This document shows positions 1-64,000 of a stretch of 64,000 nucleotides of DNA, piece by piece (position 1 is the stretch's first letter; every line of letters starts with the position of its first letter). Below the pieces are notes generated by a model. The model did no database searches and was not told the origin of the DNA. It saw nothing but the letters and a program-made list of their open reading frames with translations. The DNA is from Mesonia mobilis DSM 19841 (GTDB lineage Bacteria; Bacteroidota; Bacteroidia; Flavobacteriales; Flavobacteriaceae). A program made the position numbers and the translations under genes. Location: the NCBI RefSeq assembly GCF_000423405.1, contig NZ_AUHX01000015.1, forward strand, positions 1-64,000, read 5' to 3'.

Positions 1-17
1 TAATAATTAATTTCTGC

Positions 18-103
18 GTCATTCTGAATTTATTTCAGAATCTCATATAATGCTAAAAATCAAAGCTTATCAGATGAGACCCTGAATCAAGTTCAGGGAG
101 ACG
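18..103. repeat. REP-like palindrome doublet, gene-free
   Basis: Two related hairpins face each other. Copy A (18–44, plus) has the stem ATTCTGAA/TTCAGAAT at 21–28 and 34–41. Copy B (76–103) is in reverse orientation with the stem CCTGAA/TTCAGG at 81–86 and 92–97. Both start, in their own orientation, with GTC and end with TCTC. The spacer is 31 bp (45–75). The same repeat in the same tail-to-tail arrangement flanks the GIY-YIG gene at 14541–14909. Pairing of short palindromes in this way is the REPIN layout known from RAYT systems; here it is inferred from four copies in the window. Confidence 0.7.
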
Positions 104-425
104 AAACATTTTATGATGCATTACGGACATTCAAAATGATATTCAATTAAATCTATTCTAAACTAATGTCTCAAGGAATATTTGCAAATATCATTTGTTC
201 TTTTATCAATGTTTTTATGCTAGTAACCTACTATTTTCTATTAGTCTGGCAGAATAAGGTAAGAAGTGGTATTTGTCGGACTACTACAGTCTAATGATCA
301 TTGATTTTATCTCTAATTCTCTTCTTTACATTATGATTAAAAGAATCAGCTATTAAGCAATTCTAAAATAGGATTTAATATTGTGAGCTCTCAACTAATA
401 TCTAGTCTGATATTATATAATAAAT

Positions 426-458
426 AAAAAAGCCAAAACTTATCGTTTTGGCTTTTTT
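426..458 (-). terminator. Rho-independent terminator of the OmpA gene
   Basis: A 9-bp perfect stem, AGCCAAAAC (431–439) with GTTTTGGCT (445–453), has a 5-nt loop and is flanked by an A run and a T run. It lies about 30 nt after the OmpA-family stop codon read on the minus strand. The flanking runs would let it work in both directions. Confidence 0.8.
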
Positions 459-485
459 ATTTATTATAAATTTTTATCTCAAATT

Positions 486-1763
486 TTATTTTAATTTGAA
501 AGTAACTCTTCTTACCAATTGTCTAGCATCAGAAGAAGATTTGTCAACAGAATCATCAATCCCTTCACCTCTGTAGCTTAATCGAGATTCGTTAATACCT
601 GATGCCACGATAATGTCATAAACTCTTTTAGCTCTGCGCTCAGAAAGTTGTTTGTTGTACTCCGCATTACCTAACTCGTCTGCATATCCCACTAAGTCAG
701 CATTTGCGCTAGGGTTTTCGTGCATGTATCTTACCAAGTAATTAATAGCTTCGAAAGAATAGGTTTCAGGTTTGTCGCTGTTAAATTGGAAATATACATT
801 TACATAACCATCGTTTAAAAGTTTTTTAATGCCCATGCTTCCTGAACCTCCTTCTTTTTGGAATTCTTCTTTAGAAGTATAGCGCTCATCTAAAGAGGAT
901 TCTATTTCATCTGGTATACCATTATTGTTTTTATCTACGGCAACTCCTTTAGAATCAACAGCTACACCATTCATTGTGTTTGGTTCTCTGTCTAAATAGT
1001 TGGGAACACCATCTTGATCTTCATCCATTAAATCGCTTTCTAGATCTGCAACTCTACCTTGAATCGAATCTAATTGGTTTCTTAGTTCAGTTTCTTCACT
1101 GTTATCTACCCAGTCTGCATGTTTTTCAGATTTCCCTAAATAGACCTGAAAACCAATTGAAGCGTTAACTAACATTCCGTCAAACCCTCTATTCGGAGTT
1201 TCAGTATTACCGTCCCAAGTGTAATCTTGGTTTACATTACCATAAAGGCTTAAATCTCCTACAAGCGCAAAATGATTTCCTAAGCGAATTTGTGGAGTTA
1301 ATCCTACAGTGAAAACAGTCATGTAGTCTTCTTCATCGCTGTAAAAGGCATCTTCGTCTAATCGCATTTGAGCAAGACCTACGCCACCGTGACCTAATAG
1401 GTTAAAAGTATTCGTCCAGTCTCTAAACTTAAAAAGATTTCCTAAGTTAACTACTCCTTGAAGGCTTGCGTGATAGTATTGAGTTTGGAATTCAGGTACT
1501 TCATCTCCCTCATTAATATTATTGTAACCTGCATTCAATTTGAAACCGAATTTTTCGTTAATCATATAACGAACTCCTAAATCGGCATTCCAAGCACCAA
1601 AAGTAGGTGAGTAATAAAGGTCGGTATATGGTCTAGTAGGCTTATTTAAGCCTCCCATTACTTCAATCGACCAATGATTGTATTCTGTTTTAGTTTCTTC
1701 TTGCGCTTGGGCAGTAATCATTGTGCTAAGAGCGCAAATTAAAAATAGCGTAATTTTTTTCAT
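486..1763 (-). CDS. OmpA-family outer membrane protein
   Basis: Probable structural protein tying the outer membrane to peptidoglycan. The 425-residue product begins with a signal peptide (about 1–20, ending AQA-Q). A beta-barrel-like region with many aromatic residues spans about 25–210. A short charged linker (about 215–245) precedes Asp-rich type-3-repeat-like segments (DEDQDGVPNY and DKNNNGIPDE). The C-terminal OmpA peptidoglycan-binding domain runs from about 321 to 425; it has the expected VGYAD motif and the N-x-x-L-S-x-R-R-A-x-x-V helix. The gene stands alone, with a terminator downstream and a 221-bp gap to the divergent polysaccharide cluster. Family assignment is firm; the physiological role is inferred. 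Confidence 0.9.
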   Translation of the reverse strand: MKKITLFLICALSTMITAQAQEETKTEYNHWSIEVMGGLNKPTRPYTDLYYSPTFGAWNADLGVRYMINEKFGFKLNAGYNNINEGDEVPEFQTQYYHASLQGVVNLGNLFKFRDWTNTFNLLGHGGVGLAQMRLDEDAFYSDEEDYMTVFTVGLTPQIRLGNHFALVGDLSLYGNVNQDYTWDGNTETPNRGFDGMLVNASIGFQVYLGKSEKHADWVDNSEETELRNQLDSIQGRVADLESDLMDEDQDGVPNYLDREPNTMNGVAVDSKGVAVDKNNNGIPDEIESSLDERYTSKEEFQKEGGSGSMGIKKLLNDGYVNVYFQFNSDKPETYSFEAINYLVRYMHENPSANADLVGYADELGNAEYNKQLSERRAKRVYDIIVASGINESRLSYRGEGIDDSVDKSSSDARQLVRRVTFKLK

Positions 1764-1984
1764 AATATAGTAGTTTACTCCTAATTAGAGATTTGGGGTA
1801 AAGATAGAATACAAATTTCATATATAAAAAAAAACAGCTTGAATTATACTTTTTTTAATATTAAGAAAAAGTAGAGGCTTAAATATTACACGTGCATTTT
1901 AAATTCTTTTATAATTTAGTGATTATATAATTATTATTAGTTTTCTTTGAATTTTATATTTTATAAAGTTAATCTTAAAACGAA

Positions 1985-2785
1985 TTGAAGAGTAGTTATA
2001 AAACGGATGCGGTTTCTGGAGTTAAATGGACGGGTCTTTCTTCTACAACTATAGCTGGTGGTAGCTTTTTGCTGATTCTATTACTTACTAGGATTTTAAG
2101 TAAAAGTGATTTTGGATTATTTGCCTTGGTAAACGTAGTGGTGGGCTTTTCAGCTGAGTTTGTTGATATTGGTATAAGTCAAGCTATCATTCAAAAATCA
2201 AAAATTACTTCTAAACAACTTTCTTCACTTTATTGGATAAATATTGGCTTAGCCATTTTGGTTTTTTTAGTAGTTTTCTTATCAAGTGGTTTAATTGCAG
2301 ATTTCTATGAAAGTCCGCAATTAAGTTTGCTGCTAAAATGGATAAGTTTAAGTTTCTTGTTTACAGGTTTGGGAGCGCAGTTTCAAGCGCTTTTTCAGAA
2401 AGAAATGCTTTTTAAAAAAATGGCGGTAATAGATGTCATTGCTTTTATAGGTTATGTTGGTTCTACACTTTTATTGGCTTATCAAGGGTATGGTGTTTTT
2501 TCTTTAGTTTGGGGGAATTTAATTCGAAGTGCCTTAAAATCTCTTGTCTCGTTAGTTTGTGGATGGTCATTGCATCAGCCCAAATTATATTTTAACCTAA
2601 AAGAGGTAAAGTATTTTTTAAGTTTTGGCTCATTTAGAACAGGTTCTTTTTTGGTAAATTTTCTAAGCTCACAGTTAGACTCTATTTTAATCGGTAAATT
2701 TATAGGAGTTTCAGAATTAGGTGTTTATGATGTGTTTAATGAAGTGTCTAAAGGGCAGTCGTCTGTCTACAATATAGGTAATTGA
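1985..2785 (+). pseudogene. Truncated Wzx-type flippase fused to an epimerase tail
   Basis: The first ~255 codons read as the N-terminal half of a MOP-superfamily lipopolysaccharide/O-antigen flippase. Multiple membrane helices are visible and the family-typical stretch LDSILIGKFIGVSELGVYD is present. Full-length members have about 480 residues, so half is missing. The frame then runs into SSVYNIGN, a peptide typical of sugar-nucleotide epimerase C-termini, and stops at 2783–2785. The start is TTG at 1985; no upstream ATG in frame was evident. The junction lies somewhere in 2725–2765. This looks like the product of a deletion or recombination joining two polysaccharide genes and is unlikely to be a working flippase. 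An intact flippase follows at 3010. Confidence 0.75.
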
Positions 2786-2995
2786 AGTCCAGTGTAATTG
2801 TTAGACTTTATTAAAGCGTTTGAAATAGAAATAGGTAGAAAAGCTGATATGAAAATGTTATCTAAGCAACTTGCTGTTATGGAACAAACTTGGGCAGATA
2901 CTACCGCCTTGAAAAGAGATTATGATTATAATTCAAGTTCGCCGATACAAAAATGTGTTCGTCATTTTGTAAACTGGTTTGAAAAATATTATTAA
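2765..2995 (+). pseudogene. Remnant of UDP-glucuronate 4-epimerase-like gene (C-terminus)
   Basis: Reading through the two in-frame stops at 2783–2785 (TGA) and 2795–2797 (TAA) gives VYNIGN-x-SPV-x-LLDFIKAFE, then KADMKML, WADTTALKRDYDY and ending VNWFEKYY. This pattern matches the last ~75 residues of short-chain NAD-dependent epimerases of the UDP-glucuronate 4-epimerase group (YNIGN.SPV.LLDFI, then TWADTS.L). The Rossmann fold and the YxxxK catalytic motif are absent, so no enzyme activity can remain. It is in the same frame as the truncated flippase, which supports a simple fusion followed by point decay. Confidence 0.75.
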
Positions 2996-3009
2996 ATTAT
3001 TTTAAACAC

Positions 3010-4503
3010 ATGAGTCAAATAAAGAATGGTGCTTTATTGTCGTATTTAAATATTCTTATAACCACAATTATAGGTCTTTTTATTACTCCTTATATAATAT
3101 CAAAATTAGGTGATTCGGAATATGGATTATATAGTTTAATAGGGTCTTTAATAGCATATTTTACCCTTGTAGATTTTGGTTTAGGAGATACTGTAATTAG
3201 GTTTGTCGCTAAGTTTAGGGTTAAAAAGCAAATTGATGAACAAGCTGAATTTCTGGGTACGGTATTGAAATTGTATTCTTTGATAACTTTAGTAATTATT
3301 ATTCTGGGAGTTATATTGTATTTTAATTTAGAAGTGTTATTTGGGAAGGCTCTTAGTAGTGCTGAAATAAATAAAGGGAAATTAATGTTCATATTGTTTT
3401 TGTTTAATCTTGGTATATCGTTACCTGGCAATATATTTCTGGGTATTGCAAATGCTTATGAGCAATTCATATACACTCGTGGAGTTTTGATTATCAAATA
3501 TTTAATAAGATCATTAGCTATTTTTGTTAGTTTGAACTATTTTGAAAGTGCTTTAGCTTTAGTAACAATAGATACCGTAATTAATATACTTTATTTATTA
3601 ATAAATTTTCTATATGGACGTAATTATTTAAAAGTAACCTTTAAGTTTACTTCATTTAATATTGCCCAAGTAAAAGGTATATTTGGGTTTTCTATCTGGA
3701 TGTTTATTTTGGGTTTAGTTAGTCAATTTCAATGGAAGGGAGGCCAAGTCATAGTGGGGATGAGGGGAGGCTCTGAAATGGTAGCTATATATGCTATTGG
3801 AATTTTACTAGGAACTTATTATGGCTCTTTTTCATCAGCGGTTTCATCCTTATTCTTACCCAAAGCTACTAAAATGGTAGTGAACCTCGAATCTAATGAA
3901 AATTTAACTACTGTTTTTGTTAAAATAGGGAGGTTGACTTGTGTAGTTCTTCTTTTAATTCTTGGTGGCTTCTATCTCTTTGGTAAAGATTTTATTGTTT
4001 TGTGGTTAGATGAAGGCTATTTGCCAGCATACAGAATCGCAATGCTTATTATGGTTGCCTATACAATACCTTTGACCCAAACATTTGCTACCTCCGTATT
4101 AGAGGCTAAAAATAAAATTCACTATAAATCAATTACTTATTTGATAGTTATTCCAATGGGTACTTTGTTGGGATATTTTTTTTATCCAATGTTTGGCATT
4201 TATGGAGTCATAAGTTGTATATGTTTATTTTGGCTTATAGGTGTAGCTATTTTAAATTATTTCTATATTAGAATTCTTGGTTTAAATATTGGCACTTTTT
4301 TTTGGAACTGTTTTCAAGCTTTAATACCATTAATACTTCTTTTGTTAATTTTTAAATATGTTGATTCCAATTTAAACTATTCTAATAGTTGGTTAATTCT
4401 TACTTTAAAATGTTTAGTCTTCTTTTTCAGTTTTGTAGTGTTTTATTATATATTGTTTTTTAACAAATTTGAAAAAGGGATCGTGAAAAAACTCTTGAAA
4501 TGA
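3010..4503 (+). CDS. Polysaccharide flippase (Wzx/MOP superfamily)
   Basis: Inner-membrane protein of 497 residues, the usual length for Wzx-type flippases, which move undecaprenyl-linked repeat units to the periplasm. The N-terminus (LLSYLNILITTIIGLFITPY, then KLGDSEYGLYSLIGS) is typical of this family. About 12–14 hydrophobic helices span the whole protein. Its stop overlaps the start of the following glycosyltransferase (ATGA, 4500–4503), indicating one operon. Two T8 runs lie inside the gene (4176–4183 and 4296–4303), unremarkable at this base composition but possible slippage sites. The substrate cannot be read from sequence. Confidence 0.9.
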   Translation: MSQIKNGALLSYLNILITTIIGLFITPYIISKLGDSEYGLYSLIGSLIAYFTLVDFGLGDTVIRFVAKFRVKKQIDEQAEFLGTVLKLYSLITLVIIILGVILYFNLEVLFGKALSSAEINKGKLMFILFLFNLGISLPGNIFLGIANAYEQFIYTRGVLIIKYLIRSLAIFVSLNYFESALALVTIDTVINILYLLINFLYGRNYLKVTFKFTSFNIAQVKGIFGFSIWMFILGLVSQFQWKGGQVIVGMRGGSEMVAIYAIGILLGTYYGSFSSAVSSLFLPKATKMVVNLESNENLTTVFVKIGRLTCVVLLLILGGFYLFGKDFIVLWLDEGYLPAYRIAMLIMVAYTIPLTQTFATSVLEAKNKIHYKSITYLIVIPMGTLLGYFFYPMFGIYGVISCICLFWLIGVAILNYFYIRILGLNIGTFFWNCFQALIPLILLLLIFKYVDSNLNYSNSWLILTLKCLVFFFSFVVFYYILFFNKFEKGIVKKLLK

Positions 4504-5498
4504 AATTAAGTATCGTTATAGCTGCCTACAATGTTGATAAATTTATTGAGAAATGCATTTTATCCTGCATGTCGCAAAATTACCCCACAAAAAATTATGA
4601 GGTTGTTTGCGTGAACGACGGCTCTACGGATAATACCTCTGCAATATTAGATAAATACAGAAATAAATATTCTAACTTTACTTTAATAACCCAAACCAAT
4701 CAAGGTTTGGGGGGGGCTAGAAATATTGGATTAAAACAAGCTAAGGGAGATTTTATTTGGTTTATAGATGGCGATGATTATATAGAAATAGAAATCTTAA
4801 CTGAAATTATAAAGAAAATTGACGATTTTAATTTAGATACATTAGTATTGAATTATAACATTGTCCAGTCCGACAACCAATTGTTTAAGCATGGGGCCAA
4901 TGATGTAAAAATTGACAATAGTACTATTACAGGGAGCAAATTTTATAGATTTAATTTCTCAAAAAGTTATTCTTGGAGCTTTGTGTTTAAAAAATCATTA
5001 TTTGATAATCATCATATTCTTTTTAAAGAAGGGATAAATATGCAGGATTCTGAGATATTACCAAGATTATTAACAAATGTTGAGAGGCTTTCATTTTTGA
5101 AAAGGCCTTGTTATAATTACGTGCAACATCCTAACTCATTTACAAATTCAAATGATGGCGATAAACGTTTAAATTATTTTAAATCTATTATTGTGGTAAG
5201 TAATTCCCTAAAAGAATTTTTAAAGACAGAGGTAAAAGGTAATAATGATTTAAAATTTGGATTGATAAAAAAAACGGAAATGTTACATCAAATTGTTTTT
5301 AATCACCTTGTTTATTTTACATATGATAGAGAAACGCTTTTCAAGGTTATAAATTTGCTTAAATCTAATGGGTTTTATCCTTTAAGATATAATGCTAAAA
5401 GAAAAAATAAGATTTTTAAGATAGGTTTAAATAATTTTCCTTTTTTGATGAATGATGTTTTGAATTTTTTATTTAGACTAAAGCATTATAGAAGATGA
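4500..5498 (+). CDS. Glycosyltransferase family 2
   Basis: GT-A fold enzyme of 332 residues that would transfer a sugar from a nucleotide-sugar donor to the growing lipid-linked oligosaccharide. The nucleotide-binding and metal motifs are clear: SIVIAAYN at the N-terminus, VNDGSTDNT at about 38–46, the GLGGARN acceptor-side motif, and FIDGDDY (DxD equivalent) near 87–93. The gene overlaps both neighbours by 4 bp. An uninterrupted run of eight G (4709–4716) lies within the GLGG codons; in this AT-rich DNA that is striking and would cause a frameshift if it changed length. The frame is intact here. Sugar specificity is unknown. Confidence 0.92.
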   Translation: MKLSIVIAAYNVDKFIEKCILSCMSQNYPTKNYEVVCVNDGSTDNTSAILDKYRNKYSNFTLITQTNQGLGGARNIGLKQAKGDFIWFIDGDDYIEIEILTEIIKKIDDFNLDTLVLNYNIVQSDNQLFKHGANDVKIDNSTITGSKFYRFNFSKSYSWSFVFKKSLFDNHHILFKEGINMQDSEILPRLLTNVERLSFLKRPCYNYVQHPNSFTNSNDGDKRLNYFKSIIVVSNSLKEFLKTEVKGNNDLKFGLIKKTEMLHQIVFNHLVYFTYDRETLFKVINLLKSNGFYPLRYNAKRKNKIFKIGLNNFPFLMNDVLNFLFRLKHYRR

Positions 5499-6524
5499 TA
5501 GTATCTAGACAAAAATCAAATCAACTTAAATCTATCGCAATCTTGATGATGTTGTGCTTGCATTTGTTTAATAGAAATTATTCAGGACTATTCCAACCTT
5601 TAATTTTTATGGGTAATCAACCTTTATCCTATTATATATCTATATTTTCAGATGCGTGTGTTCCTATTTTTGCGTTCATTAGTGGATACGGTCTATATTT
5701 TAGTTATATAAATAATCCAAAAGGTTATTATAAAAAGAATATTGGAAGAATTAAACAATTATACCTTCGCTATTGGATTATAATTTTATTATTTGTCGTT
5801 TTATTGGGATGGTTTGTAACAGAGCCGGGCTATCCAGGGGATTTGCGGAAATTTATTTTAAATCTTACGGGTTTAAGACCTTCCTACAATGGTGCATGGT
5901 GGTTTTTTACCATCTATATTTTATTTGTTTTCACTTCTAAGTTTTGGTTTAGATTAATTGATAGGTTAAATCCATATTTTTTTATTAGCGGCTTATTACT
6001 TATTTATATAGTTGCATTTTATTTCAGAATATATAAAACCAATATTTTTCACAATGCTATTTTACATTGGTTCCAGACGCAGATCGCTTTGTATTTTTGC
6101 ACGCTTTTTCAGTTTATGTTAGGTGCTTTTGCCTTAAAATATCAATGGCATAATAAAGTATCCATACTTTTTGATAAAATTAGGTTTGTTAATCTATGGT
6201 CTTTTATAGGAATACTTGGTTTGATTATTCTTCATGGATTAGTGCCTAATTTTATTATAGCCCCTATAACTGCATTAGGCTTTATATTTCTATTTCTTCA
6301 AATTCAGCTAGGCAAATTTTTTGAGAAAGGTTTAAGCTTTTTTACGCCTCATTCTACAAATCTCTGGTTAATTCATATGTTTTTTCTATATGGTTTATTT
6401 TGAGGAGATTATCTATGTACCGCAATATCCTATATTAATTTTTATTTGGCTAGTTTTATGGTGTCTGGCTGCCTCATTATTAGTTAATTTGATTTATAAT
6501 AAAGTATACAGTTATATTAAATGA
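5495..6524 (+). pseudogene. Acyltransferase family 3 membrane protein, frameshifted near its end
   Basis: Multi-pass O-acyltransferase of the acyltransferase-3 family, which typically adds acetyl groups to surface sugars. The N-terminus has the family pattern QLKSIAILMMLCLHLF with the conserved His, followed by a Ser-Gly-Tyr-rich loop and about 9–10 helices. The open frame ends at 6403, after 302 residues. One frame over, coding continues without a break as YFEEIIYVPQYPILIFIWLV and on to a stop at 6522–6524. Removing one T from the T6 run at 6380–6385 joins the two parts. So the gene is full length except for one inserted base. It may be switched off, translated by slippage, or a sequencing error. 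The in-frame product would lack about 45 C-terminal residues including the last helix. Confidence 0.8.
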
Positions 6525-7618
6525 AATTACTCTACATTACAAACGGAATAAACGGAGCTGGAGGCTTAGAACGCGTGCTTTCTATTAAGGCTTCTTATCT
6601 TGCACAGCATTATAATTATGAGGTTAGTATATTATCTTTAAATGATAATCATATCAACCCTTTCTATGAGTTTTCAGATAAAATAAAAATGCTAAGTATT
6701 ACTGTGGATGGAAATCCATTTCAATATATAAAAGCTTATAAAAAAGGAATAACTCAAACCGTTAATCAAATGAAACCCGACGTGATTTCGGTTTGTGATG
6801 ACGGATTAAAAGCATACTTCATTCCAAAAATAATTTCTAAAAGAATTCCTCTTATCTATGAGCGGCACGTATCCAAAGAAATAGAAATGCGAGATGATTA
6901 TAGTTTTATTAAGAAAACTATAATTAAATCAAAGTGGAGGCTCATGGAACGTATGGCGAAGTCATATCGAAAATACGTTGTACTTACGGAAGGAAACAAG
7001 AAAGAATGGAAGGGTCTAAAGAATCTAGAGGTCATCGCGAATCCAGTTTCTTTTTACCCAAACGAAAAGTCCAGTTTATTACAAAAACAAGTAATATGTG
7101 TGGGAAAACAATCTTATCAAAAAGGACAAGATCTGGTAATTAGGGCATGGGAAAAAGTGAATCAAATACATCCTGATTGGAATTTGGTACTTTACGGCAA
7201 ATTAGAACCTTCCTTAAATTTAGATAAAATACGGCGCAATTTGAATCTAGAAGATTCTGTTTTTTTTTATAAACCGGAAAAAGATATCCAAGCTAAATAC
7301 TTGGATTCGTCCATATATGTGATGTCTTCACGATTCGAAGGGTTTGGAATGGTTTTGGTCGAAGCTATGGCTTGTGGGGTTCCCTGTGTGAGTTTTGATT
7401 GTAATTATGGACCCTCAGATATCATACAAGATGGAAAAGATGGTTATGTAGTTGAAAATGGAAATATTGAAAAATTAAGCTTAAAACTTCTGAAATTAAT
7501 CGAAGATAAAGATCTACGAATTGAAATGGGGGCTCAAGCTAAACAAAATGTCAAAAGATATCTTCCTGAAATTATTGTTAGCCAATGGGATGAATTATTT
7601 AAAAGTTTGGTGTCTTGA
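6521..7618 (+). CDS. Glycosyltransferase family 4
   Basis: GT-B retaining glycosyltransferase of 365 residues. The N-terminal domain starts MKLLYITNGINGAGGLERVL, the acceptor-side loop of the family. The C-terminal donor domain has ICVGKQSYQKGQD and the E-x7-E motif in FEGFGMVLVEAMACG, followed by YGPSDII and the typical dGxxv/ENGNIE segment. It starts inside the frameshifted tail of the acyltransferase gene and overlaps the next gene by 4 bp. A T9 run is present at 7260–7268. The next gene is a likely paralogue, so the two probably add successive residues; this is inference. Confidence 0.92.
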   Translation: MKLLYITNGINGAGGLERVLSIKASYLAQHYNYEVSILSLNDNHINPFYEFSDKIKMLSITVDGNPFQYIKAYKKGITQTVNQMKPDVISVCDDGLKAYFIPKIISKRIPLIYERHVSKEIEMRDDYSFIKKTIIKSKWRLMERMAKSYRKYVVLTEGNKKEWKGLKNLEVIANPVSFYPNEKSSLLQKQVICVGKQSYQKGQDLVIRAWEKVNQIHPDWNLVLYGKLEPSLNLDKIRRNLNLEDSVFFYKPEKDIQAKYLDSSIYVMSSRFEGFGMVLVEAMACGVPCVSFDCNYGPSDIIQDGKDGYVVENGNIEKLSLKLLKLIEDKDLRIEMGAQAKQNVKRYLPEIIVSQWDELFKSLVS

Positions 7619-8718
7619 AAATACTTTATCTTACCAATCAGTTTTATCTTCATGGTGGTATCGAAAAGATATTGAGTCAAAAAATCAATTATCTACTCGA
7701 TGCTGGTTATGAAGTAGTTTTATGTACAAGTGAACATCAAAATAGAGAATATGTTTACCCTTTAAATAAAAGATTAAAACACATTGATTTAAAAGTGGAT
7801 TATATACGGAATAAAAGTTATTTCCATCCTAAAAATCTTATAAAATCTTGGGTACATTTTAGAAGATTAAAAAAGATAATCCACCATGAACAACCAGATG
7901 TGATTATATCAGTAAACTATACGCCAGAGCAGTACTTTATACCTTTTATAGAAAAGAAGATTCCTAAAGTCAAAGAGTTTCATTCTTCTGGAGATACCTT
8001 ATATTTTAAGAACAATTTAATTGGGATGTTAAAAAAACAATTATTTAGTTTATTTAATTATTATCACTGTTTAGTAGTATTGAATCCAGATGAAATAAAG
8101 TACTACCCTTTTTCAAATATAAAAGTTATACCTAACTTTATAAATTTAGAGAAAGGTTTTAAAATAGAACCCACCAAACAAAAAATAATCCTGGCAGCGG
8201 GGAGAATAGCCCCTGTAAAACAATTTGATCATTTAATAGCAGTGTGGGCAAGGATAGGTTCTTACTTTCCCGACTGGCAGGTAAAGATTTTTGGAGAAGG
8301 GGACGTGATCTTAACAAATGAACTCAAACATCAGATTAATAGTTTAAAAGTGAATAATATTCAATTGATGGGTTCAACTAATCAGTTAGATAAAGAGATG
8401 CAAAACGCTTCTGTCTATGCGATGACTTCGGCTAATGAATGTTTTCCCATGGTTTTATTGGAGGCCCAAGCCGCAGCAATTTCAATTATAGCTTACGATT
8501 GTCCAAATGGACCACGAAATATCCTTGAAAATGATTTGTCGGGTATCTTAACGCAACCCAACTCGATTCCAGATTTTGCTGCAAGTCTCAAGCGGTTGCT
8601 AAAAGATGAGAACCTAAGATTGGAAATGGGGGCTCGTGCGGTTAAACAAGTGAAGCAATTTAGCCCAGAGAATGTGATGGGTATGTGGGAAGATTTATTT
8701 AAAGATTTAAACAAATAA
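7615..8718 (+). CDS. Glycosyltransferase family 4
   Basis: Second GT-B enzyme in a row, 367 residues, clearly related to its upstream neighbour (same MKxLYLTNxFxxxGGIEKIL start). The donor-site half shows LAAGRIAPVKQFDHLI and ANECFPMVLLEAQAAA, an E-x7-E variant with Cys-Phe instead of Gly-Phe, then YDCPNGPRNIL. The start codon is TTG at 7615, overlapping the previous stop; translation coupling would explain the weak start. It is 1 bp from the polymerase gene. Acceptor and donor are not identifiable. Confidence 0.9.
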   Translation: MKILYLTNQFYLHGGIEKILSQKINYLLDAGYEVVLCTSEHQNREYVYPLNKRLKHIDLKVDYIRNKSYFHPKNLIKSWVHFRRLKKIIHHEQPDVIISVNYTPEQYFIPFIEKKIPKVKEFHSSGDTLYFKNNLIGMLKKQLFSLFNYYHCLVVLNPDEIKYYPFSNIKVIPNFINLEKGFKIEPTKQKIILAAGRIAPVKQFDHLIAVWARIGSYFPDWQVKIFGEGDVILTNELKHQINSLKVNNIQLMGSTNQLDKEMQNASVYAMTSANECFPMVLLEAQAAAISIIAYDCPNGPRNILENDLSGILTQPNSIPDFAASLKRLLKDENLRLEMGARAVKQVKQFSPENVMGMWEDLFKDLNK

Positions 8719-8719
8719 T

Positions 8720-9799
8720 ATGTTTGACTGGATTCCATTAGAACTCTATTCTCCGATATACTATTATATCCTTTTAGGAATAGTGCTAATGATTTTAGTA
8801 GATTCTCATCTAAATCGTATACCTAGAAATGATAAGATGCAGCGCTTTGGATTTTTACTAATTATATTTTTAGTATTATATATGGGTTTTCGACCCATAA
8901 GTGGTAGGTATTTTGGCGATACCAGTACCTATGCGTCTATTTTTAATAATTATTTTAATGGCGCTGATATTACATCTGATAAGGATTTTTTATTTCATAA
9001 TTTAATGAAAATCAGTTCTTATGTTATAAATGTACATTTTTTCTTTTTTTTATGCGCACTATTATATGTAGTACCATTATACTTGGTCTGTAAAAAATGG
9101 TTTAAGGACTTATGGTTCTTTGGTTTCCTATTTTTAATTACGGCTTTTTCCTTTTGGGCAGCAGGAACAAACGGGATAAGAAATGGAATAGCTGGTTCTT
9201 TATTGTTATTAGGAATTTCGAAGGAAAAAAGAATCATCCAAACTTTATGGATTATTTTAGCTGTAAGTGTTCATAAATCTATGCTTTTACCTACTGCGGG
9301 ATTTATATTGGCTCAATTTTTTAACCAACCCAAAAAGATGATTTTCTTTTGGGCGCTGTGTATTCCTATATCCTTATTGGCTGGAGGGGCTTTTGAAACC
9401 TTTTTCGGTTCTTTAGGCTTCGATGATCGATTAAGTTATTTAACCGAAGGCAATGTCAATGATGACGACTTTAGTAGTACTGGTTTTCGATGGGACTTTG
9501 TATTATATAGTGCTACGGCTATATACGCAGGATGGTATTATATTGTTAAAAAAGGCTTCCATGATCAAGTTTATTATTGGTTGTTTAATACTTATATTTT
9601 TGCCAATGCTTTTTGGATTTTGGTCATTCGAGCTAATTTTTCCAATCGTTTTGCTTATCTCTCATGGTTTATGATTGGATTAGTAATTATTTATCCCCTA
9701 TTGAAGGAGAATATTTTAAATAATCAATATAAAAAAGTGGGTTTTGTGTTAGTTTTGCAATTTGCATTTACCTTTTTTATGAATGTTATGTTAAGCTAA
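8720..9799 (+). CDS. EpsG-family polysaccharide polymerase (Wzy-like)
   Basis: Polytopic membrane protein of 359 residues with about ten hydrophobic segments. The family signature is the short motif GRYFGDTSTYASIF near residue 58, matching the EpsG/O-antigen polymerase group, followed by FSFWAAGTNGIRNGIAGS and SVHKSMLLP. In Wzx/Wzy pathways such a protein joins repeat units on the periplasmic face. It is the only polymerase candidate in the cluster, which supports the role. Its stop codon overlaps the next start (TAATG at 9797–9801). Confidence 0.85.
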   Translation: MFDWIPLELYSPIYYYILLGIVLMILVDSHLNRIPRNDKMQRFGFLLIIFLVLYMGFRPISGRYFGDTSTYASIFNNYFNGADITSDKDFLFHNLMKISSYVINVHFFFFLCALLYVVPLYLVCKKWFKDLWFFGFLFLITAFSFWAAGTNGIRNGIAGSLLLLGISKEKRIIQTLWIILAVSVHKSMLLPTAGFILAQFFNQPKKMIFFWALCIPISLLAGGAFETFFGSLGFDDRLSYLTEGNVNDDDFSSTGFRWDFVLYSATAIYAGWYYIVKKGFHDQVYYWLFNTYIFANAFWILVIRANFSNRFAYLSWFMIGLVIIYPLLKENILNNQYKKVGFVLVLQFAFTFFMNVMLS

Positions 9800-10674
9800 T
9801 GAAAAGTATTACCGTTTTTACACCTACCTATAATAGAGCTTATTTACTGCCTCGTTTATACGAAAGTTTATGTAGACAAACCTGTACTGATTTCTTGTGG
9901 TTAGTTATAGACGATGGATCTAAAGATGATACTGCGCAGTTAATCCAAAGTTGGAAATTAGATAATAAAATAGAAATTCATTATGTTTATAAAGAAAATG
10001 GGGGCATGCATACGGGGCATAATTTAGCTCTTAAGCTAATAAATACTGAGTTAAATGTGTGTATTGATTCAGATGATTATTTGACAGACCAAGCGATTGA
10101 AATTGTTATTGATTTTTGGAATAAAAATAAGGATGAGGGTCTTGCAGGAATTTTGGGGCTTAATAGCTACAGTAATGGCAAAATAGTTAGTAGCAATTTA
10201 TTCCCTGAAGAAATTAAACAAGGTAAATACACACAGTTGAAAAGTAAATATAATATTGTAAATGATGTTAAATTCGTATACTCAACAAAAATAATTCGTA
10301 AATATCCAGACTATCCTACTTTTGAAAATGAAAAGTTCGTTCCTCTTGGTTATAAGTATGGTTTAATTGATAAAAAATATGATATGTTATTTTTAAACAA
10401 AGTTCTTTGTATTGTAGAATATATGCCGGATGGATCTACTTTAAACATGTTCAAACAATATTATAAAAATCCCAATGGATTCTCTTTCAGTCGTAAACAA
10501 TCATTAAAATCTATATATACTATAAAAGAAAAATTTATACTTGCCATTCATCTGGTGGCTGAATCAATTTTAGCGAAACAAAATTTTTTCAAAGATAATA
10601 ATCAGAAGGTTTTGACTGCATTGTCCCTTCCGTTTGGATTAATTCTCTATATCTTTATTTTGATAAAAAAGTAA
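9799..10674 (+). CDS. Glycosyltransferase family 2
   Basis: GT-A enzyme of 291 residues. Motifs: TVFTPTYNRAYLLPRLYESL at the N-terminus, VIDDGSKDDT at about 36–45, ENGGMHTGHN, and CIDSDDYLT as the metal-binding DxD equivalent. A hydrophobic C-terminus (LSLPFGLILYIFILIKK) suggests membrane attachment. The closest family type by eye is the Bacteroidota capsule GT2 group acting on lipid-linked glycans. Start codon overlaps the polymerase stop; the next gene follows after 5 bp. Confidence 0.9.
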   Translation: MKSITVFTPTYNRAYLLPRLYESLCRQTCTDFLWLVIDDGSKDDTAQLIQSWKLDNKIEIHYVYKENGGMHTGHNLALKLINTELNVCIDSDDYLTDQAIEIVIDFWNKNKDEGLAGILGLNSYSNGKIVSSNLFPEEIKQGKYTQLKSKYNIVNDVKFVYSTKIIRKYPDYPTFENEKFVPLGYKYGLIDKKYDMLFLNKVLCIVEYMPDGSTLNMFKQYYKNPNGFSFSRKQSLKSIYTIKEKFILAIHLVAESILAKQNFFKDNNQKVLTALSLPFGLILYIFILIKK

Positions 10675-10679
10675 AATTC

Positions 10680-11240
10680 ATGGCGAAAGGTTCAGTATTT
10701 CATCGGTTTAAGAATATTATTAATTTCTTTGTTTGGCTTGATTCTTTTCTTCCAGACAGTATTAATAAATTTATACTAATTCTTTTTCGAAATATACCTT
10801 TCAAGTTAGGAGTTTTAATAAGATATATTTTACTTAGAAACCTATCTATTTCTTGTGGTGATAATGTTATAATTTATGAAGGTGTGATTTTTGACGCTAT
10901 AGAGATGATGAGTTTTGGTAATAATGTTTCTATAAACCCTAATTGCTATTTAGCTGGAGAAATAACAATTGGAAGTAATGTATCTATAGCTCACACGTCT
11001 GCTTTTCATAGTTTTAATCATACTTGGAGTGACACTAATTTACCTATAAACGAAAACCCTTTATATTCGAACAGAATAGTCATTGAGAATGATATTTGGA
11101 TAGCCTGTAATTGTGTAATTTTATCTGGTGTTAGACTCCATACAAGAACTGTAGTAGCTGCAGGTGCTATTGTAACAAAATCTTATCCAGGCTGTTCATT
11201 ATTAGGAGGTAATCCTGCGCGTATAATAAAAAATATCTAA
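10680..11240 (+). CDS. Acyltransferase with left-handed beta-helix (hexapeptide repeats)
   Basis: Protein of 186 residues. After an ~45-residue hydrophobic/basic N-terminal part come hexapeptide-repeat strands (VIIYEGVIFD, VSINPNCYLAG, ITIGSNVSIA) and the active-site region HTSAFHSFNHTW with several histidines. The end, SLLGGNPARIIKNI, is typical of the serine/maltose O-acetyltransferase-like family. It probably O- or N-acetylates a sugar of the repeat unit in the cytoplasm with acetyl-CoA. It lies in the run of tightly spaced genes. The exact acceptor is unknown. Confidence 0.88.
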   Translation: MAKGSVFHRFKNIINFFVWLDSFLPDSINKFILILFRNIPFKLGVLIRYILLRNLSISCGDNVIIYEGVIFDAIEMMSFGNNVSINPNCYLAGEITIGSNVSIAHTSAFHSFNHTWSDTNLPINENPLYSNRIVIENDIWIACNCVILSGVRLHTRTVVAAGAIVTKSYPGCSLLGGNPARIIKNI

Positions 11241-11244
11241 GTTT

Positions 11245-12291
11245 ATGAAAACATTTGATATAAAGAATATTTCTTACAAAACACTTCCATATTTTCAAGC
11301 TTGTTTTAATAGTAACGGAAGTAAAAAAAGCATTAATAAGGTAGAATGGCAGTTTTTAGAAAATCCCATCAATAAACAATTTGTAAACATTGCGATTGAT
11401 ACAAAAAAGGATAAGACTGCCGCCATTTATGCTATATCTCCGTTGAAATTTAAGCTTAACAATAGATTATTGCTAGGTTCTCAATCCTTAGATACTATGA
11501 CTGATAAAAATTATAGAGGTCAAGGACTTTTTATAAACTTAGCCAATAGTGTGTATAAAAAAGCACAGGAGGGCAATGTCAAGTTAGTTTATGGGTTTCC
11601 AAACGGAAATTCTATTTATGGTTTTAAAAAAAAACTAAAATGGCAAGTCTTAGACCCTGTGCCATTTCTTATCAAACCTCTAAAAACAAAATATTTTACA
11701 AAACGTTTTCCATTTTTAACTTTAATACCCAATTTGAGTTTGAGCTTTTCAAAATTTAAACCTTCTAAAGCTTATAAGTTGGATTTTAAGAATGAATTTC
11801 CAATGGAGGTTAACAATATTTGGAAAATTTTTTCAAAGGATATCCTTGTTGCTGTTAATAGGGATAAAGAGTATTTGGACTGGAGATATATAACAAAACC
11901 TAATGAAGTGTATAAAATACTACATTGTTTTTCTAATACCGGAGAATATTTAGGCTTTATCGTATATACTATAAAAGGTAAACATGGGGGTAAGATTGGA
12001 TATATTATGGAACTTATTTATGATTTAAGTAATCCATTTGCTGCAAAACAACTTTTAGGAAAAGCAATTTCAGAAATCAAGCAACAAAATGCAGATTGCA
12101 TTTTATCTTGGTGTTTAGAACATTCTCCAAATTATAAGATTTTTAAAGGTAAAAATTTCTTTAAAATGCCAGAAAAATTGAGACCAATAGAGTTGCATTT
12201 TGGTGCAAGAGCATTTGATGAAAAACTCAACGATTTGGTTTTAAATCGCAAAAACTGGTATTTGAGTTATTCAGATTCAGATACAGTTTAA
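11245..12291 (+). CDS. GNAT-type acetyltransferase, polysaccharide-associated
   Basis: 348 residues. The segment LDTMTDKNYRGQGLFINLAN has the R/Q-x-x-G-x-G/L acetyl-CoA-binding pattern of GNAT folds (YRGQGLF), and LVYGFPNGNSIYGFKKKLKW is typical of the GNAT family members found in capsule clusters. A second half (about 190–330) may form another GNAT-like lobe, as in FemAB-like proteins, but I could not confirm this. Likely role: acyl transfer to an amino sugar of the repeat unit. It precedes a deacetylase gene by 2 bp, suggesting linked amino-group editing; that is inference. Confidence 0.7.
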   Translation: MKTFDIKNISYKTLPYFQACFNSNGSKKSINKVEWQFLENPINKQFVNIAIDTKKDKTAAIYAISPLKFKLNNRLLLGSQSLDTMTDKNYRGQGLFINLANSVYKKAQEGNVKLVYGFPNGNSIYGFKKKLKWQVLDPVPFLIKPLKTKYFTKRFPFLTLIPNLSLSFSKFKPSKAYKLDFKNEFPMEVNNIWKIFSKDILVAVNRDKEYLDWRYITKPNEVYKILHCFSNTGEYLGFIVYTIKGKHGGKIGYIMELIYDLSNPFAAKQLLGKAISEIKQQNADCILSWCLEHSPNYKIFKGKNFFKMPEKLRPIELHFGARAFDEKLNDLVLNRKNWYLSYSDSDTV

Positions 12292-12293
12292 TT

Positions 12294-13247
12294 ATGGAAG
12301 GTGGTAAATTGGTAATCTCCCTTGATTTTGAATTGCATTGGGGTGGAGTAGAAAAGTGGAAGATAGAAGAAAAGCACCAATATTTTTCAGATACTATTCA
12401 ATTTATTCCAGAGCTTTTGGAAATTTTTAAGGTGAATTCCATTAGAGCTACTTGGGCTACGGTTGGGTTTTTATTTGCGGACGATAAAAAACAATTATTG
12501 GACTTTTCTCCAGATCTTATCCCCTCTTACAAGCGGAAAGAATTGTCTTATTATAATATTTTTAAGAGCCTTGGAAATAATGAAGTTATGGATCCTTTTC
12601 ACTTTGCACCAACTTTGATTAGTCTCATTTTAAATACTCCAGGACAAGAATTGGCTTCGCATACTTTTTCTCATTATTATTGTAACGAAAAGGGACAAAC
12701 AATTGAGCAATTCCAAGCGGATTTAGAAGCTGCTCAGCACATCGCTGAAAAGAACTATGGCGTTACCTTAAAATCTTTGATATTTCCTAGAAACCAGTTT
12801 AATGAAAACTATTTAGAAATTGCTAAAAAAAATGGAATTCAAGTGGTTCGGTCAAATCCAGATGTTTGGTTTTGGAAAAGAAACTATGGAAAGTTAGCCC
12901 CTGTTTTTAGGGCTTTAGATACACTAATACCAATTAGTAGGTCACTATGCTTTTCATTAATAAAAGAACAAAGTGGATTAATACACTTACCTGCTAGCCG
13001 ATTTTTTAGACCTTATAAGGAAAGTGAAAAGAAGATTCAAAGGTATAAAATAAATAGAATTAAAAGCGAGATGACCTATGCAGCCAAAAATAACAAGATC
13101 TATCATTTATGGTGGCATCCTCATAATTTTGGAGAGGATATTCAAAATAATAAAACACAATTATTAGAATTAATTAAGCATTTTAAAGTACTAAAGGAGA
13201 AATATAATTTCACCTCTACAAATATGATTGATTTTATCAACGAGTAA
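12294..13247 (+). CDS. Polysaccharide deacetylase (NodB-like)
   Basis: 317 residues with a NodB homology domain of the metal-dependent carbohydrate esterase 4 type. The catalytic/metal motif is VISLDFELHWG (Asp11, with Glu13 where NodB has Asp), followed by ATWATVGFLF and the metal-binding ASHTFSHY (His123, His127). The FPRNQF motif near 165 and LWWHPHNFG near the C-terminus complete the fold. No signal peptide is visible, so it would act in the cytoplasm, on a lipid-linked intermediate or nucleotide sugar. It sits directly after a GNAT gene. Confidence 0.85.
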   Translation: MEGGKLVISLDFELHWGGVEKWKIEEKHQYFSDTIQFIPELLEIFKVNSIRATWATVGFLFADDKKQLLDFSPDLIPSYKRKELSYYNIFKSLGNNEVMDPFHFAPTLISLILNTPGQELASHTFSHYYCNEKGQTIEQFQADLEAAQHIAEKNYGVTLKSLIFPRNQFNENYLEIAKKNGIQVVRSNPDVWFWKRNYGKLAPVFRALDTLIPISRSLCFSLIKEQSGLIHLPASRFFRPYKESEKKIQRYKINRIKSEMTYAAKNNKIYHLWWHPHNFGEDIQNNKTQLLELIKHFKVLKEKYNFTSTNMIDFINE

Positions 13248-13249
13248 TA

Positions 13250-14422
13250 ATGTCCAAACCTAAACTCATTCGCATCACCACAGTACCGCTTTCTTTAGAA
13301 AAATTGTTGGAAGGACAATTAAACTATATGCAAGAGCATTTTGAGGTTACAGCTATTGCTGCAGATGAGTCTAGGCTAAGAGTATTCGGTAAGAAAAATA
13401 GACTTAAAGTTTTTCCTTTAGAAATGACGCGGCAAATTACCCCTTGGGCAGATCTAAATGCCTTGGTCAGGTTGGTGTATTTTTTAAAAAAAGAACGTCC
13501 ACAAATAGTGCATACACATACGCCTAAAGCTGGAATCGTAGGCATGTTGGCGGCAAAAATAACGGGAGTGCCACATCGTTTACATACAGTAGCGGGTTTA
13601 CCCCTAATGGAAGCGACAGGTAAAAAGCGTTGGTTGCTAAATAAAGTGGAGAAACTTACCTATTTCTGCGCAACAAAAGTTTATCCTAACTCGCAAGGCT
13701 TATTTGATTTTATCGAAAAAGAAGGATTTACGTCAACCGAAAAATTGAAAATTATAGGGCAGGGGAGTTCTAATGGAATTGATACGTCTCATTTTAACCC
13801 AGACTTGTTTAGTCGAACTCAAAAAACAAGCTTACGTCATGACTTAAATATTAAAGAGGATGACTTTGTTTTTGTATTCGTGGGGCGTTTAGTAGGAGAT
13901 AAAGGCATAAATGAATTAGTAGAAGCTTTCAATAATTCAAAATTCAAAATTCAAAATTCAAAACTATTATTGGTGGGGCCTCAAGAACCTGACCTAGATC
14001 CCCTACAACCCTCAACTTTACAAGAAATTGACAAAAACCCGAATATCATTTCGGTAGGTTACCAGGAAGATGTACGTCCGTATTTTGCTCTTAGCGATGC
14101 GTTGGTTTTTCCTAGTTATAGAGAGGGATTCCCTAATGTGGTGATGCAAGCGGGTGCTATGGGTTTACCTTGTATTGTAAGTGATATTAATGGTTGCAAC
14201 GAGATTATAGTGGAAGGAGAGAACGGACTCATTATTCCTTCCAAAAATAGAGAAGAATTACAAAAAGCAATGAGACTTTTAGCCGATGATCGAGATATAT
14301 ACACCCAGCTTCAGAAAAATGCTCGTAAAATGATTATAAGACGGTACCAAAGAGAAGAGGTTTGGCAAGCTTTGTTAGAAGAGTATCAAACTTTATTAAA
14401 AGAGAAAGGACTGGGAGAATAG
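13250..14422 (+). CDS. Glycosyltransferase family 4, PglA/WbuB-like
   Basis: GT-B enzyme of 390 residues. The N-terminal domain contains IVHTHTPKAGIVGMLAAKI and HRLHTVAGLP, characteristic of transferases that add the second sugar to undecaprenyl-PP-sugar. The donor domain has VFVGRLVGDKGINEL, FPSYREGFPNVVMQAGAMG (E-x7-Q variant) and NGLIIPSKN. Its position before pglC/pglD-like genes fits that step. A 7-bp unit is repeated four times in frame at 13935–13962, encoding NSKFKIQNSK in a loop between strands; a change of one unit would break the frame. Confidence 0.9.
   Translation: MSKPKLIRITTVPLSLEKLLEGQLNYMQEHFEVTAIAADESRLRVFGKKNRLKVFPLEMTRQITPWADLNALVRLVYFLKKERPQIVHTHTPKAGIVGMLAAKITGVPHRLHTVAGLPLMEATGKKRWLLNKVEKLTYFCATKVYPNSQGLFDFIEKEGFTSTEKLKIIGQGSSNGIDTSHFNPDLFSRTQKTSLRHDLNIKEDDFVFVFVGRLVGDKGINELVEAFNNSKFKIQNSKLLLVGPQEPDLDPLQPSTLQEIDKNPNIISVGYQEDVRPYFALSDALVFPSYREGFPNVVMQAGAMGLPCIVSDINGCNEIIVEGENGLIIPSKNREELQKAMRLLADDRDIYTQLQKNARKMIIRRYQREEVWQALLEEYQTLLKEKGLGE
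13935..13962 (+). repeat. Heptanucleotide tandem repeat (ATTCAAA)x4 inside a glycosyltransferase gene
   Basis: Four perfect head-to-tail copies of ATTCAAA, 28 bp. The unit is not a multiple of three, so gain or loss of one copy would shift the frame of the surrounding GT4 gene. The encoded loop NSKFKIQNSK replaces what is normally a shorter variable loop before the LLLVGP strand, so the array looks like an addition. Confidence 0.9.
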
Positions 14423-14431
14423 GGAATAAAG

Positions 14432-14479
14432 ACTAGTGATTAGGAACTAGAGATTAGGAACTAGAGATTAGGGACTAGG
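14432..14479 (+). repeat. 14-bp tandem repeat, 3.4 copies
   Basis: Unit ACTAGAGATTAGGA at 14432–14445 (one mismatch), 14446–14459 (perfect), 14460–14473 (last base differs), then ACTAGG at 14474–14479. It lies between the GT4 stop and the broken four-helix-bundle start codon. No known regulatory function can be assigned. Confidence 0.85.
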
Positions 14480-14494
14480 AGAATTGAATAAAAT

Positions 14495-14572
14495 ATGAAA
14501 ACACATAAGGATTTAGAGGTTTGGAAGAAAGAAAAGCCTTGTCATGCTGAACTTGTTTCAGCATCTAAATAA
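14495..14572 (+). pseudogene. Interrupted four-helix-bundle (23S rRNA intervening-sequence type) gene start
   Basis: An ATG at 14495 opens MKTHKDLEVWKK, which closely matches the N-terminus of the small four-helix-bundle protein family often called IVS/S23-like (usually about 115–120 residues). After the twelfth codon similarity ends, the frame runs through the palindrome at 14541–14566 as CHAELVSASK and stops at 14570–14572. The missing ~100 codons are not found downstream of the GIY-YIG gene. So the gene was cut when the palindrome element arrived, or only the 5' end was captured. Recognition rests on a 12-residue match and is therefore moderate. Confidence 0.55.
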
Positions 14573-14909
14573 AATAGATCTATGCCCCAACGAACATACC
14601 ACAATTATACGGTATATATTTTAACAAATAAACCTAAAGGTGTATTGTATATCGGTGTAACTGGAGGAATAGATGATAGAATGGAACGTCATATAGAAGG
14701 CAAGGCTAGTCAGTTTACTTCGAAATATAAACTAAAGCGCTTAGTGTATGTTGAAGAATTTCAATATATTGAAGATGCTATAGCCAGAGAAAAAAAACTA
14801 AAAAACTGGCATCGGCAATGGAAGATTAATTTAATAGAGCAAGAAAATCCTGAATGGAAAGATTTATATAAACCTTTAGCGACAGATCCTGAAACAAGTT
14901 CAGGATGAC
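14541..14909 (+). mobile_element. Putative REP-like element carrying a GIY-YIG gene
   Basis: Two inverted copies of one palindrome bound the element. Left copy 14541–14566 has the stem ATGCTGAA/TTCAGCAT (14544–14551, 14557–14564). Right copy 14884–14909 has ATCCTGAA/TTCAGGAT in reverse orientation. The spacer (14567–14883) holds almost the whole GIY-YIG reading frame, and the last seven codons plus stop are the right palindrome itself. The gene-free pair at 18–103 has the same orientation. No clear target-site duplication is seen beside the outer ends. The call as a mobile unit is inference from this symmetry and from the broken gene at 14495. Confidence 0.55.
14582..14908 (+). CDS. GIY-YIG nuclease-domain protein (YhbQ/UPF0213-like)
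   Basis: A 108-residue single-domain GIY-YIG protein. The two core strands read YTVYILTN (9–16) and VLYIGVTG (21–28), the variant of the GIY/YIG motifs seen in the YhbQ-like group. Arg33 in DDRMERH, the FTSKYK segment and Glu70 in AIAREKKLKNW supply the expected catalytic Arg and metal-binding Glu. The family cleaves DNA in homing or repair contexts, but the biochemistry of this subgroup is unclear. The C-terminus DPETSSG and the stop codon are encoded by the inverted palindrome at 14884–14909. The start follows the left palindrome by 15 bp. No ribosome-binding site is visible. It is oriented with, but functionally foreign to, the polysaccharide cluster. Confidence 0.85.
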   Translation: MPQRTYHNYTVYILTNKPKGVLYIGVTGGIDDRMERHIEGKASQFTSKYKLKRLVYVEEFQYIEDAIAREKKLKNWHRQWKINLIEQENPEWKDLYKPLATDPETSSG

Positions 14910-14981
14910 AAATGCTTATTATCCAATAGTTCCTGCCTTTCGGTAGAAAGGTTTATTTTAGCATTTTAGACTTTTTTAACA

Positions 14982-15587
14982 ATGTACACTAACATCATAA
15001 AACCTTTAACCGATTTCCTAGCTGCGTTCATCGGTTTACTTTTATTGAGTCCTATTTTTATACTAGTGACTATAGGTTTGTTTTTTGCGAATAACGGTCA
15101 ACCCTTTTTCTTTCAAGTTCGACCTGGTAAACATGAGCAGCTTTTTAAAATCATCAAATTTAAAACGATGAATGATAGGAGAGATAAGGAAGGGAAGTTG
15201 CTTCCAGATGCTCAACGTTTAACTTCTATAGGGAAATTTGTACGCAAAACTTCTTTAGATGAACTGCCACAGCTAATCAATGTATTAAAAGGAGAGATGA
15301 GCATAGTGGGACCTCGACCGCTATTGCCGGAATATTTATCTTTATATAATGAAGAGCAAAAAAAACGACATGCAGTAAAACCCGGAATCACGGGTTGGGC
15401 ACAAGTCAATGGGCGTAATGCCATTTCTTGGAAAGATAAATTTCAGTTTGATGTATGGTATGTAGAAAATCAGTCTTTTGGGTTAGATTTAAAAATCTTA
15501 TTTTTAACGGTAAAAAAAGTGTTCAGGTCTGAAGGAATTAATACTGCAGGTCAGGCAACTACCGAACCGTTTAAAGGTAATTTATGA
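14982..15587 (+). CDS. pglC: Undecaprenyl-phosphate sugar-1-phosphate transferase (PglC-like)
   Basis: Monotopic phosphoglycosyl transferase, 201 residues, the length of the minimal PglC type. It starts the lipid-linked glycan by transferring a sugar-1-phosphate from UDP-sugar to undecaprenyl phosphate at the inner membrane. A re-entrant hydrophobic helix (about 11–35) is followed by IIKFKTM, the catalytic Asp-Glu dyad in SLDELPQ (Asp93, Glu94), SIVGPRPLLPEY and PGITGWAQVNGRN. The ATGA overlap with the next gene (15584–15587) supports coupled translation with the acetyltransferase that would make its UDP-diacetamido-sugar substrate. Confidence 0.9.
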   Translation: MYTNIIKPLTDFLAAFIGLLLLSPIFILVTIGLFFANNGQPFFFQVRPGKHEQLFKIIKFKTMNDRRDKEGKLLPDAQRLTSIGKFVRKTSLDELPQLINVLKGEMSIVGPRPLLPEYLSLYNEEQKKRHAVKPGITGWAQVNGRNAISWKDKFQFDVWYVENQSFGLDLKILFLTVKKVFRSEGINTAGQATTEPFKGNL

Positions 15588-16207
15588 ATGCACTTACAAT
15601 ATATGGGGCAAATGGACATGCGAAAGTGGTTGGAGAAGCTTTTTTGTCACAATTCCCTAAAGGTAAAATTAATTTTTATGATGATGATACTACTAAGGTT
15701 AGTTGTTTAGAAATTAAAGTAAATCACGATACAGCCCATATACATGCACACGAAAATTCACTAATTATCGCTGTAGGTAATAATCAAGTACGTAAATCAA
15801 TTGTAGAGAAACTTGGCGGAAGAATAAATAATATTGTATTTATAGACTCTCTTCGACATCCTGCAGCTCATATTTCTCGATCTGCTCAGCTTGGGTTTGG
15901 TACTTTAATTGCGGCAAAAGCGGTTGTCAATGCTGAAGCAATTATTGGCCAACATGTCATCGTAAATACAGCATCTATAGTGGAGCATGATTGTAAGATT
16001 GAGGATTTTGTTCATATAGGTCCGGGAGCTTTATTAGCGGGTAATGTAGAAGTAGGAGAGGGAACATTTGTTGGTTTAGGAGCAAAAGTAATACAGGGTG
16101 TAAAAATAGGAAAGTGGTGTACAATTGGAGCAGGATGTGTTGTGCTCCATGATATTCCTGATGGGGCAACTGTAGTTGGAATACCCGGAAAAATAATAAC
16201 CAAATAA
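15584..16207 (+). CDS. pglD: UDP-sugar N-acetyltransferase, PglD/NeuD family
   Basis: 207 residues: an N-terminal Rossmann-like UDP-binding part (LTIYGANGHAKVV) and a C-terminal left-handed beta-helix. The catalytic His lies in the conserved VEHDC motif (His135), next to NTASI, and the C-terminus VVGIPGKIITK is family-typical. The PglD reaction acetylates the 4-amino group of UDP-4-amino-4,6-dideoxy-N-acetylglucosamine. The aminotransferase (PglE) and dehydratase (PglF) that make this substrate are not in the window. It is the last gene of the cluster, ending at a strong hairpin. Confidence 0.88.
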   Translation: MNALTIYGANGHAKVVGEAFLSQFPKGKINFYDDDTTKVSCLEIKVNHDTAHIHAHENSLIIAVGNNQVRKSIVEKLGGRINNIVFIDSLRHPAAHISRSAQLGFGTLIAAKAVVNAEAIIGQHVIVNTASIVEHDCKIEDFVHIGPGALLAGNVEVGEGTFVGLGAKVIQGVKIGKWCTIGAGCVVLHDIPDGATVVGIPGKIITK

Positions 16208-16240
16208 AAAAAGCTACTTCAACTGAAGTAGCTTTTTTTT
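16207..16240. terminator. Bidirectional terminator between convergent operons
   Basis: Perfect 9-bp stem AGCTACTTC (16212–16220) / GAAGTAGCT (16225–16233), AACT loop, A run before and T run after. It closes the polysaccharide cluster on the plus strand and the small-protein/T9SS operon on the minus strand. Confidence 0.88.
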
Positions 16241-16254
16241 CTTAAAAAGAAATC

Positions 16255-16449
16255 TTATTTCTTTTTAAGTTTAGAGATCCCTAAAGAACCGCCGGCGATC
16301 ATGAGCAGCCATAAAAGTCCGTTAATAGGAGCTGCAACTTCATCATCAACATCAGGTTCAAAACCAATTTGAGCTTTCATTGTGCTCGTGATCAATACCA
16401 ATGCTACTAAGGCAAGAACGATTTTAAATTTATATGAAAATTTTAGCAT
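16255..16449 (-). CDS. Small exported protein with PIN-type C-terminal tail
   Basis: 64 residues. A signal peptide (about 1–26, ending STMKA-Q) leaves a mature peptide of under 40 residues: an acidic stretch (FEPDVDDEVAAP), then PIN, a hydrophobic helix GLLWLLMIAGGSLGI and a basic end KLKKK. This motif–helix–basic order resembles PEP-CTERM-like and related Bacteroidota sorting tails (PID-CTERM type), though I could not check a model. It starts 5 bp after the stop of the large T9SS protein, so the two are probably one transcript. Function unknown. It may be a membrane-anchored or processed partner of the big protein. Confidence 0.7.
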   Translation of the reverse strand: MLKFSYKFKIVLALVALVLITSTMKAQIGFEPDVDDEVAAPINGLLWLLMIAGGSLGISKLKKK

Positions 16450-16454
16450 AGCTT

Positions 16455-19400
16455 TTATTCTTTTACAATTTTTTGAGTAAAGGTTTTTCCGTTGATCGTG
16501 TTTATTTGAATCACGTATAAACCGGTATTTAATTCTGAAACATTAATTTGATGGTTGAAGTTTTCCGTCGCTTCGATCTCTTTTACTGTTCTTCCTAAAT
16601 TATCGTATATTAAAATTGAAGCAATCGTTTCAGTGCTGTTCCATTTAATATTTAAGATTGATGAAGTCGGGTTAGGAAATAACTGAAATGCTTGAGCTAA
16701 ATCTTCATCCACACTTAAATTGTTAGCGCTCATCATTAATTCAAACCGGTCGCTGTTTAGTGTAGCGTCACCAGCTTGATTAAAGTTAACCTGAAAGCTA
16801 TAAGTACTTCCATTAGTTAATAAAGTGCTTTGATTTAAATAGTTATCTTTCAGATATACATCGTATTCTTCTAAACCTTCAAGTTGAGCTTCAAAGATGT
16901 AATTCGTGGTTCTGTATGTAGAAATATATAGCGGAAGAACTTCTGAAATTTCAGGGTAACTTCTTACTTCAATAGAGGTAATCTCGCCGTCAATGTTTCT
17001 AGCTATATTTTCATCTAGGTTAAACATCTTAGGAGCATCTTTATAGGTAAATGCATCATCACCATATTCCTGAAACTTTATTTTTAGACCGTCTGAAGAT
17101 TGTTCACCATCATTAAATAAATTTTCTTGGTAAATATGTAGTTGAAGAAATGATTCGTTTCCTGAATTAGCAGGTCTAAATACACTTGTAGCTGTTTGAT
17201 TTACATTCTTATTAGCTTCTATAAATGATAATGTTGGAGTGGTTCCTTCATCAGCCGTTAAAAAGAATCCGGCTTGCATCGGCATGATAAACTTATTTCC
17301 ATCGCCATTCGTACCTGTATTGGTTAGAACATCTATGGTTGAATAAGAACCTCTCGTTCCTGCGGTAGGATCCCAAATATAGTAATAAAGCGTATTCACA
17401 TTAGAAGTAGATACATTTGCTAAAACTTGTGACATATCGACAATAGCGTGATAAGGATTTCCGAAGAAATTGAAATAGTCTTCAACATCACTAAATCCAG
17501 ATGAATAACTAATAGGGCCTGCGTTAATTTCTCCAATTGCTCGAAGTCTAGTATCTGTACTATCGGTATCGTTGTCTGTGACATCAATGCTTCGATCTCC
17601 TCGAATCATCAAGCGATAAGGTTTACCGGCTAAAAGGGTTGTTGCATCTGTGTTATCAATATTATACCAGCTTTGATTGATATTATCTAGCTCGTACATC
17701 GAGGTATTTCCTGAAGGGGTATAATCAAACCCATGATAACCATCTGCATTTTGCCAAACACCGGTAATGTGAGTTCCGTAGCCAGGATGAGGGTTATCGG
17801 TATAACTGCTGGCATCTTCTTGCCAATTTTCTCTTATACTTGTTGTGGTAGTTACTGAAGAGGTTACAAATCTAAATGCTCTTCTTGCCGGGAAACATTG
17901 TTCAGTAGTGATAGTTCCGTTAATGCTTCCGGTTACTTCATCAATTTGTGCAGTGTTTCCTGAAAAGTCACAAGTTAACGTAATATTTCCGTTCGTGGTT
18001 AACTCTCCAGAGATCACATTTAAAATTTCAGTAATTGTAATTGGAGTATTTGCAGAAACTCCGTTAGGGTTTTCAATAGTTAAATTAGCAACATCACCAC
18101 TAATAAATCCATTAGGGATAGTTTGTGCTGTTTGTCCTGAAAAGTTTAATTCTGAATCAGGAGTGCTTCCATCGATAGAAGCGCCGGTTCCTGCTGTAAT
18201 CGTTCCTTGAATGGTGAATAAATATCCATTAAGATCGATTGTAGCGCCATCTCCCATAATTAAGTTATCGGCACCTGTATTGATATCTAACACCGGATAA
18301 TTGGTTAATCCAGTAGGAATTGTTACATTAAAATTGGCATTAGGAACTTCAGCATTGCTCCAGTTACCAACATCATTCCAGTCAGTATCCACATTACCTG
18401 TCCAAGTAGCATCGCCACATCCGGTAGCATCTGCAATAGTAGAAGAAACTACTTCTTCTAAACTGGAAGAGTTGAAAGCGATGGTGTGATCACCACCAAC
18501 TTCAAAAACAAGGTCGTTAAAGGTCGCTTGTCCTGAAGCATCGGTTGTTTGAGTAATTGTACCAAATAAATCACCCGGACCTGTTTTAATAGAAGCCGTT
18601 ACTACGAAACCAGCTTGTGCTACACTAAAACCTGCGTCATCGGTAATTTGAATTGTAAATGATGAAGGCATCGTACCATCACAATTAGAAGTAGTTGGTT
18701 GAGCAGTAATATCAATTCTACTTGCCACCGGTATAGAAGGTTCGTTATAAGCGATAAACGCCGGATCAGCGCTTCCTCCCGGTATGTAGATTAATGCTAC
18801 TGCGTCTGCTATATTAGAGGCGTCAATCCCAAATTGAGAAAGTTCAATTGCAGCAAATCGCATTGATTTTGTAACATTGATTTGAGAGCTAGGTTGGCTG
18901 TTAAAAAGATATAGATCGGTTCTCCAAGTACCTAATGAAGGTGCTGTAGACAATGATAGACTTACAGAGTTACCTACAGTAGCTCCGGAAGAATTTACAA
19001 ATTTTAATTGATCTGCACCTCCGGGTTGAGCAATTTGAGATACAAAAATATCTGGAATACCATCGCCAATATTAGCTAGGTCTAATCCTGCATTACTTAA
19101 TTCGAAGCGATTATTAGTTCCACTAGGAATGTTTGTTAGGTAAGTACCTAGATCAAGACCATGCGGACCGGTTGTTAAATAGCTTGCTAATTCACTGCCA
19201 GTAGGGTTTGCATTAAACGGGGTAGTCGAACTTGTGTCAGCTCCATTATTTATTCCATCATACAGCTGACCAAAACCTATATAATAGGATCCGCCACCAC
19301 TTGTGGGTAAATTTAAAACTGGTAAAGCTCTAAACTCTTGTGGATAATAGAGAACACTATGATTGGTTAAAATGACATCATTCACACCGGTAGAGTAAGT

Positions 19401-19601
19401 GGTTCCATTATGCGTGAAACCAATTACATTATGTGAATTCTCTGGTTTGATAGGGTTTTGGTTAGAATTTGTCGAATGCCAATACCCTAAATAATCTGTG
19501 TAAATTCCTGTAACCTGTTGTGCGTAAGTTTCAACAGAAAAAATGGCAAATATCAGCACGGTGATAATTTGCCATTTATAAATTGCGTATTTGTTTTTCA
19601 T
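16455..19601 (-). CDS. Large secreted T9SS cargo protein
   Basis: 1048 residues with a signal peptide (ending VETYA-QQ at about 27). Residues about 28–300 resemble no family I recognise. An Ig-like bacterial domain follows (about 300–395: ITAQPTT..., then DASGQATFNDL). A Gly/Asn/Thr-rich, beta-repeat region with WTGNVDTDWNDVGNWSN runs to about 560. After a further beta-rich region, the C-terminus from about 970 is a type A T9SS sorting domain (QLFPNPTSSILNIKW, LNTGLYVIQI, KIVKE). The protein would cross the outer membrane through the type IX system and be released or anchored at the surface. Adhesin or matrix roles are possible; no enzyme motif is visible. Confidence 0.85.
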   Translation of the reverse strand: MKNKYAIYKWQIITVLIFAIFSVETYAQQVTGIYTDYLGYWHSTNSNQNPIKPENSHNVIGFTHNGTTYSTGVNDVILTNHSVLYYPQEFRALPVLNLPTSGGGSYYIGFGQLYDGINNGADTSSTTPFNANPTGSELASYLTTGPHGLDLGTYLTNIPSGTNNRFELSNAGLDLANIGDGIPDIFVSQIAQPGGADQLKFVNSSGATVGNSVSLSLSTAPSLGTWRTDLYLFNSQPSSQINVTKSMRFAAIELSQFGIDASNIADAVALIYIPGGSADPAFIAYNEPSIPVASRIDITAQPTTSNCDGTMPSSFTIQITDDAGFSVAQAGFVVTASIKTGPGDLFGTITQTTDASGQATFNDLVFEVGGDHTIAFNSSSLEEVVSSTIADATGCGDATWTGNVDTDWNDVGNWSNAEVPNANFNVTIPTGLTNYPVLDINTGADNLIMGDGATIDLNGYLFTIQGTITAGTGASIDGSTPDSELNFSGQTAQTIPNGFISGDVANLTIENPNGVSANTPITITEILNVISGELTTNGNITLTCDFSGNTAQIDEVTGSINGTITTEQCFPARRAFRFVTSSVTTTTSIRENWQEDASSYTDNPHPGYGTHITGVWQNADGYHGFDYTPSGNTSMYELDNINQSWYNIDNTDATTLLAGKPYRLMIRGDRSIDVTDNDTDSTDTRLRAIGEINAGPISYSSGFSDVEDYFNFFGNPYHAIVDMSQVLANVSTSNVNTLYYYIWDPTAGTRGSYSTIDVLTNTGTNGDGNKFIMPMQAGFFLTADEGTTPTLSFIEANKNVNQTATSVFRPANSGNESFLQLHIYQENLFNDGEQSSDGLKIKFQEYGDDAFTYKDAPKMFNLDENIARNIDGEITSIEVRSYPEISEVLPLYISTYRTTNYIFEAQLEGLEEYDVYLKDNYLNQSTLLTNGSTYSFQVNFNQAGDATLNSDRFELMMSANNLSVDEDLAQAFQLFPNPTSSILNIKWNSTETIASILIYDNLGRTVKEIEATENFNHQINVSELNTGLYVIQINTINGKTFTQKIVKE

Positions 19602-19809
19602 TATCTTTGATAAAATTTTTTAAATTTATCTAAATAAGACTAACTTATTAAAATTGACTTGTTTAGATAAATGGAAAAATAGTTATTCGATTCAAAGATA
19701 GTTATGCTATACTATTTATTCATAATAATAACTTATGTTTTCGATAAAGTCATAAAATATTTGTTAAAGTGAAAAATCGATAACTTTTCAAGTTTGTTTC
19801 TGGGCTAAT

Positions 19810-21270
19810 TTATACATTTGGTAGATCACCTTTACCTTTCGTCGAAAGCTCAGAAGTGCCCATCAAAAATTTATCTACTTCGAAAGCTGCTTCTCGACCT
19901 TCAGAAATAGCCCAGACAATTAAAGATTGCCCTCGGCGCATATCTCCTGCGGTAAAAAACTTCTTTTTATTGGTTTGATAATTTTTTTCGGCTTTAAAAT
20001 TATTTCTCTCGGTAGTGTGTATACCTAATTGTTCAGCTAAGGTTTTCTCGGGACCGGTAAAGCCTAAAGCTAATAAGGCTAAATCGCAAGGCCATTCTTT
20101 TTCAGATCCTTCGATTTCTTTGAGTTGCGGACGGTTATTTTCATTTTTAATCCATTCGACCTCTACCGTTTTTAAGGCTTTTAAATTTCCTTGTTCATCT
20201 TTTAAAAACTCTTTGGTAAGAATGCTCCAATTGCGTTCAACCCCTTCTTCGTGAGAAGAACTGGTTTTTAGGGTAAAAGGCCAATATGGCCAAGGGTGTT
20301 CTTTAGTTCTATTTTCAGTTGGCATCGGCATAATTTCAAAATTAGTAACCGATTTTGCTCCGTGTCTATTCGAAGTTCCCACACAATCTGAACCGGTGTC
20401 TCCACCACCAATTACAATCACGTGTTTGCCTTTTGCCGATAGTCTTTCTTTAGGTTCTGCTAAACCATCGACCACACGGTTATTGTGTGCTAAAAACTCC
20501 ATCGCTTGTACCACTCCATCAGCGTCGGCTCCATCAATAGGAAGCGGACGACGTTGTGTAGCACCGCCACATAAAACGACCGCATCAAACTCTTCTAGTT
20601 GTTTTGCGTCATAGTTTTTTCCGACGTGAATTCCAGTTTTAAAATTGACACCTTCAGCTTCTAGTTGTTGTACACGACGATCGATCACATGTTTTTCCAT
20701 TTTAAAATCCGGGATTCCGTAGCGTAATAATCCGCCTACTTTTTCATCACGTTCAAAAACAGTCACGGTATGACCGGCTCTTCGTAGTTGTTGTGCAGCA
20801 GCCAATCCTGCCGGGCCAGAACCTACAACGGCGACCTGTTTACCGGTTTCGGTTTGTGGTGGTTTGGGCTTGATCCAGCCTTCTTCAAAACCTTTTTCGG
20901 CAATATATTTTTCAATGAGTTCAATAGCGACGGGAGGTTCAATAATCCCTAAAACACAAGCTGACTCACAAGGAGCTGGACATAATCTTCCGGTAAATTC
21001 TGGAAAATTGTTAGTTGAATGTAGAATTTGCACCGCTTTTTTCCATTCATTTTGATAAACAGCATCGTTAAAATCGGGTATTAAATTCCCTAACGGGCAA
21101 CCGCTGTGGCAAAACGGAATTCCACAGTCCATACAACGAGCGCCTTGCGTGTTGAGTTCTTTTTCACTTAATGGTTTTGCAAATTCTTTATAATTCTTGA
21201 TTCTTTCTGCGGGGTCAATATTGTCTTCCGTCTTTCTTTCGTGTTCAATAAATCCTCTTAACTCTCCCAT
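19810..21270 (-). CDS. gltD: Glutamate synthase small subunit (NADPH)
   Basis: Electron-input subunit of glutamate synthase: oxidises NAD(P)H and passes electrons to GltB. 486 residues. Iron–sulfur cysteines sit at Cys46, Cys49, Cys54 and Cys58 ([13 protein letters not shown]), with a second group in [11 protein letters not shown] near 96–105. The FAD-binding [14 protein letters not shown] is at about 147–160 and the NADPH-binding [13 protein letters not shown] in the middle. It shares one base with the upstream gltB stop region (21270), so they are coupled in gltBD order. Length and motifs are complete. Confidence 0.96.
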
Positions 21271-24200
21271 TACGCCGTTTTTAATTCTTTGTTATTTTTC
21301 TTTTTCTCTTCTTCAATTTTTTTCAATGCCTTTTTAAATTCTGTAGGCATCACTTTGATAAACTGTTGAGATGTTTCTTCCCAGTTTTCTAAGATTTCTT
21401 TAGCAACTTTACTTTCGGTGAATTTGAAATGATTGCTAATCAGCTGTTTTAATTCATTTTTATTTTCTTCGGAAGGATCTTCTAATTCAATCATTTCCAT
21501 GTTGAAATTATGATGATCCAATTCATTTTTCGGGTTGAAAATGTAAGCAATTCCGCCACTCATTCCTGCGGCAAAATTTCTTCCGATTTTCCCGAGAATC
21601 ACCGCTACACCACCGGTCATATATTCACAACCATGATCGCCAATTCCTTCGATCACAGCTTTAGCTCCGGAATTTCTTACACAAAAACGCTCACCACCAA
21701 TTCCATTAATGTAAGCTTCTCCAGAAATAGCCCCGTACAACGCTACATTACCAATAATGATATTTTCGTTCGATTTAAATGTTGCTGAAGCAGGTTTGCG
21801 CACGCTTAATTTCGCGCCGGAAAGTCCTTTTCCGAAGTAATCATTCGTGTTTCCGATCACCTTTAAGTTAAGTCCTTTTGTAGCAAAAGCACCAAAACTT
21901 TGTCCGGCTGAACCGGTAAAATTTATATTCAGGGTATTTTCAGGTAACCCGGCTTCTCCGTGAATTTTAGAAATTTCGTTACTCACAATCGCTCCGGTAG
22001 TTCGGTTCATGTTATGAATTGGGAAATCGAGACTCATTTTTTCTTTTCTATAAATCGCCGGATGCGCTTTGCTTAAAATTTCAAAATCTAAGACTTTTTC
22101 TAATTGATGATCTTGCTTCTCTGTTCGGTAAAGCGGCATATCTTCAGGGATGTTTGGCTTGTAAAGAATATTCGATAGATCGATGCCTTGCGCTTTGTAA
22201 TGCTTAATGGCTCGATTCATATCTAATTTCTGACTTTGTCCCACCATTTCATCTAAAGTTCGATAACCTAAATCTGCCATAATCTGGCGAAGTTCTTGCG
22301 CGACGAAATACATATAATTGATCACGTCTTCCGGTGTTCCTTTAAAGTTTTTACGCAACTCGGGATCTTGGGTGGCGATCCCAACCGGACACGTATTTAA
22401 ATGGCAAGCGCGCATCATAATACAACCTGAGGCGACAAGCGGAGCGGTAGAAAAGCCAAACTCTTCGGCTCCTAATAGAGCGGCAATCGCAACATCGCGA
22501 CCTGTTTTTAACTGTCCGTCACATTCCACGGTGATTCTATTTCTAAGGTTGTTGAGTAATAAAGTTTGCTGCGCTTCTGCAATTCCTAATTCCCAAGGTA
22601 AACCTGCGTGACGCAAAGAAGTTAGTGGTGAAGCTCCGGTACCACCATCGTAACCAGAAATGAGTACGACATCGGCTTTTGCTTTGGCAACTCCGGCAGC
22701 AATCGTTCCAACACCAACTTTAGAAACTAGCTTTACGTTGATTCGTGCTTCTCGATTCGCATTTTTTAAGTCGAATATCAATTGCGCTAAATCTTCGATG
22801 GAATAAATATCGTGGTGCGGAGGTGGCGAAATTAATCCTACATAAGGTGTTGAATTTCTTGTTTTGGCAATATCCGGATTCACTTTTGCGCCGGGTAATT
22901 GTCCGCCTTCTCCGGGTTTTGCACCTTGCGCCATCTTGATCTGAATTTCTTGCGCGTTACTCAGATAATTAATGGAAACGCCAAACCTTCCGGAAGCGAC
23001 TTGTTTAATGGCGCTGTTTCGCCAGTTTCCGTTAAGGTCTTTATGGAAACGGTCGGCATCTTCACCTCCTTCACCGGAGTTGCTTTTTCCTTTCAATCGG
23101 TTCATCGCGATGGCTAAATTTTCGTGGGCCTCTTTACTGATGGAACCAAACGACATCGCCCCGGTTTTAAAACGCTTTACGATGTCTGTCCACGGTTCAA
23201 CTTCTTCAATAGGAATCGGATTAAGATCGCGGAATTTAAATAAGCCGCGAAGTGTCATCAAGCGTTCATTTTGTTCATTGATAAGCTTAGAATATTCGCT
23301 ATAACTTGTGGGATTATTTTGTTTAACGGCTTGTTGTAATTTTGCTACACTTGCCGGATTGAACATGTGTCGTTCACCGTTTCTTCGCCAGCGATAATCA
23401 CCGCCAATGTCTAGGTCTAAACCAACTTCTGTTGTTTTGGGATAAAAAGCTTTATGGTAACGTTTCTGGATTTCTTTTTCGATTTCATAAAGGCCAATTC
23501 CTTCAATTCGGGTAGGCGTGTTGCAGAAATATTTATCGACAAACTTTTTGTTGAGCCCGAGAATTTCAAAAATCTGAGAACCTCGATAAGAAAGTAGCGT
23601 AGAAATTCCGATCTTGTTCATGATCTTTACGATTCCTTTTCCGATAGCTTTGTTGAAATTTTGAATCGCTACTTCCGGTTCTTCTTCGATTTCATCTTCA
23701 TTAGCGAGATTGAAAATAATTTCATTCACCATATACGGATTGATCGCACTAGCTCCATAACCAAATAATAACGCAAAATGATGTGGTTCTCTTGGTTCAG
23801 CAGATTCAATCACAATTCCGAAGGAAGAGCGACGATCGTGATCTTTTACACGGTGATGAACAAAAGAACAAGCTAGTAAGGAAGGTATCGGAGCGAGTTT
23901 GTCGCTTACATCACGGTCGGAAAGAATAATGATGTTGCAACCTTCGTCGACAGCATCGTTAATTTCAAAAATCATTTCTTCTAAACGAGCTTCTAAACCG
24001 TTCAAGCCTTTTTCAGCTTCATATAACATCGATATAGATTTCGCTTTAAAATCGGGATGATCGATGTATTTAATTTTATCTAAATCTTCATTAGAAATGA
24101 CGGGATTCTGAATTCTTAACTTTTTGCAATGCTCGGGGACGATGTCGAATAAATTCTTGTCTTCCCCAATCGTTAAGCTAATATCGGTAACAATTTCTTC

Positions 24201-25787
24201 ACGAATCCCATCGAGCGGCGGATTGGTAACTTGAGCAAATAGTTGTTTAAAGTAGTTGAATAACAATTGCGGCTGATCTGATAAAACTGCCAAAGGAATA
24301 TCGGCTCCCATCGAACCAATTGCTTCTTTGCCTTGCGTGGCCATCGGCGTGATGATGGTTTTAATATCTTCTAAGGTGTAACCAAATAGTTTTTGACGCT
24401 TATTGATTTCAACCTTTTCTATTGGCGTTTTGTTTCCGGTGTAGGGAATATTGGCTAACGGGAGTAGATTATCGTTTAGCCATTCTCGGTAAGGTCGCTT
24501 GGTAACAATATCGTATTTTACTTCTTCATCTTCAATAATTCGACCTTTTACCATATCGACCAAGAACATTCTTCCCGGTTCTAGGCGACCGTGAAATTCT
24601 ACGTTACCCGGTTTAATATCGGTTACGCCTGTTTCTGAAGCCATAATCACATAACCATCTTTGGTTACCGTGTAGCGAGAAGGTCGTAAGCCATTTCTGT
24701 CTAGTAAAGCACCAATGTAATTTCCGTCGGTAAATGGGATGGAAGCCGGACCGTCCCAAGGCTCCATAATACAAGCATTGTATTCGTAGAAGGCTTTTTT
24801 CTCGTCAGACATCACCGGATTTTTTTCCCAAGCTTCCGGAACCATCATCATCATCGCTTCGGGTAATGAGCGACCAGTATGCAGTAATAATTCTAAAGCC
24901 ATATCCATCGAAGCAGAATCTGATTTTCCTTCCATCGTGATCGGAATGATCTTCTTGAGATCTTCACCGAAAAATTCACTTTCAAATAACTCTTCTCGCG
25001 CTTTCATTCGGCTTAAATTTCCGCGAAGGGTGTTAATTTCTCCGTTGTGGCACATATAGCGGAATGGTTGCGCTAAATCCCAAGTAGGAAAAGTATTGGT
25101 TGAAAAACGTTGGTGAACCAAAGCAAGCTTGGTAACAACATCATCGTCATTTAAATCTGGATAATAAATATTGATATCGTTAGGCATTAAAAGCCCTTTA
25201 TAAATAATGGTATTGGTAGAAAGACTAGAAACGTAAAAATTGTCTTTTTCTGAAAGTTCTGAATCATCAATACGATGTTCAGCAATTTTACGAGCAGCGA
25301 ATAACTTGGCGTTGAATGCTTCTGCTGAATCTTCTTTGGGTTTGGCAATAAATGCTTGATAAACTTTAGGTTCAGAAAGTTCGGCAATGCTTCCTAAGCA
25401 AGAGCGATCTACCGGTACTTCTCGCCAACCAATTAAATCGAGTTCTTGAGCTTCGATTTCTTCTTCAAAAATCTCCTTACAAATTTTTAGTTGATTGCTG
25501 CTTTTGGGTAAAAATACCATCGCCACAGCGTATTCTTTAAAATCGGGTAACTCAAAATCGCATACTTTTTTGAAGTATTGATGCGGAATTTCAATTAGTA
25601 TCCCGGCGCCATCTCCGGTTCTTCCATCGGCGCCCACGGCACCACGATGTTCAAGCCGAATTAAAATATCGATGGCTTTGTGAATAATGTCGTTAGTTTG
25701 CTTCCCTTCAAGGTTGCAAATAAAACCGGCTCCACAATTATCATGTTCAAATTCCGGTGAGTAAAGTCCCTGTTGTTGTGGCTTCAT
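21270..25787 (-). CDS. gltB: Glutamate synthase large subunit
   Basis: 1505-residue amidotransferase/synthase subunit making glutamate from glutamine and 2-oxoglutarate. A short propeptide ends just before Cys18 (HDNCGAGF), the N-terminal nucleophile after processing. The glutaminase domain covers about 18–420 and the central domain follows. The FMN/2-oxoglutarate domain contains LISGYDGGTGASPLTSLRHA, with the 3Fe-4S motif MMRACHLNTCPVGIATQ. The GXGXG-repeat C-terminal domain has GVAVILGKIGRNFAAGMSGG. First gene of a gltBD pair. Confidence 0.97.
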   Translation of the reverse strand: MKPQQQGLYSPEFEHDNCGAGFICNLEGKQTNDIIHKAIDILIRLEHRGAVGADGRTGDGAGILIEIPHQYFKKVCDFELPDFKEYAVAMVFLPKSSNQLKICKEIFEEEIEAQELDLIGWREVPVDRSCLGSIAELSEPKVYQAFIAKPKEDSAEAFNAKLFAARKIAEHRIDDSELSEKDNFYVSSLSTNTIIYKGLLMPNDINIYYPDLNDDDVVTKLALVHQRFSTNTFPTWDLAQPFRYMCHNGEINTLRGNLSRMKAREELFESEFFGEDLKKIIPITMEGKSDSASMDMALELLLHTGRSLPEAMMMMVPEAWEKNPVMSDEKKAFYEYNACIMEPWDGPASIPFTDGNYIGALLDRNGLRPSRYTVTKDGYVIMASETGVTDIKPGNVEFHGRLEPGRMFLVDMVKGRIIEDEEVKYDIVTKRPYREWLNDNLLPLANIPYTGNKTPIEKVEINKRQKLFGYTLEDIKTIITPMATQGKEAIGSMGADIPLAVLSDQPQLLFNYFKQLFAQVTNPPLDGIREEIVTDISLTIGEDKNLFDIVPEHCKKLRIQNPVISNEDLDKIKYIDHPDFKAKSISMLYEAEKGLNGLEARLEEMIFEINDAVDEGCNIIILSDRDVSDKLAPIPSLLACSFVHHRVKDHDRRSSFGIVIESAEPREPHHFALLFGYGASAINPYMVNEIIFNLANEDEIEEEPEVAIQNFNKAIGKGIVKIMNKIGISTLLSYRGSQIFEILGLNKKFVDKYFCNTPTRIEGIGLYEIEKEIQKRYHKAFYPKTTEVGLDLDIGGDYRWRRNGERHMFNPASVAKLQQAVKQNNPTSYSEYSKLINEQNERLMTLRGLFKFRDLNPIPIEEVEPWTDIVKRFKTGAMSFGSISKEAHENLAIAMNRLKGKSNSGEGGEDADRFHKDLNGNWRNSAIKQVASGRFGVSINYLSNAQEIQIKMAQGAKPGEGGQLPGAKVNPDIAKTRNSTPYVGLISPPPHHDIYSIEDLAQLIFDLKNANREARINVKLVSKVGVGTIAAGVAKAKADVVLISGYDGGTGASPLTSLRHAGLPWELGIAEAQQTLLLNNLRNRITVECDGQLKTGRDVAIAALLGAEEFGFSTAPLVASGCIMMRACHLNTCPVGIATQDPELRKNFKGTPEDVINYMYFVAQELRQIMADLGYRTLDEMVGQSQKLDMNRAIKHYKAQGIDLSNILYKPNIPEDMPLYRTEKQDHQLEKVLDFEILSKAHPAIYRKEKMSLDFPIHNMNRTTGAIVSNEISKIHGEAGLPENTLNINFTGSAGQSFGAFATKGLNLKVIGNTNDYFGKGLSGAKLSVRKPASATFKSNENIIIGNVALYGAISGEAYINGIGGERFCVRNSGAKAVIEGIGDHGCEYMTGGVAVILGKIGRNFAAGMSGGIAYIFNPKNELDHHNFNMEMIELEDPSEENKNELKQLISNHFKFTESKVAKEILENWEETSQQFIKVMPTEFKKALKKIEEEKKKNNKELKTA

Positions 25788-26026
25788 ATAGTCTTTTTCT
25801 TTAGCTTAAATTTTTCAGTTTAAAGGAAACGTAAAGTAAAGAAAAAGAGGTTTATATCCTAAAATCGCAGATTATTTCACGTTTTTTTAATTAAATCTTG
25901 AATTTTTAATAATATCTGAATAAAAAGTCGATAAAATCTTAATTTGAGATTTAAATGCTGAAATATTGAGAAATAAAAAACCCGATTCTTTAAAAATCGG
26001 GTTTTACAAGTAATTTATAACGATTC
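25788..26026. terminator. Terminator of the acyl-CoA dehydrogenase gene and gltB leader
   Basis: At 25977–26005 a hairpin AAAACCCGATT/AATCGGGTTTT with a 7-nt loop is followed by T residues on the minus strand, 22 nt after the acyl-CoA dehydrogenase stop. The rest of the gap (about 25788–25970) is the AT-rich upstream region of gltB, in which I see no clear promoter or regulator site. Confidence 0.8.
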
Positions 26027-27169
26027 TTAATCGCGTAGTAATCCTCTGGAAATCACTATCTTTTGAATCTCTGATGTTCCTTCGTAGATTTGAGTGATTT
26101 TTGCGTCACGCATTAAACGCTCTACGTGGTATTCTTTTACGAAGCCATTTCCGCCATGAATTTGCACCGCTTCTACCGTCGCATCCATCGCGGTTTTTGA
26201 AGCGTAAAGTTTTGCCATAGCACCAGACATATCGTAGTTATTGCCTTGGTCTTTATCCCAAGCTGCCTTCATTACTAAATGACGCGCTGCTTCAATTTCT
26301 GTATACATATCGGCTAACTTGAAAGCAATTGCTTGGTGGTTACAAATTTCTGTGCCAAAAGCTTTTCTAATTTTAGAATATTCTCTCGCTAATTCGTAAG
26401 CACCGCTGGCAATACCTAAAGCTTGAGCTGCAATACCGATTCTTCCACCGGAAAGTGTTTTCATCGCAAATTTAAATCCGAAACCATCTTCGCCGATTCT
26501 ATTTTCTTTAGGAACTTTTACATCGTTAAAGTTTAGCGTATGCGTATCGCTACCTCTAATTCCTAATTTATCTTCTTTAGGACCAACTTCAAAACCATCC
26601 CATCCTTTTTCAACGATAAAAGCGTTAATCCCTTTATGGCCCTTTTCTCGGTCGGTTTGGGCAATTACCAAATAATAATCGGCGCTGCCACCATTGGTGA
26701 TCCAGTTTTTAGTACCATTTAAAATGTAGTGATCCCCTTTATCGATCGCTGTAGTTTTTTGAGAAGTTGCATCACTTCCTGCTTCTGGTTCACTTAAACA
26801 AAAAGCACCAATCGATTCTCCGGTTGCTAATTTGGTTAAGTATTTTTGTTTTTGCTCTTCGTTACCAAAAGTTTCTAATCCCCAGCAAACTAAAGAGTTG
26901 TTTACAGAAACAATTACCGAGCAAGAAGCATCTATTTTAGAAAGCTCTTCCATAGCCAACACGTAAGAAATGGTATCCATACCGCCGCCGCCATATTCTG
27001 GAGAAACCATCATGCCCAAAAAGCCAAGTTCTCCCATCTTCTTTACCTGCTCTGCAGGAAATTCTTGTTTATTATCTCTTTCGATGACTCCCGGAAGTAA
27101 CTCTGCTTTCGCAAAATCTCTTGCTGCATCTCTAATCATTAGATGCTCTTCAGTAAGCTTAAAATCCAT
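26027..27169 (-). CDS. Acyl-CoA dehydrogenase (short-chain type)
   Basis: FAD enzyme of 380 residues that introduces the alpha-beta double bond in an acyl-CoA and passes electrons to ETF. Motifs: GAFCLSEPEAGSDA (flavin/substrate loop), WITNGGSADYY, the GGRIGIAAQALGIA signature, and the C-terminal QIYEGTSEIQK in which Glu363 is the catalytic base position of butyryl-CoA dehydrogenases. A mono-cistronic unit with its own promoter (27207–27237) and terminator. Substrate is probably short-chain, by resemblance; branched-chain acyl-CoA cannot be excluded. Confidence 0.93.
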   Translation of the reverse strand: MDFKLTEEHLMIRDAARDFAKAELLPGVIERDNKQEFPAEQVKKMGELGFLGMMVSPEYGGGGMDTISYVLAMEELSKIDASCSVIVSVNNSLVCWGLETFGNEEQKQKYLTKLATGESIGAFCLSEPEAGSDATSQKTTAIDKGDHYILNGTKNWITNGGSADYYLVIAQTDREKGHKGINAFIVEKGWDGFEVGPKEDKLGIRGSDTHTLNFNDVKVPKENRIGEDGFGFKFAMKTLSGGRIGIAAQALGIASGAYELAREYSKIRKAFGTEICNHQAIAFKLADMYTEIEAARHLVMKAAWDKDQGNNYDMSGAMAKLYASKTAMDATVEAVQIHGGNGFVKEYHVERLMRDAKITQIYEGTSEIQKIVISRGLLRD

Positions 27170-27206
27170 TATATTTTGTGTTTGTCAAATTTTTAGTGAA
27201 ACTTCG

Positions 27207-27237
27207 CAAATATAGCTGTAAGTAATGAAATTATCAA
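27207..27237 (-). promoter_or_regulatory. Bacteroidota-type promoter of the acyl-CoA dehydrogenase gene
   Basis: On the minus strand, TTG (27237–27235) is followed after 20 nt by TATATTTG (27214–27207), matching the −33/−7 consensus TTG–N17–23–TAnnTTTG. The start codon lies 37 nt downstream. Confidence 0.65.
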
Positions 27238-27248
27238 TGATAATCGGT

Positions 27249-27256
27249 TATTTTTG
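27249..27256 (+). promoter_or_regulatory. −7 box close to the anmK start codon
   Basis: TATTTTTG fits TAnnTTTG exactly. No good TTG lies 17–23 nt upstream. The box ends only 5 nt before the ATG at 27262, so the transcript would have almost no leader. Confidence 0.4.
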
Positions 27257-27261
27257 CGAAT

Positions 27262-28344
27262 ATGAGAAGAAAACAATTTCGTATTTTAGGAGTAATGTCG
27301 GGGACTTCGTTAGATGGTATCGATCTGGCTTACTTAGCGTTTACAAGGGAAAATGGCTGGGAAGCTTCTATTTTAAAGGCGGAAACGATTCCGTATCCTC
27401 AAAAATGGGTTGAGGTTTTAAAAGCTTCTTCGGAATTATCTCGACCTGAAATTACTGCTTTAGATGAAAAATATACTGATTACTTAGCTGAAATTATTCA
27501 GCAATTCATTCAGAAAAATAAAATAGAAAAGCTTGATGCGGTTTGCTCTCACGGGCATACGGTTTTGCATCAACCGGAAGAAGGTTTTACTGTTCAGATC
27601 GGGAATTTACCCAAGCTGGCAACAATACTTCAGCAAAAAGTAGTTTGTGATTTTCGAGTGCAAGATGTAGAATTGGGCGGACAAGGAGCTCCGCTAGTGC
27701 CTATTGGGGATCGTTTATTGTTTTCTGATTATGATTATTGTTTGAATTTAGGGGGCTTTGCCAATATTTCGAGGGAAATTGAATTTGAAACTGAAACTGA
27801 AAGTAAGCGGATCGCGTATGATATTTGTCCGGTAAATACGGTATTGAATGAATATGCTTCTCGATTGGGTTTTGCCTTTGATCGTGATGGAGCAATTGCC
27901 CGAAATGCTGAGGTAAATCAAAACTTATTAAAAGAGTTAAATGCGTTGAGTTTCTACCAACAAAAACCGCCAAAATCTTTAGGGATTGAATGGGTTAATT
28001 CAGTGATTTTTCCAATTCTGGAAAAAAGCGAAAGCACTTCCGAAGAAATTATTGCCACGTTTACTCAGCATGTGGCGGTTCAGCTTTCAGAAAATATTCA
28101 ACATCATTCCTCTCGAAAAGTATTGGTAACCGGTGGTGGCGCTTTTAATACTTATCTAATAGAACTACTTCAGCAAAAGACGAAAGCTCAGATTATTCTT
28201 CCGCAGAAAAATCTTATCGAATTTAAGGAAGCACTCATTTTTGGCTTTTTGGGAGTCTTACGTTTAGAAAATGAAATTAACGTTTTAGCAAGTGTAACGG
28301 GAGCTTCAAAAAACCATTCTTCTGGGAAAATATTTGAAGTCTAA
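27262..28344 (+). CDS. anmK: Anhydro-N-acetylmuramic acid kinase
   Basis: Peptidoglycan-recycling enzyme that opens and phosphorylates 1,6-anhydro-MurNAc to MurNAc-6-phosphate. 360 residues, the usual length. The ATP-binding motif GVMSGTSLDGIDLAYL opens the protein. CSHGHTV and FRVQDVELGGQGAPLVPIGD, with the catalytic Asp region, follow, then LNLGGFANIS and VTGGGAFN in the second actin-like lobe. It diverges from the acyl-CoA dehydrogenase gene. The downstream amino-acid dehydrogenase has its own promoter box. Confidence 0.95.
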   Translation: MRRKQFRILGVMSGTSLDGIDLAYLAFTRENGWEASILKAETIPYPQKWVEVLKASSELSRPEITALDEKYTDYLAEIIQQFIQKNKIEKLDAVCSHGHTVLHQPEEGFTVQIGNLPKLATILQQKVVCDFRVQDVELGGQGAPLVPIGDRLLFSDYDYCLNLGGFANISREIEFETETESKRIAYDICPVNTVLNEYASRLGFAFDRDGAIARNAEVNQNLLKELNALSFYQQKPPKSLGIEWVNSVIFPILEKSESTSEEIIATFTQHVAVQLSENIQHHSSRKVLVTGGGAFNTYLIELLQQKTKAQIILPQKNLIEFKEALIFGFLGVLRLENEINVLASVTGASKNHSSGKIFEV

Positions 28345-28383
28345 AAAATTAAGATTTCATTCACAAACACCTTAAGGTTTAAC

Positions 28384-28391
28384 TATATTTG
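28384..28391 (+). promoter_or_regulatory. −7 box upstream of the amino-acid dehydrogenase
   Basis: TATATTTG matches the TAnnTTTG consensus 27 nt before the ATG at 28419. No convincing −33 TTG is visible at the right distance. Confidence 0.45.
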
Positions 28392-28418
28392 TGAGCGAAA
28401 ATTAAGATTTTTTTAGAT

Positions 28419-29645
28419 ATGAAAGAATTACTTGAGATATACGAAAATAAACAACCTGAAATCGTTTTTAATTGGAAAGACTCTGAAACCGAGGCTGAAG
28501 GCTGGACGGTGATCAACTCTTTGCGTGGTGGTGCTGCCGGCGGTGGTACACGTATGCGTGAAGGTTTAGATATGAACGAGGTACTTTCTTTAGCCAAAAC
28601 GATGGAAGTGAAATTTACGGTTTCTGGTCCGGCAATTGGCGGAGCAAAATCGGGAATTAATTTCGATCCGCAAGATCCGCGTAAAAAAGGAGTTTTGGAG
28701 CGTTGGTATAAGGCTGTTTCGCCATTATTAAAAAGTTATTATGGTACCGGTGGCGATTTAAATGTAGATGAAATTCACGAAGTAATCCCCATTACTGAAA
28801 ATTGTGGAGTTTGGCATCCGCAAGAAGGTGTTTTTGCAGGTCATTTTCAACCCACAGATGCCGATAAAATTAATCGAATCGGTCAGCTTCGTCAAGGAGT
28901 GATCAAAGTTTTAGAAAATACGACTTACTCACCAGATGTTTCGAGAAAATATACCGTGGCCGATATGATTACCGGTTATGGTGTGGCAGAAGCTGTTCGT
29001 CATTATTACGAAATTTACGGTGGTGATGTAAAAGGAAAACGTGCTGTAGTGCAAGGTTTTGGTAATGTAGGTTCTGCGGCAGCTTATTACTTAGCGCAAA
29101 TGGGTGCTAAAGTGGTAGGAATTATCGATCGTGCCGGCGGATTAATTAATGAAGAAGGTTTTTCTTTTGAAGAGATCAAGCAATTATTCTTAGAGAAAAA
29201 AGGAAATACCTTGGCTGCTGAAAATTTAATTCCGTTTGAAGAAGTGAATAAAAAAGTTTGGGCTTTAGAAACAGAAATTTTTGCTCCTTGTGCAGCATCA
29301 AGATTGATCACGCAAGAACAAATTTCTAAGTTGATCGAGACCGGTTTAGAAGTGATTTCTTGTGGAGCAAACGTCCCATTTGCCGATAAAGAAATTTTCT
29401 TCGGAAGTATTATGGAAGATACCGACCAGCGTGTGAGTTTAATTCCAGATTTTATTTCTAATTGCGGTATGGCACGTGTGTTTGCCTATTTTATGGAAAG
29501 AAGAGTGCAAATGACCGATGAAGCGATCTTTAATGATACTTCGATGACGATTAGAAATGCCATTCAAAATACATTTGATAATAACAGCAGTAAAACCAAC
29601 ATTAGCAAAACCGCTTTCGAGATTGCATTAAAACAATTAGTGTAA
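28419..29645 (+). CDS. Glu/Leu/Phe/Val dehydrogenase (leucine dehydrogenase-like)
   Basis: NAD(P)-dependent oxidative deaminase of amino acids, 408 residues. The substrate domain holds SLRGGAAGGGTRMREG and GPAIGGAKSGINFDP, whose Lys is the conserved catalytic/substrate residue. The cofactor domain begins VVQGFGNVGSAAAYYLAQMG. It is longer than Bacillus leucine dehydrogenase (about 365). Bacteroidota members of this type are usually annotated as leucine- or generic Glu/Leu/Phe/Val dehydrogenases. Exact substrate is uncertain. The antiporter gene follows after 30 bp and may be co-transcribed. Confidence 0.88.
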   Translation: MKELLEIYENKQPEIVFNWKDSETEAEGWTVINSLRGGAAGGGTRMREGLDMNEVLSLAKTMEVKFTVSGPAIGGAKSGINFDPQDPRKKGVLERWYKAVSPLLKSYYGTGGDLNVDEIHEVIPITENCGVWHPQEGVFAGHFQPTDADKINRIGQLRQGVIKVLENTTYSPDVSRKYTVADMITGYGVAEAVRHYYEIYGGDVKGKRAVVQGFGNVGSAAAYYLAQMGAKVVGIIDRAGGLINEEGFSFEEIKQLFLEKKGNTLAAENLIPFEEVNKKVWALETEIFAPCAASRLITQEQISKLIETGLEVISCGANVPFADKEIFFGSIMEDTDQRVSLIPDFISNCGMARVFAYFMERRVQMTDEAIFNDTSMTIRNAIQNTFDNNSSKTNISKTAFEIALKQLV

Positions 29646-29675
29646 TTATAAAATTAACCTACTTTATCGAGAAAA

Positions 29676-31145
29676 ATGCTTAAAAATTTTTTGGGGAATA
29701 GTCCCTTATGGTTAAAATATACCATACTATCATTTTTGGTTCTTAACGTTTTTGCAAATTTTTTATTAGGACCAACTGTTACAGCCTGGATTTTTATAGC
29801 AGAATTTATTTTCTGCTTAGCGATGGCTTTAAAATGTTACCCGTTACAAACCGGCGGATTGTTAGCTTTAGAAATTCTCATTCTAAAGTTAACCTCTCCG
29901 GAAGCCGCAAAAGAAGAAGTGATTCAGAATTTTGAAGTGATTTTCCTCTTGATGTTTATGGTGGCAGGGATCTATTTTATGAAACCTTTACTCATGTTTA
30001 TTTTTAGTAAAGTGTTCACCAAAATTAAGTCGAAGCTTTTTCTCTCGTTACTCTTTTTAATTTTAGCGGCGGTGCTTTCAGCATTTTTAGATGCACTTAC
30101 CGTGACTGCGGTTTTAATTAGTGTAGCCGTAGGTTTTTATGGTGTTTATCACAGAATACAATCGGCAAATACCGATTATAATGATAGTGGAGTTTTAGAC
30201 CGTAAAGAATTAAGTGGAGAAACTTTGGAAGAATTTAAATCTTTTCTTCGAAGTTTAATTATGCACGGAGTGGTAGGTACTGCTTTAGGTGGAGTTTGTA
30301 CGTTGGTGGGTGAACCTCAAAACCTGTTGATCGGTGAGAAAATGGGTTGGGACTTTATCGACTTTTTCGTAAGAATGTCTCCGGTAACACTTCCTGTTTT
30401 ATTTGCCGGATTATTAACAACTATTATTTTAGAAACGACCGGTTGGTTTGGTTTTGGACAAAAACTACCTAAAGTTGCTCGAACGATTATTGAAAATTAT
30501 ACGAAAGAAGAAGATCGTAAGCGAACTAAATCACAAAAATTCGGTTTAATTGTTCAGGCGATTTCTGCGGTGTTTTTAATTATCGGGTTGGCGCTTCATT
30601 TGGCTCCCGTAGGCTTTATTGGTTTGGGATTAATCATTGTGCAAACTGCCTTTATGGGAATTACCGATGAACACAGTATCGGGAAAGCTTTTGAAGAAGC
30701 ACTGCCATTCACAGGTCTAATCGTAGTATTTTTTGTGATCGTAGCAATGATTCATGATCAACATTTATTTCATCCGATCATTCATTGGGCGCTTTCATTA
30801 GATACCGCAACGCAGCCTTCCGTATTTTATGCGGCAAATGGATTATTGTCGATGATTAGTGATAATGTTTTTGTAGCTACCGTTTATATTGGTGAAGTAA
30901 AAGATGCTTTCGATGCGGGAAATATTTCAAGAGAACATTTTGAAAAATTAGCGATCGCGATCAATACAGGTACAAATTTACCAAGTGTTGCCACACCAAA
31001 TGGTCAGGCAGCATTTTTATTCTTATTAACTTCGTCGTTAGCACCACTTATTAATCTATCTTATTTTAAGATGGTAAAAATGGCACTTCCGTACACAATA
31101 GTTTTAGCCGGAATTGGCTTTTTAGGAATTTGGTTTTTTTTGTAA
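29676..31145 (+). CDS. nhaB: Na+/H+ antiporter, NhaB-type
   Basis: Polytopic inner-membrane protein of 489 residues with about 12 helices. It begins [20 protein letters not shown], as NhaB proteins do, and contains [44 protein letters not shown] and [20 protein letters not shown], all NhaB family motifs. It would export Na+ in exchange for protons, sensible for a marine-type organism. No terminator is visible before exbB, 83 bp downstream. Confidence 0.88.
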
Positions 31146-31228
31146 TCAATAATAAATAACTTAGCTTTATCACAAGAATATAATTTATTCAAATATTTAA
31201 CGTTATTCTTTTAAACTAAACAGAACTT

Positions 31229-31921
31229 ATGCTAGCTACATTTTTGCAAGAAGCGGTTGAAGAAACAGCCGAGCAAATGCCGGAAGAAAAGACCTTGTCT
31301 TTTATAGAATTGATTTTAGATGGTGGTATTGCAGGTACAGTTGTAATTGCCATTCTATTTGTTCTACTTATTGTGGCATTATATATTTATTTTGAACGTC
31401 TTTTTGCAGTTAAGGCAGCTTCGAAAACCGATGTGAATTTCATGTCACAAATTAAAGATCACGTAGCTAATGGAAATATTGAAGCGGCTAAAATTAGATG
31501 TGCGCAAGAAAATTCTCCGGTAGCGCGATTAACTGCTAAAGGAGTTTCTAGAATCGGTAGTCCGTTAGAAGATATCAATACTGCTATCGAAAATGCCGGT
31601 CGATTAGAGGTTTATAACTTAGAAAAGAACGTTTCTGTTTTGGCAACAATTGCAGGAGCGGGACCAATGATTGGTTTCTTAGGAACTGTAATTGGTATGG
31701 TTTTGGCATTCCACGAATTAGCATCAAGTAGTGGGCAAGCAGAAATGGGAAGTTTAGCTGAAGGTATTTACGTAGCGATGACTACCACCGTTGCCGGATT
31801 AATTGTCGGGATTATTGCATATATTGGTTACAACCACTTAGTAGTGAAAACCGATAAAGTTGTTCATCAAATGGAAGCTACCGCAGTAGATTTCTTAGAC
31901 TTATTAAACGAACCCGCTTAA
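31229..31921 (+). CDS. exbB: MotA/TolQ/ExbB proton channel protein
   Basis: 230-residue inner-membrane component of a TonB energising complex. An N-terminal helix (about 30–52) is followed by a cytoplasmic loop. The two-helix core reads VLATIAGAGPMIGFLGTVIGMVLAF and MTTTVAGLIVGIIAYIGYN, the conserved proton-channel region. The gene is followed by exbD after 1 bp and by tonB, giving a complete ExbB–ExbD–TonB set. It energises outer-membrane TonB-dependent (SusC-like) receptors. Confidence 0.93.
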   Translation: MLATFLQEAVEETAEQMPEEKTLSFIELILDGGIAGTVVIAILFVLLIVALYIYFERLFAVKAASKTDVNFMSQIKDHVANGNIEAAKIRCAQENSPVARLTAKGVSRIGSPLEDINTAIENAGRLEVYNLEKNVSVLATIAGAGPMIGFLGTVIGMVLAFHELASSSGQAEMGSLAEGIYVAMTTTVAGLIVGIIAYIGYNHLVVKTDKVVHQMEATAVDFLDLLNEPA

Positions 31922-31922
31922 T

Positions 31923-32312
31923 ATGAATTTAAGAGGAAGAAATAAAGTAAGTCCAGAATTCAATATGTCGTCGATGACAGATATTGTATTCTTATTATTG
32001 GTGTTCTTTATGTTGACTTCTCCTGCTGTTACTCCCGAAGCTTTAGATTTACTTTTACCAAAAGCGAAAGGAAAAACAAGTAACCAGCAAAACGTTGCCG
32101 TAAGTATCAACAAAGATCTAGAGGTTTTTATTAATTCAGAACAAATCAATAAAAATCAATTAGAAATAGAATTGCAAAGACGTTTACGTGGCGAAGAAGA
32201 TCCAACCATTATTTTGAGAGCAGAGCAAAGCGTGCCTATTCAAGATGCAGTGAATGTGATGGATATTGCAAAACGTAATAAATATAAAATTGTATTAGCG
32301 GTTAAACCGTAA
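31923..32312 (+). CDS. exbD: ExbD/TolR family biopolymer transporter
   Basis: 129 residues with one N-terminal helix. Asp20 in SSMTDIVFLLLVFFM is the conserved protonatable residue. The periplasmic domain follows (VSINKDLEVFINSEQI, PTIILRAEQSVPIQDAVNVMD). Short intergenic spacings to exbB (1 bp) and tonB (5 bp) indicate one operon and complex. Confidence 0.94.
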   Translation: MNLRGRNKVSPEFNMSSMTDIVFLLLVFFMLTSPAVTPEALDLLLPKAKGKTSNQQNVAVSINKDLEVFINSEQINKNQLEIELQRRLRGEEDPTIILRAEQSVPIQDAVNVMDIAKRNKYKIVLAVKP

Positions 32313-32317
32313 TCATT

Positions 32318-33193
32318 ATGGCTTTATTTGAAACGAAATACGAGAAAAAATCTGCTACGATCACTGCAGTGATTTCAGGATTAATCTTAATCCTGCTTTT
32401 CTTGTTTGGTTTCACCTATTTAGATCCGCCACCGGAAAATGGAATTGCGGTTAATTTTGGTACATCAGATGTCGGTTCAGGAGATGTTCAGCCAACAGAA
32501 CCGGTACAATCTGCTCCGCAGCAAAACACTGCTCAGCCTACGCCACCACAACCTACAGAAACTACTCCCGAAGTAAAAGATGAGGTTGTTACTCAAGATA
32601 CAGAAACAGCTCCGGTAATTGAAAAGGAAGAAGAAAAGAAAGTTGAAAAAGAGCAACCTAAAGAACAGCCTAAGGAGAAACCTGTTGAAACTACAGAAAC
32701 TCCAAAAGAGGTGAAAGAAACCAAAGAGGTTAAAAAGCCTGATCCTAAACCTGATAAAAATACTTCAGATGCGTTGAATAGTTTAATCAACGGACCTAAA
32801 AAAGACGGTAAAGCTAACGGAGGAGAAGGTAACGATAATCAACCCGGTGATAAAGGAGATCCCAATGGTGATCCTAATGCTTCGAGTTATTATGGGCAAG
32901 GTAAAGGGTTGGATGGTGATGGGAATTATCGTTTAGGCGGAAGAAAAGCCTTGAATAAAGAGAAATTTGTTCAAGATTGTAACGAGTCGGGTATTGTCGT
33001 GGTGAAAATTGAAGTGAATCAACGCGGGCAGGTAATTAATGCTGTTCCCGGAGCTAAAGGAACCACCAATAATGCGAGTTGTTTAATGGAGCCGGCTAGA
33101 AGAGCAGCTTTGGCTACCAAATTTAATAGCGATGCCGATGCGCCTGTAAAGCAAACCGGTTATATCGAATACGAGTTTAAACTTTCCGAGTAA
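32318..33193 (+). CDS. tonB: TonB energy transducer
   Basis: 291 residues. A cytoplasmic start and one membrane helix (about 15–35) are followed by a long Pro/Glu/Lys/Thr-rich periplasm-spanning segment (about 60–160), a Gly/Asn/Asp-rich linker (about 165–205) and a C-terminal TonB-like domain (about 215–291) with VVVKIEVNQRGQVINAVPG and TGYIEYEFKLSE. The C-terminal domain is a little shorter than E. coli TonB but typical for Bacteroidota. It acts with the upstream exbB and exbD. Confidence 0.9.
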   Translation: MALFETKYEKKSATITAVISGLILILLFLFGFTYLDPPPENGIAVNFGTSDVGSGDVQPTEPVQSAPQQNTAQPTPPQPTETTPEVKDEVVTQDTETAPVIEKEEEKKVEKEQPKEQPKEKPVETTETPKEVKETKEVKKPDPKPDKNTSDALNSLINGPKKDGKANGGEGNDNQPGDKGDPNGDPNASSYYGQGKGLDGDGNYRLGGRKALNKEKFVQDCNESGIVVVKIEVNQRGQVINAVPGAKGTTNNASCLMEPARRAALATKFNSDADAPVKQTGYIEYEFKLSE

Positions 33194-33211
33194 GAATTTA
33201 ATTTTTATTTC

Positions 33212-34432
33212 ATGGCTTCATACCAAGAAACCCTTGATTGGATGTTTCAGCAACTTCCTATGTATCAAAAACAGGGAAAGACGGCTTTTAAAAAAGATCT
33301 CACCAATATTTTAAAGTTTGCAGAAGAACTTCAGCAACCGCAAGAAAAGTTTAAAACAATTCACGTAGGCGGTACGAATGGTAAAGGTTCAACCAGTCAT
33401 ATGTTAGCTTCGGTATTGCAAGAAGCAGGTTACAAAGTGGGTTTGTATACCTCACCTCATTTAAAAGATTACCGAGAGCGAATTAAGATCAACGGGCAAA
33501 TGATCTCTGAAAGTTTTGTAGTTGAATTTATTCAGCAACATCAAGATTTTTTAGCTACACAACAACTTTCTTTTTTTGAAATGAGTGTAGGCATGGCTTT
33601 TCAGTATTTTTCTGAAGAAAAGGTAGATATTGCAGTAATTGAAGTAGGTTTAGGCGGAAGATTAGATTCGACGAACATCATCACTCCGGAAGTTTCAGTA
33701 ATTACAAATATTGGCTTAGATCACACGCAGTTTTTAGGGAATACTTATGAAGCTATTGCTTATGAAAAGGCCGGGATCATCAAAAATAATATTCCGGTTG
33801 TTATAGGAGAAACTTTAGCGGAAACAAAAAATGTTTTTCAGCAGAAAGCCAATGCTATGAATAGTTGTATTGTTTTTGCGGAAGATAATGAGTTTACTGA
33901 AATAGATTCAGACCTAAAAGGAAGCTATCAGATTTACAATAAGAGAACCGTCTTAACTGCTTTAGAAGTGCTGAAGTCTGTTGGCTGGCAATTAGATGAT
34001 CAATCCATAAGCAGGGGAATTGCGAACACTGTAAAAAATACCGGTTTGCGTGGACGTTGGGAAGTTTTACAAACCGAGCCTAAAGCAATTTGCGATACCG
34101 CGCATAATAAAGAAGGCTTAAAATTTGTACTCCAACAATTGCAAGAAGAGCCATTTGAGCAATTACACATTGTTTTAGGAGTAGTAAACGATAAAGATTT
34201 AGAGAGTATTTTACCTTTATTTCCTAAAAACGCCACTTATTATTTTTGTAAACCGAACGTTCCTCGTGGACTTGATGAAAAAGAATTAGAAAAAAAATCA
34301 AAAAGTTTTAATTTGTTGGGAAGAGCTTTTTCTTCTGTTGAAAAAGCCTATTTAGCTGCTAATGAGAAGGCTAAAAACACCGATTTAATTTATGTTGGCG
34401 GTAGTACATTTACGGTCGCAGAAATAATTTGA
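33212..34432 (+). CDS. folC: Folylpolyglutamate synthase / dihydrofolate synthase
   Basis: Mur-ligase family enzyme adding glutamate to (dihydro)folate. 406 residues. The P-loop is VGGTNGKGS (52–60); the family regions YTSPHLKDYRERIKING, VIEVGLGGRLDSTNII and ITNIGLDHTQFLG follow in order. The C-terminal domain contains CDTAHNKEGLKFVL. It begins 18 bp after tonB and may be the last gene of that operon. No clear hairpin follows before the tRNA promoter. Confidence 0.95.
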   Translation: MASYQETLDWMFQQLPMYQKQGKTAFKKDLTNILKFAEELQQPQEKFKTIHVGGTNGKGSTSHMLASVLQEAGYKVGLYTSPHLKDYRERIKINGQMISESFVVEFIQQHQDFLATQQLSFFEMSVGMAFQYFSEEKVDIAVIEVGLGGRLDSTNIITPEVSVITNIGLDHTQFLGNTYEAIAYEKAGIIKNNIPVVIGETLAETKNVFQQKANAMNSCIVFAEDNEFTEIDSDLKGSYQIYNKRTVLTALEVLKSVGWQLDDQSISRGIANTVKNTGLRGRWEVLQTEPKAICDTAHNKEGLKFVLQQLQEEPFEQLHIVLGVVNDKDLESILPLFPKNATYYFCKPNVPRGLDEKELEKKSKSFNLLGRAFSSVEKAYLAANEKAKNTDLIYVGGSTFTVAEII

Positions 34433-34450
34433 AAAAAATATTTTTTTTAT

Positions 34451-34480
34451 TTGGTGGAATGTAAAAAACACTTATATTTG
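34451..34480 (+). promoter_or_regulatory. Promoter of the valine tRNA genes
   Basis: TTG (34451–34453), 19-nt spacer, TATATTTG (34473–34480): a full match to the Bacteroidota −33/−7 consensus, placed 21 nt before the mature 5' end of the first tRNA. It begins about 18 nt after the folC stop. Confidence 0.75.
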
Positions 34481-34501
34481 CACTCGCATTACAACAACAG
34501 A

Positions 34502-34576
34502 GGGCAATTAGCTCAGTTGGTTCAGAGCACCTCGTTTACACCGAGGGGGTCGGGGGTTCGAATCCCTCATTGCCCA
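34502..34576 (+). tRNA. tRNA-Val (anticodon UAC)
   Basis: Cloverleaf by eye: acceptor GGGCAAT/ATTGCCC, D arm GCTC/GAGC, anticodon stem CCTCG/CGAGG around loop TTTACAC (anticodon TAC), T arm GGGGG–TTCGAAT–CCCTC, discriminator A. 75 nt; the CCA end is not encoded. Reads GUA and, by wobble, other valine codons. Confidence 0.96.
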
Positions 34577-34577
34577 C

Positions 34578-34613
34578 AAAAAACCCGAAGTGAAAACTTC
34601 GGGTTTTTCTTTT
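34578..34613 (+). terminator. Hairpin terminator between the two valine tRNAs
   Basis: 11-bp perfect stem AAACCCGAAGT (34581–34591) / ACTTCGGGTTT (34596–34606), GAAA tetraloop, T-rich tail. It sits directly after the first tRNA and ends about 10 nt before the second tRNA. Confidence 0.85.
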
Positions 34614-34622
34614 AATAAATGC

Positions 34623-34697
34623 GGGTCATTAACTCAGTTGGTTCAGAGTGTTACCTTGACAGGGTAGAAGTCACTGGTTCGAATCCAGTATGACCCA
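34623..34697 (+). tRNA. tRNA-Val (anticodon GAC)
   Basis: Acceptor GGGTCAT/ATGACCC, D arm ACTC/GAGT, anticodon stem TTACC/GGTAG around loop TTGACAG (anticodon GAC, with one T·G closing pair), T arm ACTGG–TTCGAAT–CCAGT, discriminator A, no encoded CCA. It reads GUC/GUU. There is no separate promoter that I can see. It ends 7 bp before the convergent murF stop. Confidence 0.95.
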
Positions 34698-34704
34698 CTT
34701 CTTT

Positions 34705-35982
34705 TTATAGAACTTCTAGAATTCTTTCTAATGCCATTCCTCGAGAACCCTTAATGAGGATGGTGGATTCCTTAAAATTATTTCTTTGAATGTAATTTTT
34801 TAAATCTTCGAAATTTTCGAATTTTAATACCTCTTGTGTTGAAGTTTGATAGAAATTTTTTCCGCAAACCATCATGTTAGAAAATTCAAGTTTTTCTAAA
34901 AGATCAATAATGATTTGATGTTCTTCTGCTGAGGTATCTCCAACTTCAAACATATCACCTAAAATGGCAATTTTATTTTTTGCAGGAATGGCTTCTAAAT
35001 TCTCTAAGGCAGCTTTCATGCTTGTAGGATTTGCATTGTAAGCATCAAGAATAATTTGGTTAGAGTTCTGATCGATGATCTGCGATCTGTTATTAGTAGG
35101 TTGGTAACTTTCAATAGCTTCTTTAATTGCTTTTGCGGGTATTTTAAAATACTTGCCAATGCATATTGCTGCTGCAATATTTTTAGCGTTATAAGTCCCG
35201 ATGAGCTGTGAATTTATTTGGGTGTCTTCGGTCTTAATTTTTACAAATGGATCGGCTTTTAAAAAGGTAATTTGGTGGCTGGCATTTTTACCTTCACTGA
35301 AAGAAATAATATCAGTTCCTTTGCTTTTTTCAACCTGAATTTTATCATCATAATTAATGAAAATGGTCTTATTATTTTTAATGAGGTAATTGTATAATTC
35401 ACTTTTGCCTTTAATCACTCCTTCAACTCCGCCGAAACCTTCTAAGTGGGCTTTTCCGAAGTTTGTGATGTAGCCGTAATCGGGATGCGCGATTTTGCAT
35501 AGGGAAGCAATTTCTCCTTGATGATTTGCGCCCATTTCAACAATGCCAAATTCCGTTTCTTTATTCATCGATAATAAAGTCAAGGGGACGCCAATATGGT
35601 TGTTTAAATTACCTTGCGTAGAAACGGTTTTGTATTTTTTTGAAAGCACTTCTCTGATTAACTCCTTGGTAGTGGTTTTTCCGTTACTTCCTGTTATTGA
35701 TAAAATAGGTAAGTTTAAATATTTTCGATGATAAGCAGCGAGTTTTTGTAGTGTATCAAGTCCATCTTCAACTTTGATGATATGATCGTTTTGTTCTTCG
35801 GGTTCTTCGTCTACAATGGAATAATTTGCGCCTAGTTCTAAAGCTTTAACTGCAAAATTATTTCCGTTGAAATTATCACCTTTTAAAGCAAGGTATAAAT
35901 TCCCTTTTTTTAGTTTTCTAGTGTCGGTGCAGATGCCTGTACTTTCTAAAAATAACTGGTGTAGTTGGCTTAATTCTTTCAT
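34705..35982 (-). CDS. murF: UDP-MurNAc-tripeptide–D-Ala-D-Ala ligase
   Basis: Cytoplasmic cell-wall enzyme that joins D-Ala-D-Ala to the UDP-MurNAc-tripeptide. 425 residues. ICTDTRKLKKGNLYLALKGD marks the N-terminal UDP-binding domain; the P-loop ITGSNGKTTT is at 96–105; FGIVEMGANHQGEI, LDAYNANPTSMKAAL and AILGDMFEVG are MurF signatures. It starts about 14 nt downstream of the gldJ terminator hairpin, so its promoter is either within that hairpin or transcription reads through. Convergent with tRNA-Val(GAC). Confidence 0.95.
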   Translation of the reverse strand: MKELSQLHQLFLESTGICTDTRKLKKGNLYLALKGDNFNGNNFAVKALELGANYSIVDEEPEEQNDHIIKVEDGLDTLQKLAAYHRKYLNLPILSITGSNGKTTTKELIREVLSKKYKTVSTQGNLNNHIGVPLTLLSMNKETEFGIVEMGANHQGEIASLCKIAHPDYGYITNFGKAHLEGFGGVEGVIKGKSELYNYLIKNNKTIFINYDDKIQVEKSKGTDIISFSEGKNASHQITFLKADPFVKIKTEDTQINSQLIGTYNAKNIAAAICIGKYFKIPAKAIKEAIESYQPTNNRSQIIDQNSNQIILDAYNANPTSMKAALENLEAIPAKNKIAILGDMFEVGDTSAEEHQIIIDLLEKLEFSNMMVCGKNFYQTSTQEVLKFENFEDLKNYIQRNNFKESTILIKGSRGMALERILEVL

Positions 35983-35995
35983 AAAAATAAAGATA

Positions 35996-36028
35996 TAAAA
36001 AAAGCCCTTTCAGAAAGAAAGGGCTTTT
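35996..36028 (-). terminator. gldJ terminator abutting murF
   Basis: Perfect 11-bp stem AAAGCCCTTTC (36001–36011) / GAAAGGGCTTT (36017–36027) with an AGAAA loop and a T run on the minus strand. It lies 20 nt past the gldJ stop and about 14 nt before the murF start codon. Confidence 0.82.
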
Positions 36029-36047
36029 AAATCTTACAAAAATATTA

Positions 36048-37712
36048 TTAGTTTCTTGCTCTTTTACCTTTTTGAGATTTAGAACCAACTCTAGACATTG
36101 CATTTCTAAACCCGATATAGTCTGTTGCCATATCTTGTGGGAAGTATCTTCTCTGTGCAGGATCTAAATAGTATGCTCTATCTCTCCAAGAACCACCTTT
36201 AAATACTCTTACTTCGTTATCGATTAAAGTAGTTCTGCTTGAATTAGTATCGTATTGTCTGTCTAAACCTTTAGCAACTCCTGTTGAGTCTTTAACGGCA
36301 GAAACACTGTGCTGTGGAGAGTTATACATTCTCTTGCTATCGGTTCCGTTTCCAGAGTAATATCTAGATGAAGCTCTATCACCATCTCTAAAGTCTCTGT
36401 TGTCACTTTCTGAGAATTGTGTTCTTAAGTAAGTATCTTCAGAATTTACCGGCTCTTGTTTAATTTGACCAGGAAGTGTTCTGGCAACAATATTACCGTT
36501 ACTTAACGTATCAAATACGATAGAATCTGAAGTCACTAGTTTTACAGTGCCATCTTGGTTAATCGCATTCTTAGTATAAACGTTACCACGGAAATAGTTA
36601 AAGTCGTTAAACTCATCATCTACGATTGGTCTATAAACATCGGCAACCCATTCTGCAACGTTACCTGCCATATCATATAATCCGAAATCGTTTGGAGGGT
36701 AAGTTTTAATTTCAGCAGTAATATCTGCTCCATCATCACTCCATCCTGCGATTCCGCCGTAATCACCGTCTCCTTGTTTAAAGTTTGCTAAGTGATCTCC
36801 TCTTTTTCTTCTTCCGCCTTGACGAGTGTATTGACCATCCCAAGGATATTTCTTTCTACCTCTGTACTGGTTGTATTCTCTAATTCCTGCAAGACCTAAA
36901 GCAGCATATTCCCACTCAGCTTCAGTTGGTAAACGGTAAGCTGGTAAAAGAACACCATCTTTACGTTGTACGTAGTTATGTACCGTGTCTTCTTTAATAA
37001 CCTGAGTTAATCTTTCGTTGTTTCTTCCTTTGCTTAACGAATCATTTCCGCCGTAAACTTTAGAAGGAGCATTGATGTAGGTTTCTGTGTTGAAAGTAGT
37101 TTCTGCGTCTGCACCATATTTAGCGCCTTCTGCGGCATAACCTTTTTGCTCTAATTGTAATTCGTTTACACGGTCTGTTCTCCATTTACTAAACTCAGTA
37201 GCTTGGATCCAGTTTACACCAACTACCGGATAATTTTGGTAAGCCGGGTGACGTAAGTAGTTGTTGGTCATCGTTTCGTTGTAACCTAAACGGTTTCTCC
37301 AAACTAAAGTATCAGGAAGTGCTCCCTTGTAAATGTTAGCGTATTTTTTCTCTGTTGGTGGGAAAGTGAATTTCAACCAATCTAAATATTGAAGATACAT
37401 TCTGTTGGTAACTTCAGTTTCGTCCATATAAAAAGACTGAACGTGTTGTTGAGTAGGAGAGTTGTTCCAGTCGTGCATCACATCATCTTGTACTTTACCC
37501 ATGGTAAAAGTACCGCCTTCTACAAATACTAAACCTGGTCCTGTTTCTTGACCTTGATAATCGGTTTGGTATTTCATAGAGCCGTCTTTTCCGTCGAGTC
37601 TCCAGCCTGTAGCTCTAGAGTTGTCTTGGTAGTCTTTAGACTTGTTACAGCTTACTAAACTAGTAGTAACCGCAACAAATAACATAGTTTTTAGAGCAAA
37701 ATTAAATCTCAT
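36048..37712 (-). CDS. gldJ: Gliding motility lipoprotein GldJ
   Basis: Core T9SS/gliding lipoprotein. 554 residues from the ATG at 37712; a TTG three codons upstream is less likely. The signal peptide ends in a lipobox (TSLVSCNKS), so it is lipidated. A formylglycine-generating-enzyme/sulfatase-modifying fold follows: PGLVFVEGGTFTMGKV, MDETEVTNRMYLQYLDW, YPVVGVNWIQATEFSKWR, RLPTEAEWEYAALG, DMAGNVAEWVADVY and FKGGSWRDRAYYLDPAQRR. GldJ carries the fold but is not known as an enzyme. The position divergent from porU is the usual Flavobacteriia arrangement. Confidence 0.95.
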   Translation of the reverse strand: MRFNFALKTMLFVAVTTSLVSCNKSKDYQDNSRATGWRLDGKDGSMKYQTDYQGQETGPGLVFVEGGTFTMGKVQDDVMHDWNNSPTQQHVQSFYMDETEVTNRMYLQYLDWLKFTFPPTEKKYANIYKGALPDTLVWRNRLGYNETMTNNYLRHPAYQNYPVVGVNWIQATEFSKWRTDRVNELQLEQKGYAAEGAKYGADAETTFNTETYINAPSKVYGGNDSLSKGRNNERLTQVIKEDTVHNYVQRKDGVLLPAYRLPTEAEWEYAALGLAGIREYNQYRGRKKYPWDGQYTRQGGRRKRGDHLANFKQGDGDYGGIAGWSDDGADITAEIKTYPPNDFGLYDMAGNVAEWVADVYRPIVDDEFNDFNYFRGNVYTKNAINQDGTVKLVTSDSIVFDTLSNGNIVARTLPGQIKQEPVNSEDTYLRTQFSESDNRDFRDGDRASSRYYSGNGTDSKRMYNSPQHSVSAVKDSTGVAKGLDRQYDTNSSRTTLIDNEVRVFKGGSWRDRAYYLDPAQRRYFPQDMATDYIGFRNAMSRVGSKSQKGKRARN

Positions 37713-37919
37713 AATCCTCAATATGTTTGTAAAATTTGGGTTCGCAATATAACAATTAACGCTAAATTAACAACGTTCTTTTGTCAATTAGTGTTAAAGC
37801 TTAAAAAATCTTATGTGTAAATAACGTAAATCTTACATTATTATTACTTTCTTCAAATAAAAAAGTATTTTTGAAGCTCTAAATATAATACAATTATTTA
37901 AATCTCGTTATTTCTATTG

Positions 37920-40900
37920 ATGAAGTTTATTTTTACCTTATTTTTTTTAAGCTCGGTTTGGTCTTCTGTAGCGCAGCAGGAAGACTTTATTGTGAATTGG
38001 AGTCGCTACCAAAATGAGGTGAATTCAGCTTCCGATGTTCAAAAAACTTCTACTTTTACTGAAAATGATTTTGGATTATACTATAATGAAAGTTCAAAAT
38101 CTTTTGAGTTCTCCAAAAACTGGCAAAATAATAGCCGTCTTTCTAATGTAGAAATAACAAACGTTCAACTCGAACCTGCTCCGCAGCAAATCATAAATAA
38201 AATTAACGTAGAGCAATTAAGTGAAGATTATAATCTGTCTTACGCAGAAATGAAAGCTAGAGAGTTGAGTTATTCTTCAGTTTCAATCTCTCCGGTAGTT
38301 ATTAAGAATGGGGTGGTTCAATTAGTGAAATCTTTTTCTGTTACTTATAAAAGGAGTAGTTCTTCGGAAAGAAATTTTACGGTAAATGGAATTAATACAA
38401 TTACAAATTCTGTCTTTTCAACCGGGAATTGGTATAAGTTTTATGTGGAAAGTACCGGTGTACATCGTATTACTAGAAATTTTTTGTCTAGTCTCGGGAT
38501 GGATGTTTCTTCTATTAACCCTAATAGTTTAAAAATTGTTGGTCACGGTGGAGATATGTTACCCTTGCGAAATAGTGAGAATCAATATTTTGATCCGCCG
38601 GAAGTTTCTATAAAAGTAATAGGTGGTGAAGATGGCAGTTTTGATAATGGCGATTATATTCTTTTCTATGGAAAAGCGGTAGATGATGAATGGAATGAAG
38701 AAAGTGATACTAATCTAAATCTTTATGCAGATCGTTCCTATTATTATATCTCAGCGAATGGTTTAGGAGGTAATCGCGTTGCAGATTATGTCGAACCTAG
38801 CGGGACGATTACAGAAACCATTACAACTTTTGATGATTACCAATATTATGAAGTAGATGAGTATAACATCATTAATATAGGTAGAAGGTGGTTTGGTGAT
38901 CGTTTCGATGTTCAGAATGAACGCAGTTATCGTTTTAATTTTCCTGATTTGGTGCAAAATGAACCGGTGCAAATTAAAGTTTACGGAGCTTCGGTTTCAG
39001 GAATAAGTACCTCGATGAGTTTTGCTGCTGGAGGTTCAGAATTAGGAACTTTAAATTTTGGTGTCATTACAGATAGTAATTATGGAAGTGGTCAAAGTGC
39101 TAACTTTTCTTATAGTGCAAATTCAGATGAAATTGAGATTGATGTCACATATAGTAATAACGGGAATCCTTCAAGCTTAGGTTATCTCGATTATATTAAT
39201 GTCACGGCAAAAAGAGAGCTGAATGCTGGTTCAGATCAATTCAGTTTTAGAAATTATGAAGTCGCTAGTCTCTCAGGTTTGGGTGAATATGTTTTAAGTA
39301 ATTCGTCACAGGTTAGCGAAGTATGGGATGTGACAAATCCAACCCAAGTGGTCAGTATTCCGAATACAGAAGCATCGAACTCTTTTTCCTTTAGAGCGAA
39401 TTTAGGTGAAGTTCGAGAATATATAGCGGTTGTCAGTTCAGATTTTTATACGCCACGAAGAGCTTCGAGTCCTTTGGTAAGCAATCAGAATTTAAAAGGA
39501 AATGTTTTTAGTTTTAATGGAAATCAAGAAGATGTAGATTACCTAATTATTACTTCAGATTTGCTTTTTCAGCAAGCAAATCGATTAGCTCAATACCGTT
39601 CCAATCGCGATGACTTAAATATTAAAGTGGTATTGCTAGAAGATATTTATGAAGAATTTAGTTCGGGTAAACAAGACATTTCAGCGATTAGAAATTTTGT
39701 AAAGTATGTGTATGATAATGCGATTAACGCTTCCTCTCGTTTAAAATATGTGTGTCTTTTTGGTGACGCATCGATAGATTATAAAGATCGAATTTCAGGA
39801 AATAATAATATCGTGCCCACTTATGAGTCGATGGCTAGTTTTAGCACAGGTTCTTCAGCTTTTGCTTCCGATGATTTTTATGGACTGATGGATCCGCAAG
39901 AAGGAAATTTAAATAGTGTAACCGGTTTGTTAGATATTGCGGTGGGTCGAATTTTAGCCGATACACCATCGATGGCTAGAAATGCGGTCGATAAAATAAT
40001 TGCTTATGAAAGTCGAGAATCTTTCGGGCCATGGAGAAATAATTTTGTGTTGATTTCTGATGATGCAGATGAACCTGGTGGCGGCGGTTATGAATTGCAG
40101 GTGGAGTTAGATCAAATCGGTGACGAAATTTCTGCTAATAAACCTTTTGTTAATGTGAAGAAAATTCACTCAGATGCTTATCAGCAAGTTTCTTCTGCGG
40201 GAGGTTTTCGTTATCCCGATGTGAATGAGGCGATAACTGAAGTTGTAGAGGTTGGAGCTTCGGTGATTAATTATTTTGGGCACGGTGGTGAAAATGGCTT
40301 GTCTTCAGAACGCATCGTAACCGTTGATGATATTTTAAGCTGGCAAAACACCGATAAGTATAATTTATTTGTGACGGTAACCTGTGAGTTTACACGATTC
40401 GATAATCCGGCGCTTTTATCTCCTGGGGAGTATATTTTAAGAAAAGAAGATGCAGGTTCTGTAGCCATGGTAACGACAACGAGATCGATATTTGTGAGTA
40501 CAGGAACAGCTTTTAACCATTTGCTAGCGCCTTATCTGTTTAATTATAATAATGAAGATGATTCTATTGCCGAGTCAGTTCGGAAAGCTAAAAATGCTGA
40601 AGGAACTGGTAATATTAGAGTTGTTTTTTATTTTGGCGACCCTTCGATGAAGTTGCAATTACCGGAACCTCAAATTAGGTTAACATCTATAAATGAAGCT
40701 CCTTTTACGCAAACGTCAGATACTTTATCGGCTTTAGAATATGTGAAATTAGGAGGTGAAGTGCAAGATCAAAACGGTAATTTATTGTCGAATTATAGCG
40801 GAGAGCTTTCAACTTCAATTTTTGATAAGCGTATTGATAGAAGTACACTCAATAACGACGGAAATGGCGTTTTTGAATTTACTACTTTAGGTGAGATAAT

Positions 40901-41747
40901 TTTTAGAGGAAAAGCTTCCGTAAGCAATGGTCAGTTTGAATTCGATTTTGTAGTGCCGCGAGATATTGCTGTGCCGGTCGGTAATGGTCGGGTGAGTTTT
41001 TATGCGGAAAGAAATTCGATCTTAGAAGATCAACAAGGTTATACCAATGAAATTCTTATCGGCGGAATTAATGAAAATGCTCCCGAAGATAATCTTGGTC
41101 CGGAAATTCAGCTTTATATGAATGATGAAAGTTTTGTTTCCGGCGGAATTACCAACGAAAGTCCTTTTCTCTTAGCGAAACTTAGCGATGAAAACGGAAT
41201 TAACACCGCTAGCGGAATTGGGCACGATTTAGTAGCGATTTTGGATGGCGATGAAACCAATCCGTTTGTAGTAAACGATTATTATGAAACTGAATTAGAC
41301 GATTACACCAGAGGTAATGTGAACTATAGATTGCGAGATTTAGAAGAAGGTTTGCATACCTTAACATTTAGAGCTTGGGATGTCTATAATAATTCAAGCA
41401 CTGCAGAAATTCAGTTTCGAGTAGCTAGCGATGATGATCTAAAAATCAACCGAGTTTTAAATTATCCTAATCCGTTTCATAATTATACCGAGTTTTGGTT
41501 TAACCATAATCGGCCATTTGAACCTTTAGAAGTGCAAGTGCAAGTGTTTACGGTTTCCGGTAAAATTGTATGGACACAAAACCAAACCATTACCACCGAT
41601 GGCTTTTTAGCAAGAGAAATTACTTGGGATGGTAAAGACGATTTTGGGCAAGCGATAGGAAAAGGTGTGTATGTGTACAAGCTTACGGTAAAATCGACGT
41701 TAACTAATAAGAAAGTAGAGAAATTTGAAAAACTCGTTATTCTCTAG
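37920..41747 (+). CDS. porU: T9SS C-terminal signal peptidase PorU
   Basis: Surface C25-family (gingipain-like) cysteine peptidase that removes the CTD from T9SS cargo and attaches it to the surface. 1275 residues from the ATG at 37920; the TTG immediately before it is not needed. Signal peptide ends SSVAQQ. The catalytic His788 lies in NYFGHGGENG and Cys822 in FVTVTCEFTRFDNPAL. Before them are the C25 segments YKYVCLFGDASIDYKD-like (about 618–633) and DIAVGRILADTPS. The C-terminus carries its own FlgD-like/type A sorting region (LNYPNPFHNYTEFWF, GKGVYVYKL). A TATTTTTG box (37866–37873) precedes it. Confidence 0.95.
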   Translation: MKFIFTLFFLSSVWSSVAQQEDFIVNWSRYQNEVNSASDVQKTSTFTENDFGLYYNESSKSFEFSKNWQNNSRLSNVEITNVQLEPAPQQIINKINVEQLSEDYNLSYAEMKARELSYSSVSISPVVIKNGVVQLVKSFSVTYKRSSSSERNFTVNGINTITNSVFSTGNWYKFYVESTGVHRITRNFLSSLGMDVSSINPNSLKIVGHGGDMLPLRNSENQYFDPPEVSIKVIGGEDGSFDNGDYILFYGKAVDDEWNEESDTNLNLYADRSYYYISANGLGGNRVADYVEPSGTITETITTFDDYQYYEVDEYNIINIGRRWFGDRFDVQNERSYRFNFPDLVQNEPVQIKVYGASVSGISTSMSFAAGGSELGTLNFGVITDSNYGSGQSANFSYSANSDEIEIDVTYSNNGNPSSLGYLDYINVTAKRELNAGSDQFSFRNYEVASLSGLGEYVLSNSSQVSEVWDVTNPTQVVSIPNTEASNSFSFRANLGEVREYIAVVSSDFYTPRRASSPLVSNQNLKGNVFSFNGNQEDVDYLIITSDLLFQQANRLAQYRSNRDDLNIKVVLLEDIYEEFSSGKQDISAIRNFVKYVYDNAINASSRLKYVCLFGDASIDYKDRISGNNNIVPTYESMASFSTGSSAFASDDFYGLMDPQEGNLNSVTGLLDIAVGRILADTPSMARNAVDKIIAYESRESFGPWRNNFVLISDDADEPGGGGYELQVELDQIGDEISANKPFVNVKKIHSDAYQQVSSAGGFRYPDVNEAITEVVEVGASVINYFGHGGENGLSSERIVTVDDILSWQNTDKYNLFVTVTCEFTRFDNPALLSPGEYILRKEDAGSVAMVTTTRSIFVSTGTAFNHLLAPYLFNYNNEDDSIAESVRKAKNAEGTGNIRVVFYFGDPSMKLQLPEPQIRLTSINEAPFTQTSDTLSALEYVKLGGEVQDQNGNLLSNYSGELSTSIFDKRIDRSTLNNDGNGVFEFTTLGEIIFRGKASVSNGQFEFDFVVPRDIAVPVGNGRVSFYAERNSILEDQQGYTNEILIGGINENAPEDNLGPEIQLYMNDESFVSGGITNESPFLLAKLSDENGINTASGIGHDLVAILDGDETNPFVVNDYYETELDDYTRGNVNYRLRDLEEGLHTLTFRAWDVYNNSSTAEIQFRVASDDDLKINRVLNYPNPFHNYTEFWFNHNRPFEPLEVQVQVFTVSGKIVWTQNQTITTDGFLAREITWDGKDDFGQAIGKGVYVYKLTVKSTLTNKKVEKFEKLVIL

Positions 41748-41761
41748 TTTAAATAATAATT

Positions 41762-41769
41762 TATATTTG
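41762..41769 (+). promoter_or_regulatory. −7 box between porU and porV
   Basis: TATATTTG matches TAnnTTTG 20 nt before the porV ATG. A TTG at the expected −33 distance is missing, so it may be a weak internal promoter in a porUV operon. Confidence 0.35.
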
Positions 41770-41789
41770 CCAAATATTTAATAAAATAT

Positions 41790-42992
41790 ATGAAAAAGTC
41801 AATACTATCCCTCATTACTTTAATTTCTTTGTCGAGTTACCTTTATGCTCAGAATGATGATCAACCTACTACTAGGCTTGTAGATGATAGCAGGGTGATA
41901 ACAACCTCGGTTCCTTTCCTGTTAATTTCCGGTGATGCGAGAGCTTCCGGTTTAGGAGATCAAGGTGTAGCAACCTCACCAGATGCGTATTCATCACAAT
42001 GGAATCCTGCTAAATTTGCTTTTGCTGAAATTAAAAATGGAGTAGGTGTTTCTTACGTTCCTTATTTAAGAGAATTAGTAGGAGATATTAACTTAGGGGT
42101 GTTAAGTTATTATAACCGACTAAATGAACGTAGTGCTGTAGCGGCAAGTTTACGCTATTTTGGTCAAGGAGAAATTGAACTTAGAGAAACGCCAGATCAA
42201 CAACCGCAATTGGTAGAGCCAAGCGAATTAGGTCTAGATGTGACTTATGCGTTGCGTTTAAGTGAGCGTTTTTCGATGGCAGTAACCGGGCGTTACATTA
42301 ATTCTAATTTAAGAATACCATCGGTAAATAGTGACGGGACAGCAGCTAACTCTTTCGGCGTAGATATTTCTGCATTTTATCAAAGTGAAGAAATTGCCTA
42401 TCGAGATTTTAACGGTCGTTGGCGAGGAGGTATCAATATTTCAAATATTGGTCCAAAAATTAGTTATGATGATGCGGGTGATGAAAACTATATTCCCACC
42501 AATTTTAAAGCCGGTGCCGGATTCGATTTTATTTTAGATGCCGATAATACCATCGGGGTTTATGGTGAAATAAACAAGTTGTTGGTGCCAACACCTCCAG
42601 AACTTTATATAAATGAAGAAACAGAAGATTTGACAGAAGAAAGTCAAAGAGATTTAGAAGATTATGAGAACACGAATTCTTTTGGAGCAATTTTCTCATC
42701 TTGGAGTGATGCGCCGGGAGGAATGAGTGAAGAGTTAAAAGAGATCACTTGGGCTTTAGGTGCTGAGTACTGGTTTAGAGAAAGTTTTGCTTTTCGTGTA
42801 GGTTATTTCAATGAAAGCCAGGATAAAGGTTTTAGAAAATTCTTAACCTTGGGTGCCGGTTTTAATTATAATATTACTACGATCGACGTTTCTTACTTAT
42901 TCTCGACAGCGAAAGCGGTTAACAATCCATTAGAAGGAAGCTTACGTTTCAGTCTTTCATTTAAATTTGGTGAAAATTATAACGAAAGATAA
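41790..42992 (+). CDS. porV: T9SS outer membrane protein PorV (LptO)
   Basis: FadL-like outer-membrane beta-barrel that carries T9SS cargo from the translocon to PorU. 400 residues with a signal peptide (ending SYLYA-Q). The N-terminal region contains SVPFLLISGDARASGLGDQG and SSQWNPAKFAFAE, hallmark PorV motifs, followed by alternating beta strands to the C-terminal LRFSLSFKFGENYNER. It follows porU by 42 bp and is followed by a hairpin. Confidence 0.95.
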   Translation: MKKSILSLITLISLSSYLYAQNDDQPTTRLVDDSRVITTSVPFLLISGDARASGLGDQGVATSPDAYSSQWNPAKFAFAEIKNGVGVSYVPYLRELVGDINLGVLSYYNRLNERSAVAASLRYFGQGEIELRETPDQQPQLVEPSELGLDVTYALRLSERFSMAVTGRYINSNLRIPSVNSDGTAANSFGVDISAFYQSEEIAYRDFNGRWRGGINISNIGPKISYDDAGDENYIPTNFKAGAGFDFILDADNTIGVYGEINKLLVPTPPELYINEETEDLTEESQRDLEDYENTNSFGAIFSSWSDAPGGMSEELKEITWALGAEYWFRESFAFRVGYFNESQDKGFRKFLTLGAGFNYNITTIDVSYLFSTAKAVNNPLEGSLRFSLSFKFGENYNER

Positions 42993-43018
42993 ATAAACGC
43001 TAATTATATGATAAAGAA

Positions 43019-43048
43019 AAGCATCGAGTTTTAATTCGGTGCTTTTTT
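43019..43048 (+). terminator. porV terminator
   Basis: Stem AAGCATCGA (43019–43027) / TCGGTGCTT with one G·T pair and a T6 tail, 27 nt after the porV stop and 32 nt before the cdd start. Confidence 0.75.
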
Positions 43049-43079
43049 GTTTTATATTGTTCAGACAATACAATTTATA

Positions 43080-43562
43080 ATGATAGAAAAGCAATTTACC
43101 ACTTCTTACCAAGTTTACGATCAATTAGATGAAATGCCCGAAGAAGACATTCAACTTATGAATAAAGCTTGCACAATTCGAGATCAAGCTTATGCGCCTT
43201 ATTCTCAGTTTATGGTTGGGGCAGCAGTTTTATTAGAAAATGGAGAAATTGTGCTAGGAAGTAATCAAGAAAATGCAGCATATCCTTCCGGACTTTGTGC
43301 AGAACGTAACGCGATCTATCAAGCAGGATCTTTATATCCTAAAGAAAAAATACTTGCAATAGCGATCACGGTAAAATCACAACGCAAAAAAGTAATTGTT
43401 CCGGCAGCACCCTGCGGAGCTTGCCGTCAAGCGATCGCAGAATATGAATTTAAACAAGAACACCCCATAAAAATTATGTTTATGGCAGAAATAGGAAAGG
43501 TGATTAAAGTAAACGCCCTCTTAGATATCTTGCCCTTAGCATTTGATGGCTCTTATTTGTAA
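43080..43562 (+). CDS. cdd: Cytidine deaminase
   Basis: Zinc enzyme converting (deoxy)cytidine to (deoxy)uridine. 160 residues from the ATG at 43080; upstream in-frame TTG at 43047 lies in the porV terminator and is rejected. The tetrameric-type motif is LCAERNAIYQA (zinc Cys and catalytic Glu), with PCGACRQ supplying the other two zinc cysteines. YAPYSQFMVGAAVLLENG and the NQENAAYPSG substrate segment are present. The porV–cdd–pdhA neighbourhood is common in Flavobacteriia; no functional link is implied. Confidence 0.95.
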   Translation: MIEKQFTTSYQVYDQLDEMPEEDIQLMNKACTIRDQAYAPYSQFMVGAAVLLENGEIVLGSNQENAAYPSGLCAERNAIYQAGSLYPKEKILAIAITVKSQRKKVIVPAAPCGACRQAIAEYEFKQEHPIKIMFMAEIGKVIKVNALLDILPLAFDGSYL

Positions 43563-43612
43563 ATTCAGCATTAATTAATTTAAAAGTGTTTTCTCATTAA
43601 GACTTATTATCT

Positions 43613-43620
43613 TATTTTTG
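43613..43620 (+). promoter_or_regulatory. −7 box of pdhA
   Basis: TATTTTTG, exact TAnnTTTG match, 39 nt before the ATG at 43660. Its position argues against the longer in-frame start at 43618. The −33 region has only TTT. Confidence 0.5.
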
Positions 43621-43659
43621 TGGTTCGCAATTTTTTTGAGCGTAATAAATACGATATTC

Positions 43660-44658
43660 ATGAAAGAAATAACTAAAGACACTTACCTTAATTGGTACGA
43701 AGAAATGCTCTTCTGGCGTAAATTTGAAGATAAATTAGCCCAAGTATATATTCAACAAAAAGTTCGTGGTTTCTTACACCTTTATAATGGTCAAGAAGCT
43801 ATTCTTGCCGGTTCTCTACATGCGATGGAACTAGGTAAAGATAGAATGATTACCGCTTATCGTAATCACGTTCAGCCAATCGGGATGGGAGTAGATCCTA
43901 AACGTGTAATGGCTGAGTTATACGGTAAAAAAACAGGAACTTCTATGGGGCTTGGAGGTTCAATGCACATTTTCTCGAAAGAGAAGAATTTCTTTGGAGG
44001 TCATGGGATCGTAGGAGGGCAAATACCGCTAGGTGCAGGAATGGCTTTTGGAGATAAATATTTCAAAAGAGATAACGTAACCCTTTGTTTCTTTGGTGAT
44101 GGTGCTGCCCGTCAAGGAACACTTCACGAAGCTTTCAATATGGCGATGAACTGGAAGTTACCGGTAGTTTTCTGTGTTGAAAATAACGGTTATGCGATGG
44201 GAACTTCTGTAAAAAGAACGGCTAGTCACGAAGATATCTGGAAGTTAGGTTTAGGTTACGAAATGCCTTGCGGACCTGTAGATGCAATGAATCCTGAAAA
44301 AGTTGCAGAAGCTATGGATGAAGCCATTTCGAGAGCGCGCTCTGGTGGAGGTCCTACCTTCTTAGATTTGAAGACTTATCGTTACCGTGGTCACTCGATG
44401 AGTGATGCTCAAAAGTATAGAACGAAAGACGAAGTAAAAGAATATCAAAAAATAGATCCGATCACTCAGGTTTTAGATAAGATCAAAGAGAACGATTGGG
44501 CAAGCGAAGACGAAATTAAAAAAATCGATAAGCGCGTTAAAGACAGAGTGAAAGAGTGTGAGCAGTTTGCAGACGAGTCAGACTTCCCGGACAAAAACAT
44601 TATGTACGACGTAGTTTACGAACAAGAAGATTATCCGTTTTTACCTCATAAATTATAA
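43660..44658 (+). CDS. pdhA: Pyruvate dehydrogenase E1 component, alpha subunit
   Basis: Thiamine-diphosphate subunit of the pyruvate dehydrogenase complex, 332 residues from the chosen ATG. RMITAYRNHVQPIGMG, GLGGSMHIFSKEKNFFGGHG and the ThDP motif GDGAARQGTLHEAFNMA…VENN (about 145–178) are clear. YRYRGHSMSDAQKYR is the phosphorylation-loop equivalent. The beta subunit is not in the window and must be encoded elsewhere. It is followed after 9 bp by the E2 gene. Confidence 0.94.
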   Translation: MKEITKDTYLNWYEEMLFWRKFEDKLAQVYIQQKVRGFLHLYNGQEAILAGSLHAMELGKDRMITAYRNHVQPIGMGVDPKRVMAELYGKKTGTSMGLGGSMHIFSKEKNFFGGHGIVGGQIPLGAGMAFGDKYFKRDNVTLCFFGDGAARQGTLHEAFNMAMNWKLPVVFCVENNGYAMGTSVKRTASHEDIWKLGLGYEMPCGPVDAMNPEKVAEAMDEAISRARSGGGPTFLDLKTYRYRGHSMSDAQKYRTKDEVKEYQKIDPITQVLDKIKENDWASEDEIKKIDKRVKDRVKECEQFADESDFPDKNIMYDVVYEQEDYPFLPHKL

Positions 44659-44667
44659 TAATATAGT

Positions 44668-46350
44668 ATGGCTGAAGTAATAAATATGCCGCGCCTAAGC
44701 GACACTATGGAAGAAGGAGTTGTTGCAAAATGGCTCAAGCAAAAAGGAGATAAAGTAGAAGAAGGAGATATTTTAGCAGAAATTGAAACCGACAAAGCTA
44801 CTATGGAGTTCGAATCTTTTCACGAAGGTACGTTACTTCATATTGGGGTTGAAGAAGGTGATGGCGCTCCGGTAGATGCTTTATTAGCAATTATCGGTGA
44901 AGAAGGTGAAGATATTTCAGACCTAATCGATGGTAAAAGCGATAGCGACTCTTCAGAAGAAAAAGATAGCAAAGAAGATTCTTCAGAGGATAAGGAAGAA
45001 GAAGCTTCAGAAGAAGCTAGCGATGATAATGATGATACTTCAGAAGGAGAAATTCCTGAAGGAGTAGAAATTATCACTATGCCACGTCTTTCAGATACCA
45101 TGGAAGAAGGTACCGTTGCCTCTTGGTTAAAACAAGAAGGTGACGAAGTAGAAGAAGGAGATATTTTAGCAGAGATCGAAACCGATAAGGCAACGATGGA
45201 GTTTGAATCTTTCTATTCTGGTACGTTATTACATATTGGTATTGAAGAAGGTGATGGCGCTCCGGTAGATGCTTTATTAGCAATTATTGGCCCTGAAGGA
45301 ACCGATGTTTCAGCCTTTTTAGATGAAGCTAAATCAGGTAAAAAATCTTCAGGTAAGAAAAAATCAAATTCTAAGGAAGACAATTCAGCTAAAGAAGAAT
45401 CTTCTTCAGAAGATAAAAAAGAAGAAAGCTCTAGTAGTTCTTCAAACGATGGTGGTCGAATTTTCGCTTCACCATTAGCTAAGAAAATGGCAGAAGAGAA
45501 AGGTATCGATTTAAACAATGTTGACGGTTCTGGAGAGAACGGAAGAATTGTAAAGAAAGATATCGAAAACTTTAAGCCTTCTCAAAAATCTGCTCCGGCA
45601 GCGAAGAAAGAAGAGAAATCTTCTGAAGCTTCTGCTCCGGCCGTACAAACGTACACTCCGGCAGGTGAAGAAAGTTTTGAAGAAATTAAAAACTCGCAAA
45701 TGCGTAAAACTATTGCGAAACGTCTTTCAGAATCTAAATTTAACGCTCCACATTACTACTTAACGATTGAGGTAGATATGGAGAATGCGATGGCTTCTAG
45801 AAAGCAAATTAACGAAATGCCAGATGTAAAAGTGTCGTTTAACGATATGGTAATCAAAGCTTCTGCAATGGCATTGCGTAAACACCCGCAAGTAAATTCT
45901 ACGTGGAGTGCAGATAGCATGAAAATTGCAAAACACATTCATATGGGGGTTGCGGTTGCGGTAGATGAAGGTCTAGTGGTGCCGGTTTTAAAATTTGCAG
46001 ATCAAATGCAAATGACGCAAATCGGGGCAAATGTGAAAGACCTTGCCGGTAAAGCACGTAACAAAAAGCTTCAGCCTAAAGAGATGGAAGGTAGTACCTT
46101 TACGGTTTCTAACTTAGGAATGTTCGGTATCCAGGAGTTTACTAGTATCATTAATCAGCCAAACTCAGCAATTTTATCTGTTGGAGCTATCGTAGAAAAA
46201 CCGGTAGTGAAAAATGGAGCGATTGTAGTAGGACACACGATGAAGTTAACTTTGGCTTGCGATCACAGAACTGTAGATGGCGCAACCGGAGCTCAATTCT
46301 TACAAACCTTAAGAACTTATTTAGAGAACCCGGTAACTATGCTGGCATAA
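44668..46350 (+). CDS. pdhC: Dihydrolipoamide acetyltransferase (PDH E2) with two lipoyl domains
   Basis: 560-residue core of the pyruvate dehydrogenase complex. Two lipoyl domains carry the attachment Lys at Lys43 and Lys174 (ETDKATM in each). They are joined by Ser/Glu/Asp-rich linkers (about 90–128 and 220–262). A peripheral-subunit-binding domain follows (FASPLAKKMAEEKGI, GSGENGRIVKKDIE; about 265–305). The catalytic acyltransferase domain spans about 330–560 and ends with DHRTVDGA (His533, Asp537). The two lipoyl domains are nearly identical, with a 44-bp stretch identical in DNA. A strong hairpin closes the pair. Confidence 0.95.
   Translation: MAEVINMPRLSDTMEEGVVAKWLKQKGDKVEEGDILAEIETDKATMEFESFHEGTLLHIGVEEGDGAPVDALLAIIGEEGEDISDLIDGKSDSDSSEEKDSKEDSSEDKEEEASEEASDDNDDTSEGEIPEGVEIITMPRLSDTMEEGTVASWLKQEGDEVEEGDILAEIETDKATMEFESFYSGTLLHIGIEEGDGAPVDALLAIIGPEGTDVSAFLDEAKSGKKSSGKKKSNSKEDNSAKEESSSEDKKEESSSSSSNDGGRIFASPLAKKMAEEKGIDLNNVDGSGENGRIVKKDIENFKPSQKSAPAAKKEEKSSEASAPAVQTYTPAGEESFEEIKNSQMRKTIAKRLSESKFNAPHYYLTIEVDMENAMASRKQINEMPDVKVSFNDMVIKASAMALRKHPQVNSTWSADSMKIAKHIHMGVAVAVDEGLVVPVLKFADQMQMTQIGANVKDLAGKARNKKLQPKEMEGSTFTVSNLGMFGIQEFTSIINQPNSAILSVGAIVEKPVVKNGAIVVGHTMKLTLACDHRTVDGATGAQFLQTLRTYLENPVTMLA
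44850..45286 (+). repeat. Duplicated lipoyl-domain coding segments
   Basis: The segment 44850–44893 recurs as 45243–45286 with no mismatch that I can see (44 bp), within two lipoyl domains that are alike over about 80 codons. Synonymous sites diverge elsewhere, so the identical part suggests recent gene conversion or duplication. Confidence 0.75.
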
Positions 46351-46372
46351 TCTAATTAAATTTATAAATCTA

Positions 46373-46400
46373 AAATCCCGTTAACCAACGGGATTTTTTT
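46373..46400 (+). terminator. pdhA–pdhC terminator
   Basis: 10-bp perfect stem AAATCCCGTT (46373–46382) / AACGGGATTT (46387–46396), AACC loop and T7 tail. It ends 10 nt before the ATG of the next gene. Confidence 0.88.
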
Positions 46401-46410
46401 ATATTTAAAG

Positions 46411-47415
46411 ATGAAGAAATATTTACTATACTTAGCCTTGCCTATCTTAATTTATGGTTGTGGTAAAGCCAAAAGCAACGAAAACAAGAGAGAGGTTTCA
46501 GAATTAGAAACAACTGAAACTGTAAACGAATTGACAGAAATTAGAGAGGCTTCCATTAAAGAATCGTTGAGTTATCTATCGTCAGATGAATTACAAGGAA
46601 GACAATTTGGAACAGAGGGAATTGAAAAAGCAGCGAATTATATTCAAAAACAATTTAAGAAAGCTGATTTAAAGCCTTATTTTTCAACCTATCGGGATAG
46701 TTTTACCCACAACGGCAAAACCGGATACAATATGGTAGGTTTTAAAGAAGGAAATGATCCTCAACTAAAAAATGAGATTATTGTTTTGGGAGCGCATTAC
46801 GACCATATTGGGATTGTTCCGGAAAGCAAACAAGTAAACGGAGATTCTATTGCCAATGGTGCCAATGATAATGCGGCAGGAACCGCTTCTATCTTAGAGT
46901 TAGCAAAGTATTTTTCAGCTAAGGAAACTAAACGAAGTTTACTATTTGTACTTTTTTCTGCGGAAGAAGAAGGTTTGATCGGTTCAAAACACCTAGCACA
47001 AAAACTAGCTGAAGAAAGTGCACCAATCTATGTAATGCTTAATTTTGAAATGATCGGTGTTCCTTTAGAAAATCAAGCTTATTCGGCTTATGTTACCGGT
47101 TTTGAAGAATCGAATTTAGCTGGAAAATTTAATCAATATGCTGAAAAAGAAGTGTTCGGTTTCTTTGAAAAAGCTAAAGAATTTCAACTCTTTAAACGAA
47201 GTGATAACTATCCGTTTTATCAAGAAATGAATATTCCTGCGCAGACTTTATGTACGTTCGATTTTTCTAATTACCCTTATTATCATCACGTCGATGATGA
47301 AGCAGAATTGATGAATGTTTCTCATATGAAGACTTTGTTGGAAGATATTATTCCAGGGATCGAAGGAATGGCAAATTCAGCAGAAAAAGAAATTCAACTC
47401 AATAATAAGCAGTAA
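46411..47415 (+). CDS. M28-family metallopeptidase lipoprotein
   Basis: 334-residue zinc exopeptidase (aminopeptidase Y/S type). The N-terminus ILIYGCGKAKS is a lipobox, so it is probably anchored to a membrane facing the periplasm or surface. Zinc-ligand motifs are in order: LGAHYDHIG, NGANDNAAGTASILELA, FVLFSAEEEGLIGSKHLA (catalytic Glu pair), NFEMIG and a late His in YHHVDDEAELM. A protease-associated segment is absent. First gene of a five-gene run with spacings of 0–7 bp. No room exists for a promoter between the upstream terminator and its ATG. Confidence 0.9.
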   Translation: MKKYLLYLALPILIYGCGKAKSNENKREVSELETTETVNELTEIREASIKESLSYLSSDELQGRQFGTEGIEKAANYIQKQFKKADLKPYFSTYRDSFTHNGKTGYNMVGFKEGNDPQLKNEIIVLGAHYDHIGIVPESKQVNGDSIANGANDNAAGTASILELAKYFSAKETKRSLLFVLFSAEEEGLIGSKHLAQKLAEESAPIYVMLNFEMIGVPLENQAYSAYVTGFEESNLAGKFNQYAEKEVFGFFEKAKEFQLFKRSDNYPFYQEMNIPAQTLCTFDFSNYPYYHHVDDEAELMNVSHMKTLLEDIIPGIEGMANSAEKEIQLNNKQ

Positions 47416-47422
47416 GATTTTT

Positions 47423-48103
47423 ATGAAACGAATTGTTATTACAGGTACAAGCCGCGGGATTGGTTTTGAAATGGTTCAGCTTTTTGCTCAACAAGATTGT
47501 GAGATCTTAGCTTTGTCTAGAAACCCAAAACCTGTTCAAGAATTAAATTTATCGAATGTTACCGCTTTGCCTTTTGATCTAGCTTCAACCAAAGATTTAG
47601 AAAACGTAGAAAGTTTTCTGAAAGAAAATTGGAGCAGTGTTGATATTTTAATCAATAACGCGGGTAAATTAGTGAACAAGCCGTTTACCGAGATCACTGC
47701 AGAAGAATTATTTTCTGTTTACCAAACTAATGCAGTGGGGACTTTTCAGCTTACTCAAAAAGTTGTTCCGATGATGAAATCTGATGGGCACGTGGTGAGC
47801 ATCAGTACTATGGGCGGCGTACAAGGAAGTTTGAAATTTCCGGGTTTATCGGCTTATAGTTCAAGCAAGGCAGCGATAATCACCTTAACAGAATTATTAG
47901 CAGAAGAATATAAAGAAAGTGGACCTTCATTTAACGTGTTAGCTTTGGGAGCCGTGAAAACAGAAATGTTAGCTGAAGCTTTTCCGGGTTACGAACCACC
48001 GACAACCGCTCGTGAAATGGCATCGTATATCGCAAATTTTGCGCAAACAGGAGCTCAATTTTATAACGGTAAATTGCTTCAAGTTTCAAATTCTACTCCG
48101 TAA
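47423..48103 (+). CDS. Short-chain dehydrogenase/reductase
   Basis: 226-residue classical SDR. Cofactor motif TGTSRGIGFEM (about 7–17), NNAGKLVNKPF, the catalytic Ser in VVSISTMGG and YSSSKAA with the Tyr-x-x-x-Lys pair. It is followed with no gap by the SprT-like gene. The substrate cannot be inferred; SDR families are too broad. Confidence 0.9.
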   Translation: MKRIVITGTSRGIGFEMVQLFAQQDCEILALSRNPKPVQELNLSNVTALPFDLASTKDLENVESFLKENWSSVDILINNAGKLVNKPFTEITAEELFSVYQTNAVGTFQLTQKVVPMMKSDGHVVSISTMGGVQGSLKFPGLSAYSSSKAAIITLTELLAEEYKESGPSFNVLALGAVKTEMLAEAFPGYEPPTTAREMASYIANFAQTGAQFYNGKLLQVSNSTP

Positions 48104-48703
48104 GTGAAAGATATTTTAACGAAATACCTTCCTGAACGAGCGGTAGAACCTGCTTTTCTCCTTATTGCTGAAAACGGAATTTACCTTAAAATCGTTAATG
48201 AGCGTAAAACGCGTCATGGCGATTACAGAAAGCAAAACGGAATTGCTCAAATTACGGTAAATGCCAATTTAAATCCATATCGTTTTTTAATAACTTTGAT
48301 TCACGAAATCGCACACGCTGTAGCTTTTGAAAAGTATGGAAGGCTTATAAAACCTCACGGTAAAGAATGGAAATATACCTTTCAGCAATTAATGTTACCG
48401 TTTATAAATCCGGGTATTTTTCCGCAATCGGTACTGCCAATTGTTGCTCATCATTTTAGAAACCCGAAAGCGAGTAGCGATACCGATGCGAGACTTTCAG
48501 TTGCGTTAAAACAATTTGATGCACAAAACAATAAAAATTATATTTTTGAAATCCCTTACGGAAGTATATTTAGAATTGATAACGGAAGGGTTTTTAAAAA
48601 AGGAAGAAAGCGAATTAAACGTTACGAATGCCAAGAGGTCTCTTCGGGCAGCGTTTATATTTTTCAGCCTAATGTAGAAGTAGAATTAGTAAAAGTCGTA
48701 TAG
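48104..48703 (+). CDS. SprT-like zinc metalloprotein
   Basis: 199 residues, GTG start at 48104 directly after the SDR stop. The zinc site is LIHEIAHAVAFEKYG (His67, Glu68, His71) with a third ligand in KPHGKEW (His85), as in SprT/Spartan-like proteins. Spartan-type members cleave DNA–protein crosslinks; bacterial SprT roles are poorly known. The C-terminal part (RIDNGRVFKKGRKRIKRYEC) is basic and could bind nucleic acid, matching the zinc-ribbon position of SprT though only one Cys is seen. Confidence 0.88.
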   Translation: MKDILTKYLPERAVEPAFLLIAENGIYLKIVNERKTRHGDYRKQNGIAQITVNANLNPYRFLITLIHEIAHAVAFEKYGRLIKPHGKEWKYTFQQLMLPFINPGIFPQSVLPIVAHHFRNPKASSDTDARLSVALKQFDAQNNKNYIFEIPYGSIFRIDNGRVFKKGRKRIKRYECQEVSSGSVYIFQPNVEVELVKVV

Positions 48704-49786
48704 ATGAATAAGAATTATTATGCAATTTTAATGGCCGGTGGAGTAGGATCTCGTTTTTGGCCGGTGAGTAAAAAGAAGTTTCCGAAGCAATTTCATGATA
48801 TTTTAGGGACGGGAGAAACACTTATTCAGCGAACTTTTAATCGCTTGGCAAAACTTATTCCGGAAGAAAATATTCTTATTCTTACCAACGGTATGTATAA
48901 CGATTTGGTGAAACAGCAGCTGCCAAATGTGACCGATAATCAGATTGTTTTAGAACCGGTAATGCGAAATACCGCACCGTGTATTTTACTTTCTGCTTTA
49001 AAAATTCAGAAGCAAAATGAAGACGCCATGATGGTCGTGGCACCAAGTGATCATTGGATCGAAGATGAAGATGCTTTTGTGGCCGACTTACAAACGGCTT
49101 TTGATGCTTGTCAACGACAAGATAATTTATTAATGACTTTAGGTATTCAGCCTACTTTTCCACATACAGGATATGGTTATATTCAGTATAAGGAAAATAC
49201 TTCTTCTGCCATTAATAAAGTTTTGAATTTTAAAGAAAAACCCGATTATCATACCGCAAAAGAATATCTTTCAGCAGGTAATTATGTGTGGAATGCCGGT
49301 ATTTTTGTGTGGAGCGCGAAAGCAATTACCGAAGAATTTAAAATTCATAATCCGACGATGTACGAAATTTTTGCTGAAGGAGAATCGTATTATAATACCA
49401 CACAAGAGCAGCGTTTTATTAACGAAAACTATGAGGATGCCGAAAATATTTCCATTGACTACGCAATTATGGAAAAGGCTGAAAATGTTTGTGTGATCCC
49501 CGCAAATTTCGATTGGAACGATCTTGGTTCTTGGGGAGCTTTGCATGATGAGTTAGACCGTGATGAACACGAAAATGTATTCATCAACGCTAAAAGTTTA
49601 ACTCAAAATGCATCGAATAATATTGTTCGTACGTTAGGAAATAAATTAGTAGTTTTAAAAGATATTGATAACTATATCATTGTTGAAGATGAAGAAGTTT
49701 TGCTGGTTTACCCGCGAGGTGACGAGCAAGGAATTAAAGAAGTGAGAAATCTCGCAAAAGAAAAGTTTGGGGAAGACCTTATTTAA
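48704..49786 (+). CDS. manC: Mannose-1-phosphate guanylyltransferase
   Basis: Makes GDP-mannose from GTP and mannose-1-phosphate for glycan synthesis. 360 residues, i.e. the single-domain form without the C-terminal isomerase domain. The nucleotidyltransferase signature is AGGVGSRFWPVSKKKFPKQF (12–31 region), with VVAPSDHWI, TGYGYIQY, FKEKPD, and WNAGIFVW and FDWNDLGSWGAL in the sugar-binding half. No gap to its neighbours. It may feed the mannose-containing glycans made elsewhere, including the polysaccharide cluster. Confidence 0.94.
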   Translation: MNKNYYAILMAGGVGSRFWPVSKKKFPKQFHDILGTGETLIQRTFNRLAKLIPEENILILTNGMYNDLVKQQLPNVTDNQIVLEPVMRNTAPCILLSALKIQKQNEDAMMVVAPSDHWIEDEDAFVADLQTAFDACQRQDNLLMTLGIQPTFPHTGYGYIQYKENTSSAINKVLNFKEKPDYHTAKEYLSAGNYVWNAGIFVWSAKAITEEFKIHNPTMYEIFAEGESYYNTTQEQRFINENYEDAENISIDYAIMEKAENVCVIPANFDWNDLGSWGALHDELDRDEHENVFINAKSLTQNASNNIVRTLGNKLVVLKDIDNYIIVEDEEVLLVYPRGDEQGIKEVRNLAKEKFGEDLI

Positions 49787-51220
49787 ATGAAAGAAGAACA
49801 AAAAGAAAATATTGAACCTACTTCTAAATCTGAAAAACTATCGGAAGATCTAAAAGGTACTTTTGGTAGCTTTAAAAGTTTTCTTTCAGATTTATTAGAT
49901 ATTCGTAGCGATACCGATCGAGATTCTACTATTGAAGCGGTTAAGAAAGATATTACCTTTAAAGGGCACAATGCGTGGATTCTTATTTTCTCCATTTTCG
50001 TGGCTTCGATTGGTCTAAACGTAAGTAGTACTGCGGTGATTATCGGAGCGATGCTTATTTCACCGTTAATGGGTCCAATCGTAGGGATTGGACTATCTGT
50101 AGCGATTAATGATATCGATACTTTAAGACGTTCGCTTATTAATTTAGGCGTAATGGTTGGTTTAAGCGTATTTACCGCTTTTCTCTATTTTTGGGTTTCT
50201 CCGTTAACAGGAAGTAATGCTGAGTTAGAAGCAAGAACTTATCCGACAATTTTAGATGTTTTGGTAGCTATTTTTGGTGGTTTAGCACTTATTGTGGCAA
50301 AAACCAAAAAGGGAACCATTGCAAGTGTGATTTTTGGGGTAGCTATTGCTACCGCTTTAATGCCGCCACTTTGTACGGTTGGTTATGGCTTGGCGCAAGG
50401 TAATTTTTCTGATGCCGGCGGAGCGCTTTATCTATTTTCAATTAATGCTACGTTTATTGCACTTTCAACATTTGTAGTTTCAAAACTTTTAGGATTTCCG
50501 TTGGTGCGATATGCTAATTCTAAGCGAAGAAGAGTGACCGCGCAAATTGCTTCTATTATTGCGATCATTGTGATGGTGCCGAGTATTTACTTGTTTTATA
50601 ATATGCTGAAAGAGTCGTATTTTAAACAAGAAGCCACCCGATTTGTAGAAGAAGAATTAATGATTTACGAAGATTCTTTTTTGCAGAAAAATTCAACCAT
50701 ATTTGCTTACAATGGCGGAACCGACCCTAAAATTGAAGTTTCTTTTCTGGGGAAAGAAATACCGAGTTCAGTGATTAGTTTGTGGCGAACTAAGATGAAG
50801 AACTACAAGAATTTAGAAGACGCATCTTTAATTATTCTTCAGAATGAAAATACAGAATCTTACGATCAACTTCAGTATATGCGAGAATTTAAGCGTAGAG
50901 ATTCGTTGAGTATATTGAATAAAGATGAACGTATTTCATTTTTAGAAACCGAATTGAAGAAGCTTTCAAAATTAGCAGAGCATCAAATTCCGTTTAATAA
51001 GGTGAGTAAAGAAGCCAAGATCAATTATGATGGTTTGGCAAGTTTTAGCTATGCCGATAAAATTATTTCCAACTTCAATACTACCGATACGATTCCGGAG
51101 TTTCGTGTAGCTTGGGCAGATTCGATTCCGCAGCAAGACATTCAGAAAAATGAAATGAAACTAAAAGAGTGGTTACAATTTACCTTAGAATTGGATACCT
51201 TGGTGTTTAAAAGAGATTAA
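49787..51220 (+). CDS. DUF389 family membrane protein
   Basis: 477 residues. After an ~60-residue charged N-terminus come about six membrane helices with the family signature SSTAVIIGAMLISPLMGPIVGIGLSVAI and VATALMPPLCTVGYGLAQG. The C-terminal ~190 residues are soluble and rich in charged residues. The function of DUF389 proteins is not established. Its stop codon touches the stop of the convergent ABC ATPase gene (51220/51221) with no terminator between. Confidence 0.88.
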   Translation: MKEEQKENIEPTSKSEKLSEDLKGTFGSFKSFLSDLLDIRSDTDRDSTIEAVKKDITFKGHNAWILIFSIFVASIGLNVSSTAVIIGAMLISPLMGPIVGIGLSVAINDIDTLRRSLINLGVMVGLSVFTAFLYFWVSPLTGSNAELEARTYPTILDVLVAIFGGLALIVAKTKKGTIASVIFGVAIATALMPPLCTVGYGLAQGNFSDAGGALYLFSINATFIALSTFVVSKLLGFPLVRYANSKRRRVTAQIASIIAIIVMVPSIYLFYNMLKESYFKQEATRFVEEELMIYEDSFLQKNSTIFAYNGGTDPKIEVSFLGKEIPSSVISLWRTKMKNYKNLEDASLIILQNENTESYDQLQYMREFKRRDSLSILNKDERISFLETELKKLSKLAEHQIPFNKVSKEAKINYDGLASFSYADKIISNFNTTDTIPEFRVAWADSIPQQDIQKNEMKLKEWLQFTLELDTLVFKRD

Positions 51221-51985
51221 CTACAATCCTTTTAATTGTGCTTTTCTTACTTTTTTAAACAATTCTGAAGAGTAAACAAAATTGGTAAGCGACTCGTCTT
51301 CAGATTTATAAATTTCATCTTTAGAGCCGTTCCAAGCTAAGTTTCCGTTTTTTAAATACACGATATTCTCTCCGATCTCTAACACCGAATTCATATCGTG
51401 GGTGTTAATGACGGTAGTAATGTCATTCTCTTTAGTAATCTCTTGAATAAGATTATCGATGAGAATAGCAGTTTTAGGGTCTAAACCCGAGTTAGGTTCA
51501 TCACAAAAAAGATATTCCGGTTTGTTAACAATCGCACGGGCAATAGAGACTCTTTTTTGCATACCTCCACTAATTTCCGAAGGGAATTTATGGTTGACGT
51601 TTTCTAAATTTACACGCTGTAAAACCTCATCTACACGATCCATCATTTCAGATTTTTTCTGTTTGGTGAACATCCGTAAGGGAAACATTACGTTTTCTGC
51701 AATCGTCATCGAGTCAAATAAAGCTCCACCTTGAAAAACCATTCCCATTTTTTGGCGCAAGTCTCTTTGTTTTTCAGCATCTAAAGAAGAATAAGCCTGA
51801 CCATTATATTCAATTGTTCCCTCAGTAGGTTCAAATAAACCCAATAGACATTTAAGAAATACTGTTTTCCCGGCACCGGATTGACCGATGATTAAATTTG
51901 TTTTTCCTTGATAAAACTGAGTGTTTATACCTTTTAGAATTTCTTCTTTACCAAAACTTTTATGTAAATTATTTACTTGTATCAT
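51221..51985 (-). CDS. ABC transporter ATPase, MlaF-like
   Basis: 254 residues from ATG at 51985; a longer in-frame start at 52045 would overlap the permease and adds 20 atypical residues. ATP-binding Walker A IIGQSGAGKTVF, signature ISGGMQKRVSIARA and Walker B LFCDEPNSGLD are intact. The MlaF group drives phospholipid transport between membranes together with an MlaE permease and an MCE substrate-binding protein. MlaE is directly upstream, sharing one base (TAATG). The MCE protein is not adjacent. Confidence 0.92.
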   Translation of the reverse strand: MIQVNNLHKSFGKEEILKGINTQFYQGKTNLIIGQSGAGKTVFLKCLLGLFEPTEGTIEYNGQAYSSLDAEKQRDLRQKMGMVFQGGALFDSMTIAENVMFPLRMFTKQKKSEMMDRVDEVLQRVNLENVNHKFPSEISGGMQKRVSIARAIVNKPEYLFCDEPNSGLDPKTAILIDNLIQEITKENDITTVINTHDMNSVLEIGENIVYLKNGNLAWNGSKDEIYKSEDESLTNFVYSSELFKKVRKAQLKGL

Positions 51986-52722
51986 TAGCTTAAAAGTAAT
52001 TGGGTTAGTAGATAATTTGCTAGTATGAGTACAACGCTTGTCCAAACAAAGGCAGTCGTACTTGCTTTACCGACTTCTAGCGCTCCACCTTTCATATAAT
52101 AGCCGTGATAAGCCGGGATGGTTGCTAAAATAATCGCAAAGAAAAAAGTTTTGATAAATGCATAAACTAAATGAAACGAAATAAAATCGTTTTGTAAACC
52201 ATTTAAAAACTGCTCCCCGGCTACAAAACCACCGAGAACTCCGGCAGCATAAGCTCCCGCAATTCCTACAAACATTGAAATAGCGATCACAAACGGGTAG
52301 AATAGCATTGCAATAATCTTAGGAAAAATTAAATAGTTGGCAGAATTAATTCCCATTACTTCTAAAGCATCAATTTGCTCCATTACTCGCATCGTACCGA
52401 TACTTGAAGTGATATTAGAACCTACTTTACCCGCCATAATGATAGAGATAAACGTAGGAGAAAATTCTAAGATAATCGATTGTCTTGCAGTAAAAGCAAT
52501 TAAACTTTTAGGAATTAAAGGATTGTTTAAGTTTAATGCAGTTTGAATGGTAACCACTCCACCAATAAAGAAAGAGATAAAAATAACAATCCCTAAAGAA
52601 CTAATAATTAAATCATCAATCTCTTTAAAAATTAGACCTCGTAGAACAGAAGTTTTCGTCATTCTACCGAAGACTTTCTTCAACATTATAAAATATTCAC
52701 CAATATCGTGGAGGTACTTCAT
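51985..52722 (-). CDS. MlaE-family ABC permease
   Basis: 245 residues, about five membrane helices. Family motifs are FFIGGVVTIQTALNL and the EFSPTFISIIMAGKVGSNIT loop with its conserved Glu/Pro, then MRVMEQIDALEVMGINS (the EQIDAL motif). It pairs with the downstream ATPase in a lipid-asymmetry-type importer. No MCE-domain gene is found nearby. Confidence 0.93.
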   Translation of the reverse strand: MKYLHDIGEYFIMLKKVFGRMTKTSVLRGLIFKEIDDLIISSLGIVIFISFFIGGVVTIQTALNLNNPLIPKSLIAFTARQSIILEFSPTFISIIMAGKVGSNITSSIGTMRVMEQIDALEVMGINSANYLIFPKIIAMLFYPFVIAISMFVGIAGAYAAGVLGGFVAGEQFLNGLQNDFISFHLVYAFIKTFFFAIILATIPAYHGYYMKGGALEVGKASTTAFVWTSVVLILANYLLTQLLLS

Positions 52723-52808
52723 TCACACAGTTTTTGTAAAACTAAAATAGAAAAAATTATCACAAAAGTATTTAACTAAGAATTAATCTTTAAAAGTTTC
52801 AACATTTC

Positions 52809-52816
52809 TATTTTTG
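52809..52816 (+). promoter_or_regulatory. −7 box of the PafA-like phosphatase
   Basis: TATTTTTG matches TAnnTTTG 22 nt before the ATG at 52839. No convincing −33 TTG. Confidence 0.4.
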
Positions 52817-52838
52817 CAGTTCTAACTTAATAATACTT

Positions 52839-54530
52839 ATGAAAAAAATTCAAGTTTTTCTTTTGATGAGCAGCTTGTTCATATTTGGCTGTAAAACTTC
52901 AGAAAATACAACTTCAACAACCACAGAACAAACAGTTCAAGTAAAAGATAGTCTTAAGACCATAAATGAAACTCCAAAATTAGTGGTGGGCATCGTGGTC
53001 GACCAAATGCGTTACGATTACCTTACTCGCTTTTGGGATAGATTTGGTGATGATGGATTTAAACGTTTAGTAAACGATGGTTTCAACTGTAAAAATAACC
53101 ATTACAATTACGCACCCACTAAAACTGCTCCCGGTCACGCATCGATATTCACTGGTACGAGTCCAAAAAACCACGGAATTATCGGGAACGATTGGTACAA
53201 TAAGTTTGAAAAACAAATGGTGTATTGCGCCGGAGATACGAATGTTGAACCTTTAGGAACCGCATCAAGCGCCGGGAAAATGTCGCCACACCGAATGGTT
53301 TCTACCAGTTTTGCCGATCAAAACCGTTTACATACACAGTTTAAAGGAAAAACCATTGGGGTTTCTGTAAAAGATCGCGGAGCTATTTTGCCGGCAGGTC
53401 ACTCGGCTAACGGAGCTTATTGGTTTGAAGGTGGCGAAAACGGAAACTTTATTTCGAGTACCTATTATTTTGAAGAATTACCAACTTGGGTGCAAGATTT
53501 TAATGCTGAAAAGCATGCTGAAAAATACCTGAAAACTTGGAATACACTTTACCCGATTGAAACTTATACCGAAAGCGGAATCGATAAAAACACCTACGAA
53601 TATAGCTTTAGAAATAATGAAACAGCAGCATTTCCGTACGATTTAAAGGCTTTAAGTAAAGATAACGGGATCACCAGTATTTTGAAAAATACACCCTTCG
53701 GAAATAGCTTAACCACAGATTTTGCACTGGCCGCTATCGATGCAGAACAATTAGGTAAAGATAAAATTACCGATGTGTTGACGCTAAGTTATTCGTGTAC
53801 CGATTATATAGGGCATAATTTCGGCGTAAATTCAAAAGAAGTTGAAGATACTTATTTGAGATTAGATCAAGATATCGCTAGATTTTTAGGGTATTTAGAT
53901 GAAAAGGTAGGCGAAGGAAATTATACTATTTTTCTTACGGCAGATCACGGTGCGGTCGATGTTCCGAAATATTTAAGCCAGAAGAAAATACCTTCAGGCT
54001 ATTTCCCGATGCATCAGTTTGAAAAAGATGTAAAAACGTATTTAGGGAACGAGTATGGTGCGATCGATCTCATTGAAAATATCTCGAACAATCAAGTGTT
54101 TTTCAATTACGAAAGTTTAAAAAGTAGAAATATTGAAGCAGAAGATCTAGCTGAAAATTTAAAAGCTTTTATGCTTACTTACGAGCATATTTACAAAGTT
54201 TTTACGCGTGAAATGCTAGAAAACGGAACTTACCAAAACGGAATTGAAGCATTGGTGCAAAATGGTTTCAATCAAAAAAGAAGTGGAGATATCGCTTTTG
54301 AATTTGATCCTGCTTACATTTCTTACCCTGAGAAAGGTTCAACACACGGAAGTGCTTTAAGTCACGACACGCACGTGCCGCTTATTTTCTTCGGTAAAGG
54401 AATTAATGCCGGAGCAACGACAGAACGTACAGAAATTACAGATATTGCGCCTACTATTTCAGCTTTATTAGGAATTTCTTTCCCTAACGGAATGACGGGA
54501 AAAGTACTTTATAAAATTATCGATAAATAA
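52839..54530 (+). CDS. Alkaline phosphatase superfamily lipoprotein, PafA-like
   Basis: 563 residues. Lipobox FIFGC (Cys18) indicates a lipoprotein, then a Thr/Ser-rich linker (20–45). Metal-binding VVDQMRYDYL with Asp54 and the nucleophile region PTKTAPGHASIFTGT (Thr96 the likely nucleophile) match the PafA phosphate-monoesterase type. FLTADHGAVDVPKYL and GSTHGSALSHDTHVPLIFF provide the remaining zinc ligands. Such enzymes release phosphate outside the cytoplasm and are common in marine Bacteroidota. Single-gene unit; convergent with the GT2 trio. Confidence 0.92.
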   Translation: MKKIQVFLLMSSLFIFGCKTSENTTSTTTEQTVQVKDSLKTINETPKLVVGIVVDQMRYDYLTRFWDRFGDDGFKRLVNDGFNCKNNHYNYAPTKTAPGHASIFTGTSPKNHGIIGNDWYNKFEKQMVYCAGDTNVEPLGTASSAGKMSPHRMVSTSFADQNRLHTQFKGKTIGVSVKDRGAILPAGHSANGAYWFEGGENGNFISSTYYFEELPTWVQDFNAEKHAEKYLKTWNTLYPIETYTESGIDKNTYEYSFRNNETAAFPYDLKALSKDNGITSILKNTPFGNSLTTDFALAAIDAEQLGKDKITDVLTLSYSCTDYIGHNFGVNSKEVEDTYLRLDQDIARFLGYLDEKVGEGNYTIFLTADHGAVDVPKYLSQKKIPSGYFPMHQFEKDVKTYLGNEYGAIDLIENISNNQVFFNYESLKSRNIEAEDLAENLKAFMLTYEHIYKVFTREMLENGTYQNGIEALVQNGFNQKRSGDIAFEFDPAYISYPEKGSTHGSALSHDTHVPLIFFGKGINAGATTERTEITDIAPTISALLGISFPNGMTGKVLYKIIDK

Positions 54531-54557
54531 GCGGATTACTTTAGGTTGAATAATTTT

Positions 54558-54584
54558 CCTGCAAGGTTTTAGAAACCTTGTAGG
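54558..54584. repeat. Imperfect palindrome (CCTGCAAGGTTT-type)
   Basis: CCTGCAAGGTTT (54558–54569) pairs with AAACCTTGTAGG (54573–54584) with one G·T step and a 3-nt loop. It lies between convergent genes without a following U run on either strand, so it is more likely an interspersed repeat than a standard terminator. A similar motif is familiar from Bacteroidota intergenic DNA, from memory only. Confidence 0.6.
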
Positions 54585-54630
54585 TATTTTAAATCTTGAA
54601 CATGACTGTTGAAATTAATAGGTAAAGAAA

Positions 54631-55479
54631 TTAAAAGAGTTTCTCTTTTATTTTTTTCCAACGGTATTTTCTAATCCATTTGCCTTCTTCTGGACTCACC
54701 AGAGAAGGCAATTTTTTTTGTTTCGCCTGTACATATCCTTGTAAATAATCCTTCAGCAAAAGCGGTTGTTTTTTACGCATTGCTAGTTTTAAAGAGGCGA
54801 TAAAGGTAATCGAAAAACCATAACCTAATTTGTAAAAAGCTTCTCCTTGTTTAAATTTAGCTGCATTATTATAGGTGTTTCCGGTAGGTCGCAAGTGTTT
54901 CACTTTTAGATCGGGTAAGGTTTTAATTTTCCAATCGTGATAAAGGCAAAGCAACTCATCAACGGTGTCCCAACCCATTGAAGGTTTGAGTCCACCAATA
55001 GCTTTAAAGCATTCTTTTCGGTAAGCTTTTAAAGCTCCGCGAATATGATCTTTATTGGTTAAACTCTCTAATTTCCAGTCACCATCTTTTTCGATGTAGC
55101 AAAAACCACCGACCATTCCCAATTTTTGATCTTGCTGAAACTCTTCTGCTAAACGCTCTAAATAATTCTTCGGAAAAATTAAATCCGCATCATATTTACA
55201 GATCACGTCATAATTTTCATCGAGTTGCTCAAAACCCTTGTAGAAAGCATTTATAATTTTACTTCCCGGTAAATGCTTCGAAGAAGATGTATTGTTGAAA
55301 AGCTGAATAAAAGGAAATTCAGCTGAAAATTTCTCTACAATAGCGGCCGTTTCATCGGTAGAATTGTCATTCACCACCAACACTTTTTTGGGTAAAAGCG
55401 TTTGGGAAGCTAACGATCGTAGCGTTTTTTCAATACAATCGACTTCATTATGCGCAGGAATAACAATATAGAATTTCAT
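54631..55479 (-). CDS. Glycosyltransferase family 2
   Basis: 282-residue GT-A transferase: FYIVIPAHNEVDCIEKTLRS, VVNDNSTDET (about 36–45), YDADLIFPKNYLE (DxD equivalent) and AIGGLKPSMGWDTVDEL. The basic C-terminus (RKYRWKKIKEKLF) may attach to membrane. It is the last gene of a three-gene minus-strand run after a KASIII-like enzyme and a methyltransferase. A lipid- or aryl-modifying role is possible from that context, not shown. Confidence 0.9.
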   Translation of the reverse strand: MKFYIVIPAHNEVDCIEKTLRSLASQTLLPKKVLVVNDNSTDETAAIVEKFSAEFPFIQLFNNTSSSKHLPGSKIINAFYKGFEQLDENYDVICKYDADLIFPKNYLERLAEEFQQDQKLGMVGGFCYIEKDGDWKLESLTNKDHIRGALKAYRKECFKAIGGLKPSMGWDTVDELLCLYHDWKIKTLPDLKVKHLRPTGNTYNNAAKFKQGEAFYKLGYGFSITFIASLKLAMRKKQPLLLKDYLQGYVQAKQKKLPSLVSPEEGKWIRKYRWKKIKEKLF

Positions 55480-55482
55480 AAA

Positions 55483-56004
55483 CTAAGCCTTGCGTTCCGC
55501 ATAAACAATGTAATAACGCGGCGTGAATTTTCGAAGTATTGGTCGAATACCAAGTTTCTTTACTGGATTGGTCCATTTATCGCGTGCTTTAATTTCCCAG
55601 CCGGCTTTTTCTAACAACCAGTCAAATTGCCAATCTTCAAACTCGTGGTAATGCCGATCCCATTTTTCTTTACCTTGATAAGCTGTGGCAAACCATAACC
55701 GAAGCGGAATGGAAGCGACTAATTTCTGCGCTTTAATTTCTCGAAGTACATTAAACGGAGCGATAAGGTGTTCAAAAATTTCAAAAGCGGTGACTAGTTC
55801 TGCATCAGATTCTTTAACACTCGAAAAGTCGAGGTCAAGATCTTCGCCCTTGGTATTTTCAACCTCAAAACCTTCTTTTTGCATTATTTCAGAAAAAGGA
55901 TTTTTCACACCTAAATCTAACACTTGCGTTTTTTGAGGATGAACTTTTTCTAAAAATTCTAATGTTTTCTGGTAGCGTTTATCGGGATAAGTATTTTCGT
56001 ACAA
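55483..56004 (-). CDS. SAM-dependent methyltransferase-like protein
   Basis: 173 residues, class I methyltransferase fold of the shortened MetW/UbiE-like kind. QVLDLGVKNPFSEIM replaces the usual E/DxGxGxG loop, and LVTAFEIFEHL matches motif IV of the family (…EVLEHL). The glycine-rich loop is degenerate, so SAM binding is uncertain. Spacings are 3 bp to both neighbours, so it belongs to the same operon as the KASIII-like and GT2 genes. Confidence 0.72.
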   Translation of the reverse strand: MYENTYPDKRYQKTLEFLEKVHPQKTQVLDLGVKNPFSEIMQKEGFEVENTKGEDLDLDFSSVKESDAELVTAFEIFEHLIAPFNVLREIKAQKLVASIPLRLWFATAYQGKEKWDRHYHEFEDWQFDWLLEKAGWEIKARDKWTNPVKKLGIRPILRKFTPRYYIVYAERKA

Positions 56005-56007
56005 AGC

Positions 56008-57072
56008 TTAAATTTTATAAACCAGCGCATTAATATTCATTCCAGCGCCGACACTCGCAAATATAACAACATCTCCTTTTTCTATGTGTTGATTTTCCAG
56101 TTGATTTTTTTTGACTAGATCTAATAACGTTGGAAGTGTCGCTACAGAACTATTTCCCAATTCAGCAATACTCATCGGCATCACGTGTTCAGGCATTTCT
56201 TTTTCGTAAAGCTTATAGAAACGTTCACAAATGGCTTGATCCATTTTTTCATTGGCTTGATGAATGAAAATTTTACTAATCTCATCAATTCCATAGCCAC
56301 TTTTATCTAAGCAATTTTTCATCGCTTGCGGAACGTAACTCAATGCAAAGTTGTAAATTTTTCTTCCGTTCATTTTAATGTAACGGGTTTCTCTTTTCAG
56401 TTCTTGGTTATACGAAGCTTCAAAAGTTAAATAAAAAGCTTCATCGGTAGCATAAGTAGCACTTTCGTGAGCAATTATACCATTGTCGTGTTCATCTTCC
56501 ACTTTTTCAATAATCGTTGCACCGGCACCATCGCTAAAAATCATACTATCACGATCATGAATATCAACCACGCGAGAGAGCGTTTCAGCACCAATCACTA
56601 AACATTTTTTTGCCATTCCTGCTTTGATAAATGCTTGCGCTTGGATAACACCTTCTAACCAACCCGGGCAACCAAAAACCACATCATAAGCCACGCAAGA
56701 AGGATTTTTAATTTGCAGGTAATTTTTTACACGACTTCCTAAACTTGGTACGGCATCGCTCTGGGTATTTTTATATTTTACGTCGCCAAAATTTTGGGCA
56801 ACAATAATATAATCTAAGGTTTCTCGGTCGATACCGGCATTTTCGATTGCATTTTCTGCAGCTTTACCGGCCAGATCTGAAGCGGTTAAATCGTTATGAG
56901 CATAACGGCGTTCTTCTATTCCTGTGATTTTTTTGAATTTTCTAATAATCAATTCATTCCCGCCGGGAATAGGAGTTCCGTCTTCATTAAGGAATTCGTG
57001 TTCTAAGAAATCAGAATTTTTAACTCTGGTTTCTGGTATGCAACTGCCTACTCCTGTTATTTTTATCGACAT
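56008..57072 (-). CDS. 3-oxoacyl-ACP synthase III-like ketosynthase
   Basis: 354-residue thiolase-fold enzyme. The complete Cys-His-Asn triad is visible: Cys135 in VVFGCPGWLEG, His271 in IFIHQANEKM, and Asn307 in AELGNSSVATLP. The core FabH fatty-acid initiator is usually about 320–335 residues and genome neighbours differ, so this is more likely a specialised KASIII of the Bacteroidota type. It heads a three-gene operon with a methyltransferase and a glycosyltransferase. Confidence 0.88.
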   Translation of the reverse strand: MSIKITGVGSCIPETRVKNSDFLEHEFLNEDGTPIPGGNELIIRKFKKITGIEERRYAHNDLTASDLAGKAAENAIENAGIDRETLDYIIVAQNFGDVKYKNTQSDAVPSLGSRVKNYLQIKNPSCVAYDVVFGCPGWLEGVIQAQAFIKAGMAKKCLVIGAETLSRVVDIHDRDSMIFSDGAGATIIEKVEDEHDNGIIAHESATYATDEAFYLTFEASYNQELKRETRYIKMNGRKIYNFALSYVPQAMKNCLDKSGYGIDEISKIFIHQANEKMDQAICERFYKLYEKEMPEHVMPMSIAELGNSSVATLPTLLDLVKKNQLENQHIEKGDVVIFASVGAGMNINALVYKI

Positions 57073-57212
57073 AACTGTTTTTTTACCTATCTAAACACCA
57101 AACTAAGCATAATATTTTTTAGAATGAATAGAAAAATGAAGAGAAATGTATTTGTTGAATTTTTAAAAGTAAATGAATCATTTTTCTGAGAAAATGATAA
57201 ATATCAGTTCAT

Positions 57213-57244
57213 AAAAAAAGCCCAATCGATGGATTGGGCTTTTT
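57213..57244 (-). terminator. gcvP terminator
   Basis: Perfect 9-bp stem AGCCCAATC (57219–57227) / GATTGGGCT (57232–57240), GATG loop, A and T runs on both sides; 22 nt after the gcvP stop on the minus strand. The remaining gap to 57072 is the AT-rich leader of the ketosynthase gene. Confidence 0.88.
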
Positions 57245-57265
57245 GGTTTATTATGAATATTGAAA

Positions 57266-60115
57266 TTATTCAGAATCCATATACGTTTCAATAGGATCAC
57301 AAGTACACATTAAATTACGATCACCATAAGCATCGTCTACACGTCTTACTGAAGGCCAAAATTTATTATCGGCAACATACGCTAACGGGAAAGCGGCTTC
57401 TTGGCGAGAGTAAGGTAAATTCCACTCATTGCTTGTTAGCATTTCCATCGTATGTGGTGCGTTTTTCAATAAGTTGTTTTCTTGATCTTCGATCGCGTCA
57501 ATTTCTTCTTTAATTGAATTTAAAGCATCACAAAAACGGTCTAATTCGGCTTTGCTTTCACTTTCGGTAGGCTCGATCATCATCGTTCCGGCTACCGGGA
57601 AAGAAACGGTTGGTGAATGGAAACCATAATCAATTAAACGCTTAGCAATATCGACCACTTCAATTCCTTTTTCTTTAAAAGGTCTTAGGTCTAAAATCAT
57701 TTCGTGAGCTGCTCTACCACGTTCTCCCGAATAAAGCGTTTTAAAATGATTGTTTAAGCGTTCTTTAATGTAGTTTGCGTTTAAAATGGCGTGTTCGGTA
57801 GCAGATTTTAATCCTTTTGGACCTAGCATTGAAATGTAGGCGTAAGAAATTAAACAAACCAAAGAAGACCCCCAAGGCGCGGCAGAAATAGCTGAAATTG
57901 CATTTTCTCCACCGGTGTTAATGATCGGGTTACTTGGTAAAAATGGTACTAATTGCTTGGCAACACAAATTGGTCCAACTCCCGGTCCGCCACCACCGTG
58001 AGGGATCGCAAAAGTTTTATGTAAGTTTAAGTGACAAACATCGGCACCAATTTTCCCGGGATTGGTTAAACCAACTTGAGCGTTCATATTGGCTCCGTCC
58101 ATGTAAACTTGTCCGCCATTATCGTGAATAATCTGCGTGATCTCTTGGATAGCCGATTCAAATACCCCGTGTGTAGATGGATAAGTTACCATTAAGGCAG
58201 AAAGATTGTCTTTATATTTGATGGCTTTTTCGCGTAAATCTTCTACATCAATATTTCCTTTATCGGTAGATTTGGTTACGACCACTTTCATTCCTGCCAT
58301 GACTGCACTTGCCGGATTGGTTCCGTGAGCTGAAGAAGGAATTAAACAAATATTTCTATGGTGATCACCACGAGATTCGTGGTAAGCTTTAATCACCATT
58401 AAACCTGCAAACTCTCCTTGCGCTCCAGAGTTTGGCTGAAGTGAAGTTGCAGAAAAACCTGTAATTTCTGTTAACTGGTCTTCTAATCGCTTCAATACTT
58501 CTTGGTAACCGGCAGCTTGATCTACAGGAACAAACGGGTGAATATTACCCCATTGTGGGTAACTTAACGGAAGCATTTCTGCAGCCGCATTCAACTTCAT
58601 CGTACAAGAACCTAACGAGATCATCGAATGGTTTAACGATAAATCTTTGCGCTCTAATTTTTTGATGTAGCGCATCAATTCAGTTTCTGAATGATATTTG
58701 TTGAAAACCTCATTCGTCAAAAACTCAGTATCACGAGAAACCGATTGGTTTTCTAAAACGCTCTTTTCTAAAGTTTCAATTTTTATAGACTCTTTTCCGG
58801 CAACGTGTGCAAAAACAGCAACGATGTTGTTTAAGTCGTTTAAGGTTGTAGCTTCATTAATCGAGATCGAAACCGTTTCGGCATCTGGATAATAGAAGTT
58901 AATTTCACTAGCTTCAGCTACTTCTTTAATTTTTTCAGCATCCGCTTTTACCTGAATCGTATCAAAATACAATTCATTCGTTTGGTAATAACCTAATTTT
59001 TCAAGCGCATTTGCTAATTCAGCGGTAGAACGATGCACTTTATTCGCAATGTATTCTAAACCTTTTGGTCCGTGATATACCGCGTACATTCCTGCCATTA
59101 CCGCTAGTAAAACCTGAGCAGTACAAATATTAGAAGTTGCTTTGTCTCTTTTAATATGTTGCTCACGCGTTTGAAGCGCCATTCTTAAAGCAGGTTTCCC
59201 ATCGGCATCTTTGGTAACTCCAATAATTCTTCCGGGAATATTTCTTTTGTAGGCTTCTTTAGTCGCAAAAAATGCAGCGTGCGGTCCGCCATAACCTAAC
59301 GGAATCCCGAAACGTTGGGTAGTACCAACTACTACATCGGCTCCAAATTCTCCCGGAGCACGTAATTTTACTAAACTTAAAATATCTGCTGCTACCGCAA
59401 CCTTAATTCCTGCATCGTTCGCTTTTTGAACAAAACCTGCGTAATCGTAAATTTTACCTGAAGCTCCCGGATATTGTACTAAGGCCCCGAAAAATTCAGA
59501 AGAAAAATCAAATTCTTCGTGATTTCCTATAACTAATTCTATGGCTAAAGGTTCTGCTCTGGTTTCTAATAAAGAAAGTGTTTGTGGTAATACTTCTTCA
59601 GAAACAAAAAACTTAACGACCTTATTTTTTTTCTGAGCGCGATCTCTTACGGCAAAAAGCAACGTCATCGCTTCTGCAGCTGCGGTCGCTTCATCTAATA
59701 AAGAAGCATTTGCTAATTCTAAACCGGTAAGATCGACGATCATCGTCTGAAAGTTTACTAAGGCTTCTAAACGACCTTGCGCAATTTCTGCTTGGTAAGG
59801 CGTGTAAGCGGTATACCAACCCGGATTTTCTAAAATATTTCGTTGAATAACCGGCGGAATAATAGCTTGGTGATATCCTAACCCAATATAGGTTTTGAAA
59901 AGTTTATTTTTTTGAGCTAATTTGGTAATGTGCTCTAAATATTCTTGCTCGCTTAACGCTTCCGGTAAGTCTAATTCTTTTTCTAATTTAATGCCATCAG
60001 GTAAAGTTTCGTAGATCAACTGGTCGAGTGAATCTACTCCGATGGTTTTCAACATTTCTGAAATGTTCTCAGGCCTTGGGCCTATGTGTCTTAACGCAAA
60101 AGAATCTGTATTCAT
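57266..60115 (-). CDS. gcvP: Glycine dehydrogenase (P-protein of the glycine cleavage system)
   Basis: PLP enzyme decarboxylating glycine and passing the aminomethyl group to H-protein. 949 residues from the ATG at 60115 (start [14 protein letters not shown]). An in-frame start at 60157 would overlap the −7 box and is rejected. The single-chain form (N- and C-halves fused) is complete: [19 protein letters not shown] and [19 protein letters not shown]. The PLP-lysine motif is [18 protein letters not shown]. Stand-alone transcription unit; gcvT and gcvH are not in the window. Confidence 0.96.
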
Positions 60116-60146
60116 CAGCTTTAAAAATTGTTGTGATTGTGGTGCG

Positions 60147-60154
60147 CAAAAATA
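60147..60154 (-). promoter_or_regulatory. −7 box of gcvP
   Basis: On the minus strand, TATTTTTG matches TAnnTTTG 31 nt before the start codon. The −33 element is unclear. I see no glycine riboswitch fold in the short leader. Confidence 0.45.
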
Positions 60155-60296
60155 CAATTTTAAAAATGATTTTTAATCGAAGTTATTCACTTTAAATGAA
60201 TGAATTGTTGACAATTTCTTAACTGAATATTTCTTAAAATCTTTTTTTTGAATTTTTATGCTGAATTAAGTGTTTAAAATTGAATATTTAATAGTT

Positions 60297-60353
60297 CCTT
60301 CCCTTTGAAGGGAAGGTGGCTTATGTAACGAGAGTGAAATAAGTCGGAAGGGT
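60297..60353. repeat. Palindrome-rich intergenic repeat unit
   Basis: The gap 60116–60485 holds no gene. At 60297–60316 lies the 20-bp perfect palindrome CCTTCCCTTTGAAGGGAAGG. It is followed by a second, weaker inverted pair (CTTAT at 60320–60324 and ATAAG at 60339–60343) and by CGGAAGGG (60345–60352). The overall shape is that of an interspersed Bacteroidota repeat. A 68-residue minus-strand reading frame overlapping it looks accidental. Confidence 0.6.
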
Positions 60354-60473
60354 CGGATAGTTAATAAAGTTATTCCAACTTTTTGGCAGATTTCTTTAAA
60401 ATTAGTTTTTGTTATTGAAAAACTAAAGTTTAATTTATACTTCATAAACCACCAAGACTTTCTCCGCTTCACT

Positions 60474-60481
60474 TACCTTTG
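60474..60481 (+). promoter_or_regulatory. −7 box next to the UbiA-like start codon
   Basis: TACCTTTG matches TAnnTTTG and ends 4 nt before the ATG at 60486; the −33 TTG is not evident. This would give a transcript with virtually no leader. Confidence 0.35.
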
Positions 60482-60485
60482 CGAT

Positions 60486-61310
60486 ATGCAATGGCTAAAA
60501 GCAATTTTTAAATTTTACATCGATAGTAGCATTCACGTATCTTTAGCGGTTTGTGCATTAATGCTAACCAGTGCGTATGTGTTGCCTGTACAAATCTCAA
60601 CAGAATTAGTTGCTTTTGTGTTTTTAAGCACGATTACCGGTTATAATTTTGTGAAATTTGCTGGGGTAGCGAGGTTGCATCATATGAGTTTAGCAAAGAA
60701 CCTGCGCGTGATCCAACTGTTTTCTTTGGCTTGTTTCGTAGGATTACTAGTGATGGCAACCTATCAGCGGTTAGAGGTGATTTTAGTTTCAGCTTTTTTA
60801 GGAGTTTTTACGCTACTTTATGCGGTTCCTTTTTTGCCTCACCGAAAAAATTTACGCAGTTTACAAACTATCAAAGTTTTTATCATCGCTTTTGTGTGGG
60901 CAGGAACAGCAGTTTGGTTGCCGCTAGAGAACTTCAGTTTTGTATTTTCTGTTGAAGTGATGCTGCGATTTTTGCAGCTTTTTGTATTCGTGTTAGCCTT
61001 GATCATTCCTTTTGAAATTCGTGATCTTTCTTACGATAGTATGGAGTTAAAAACACTTCCGCAGTTAATAGGAGTAACCAAAACAAAAGGTTTGGGTTAT
61101 GTTTTTTTAATGGTCTTTTTGATCTTAGAAATTGTATTGACCACGCAAACTGAAAATTTACTTTCAGCAGCAATCATCGCTGTTACGTTAGGAGTAATGA
61201 TTTTCTTTTCTTCTAAAAAGCAATCAACGTATTATGCTTCTTTTTGGGTAGAATTAATTCCGATAATTTGGTTGGCATTATTGTGGGGAAGCCAAAATTT
61301 ATTTCTCTAA
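60486..61310 (+). CDS. UbiA-like integral membrane protein
   Basis: 274 residues with about eight membrane helices. The loop EIRDLSYDSMELKTLPQLIG carries the second Asp motif of UbiA prenyltransferases (Asp180, Asp184, then TLPxLxG). The first motif, NxxxDxxxD, is not present; the equivalent place reads TGYNFVKFAG. So either the protein is a divergent UbiA relative or has lost prenyltransferase activity. Its last 12 bp overlap the 3' end of the convergent anti-sigma gene. Function unknown. Confidence 0.7.
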   Translation: MQWLKAIFKFYIDSSIHVSLAVCALMLTSAYVLPVQISTELVAFVFLSTITGYNFVKFAGVARLHHMSLAKNLRVIQLFSLACFVGLLVMATYQRLEVILVSAFLGVFTLLYAVPFLPHRKNLRSLQTIKVFIIAFVWAGTAVWLPLENFSFVFSVEVMLRFLQLFVFVLALIIPFEIRDLSYDSMELKTLPQLIGVTKTKGLGYVFLMVFLILEIVLTTQTENLLSAAIIAVTLGVMIFFSSKKQSTYYASFWVELIPIIWLALLWGSQNLFL

Positions 61311-61559
61311 ATTTTCCTGAAGTAGTCTTTTTAATTCTAAACGTTCTTCTTCTTGAAGTGAAGTTAGTTTGGCTTTATTGCAAAGCTCGGTAAGTTTTTT
61401 ATTGCGCTCAGAGTAATCTTTGCACTTAGGACATTTGTCTAAATGTGTAAGTAGTTGTGCTCTTTCCCAATCTTCAGCTTCGTTATATTGAGCCTTATCG
61501 CAATAGCAATTTGCCTCAGAACATTTGCAGTATTCTTTATCGGTTTTCTCTGAACTCAT
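61299..61559 (-). CDS. Small zinc-finger anti-sigma-like protein
   Basis: 86 residues, no membrane helix. The motif LLTHLDKCPKC has the H-x3-C-x2-C spacing of zinc-binding anti-sigma (ZAS) domains. Upstream of it the N-terminal part has a separate Cys cluster CKCSEANCYC. The C-terminus is a charged helix rich in Glu, Leu and Lys. It follows the sigma-factor gene after 3 bp on the same strand, the usual order for sigma/anti-sigma pairs. A soluble zinc protein would sense redox or metal state rather than envelope signals; this is inference. Confidence 0.72.
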   Translation of the reverse strand: MSSEKTDKEYCKCSEANCYCDKAQYNEAEDWERAQLLTHLDKCPKCKDYSERNKKLTELCNKAKLTSLQEEERLELKRLLQENLEK

Positions 61560-61562
61560 AAA

Positions 61563-62123
61563 TTATTTTAACCATTTTTCTTCCATACATTCTGCTAAAG
61601 CAGTTCTTGCACGGTGAATAATTACCCATAGGTTAGACGGAGTGATGCCAAATTCATTACAAATAACTTCGGTATCAAAGTTATCGATGGTTTTCATCTT
61701 AAAAATTTTGGCGTGTTTGGGGTTAATCTTGTCTAGACAATCGTAGATGGCCGCACCTAATTCGTTGTTCACCAAATTGTCTTCTGCAGATTGCTCAAAA
61801 TTATCGGCTACTTTTTCTTCTAGCCATTCACCTTCTTGGTCTTCATCGGTGTAGTTTATTTTTACTTCTGCTTGTCCTTTTTTAGAATTGATCTTTCGGT
61901 AGTGATCTATAATTTTTCGTTTTAAGATCGAAATAAGCCAAGTGCGTTCGGTGGCTTCACCTTTAAAGTATTTTTTAGAACGCAAACCGGCCAAAAAAGT
62001 TTCAGAAATAAGATCTTTGGCAATCTCTCTATCGTTCACTCTCACAATGGCATAATTAAACAGATAGTCAGAATAGTCATCGACCCACCGGTCCGGATTT
62101 ATCTGATGTGTGTTTTCTGCCAT
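61563..62123 (-). CDS. ECF-type RNA polymerase sigma factor
   Basis: 186 residues from the ATG at 62123; an in-frame start at 62168 adds 15 residues and cannot be excluded. Region 2 is visible: DDYSDYLFNYAIVRVNDREIAKDLISETFL and the WLISILKRKIIDHYRK promoter-melting helix. Region 4 follows: LDKINPKHAKIFKMKTIDNF with a helix-turn-helix EVICNEFGITPSNLWVIIHRAR. The ~50-residue acidic linker between them (KINYTDEDQEGEWLEEKV) is longer than usual. The downstream ZAS protein is its likely regulator. Divergent from a glycosyltransferase gene. Confidence 0.9.
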   Translation of the reverse strand: MAENTHQINPDRWVDDYSDYLFNYAIVRVNDREIAKDLISETFLAGLRSKKYFKGEATERTWLISILKRKIIDHYRKINSKKGQAEVKINYTDEDQEGEWLEEKVADNFEQSAEDNLVNNELGAAIYDCLDKINPKHAKIFKMKTIDNFDTEVICNEFGITPSNLWVIIHRARTALAECMEEKWLK

Positions 62124-62200
62124 GAATAAACGTAGATTTGCGGTAAAATTACGAAGAAACTTTAGCATTTGTTTTTAAACATTGTGAAAAAAAACATAAA

Positions 62201-63439
62201 ATGAAGCGATTACTCATTATTGGTTACGTTTGGCCTGAGCCCACTTCATCTGCCGCAGGAAGCAGAATGATGCAGCTTATCAAGTTATTTTTAGCTCGCA
62301 ATTATGAGGTGATTTATGCAAGCCCGGCGAGAGCTAGTGAATACGCCATAAATTTTGAAGAATTAGGAATTACAAAGAAAAAGATAACTACCAATTCTTC
62401 CGATTTTGATGCTTACGTGAAAGAACTTTCGCCACAGATAGTGATGTTTGATCGTTTTATGATGGAAGAACAATTTGGTTGGCGTGTTGCTGAAAATTGC
62501 CCGCATGCGATTCGAATTTTAGATACAGAAGATTTACATTTTTTTAGAAAAGCACGTTACGAAGCTCTAAAAAAAGGAAGAACTTTAGTACGAGAAGATC
62601 TACACTCCGATGAAGCCAAGCGAGAAATTGCCAGTATATTGCGTTGCGATCTTTCGTTAATTATTTCTGAAGCTGAAGTGGATCTGTTAGCTAGAAAATT
62701 TAAAGTGAATCCGTCGATCTTGCATTATATACCATTATTGGCGCCAAGTATTTCTGAAGAAAAAATCAAGAAATTGCCTACATACGAAAAGCGCAAAGAT
62801 TTTGTGTTTATTGGTAACTTTTTGCATCAACCCAATTGGGATTCAGTTTTATATTTAAAAGAAAAGATCTGGCCGCTCATTCGTGAAGAATTACCCAAAG
62901 CACGTTTATTAATTTACGGAGCTTATGCTTCTCAAAAAGTAGAGCAATTGCAAAATAAGCATCAAGGTTTTATTGTGAAAGGTAGGGCAGAAGATGCACA
63001 AAATGTTTTAAAGAAAGCGAAAGTTTTATTAGCGCCTTTACGTTTTGGAGCCGGCATTAAAGGGAAATTTATCGATGCAATGTTAGCAGGAACGCCGAGT
63101 ATTACCACGACTATTGGAGCTGAAGGAATTTGTGGGAAATATCCGTGGCCTGGAGAAATTGCCAATGACGAAAAAGCGATCGTAGAAGAAGCGATTAAAA
63201 TTTACGATAAACCAAAACGTTGGCAAAAAGTACAGCAAAACGGCTTTCAGATCATTAATGAGCGTTTCCAAGAGAATAGGTTTGCCGAACAGTTTTTTGA
63301 AGTATTAAACAACATTCAGCAAGATTTAGAAAAGCATCGAAATCAGAACTTTTTGGGAGCGATGCTTATGCATCATACTTTGCAAAGCACGAAATATATG
63401 TCGAAGTGGATCGAGGCTAAAAATAAATTAGAATCATAG
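62201..63439 (+). CDS. Glycosyltransferase, GT4/GT1-like
   Basis: 412 residues with two Rossmann-like halves. The N-terminus is LLIIGYVWPEPTSSAAGSRM. The C-terminal half has FVFIGNFLHQPNWDSVLYL, LLIYGAYAS and LAPLRFGAGIKGKFIDAMLAGTP, the typical donor-binding segment of GT4-like enzymes lacking a standard E-x7-E. It is divergent from the sigma-factor gene and followed by hemW with no gap. The acceptor is unknown. Confidence 0.85.
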   Translation: MKRLLIIGYVWPEPTSSAAGSRMMQLIKLFLARNYEVIYASPARASEYAINFEELGITKKKITTNSSDFDAYVKELSPQIVMFDRFMMEEQFGWRVAENCPHAIRILDTEDLHFFRKARYEALKKGRTLVREDLHSDEAKREIASILRCDLSLIISEAEVDLLARKFKVNPSILHYIPLLAPSISEEKIKKLPTYEKRKDFVFIGNFLHQPNWDSVLYLKEKIWPLIREELPKARLLIYGAYASQKVEQLQNKHQGFIVKGRAEDAQNVLKKAKVLLAPLRFGAGIKGKFIDAMLAGTPSITTTIGAEGICGKYPWPGEIANDEKAIVEEAIKIYDKPKRWQKVQQNGFQIINERFQENRFAEQFFEVLNNIQQDLEKHRNQNFLGAMLMHHTLQSTKYMSKWIEAKNKLES

Positions 63440-64000
63440 ATGTCGGGCATTTATATACATATCCCTTTTTGTAAGCAGGCTTGCCATTACTGCGATTTTC
63501 ATTTTTCAACTTCTTTAAAAAAGAAAGAAGAATTGGTGAAAGCTTTGGTGACAGAATTGGAGCTGCGAAAAGAGGAGAATAAAGGAGCGGTCGAAACCAT
63601 TTATTTTGGCGGCGGAACGCCAAGTTTATTAACTGCGGAAGAGATCAACTTTATTTTAAATGCTGTTTATGAAAACTATCCCGTAGGTGAACATCCTGAA
63701 ATTACGCTAGAAGCCAATCCCGACGATCTAGATGTTGAGGTTTTAAAAGAATTGGCTAATTCTAGCATTAACCGACTCAGTATTGGTGTGCAATCTTTTT
63801 TTGAAGAAGATTTACAATTAATGAATCGTGCGCATAACGCCACAGAAGCTTTGCAATCTATCCGATTAGCGAAACAGCATTTCGATAATATTTCGATCGA
63901 TTTAATTTACGGCATTCCGGGAATGAGCGATGAACGTTGGCAAGAAAATTTAGCTCAGACATTGGCTTTAGAGATTCCGCATATTTCGAGTTACGCCTTG
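63440..64000 (+). CDS. hemW: HemW, radical SAM heme chaperone (partial, runs off the window)
   Basis: First 187 codons are inside the window. The 4Fe-4S motif CKQACHYCDF gives Cys11, Cys15 and Cys18, the CxxxCxxC pattern. SGIYIHIPF, ETIYFGGGTPSLL, LEANPDD, INRLSIGVQSFFEEDLQLMNRAH and ISIDLIYGIPGM follow as in HemW. HemW resembles oxygen-independent coproporphyrinogen oxidase HemN but acts in heme delivery; I favour HemW because of this start and motif order. The ATG follows directly on the previous stop. Confidence 0.9.
   Translation, partial: MSGIYIHIPFCKQACHYCDFHFSTSLKKKEELVKALVTELELRKEENKGAVETIYFGGGTPSLLTAEEINFILNAVYENYPVGEHPEITLEANPDDLDVEVLKELANSSINRLSIGVQSFFEEDLQLMNRAHNATEALQSIRLAKQHFDNISIDLIYGIPGMSDERWQENLAQTLALEIPHISSYAL

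Follow-up and report, generated by a model that had tools for sequence, protein, structure and literature searches.

Small stand-alone GIY-YIG nuclease genes of many bacteria, including one from Mesonia mobilis DSM 19841, lie between inverted copies of a GTC-tagged palindrome (REP). The type of the palindrome follows the protein lineage, the copy number of the REPs is associated with the presence of the gene, and the unit occurs at different sites and is absent from orthologous ones. This suggests that REP-GIY-REP would be a mobile unit of minimal build with a single protein, a reading to which we give a probability of about 0.7. According to this proposal, the enzyme would recognize its cognate GTC-tagged palindrome at both outer ends, probably as a hairpin or cruciform, and would cut there, after which host repair or recombination would copy the enclosed segment to a new site. 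Acting in trans, this recognition would also spread gene-free REPs and their pairs (REPINs). REP binding, cutting, and the causation of movement would then lie with the GIY-YIG enzyme, and since we know of no covalent DNA intermediates formed by GIY-YIG enzymes, insertion would rely on host repair, being nearer to homing than to classical transposition.

The unit of the window and its protein

The analyzed stretch of DNA (the window) comprises positions 1 to 64,000 of contig NZ_AUHX01000015.1. In what follows, G000 is the source genome, M. mobilis DSM 19841, other G numbers are compared genomes, and L numbers are loci. The GIY-YIG gene (14582–14908, + strand, 108 residues) is enclosed by inverted arms of 28 nt at 14539–14566 (+) and 14884–14911 (−), which are 93% complementary and spaced by 317 nt, the whole unit being 373 bp. 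The left REP carries its TTGTC tag outward, and exact matches to its subtype cover 14540–14566 on the left and 14884–14910 on the right. The initial annotation had described a gene between two inverted palindrome copies, with its DPETSSG codons and stop inside the right one. Both points are confirmed by the arms, the reading frame, and the sequence, the right arm coding for the last seven codons and the TGA stop. A hairpin finder, which missed the bulged types T2 and T4 treated below, gives a stem of 8 and a loop of 5 for the window REPs. Their 17-nt core has three occurrences in the window when up to three mismatches are allowed, 0.11 being expected from shuffles. On the left side, a block common with Mesonia sp. 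HuA40 begins 52 nt before the left REP; this segment (14487–14538) resembles the beginning of a further reading frame (MKTHKDLEVWKK) and is perhaps the remnant of a gene that received the unit.

The sole Pfam family of the protein at E 0.001 is GIY-YIG (PF01541, E 5.9e-16). Across 33 rows, Y12, Y23, G25, R33, H37, and E70 are invariant. The conserved Tyr, Tyr, Arg, and Glu of the superfamily are found as Y12, Y23, R33, and E70 in 33/33 rows, residues that we take to be of the catalytic type in GIY-YIG nucleases. By profile match, the nearest solved sequences are those of UPF0213 (1zg2, E 3.5e-17, and 1ywl), followed weakly by Slx1 (0.0032). Also, the AF2 model, of moderate quality (pLDDT 77.8), has 1zg2 as its top fold match (E 1.3e-3), and then Slx1 and UvrC. 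NCBIfam provided a name for none of eight proteins searched.

Ten PF01541 matches are present in G000, six of them being small stand-alone genes of the window kind (L031–L036), and all six lie among GTC-tagged palindromes. Clean outward inverted pairs are observed at L031, L032, and L035, the right arm is imperfect at L033, the left palindrome of L036 contains an insert, and L034 belongs to a composite array whose copies have both orientations. A REP variant whose palindrome contains about 20 additional nucleotides (AACTACGTTGAATCTTCGAT-like) recurs at L036, L029, L316, and L323. Many REPs occupy intergenic positions with no adjoining GIY-YIG gene, as would be expected if REPs were frequent enough in intergenic DNA for small genes to fall between them sometimes by chance. 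Nonetheless, of the 160 ORFs examined in a 180-kb stretch of contig C7 (minimum length 80 aa), only one has the typed motif outward on both sides, namely the GIY-YIG gene L031 (four others have it only upstream and one only downstream). Together with the slid controls and the lineage matching described below, this leaves a chance placement scarcely credible.

Palindrome subtypes and protein lineages

The palindrome, for which the initial annotation had suggested a search of the full genome, is dispersed in G000: a 13-nt degenerate core is found at 86 places, versus five for the reversed pattern, and a tagged 21-nt pattern at 55 places, versus none for the reversed control. This dispersal, also as doublets, holds for the REPs of the family and does not hold for the exact subtype of the window gene, which is present in G000 at two places, its own two ends. 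Among 67 T1 REPs scanned in this genome (places picked for holding the core, plus 180 kb of sequence), 60 carry CGTC and five TGTC, and 56 combine CGTC with a CAT tail.

The gene-free REPIN at 17–103 of the window (subtype match 17–46) had been regarded as a pair of the same repeat as the gene's ends. The pair exists, with the tags outward and the same stem-loop core, but its subtype differs, being a CGTC tag with a CAT tail (the right half is CGTCTCCCTG, with the tail), whereas the ends of the window gene have TTGTC and no CAT tail. Another GIY-YIG gene of the same genome, at G000:C1:510483–510758, has flanks of the CGTC/CAT subtype, and the pair therefore belongs with this gene. The relatives of the C1 gene mostly carry CGTC and the CAT tail, L098 and one end of L111 having TGTC, and the window clade carries TTGTC or CTGTC, mostly without the tail, the exception being the right end of L071. 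Across 18 genomes in all, the window subtype is nowhere abundant, with 2–11 places in nine others that hold the window clade, including in part the gene's own ends, and 0–2 in the remaining eight. The CGTC/CAT subtype is found at 46 places in G000, at 1–19 in six genomes of the other clade, at 0–4 in the nine window-clade genomes, and at none in two more. The idea that the window gene is the source of this genome's repeats is then not sustained: its own subtype is at two places, and the 46-place subtype fits the C1 gene. Several contig ends of G000 (L018, L310, L312, L314, and L315), the start of the window's own contig among them, lie at one kind of REPIN with 58 bp between cores, which are likely assembly breaks at near-identical copies.

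The association between the genes and the palindromes is general. A scan of genome contigs was used to collect relatives, keeping the best 80 loci by similarity, which belong to Bacteroidota, Alpha-, Beta-, and Gammaproteobacteria, Balneolota, Ignavibacteriota, candidate phyla, and others; four were dropped for short flanks. Terminal inverted repeats (TIRs) were scored by the best inverted match of the upstream with the downstream flank, about 300 bp being taken on each side. A score of at least 14 was obtained for 62 of the 76 loci left from the best 80, against 39 of 3315 slid control positions at the same loci, and the remaining 14 stay below it. A score of at least 12 with GTC in both arms was reached by 50/76 versus 25/3315. 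These 76 loci are not independent, the scan being limited to the 80 most similar ones and rich in Bradyrhizobium.

A less biased sample was a draw of 60 Bacteroidia genomes, own genome included, of which 42 had a match. Genes were split at 87 bits to a six-sequence profile into 53 strong genes and 35 weaker GIY-YIG hits, the latter serving as a control inside the same fold (88 of 90 rows were used, and the weak set lacks ten further listed hits). A TIR score of at least 13 is found for 31/53 strong genes, 7/35 weaker hits, and 20/1529 slid positions. Moreover, a tagged TIR of at least 11 occurs in 25/53 strong genes versus 1/35 weaker hits, and a typed motif lies within 250 bp of 35/53 strong genes versus 0/35 other small GIY-YIG genes. 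TIR scoring and type patterns were used in place of the hairpin finder because the latter caught T1 REPs and missed the bulged types. A single REP pattern, matched in 13 of 60 Bacteroidia genomes, does not by itself track gene presence; genomes use different palindromes.

Also, nine plasmid-collection loci were examined out of 34 records with a match. The GIY-YIG gene lies between CGTC/TGTC repeats in S. meliloti, N. aromaticivorans, Neisseria, and A. lipoferum, all of which are mentioned by Di Nocera 2013 (PMC3733652), and in the Rhizobium, Sphingobium, and Aeromonas loci as well; at the Planktothrix locus the inverted repeat is of a different kind, and at the Photobacterium locus none was found around the gene. 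In the N. gonorrhoeae record (L338:1282–1959), pairs of CGTCATTCCCGC..GGGAATGACG repeats enclose the gene; they are similar to the dRS3 repeats, which the same paper assigns to CGTC-1.

In a tree of 139 proteins with tails removed, 110 rows could be typed (T1, 54; T2, 17; T3, 21; T4, 18) and 29 were not typable. The palindrome type requires eight changes on this tree, the minimum being three, versus a mean of 50.5 for shuffled types, with none of 200 shuffles as low; many forks are open in this tree, near-copies favor the clustering, and the patterns that define the types were drawn up after inspection of the sequences. Four changes suffice for the 40 typed rows from the Bacteroidia draw and own genome. 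G000 itself holds both great clades of the tree, each with its own palindrome types. Among the proteins without a type, a subclade formed by L063, L066, L068, L070, L155, L172, and L173 shows another inverted repeat (CTTCGAG.GCCTCAG-like) at L068, L070, and L172, a short one at L155, and none above control at L063, L066, and L173.

The same matching is observed inside one genus. Three subclades of Bradyrhizobium proteins have three flanking palindromes, mostly on both flanks: CCCTGCG..GCAGGG for subclade a, CCTGGCG..GCCAGG for b, and CCCGGCG..GCCGGG for c. At L216, L241, and L244 the palindrome is on one flank or absent. Class b was assigned by protein identity alone (at least 87%), and a and c were separated partly by their flanks. 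Among 60 genomes, the eight with a b gene have a median of 42 b repeats (10–74) versus 0 in the 52 without (p 6e-6), and the 23 with an a gene have a median of 33 a repeats versus 5 in the 37 without (p 5e-5), both p values being uncorrected for descent; the cross-type controls give p 0.54 and 0.73. The repeats are often outward pairs, 97–98 bp from start to start. As for the exceptions, four of the seven c-gene genomes (G071, G086, G087, and G100) have 50–89 b repeats and the other three (G120, G130, and G135) have 0–6; G125, with 37 b repeats, carries an a gene, and G087, which lacks a full-length a gene, has 152 a repeats. Moreover, 12 of the 60 genomes have at least ten a or b repeats and no full-length a, b, or c gene, including G090, with a broken b gene and 24 b repeats. 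Repeats that survive a lost gene would produce such exceptions.

That each enzyme lineage has its own palindrome points to the missing partner of a widespread DNA repeat family. The placement of a single-domain GIY-YIG protein where a RAYT transposase would stand, as first proposed for the window gene, gains support in several phyla from the lineage matching and the copy-number association.

The unit at different sites

The 48 Bradyrhizobium loci yield 47 pairs whose genes reach 88% identity or more. For 22 of these near-identical pairs, the left flanks are not homologous and the right flanks have no match or only one of 27–40 nt; the remaining 25 have both flanks in common. G114 and G084 each contain two such copies at unrelated sites. 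Between L113 and L246, and between L229 and L246, the common sequence extends piecewise between the left and the right outer tag, to within 3 nt (REPIN-gene-REPIN), and between L231 and L246 it is exact at the right boundary only. Such full-REPIN units measure about 510–610 bp in A. lipoferum and Bradyrhizobium. The nuclease had been presented as domesticated, which is doubtful given near-identical units at unrelated sites, because the unit itself looks mobile.

A 509-bp unit of the REPIN-gene-REPIN build separates sufB from sufC in A. lipoferum, a junction that in five other Azospirillum records is short and has neither the gene nor GTC-tagged repeats, three of them being 93.6–94.6% identical. 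This junction is not base-exact, and neither a base-exact empty site nor a target duplication was found. In Mesonia, the spacer before a gene that we take to encode a penicillin-binding protein contains the L031 element in G000, G149, and G153, gene-free REPs in G152 and G154, a short sequence without REPs in G150, G144, and G151, and other sequence in three genomes; clean empty sites were not found in the comparison of G000 with G153 and G149, these genomes being too diverged. The L031-type gene of G149 (L262) has one extra base in an A run relative to G000 and may therefore be decaying. The copy of the window element in Mesonia sp. HuA40 shows 95.9–97.7% identity, against 70–79% for the alignable flank pieces, a recent exchange by these figures. 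The same genome shows a direct tandem duplication (L071:3957–4831) with a 423-bp step, 98% identical, and two intact genes.

Alternatively, the GIY-YIG gene could be a parasite of REPs, that is, a homing-type element that targets repeats spread by something else, and would in this way end up between REPs and track their number and type. The first GIY-YIG domains known were those of homing endonucleases (PMC1564403), the same-site exchange with diverged flanks in Mesonia looks like homing, and genomes with many repeats but no gene exist. However, the REP subtype of the window gene is present in G000 only at its own two ends, with no resident target seen, and the common sequence of copies at unrelated sites takes in the flanking REPs, up to the outer tags. 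We consider this parasitic origin unlikely.

In another scenario, the palindromes would be terminators of the gene or serve its self-regulation, or the enzyme would be a factor of the host for the processing of hairpins or cruciforms formed by REPs, the REPs being moved by RAYT or other transposases. Slx1, a structure-specific nuclease, is among the nearest solved relatives of the window protein. Moreover, a broad spectrum of transposases is considered in Di Nocera 2013, and RAYT-like genes coexist with CGTC repeats (PMC3733652). Nonetheless, the unit is found at unrelated sites together with its REPs, and the same paper reports no RAYT gene with flanking CGTC repeats. Also, the only Y1 transposase match (PF01797) of G000, which is weak (25.3 bits; L339, G000:C5:55216–55545), is a RAYT-like gene flanked by a palindrome of its own, untagged (TCCTGCAAGGTTTTTAAAATCTTGTAGG), with no GTC types. 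Both systems, RAYT-like and GIY-YIG, seem to be present in this genome. These observations make such a scenario very improbable, and the mobile REP-GIY-REP unit is the reading retained in the comparison that follows.

Comparison with known systems

The window protein resembles the UPF0213 and Slx1-like GIY-YIG proteins by profile and by fold, as described above for 1zg2 and 1ywl, whereas the 35 weaker GIY-YIG hits of the Bacteroidia draw, without tagged palindromes, are set apart from its family. With GIY-YIG homing elements it shares the domain and, in Mesonia, an exchange at orthologous positions between diverged flanks; however, here the domain is alone, flanked by multicopy palindromes, and also found at unrelated sites. 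A homing-type spread only into the allelic element-free site does not agree with the 22 of 47 near-identical pairs with unrelated left flanks.

The REPs correspond closely to the CGTC superfamily, reported from five phyla (Di Nocera 2013, PMC3733652). As in that description, a CGTC/TGTC tag is followed by a stem-loop, dimers are formed, and many alphaproteobacteria and Bacteroidetes are involved; the stem of 8–9 bp with a loop of 4–5 and A-T as first pairs compares with 8 and 5 in the window REPs. The short bulged T2 and T4 palindromes may fall outside the four CGTC families defined there. In contrast, the paper associates no transposase with these repeats, which in its words "apparently lack a dedicated transposase," and a partner gene is proposed here. 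Since its count of intragenic REPs excluded hypothetical proteins below 120 aa, genes of about 100 aa may have gone unnoticed. Full-text searches, which covered few subscription papers and no preprints, returned no work linking GIY-YIG to REP, REPIN, or CGTC repeats, and in two papers containing both words no link is drawn in the passages concerned. For the mover of CGTC REPs, left open in the 2013 paper, there is now a specific candidate that is testable, the available cognate enzyme-repeat pairs including three subtypes of one genus, Bradyrhizobium. With odds only a little better than even, GIY-YIG nucleases could be the missing dedicated mobilizers of the whole CGTC superfamily, the Neisseria repeats included. 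The units would then represent a class of miniature mobile elements without transposase chemistry, whose structure-specific nuclease cleaves the hairpins at its own ends and leaves the remaining steps to host repair, gene-free REPIN populations arising in trans.

Finally, the closest parallel is the RAYT/TnpA-REP system (REPtrons), in which one small enzyme gene likewise lies between inverted tagged palindromes, the palindromes are dispersed singly and as outward pairs, and enzyme lineages are matched to palindromes (PMC8266576, PMC3116915). The differences are in the enzyme, which is a HuH tyrosine transposase (Y1_Tnp) in that system and a GIY-YIG protein in the present one, and in the tag, GTAG there and GTC, CGTC, or TGTC here. 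If the proposal is true, an unrelated nuclease fold would fill the role of RAYT, and a transposase would not be needed for REP dispersal.
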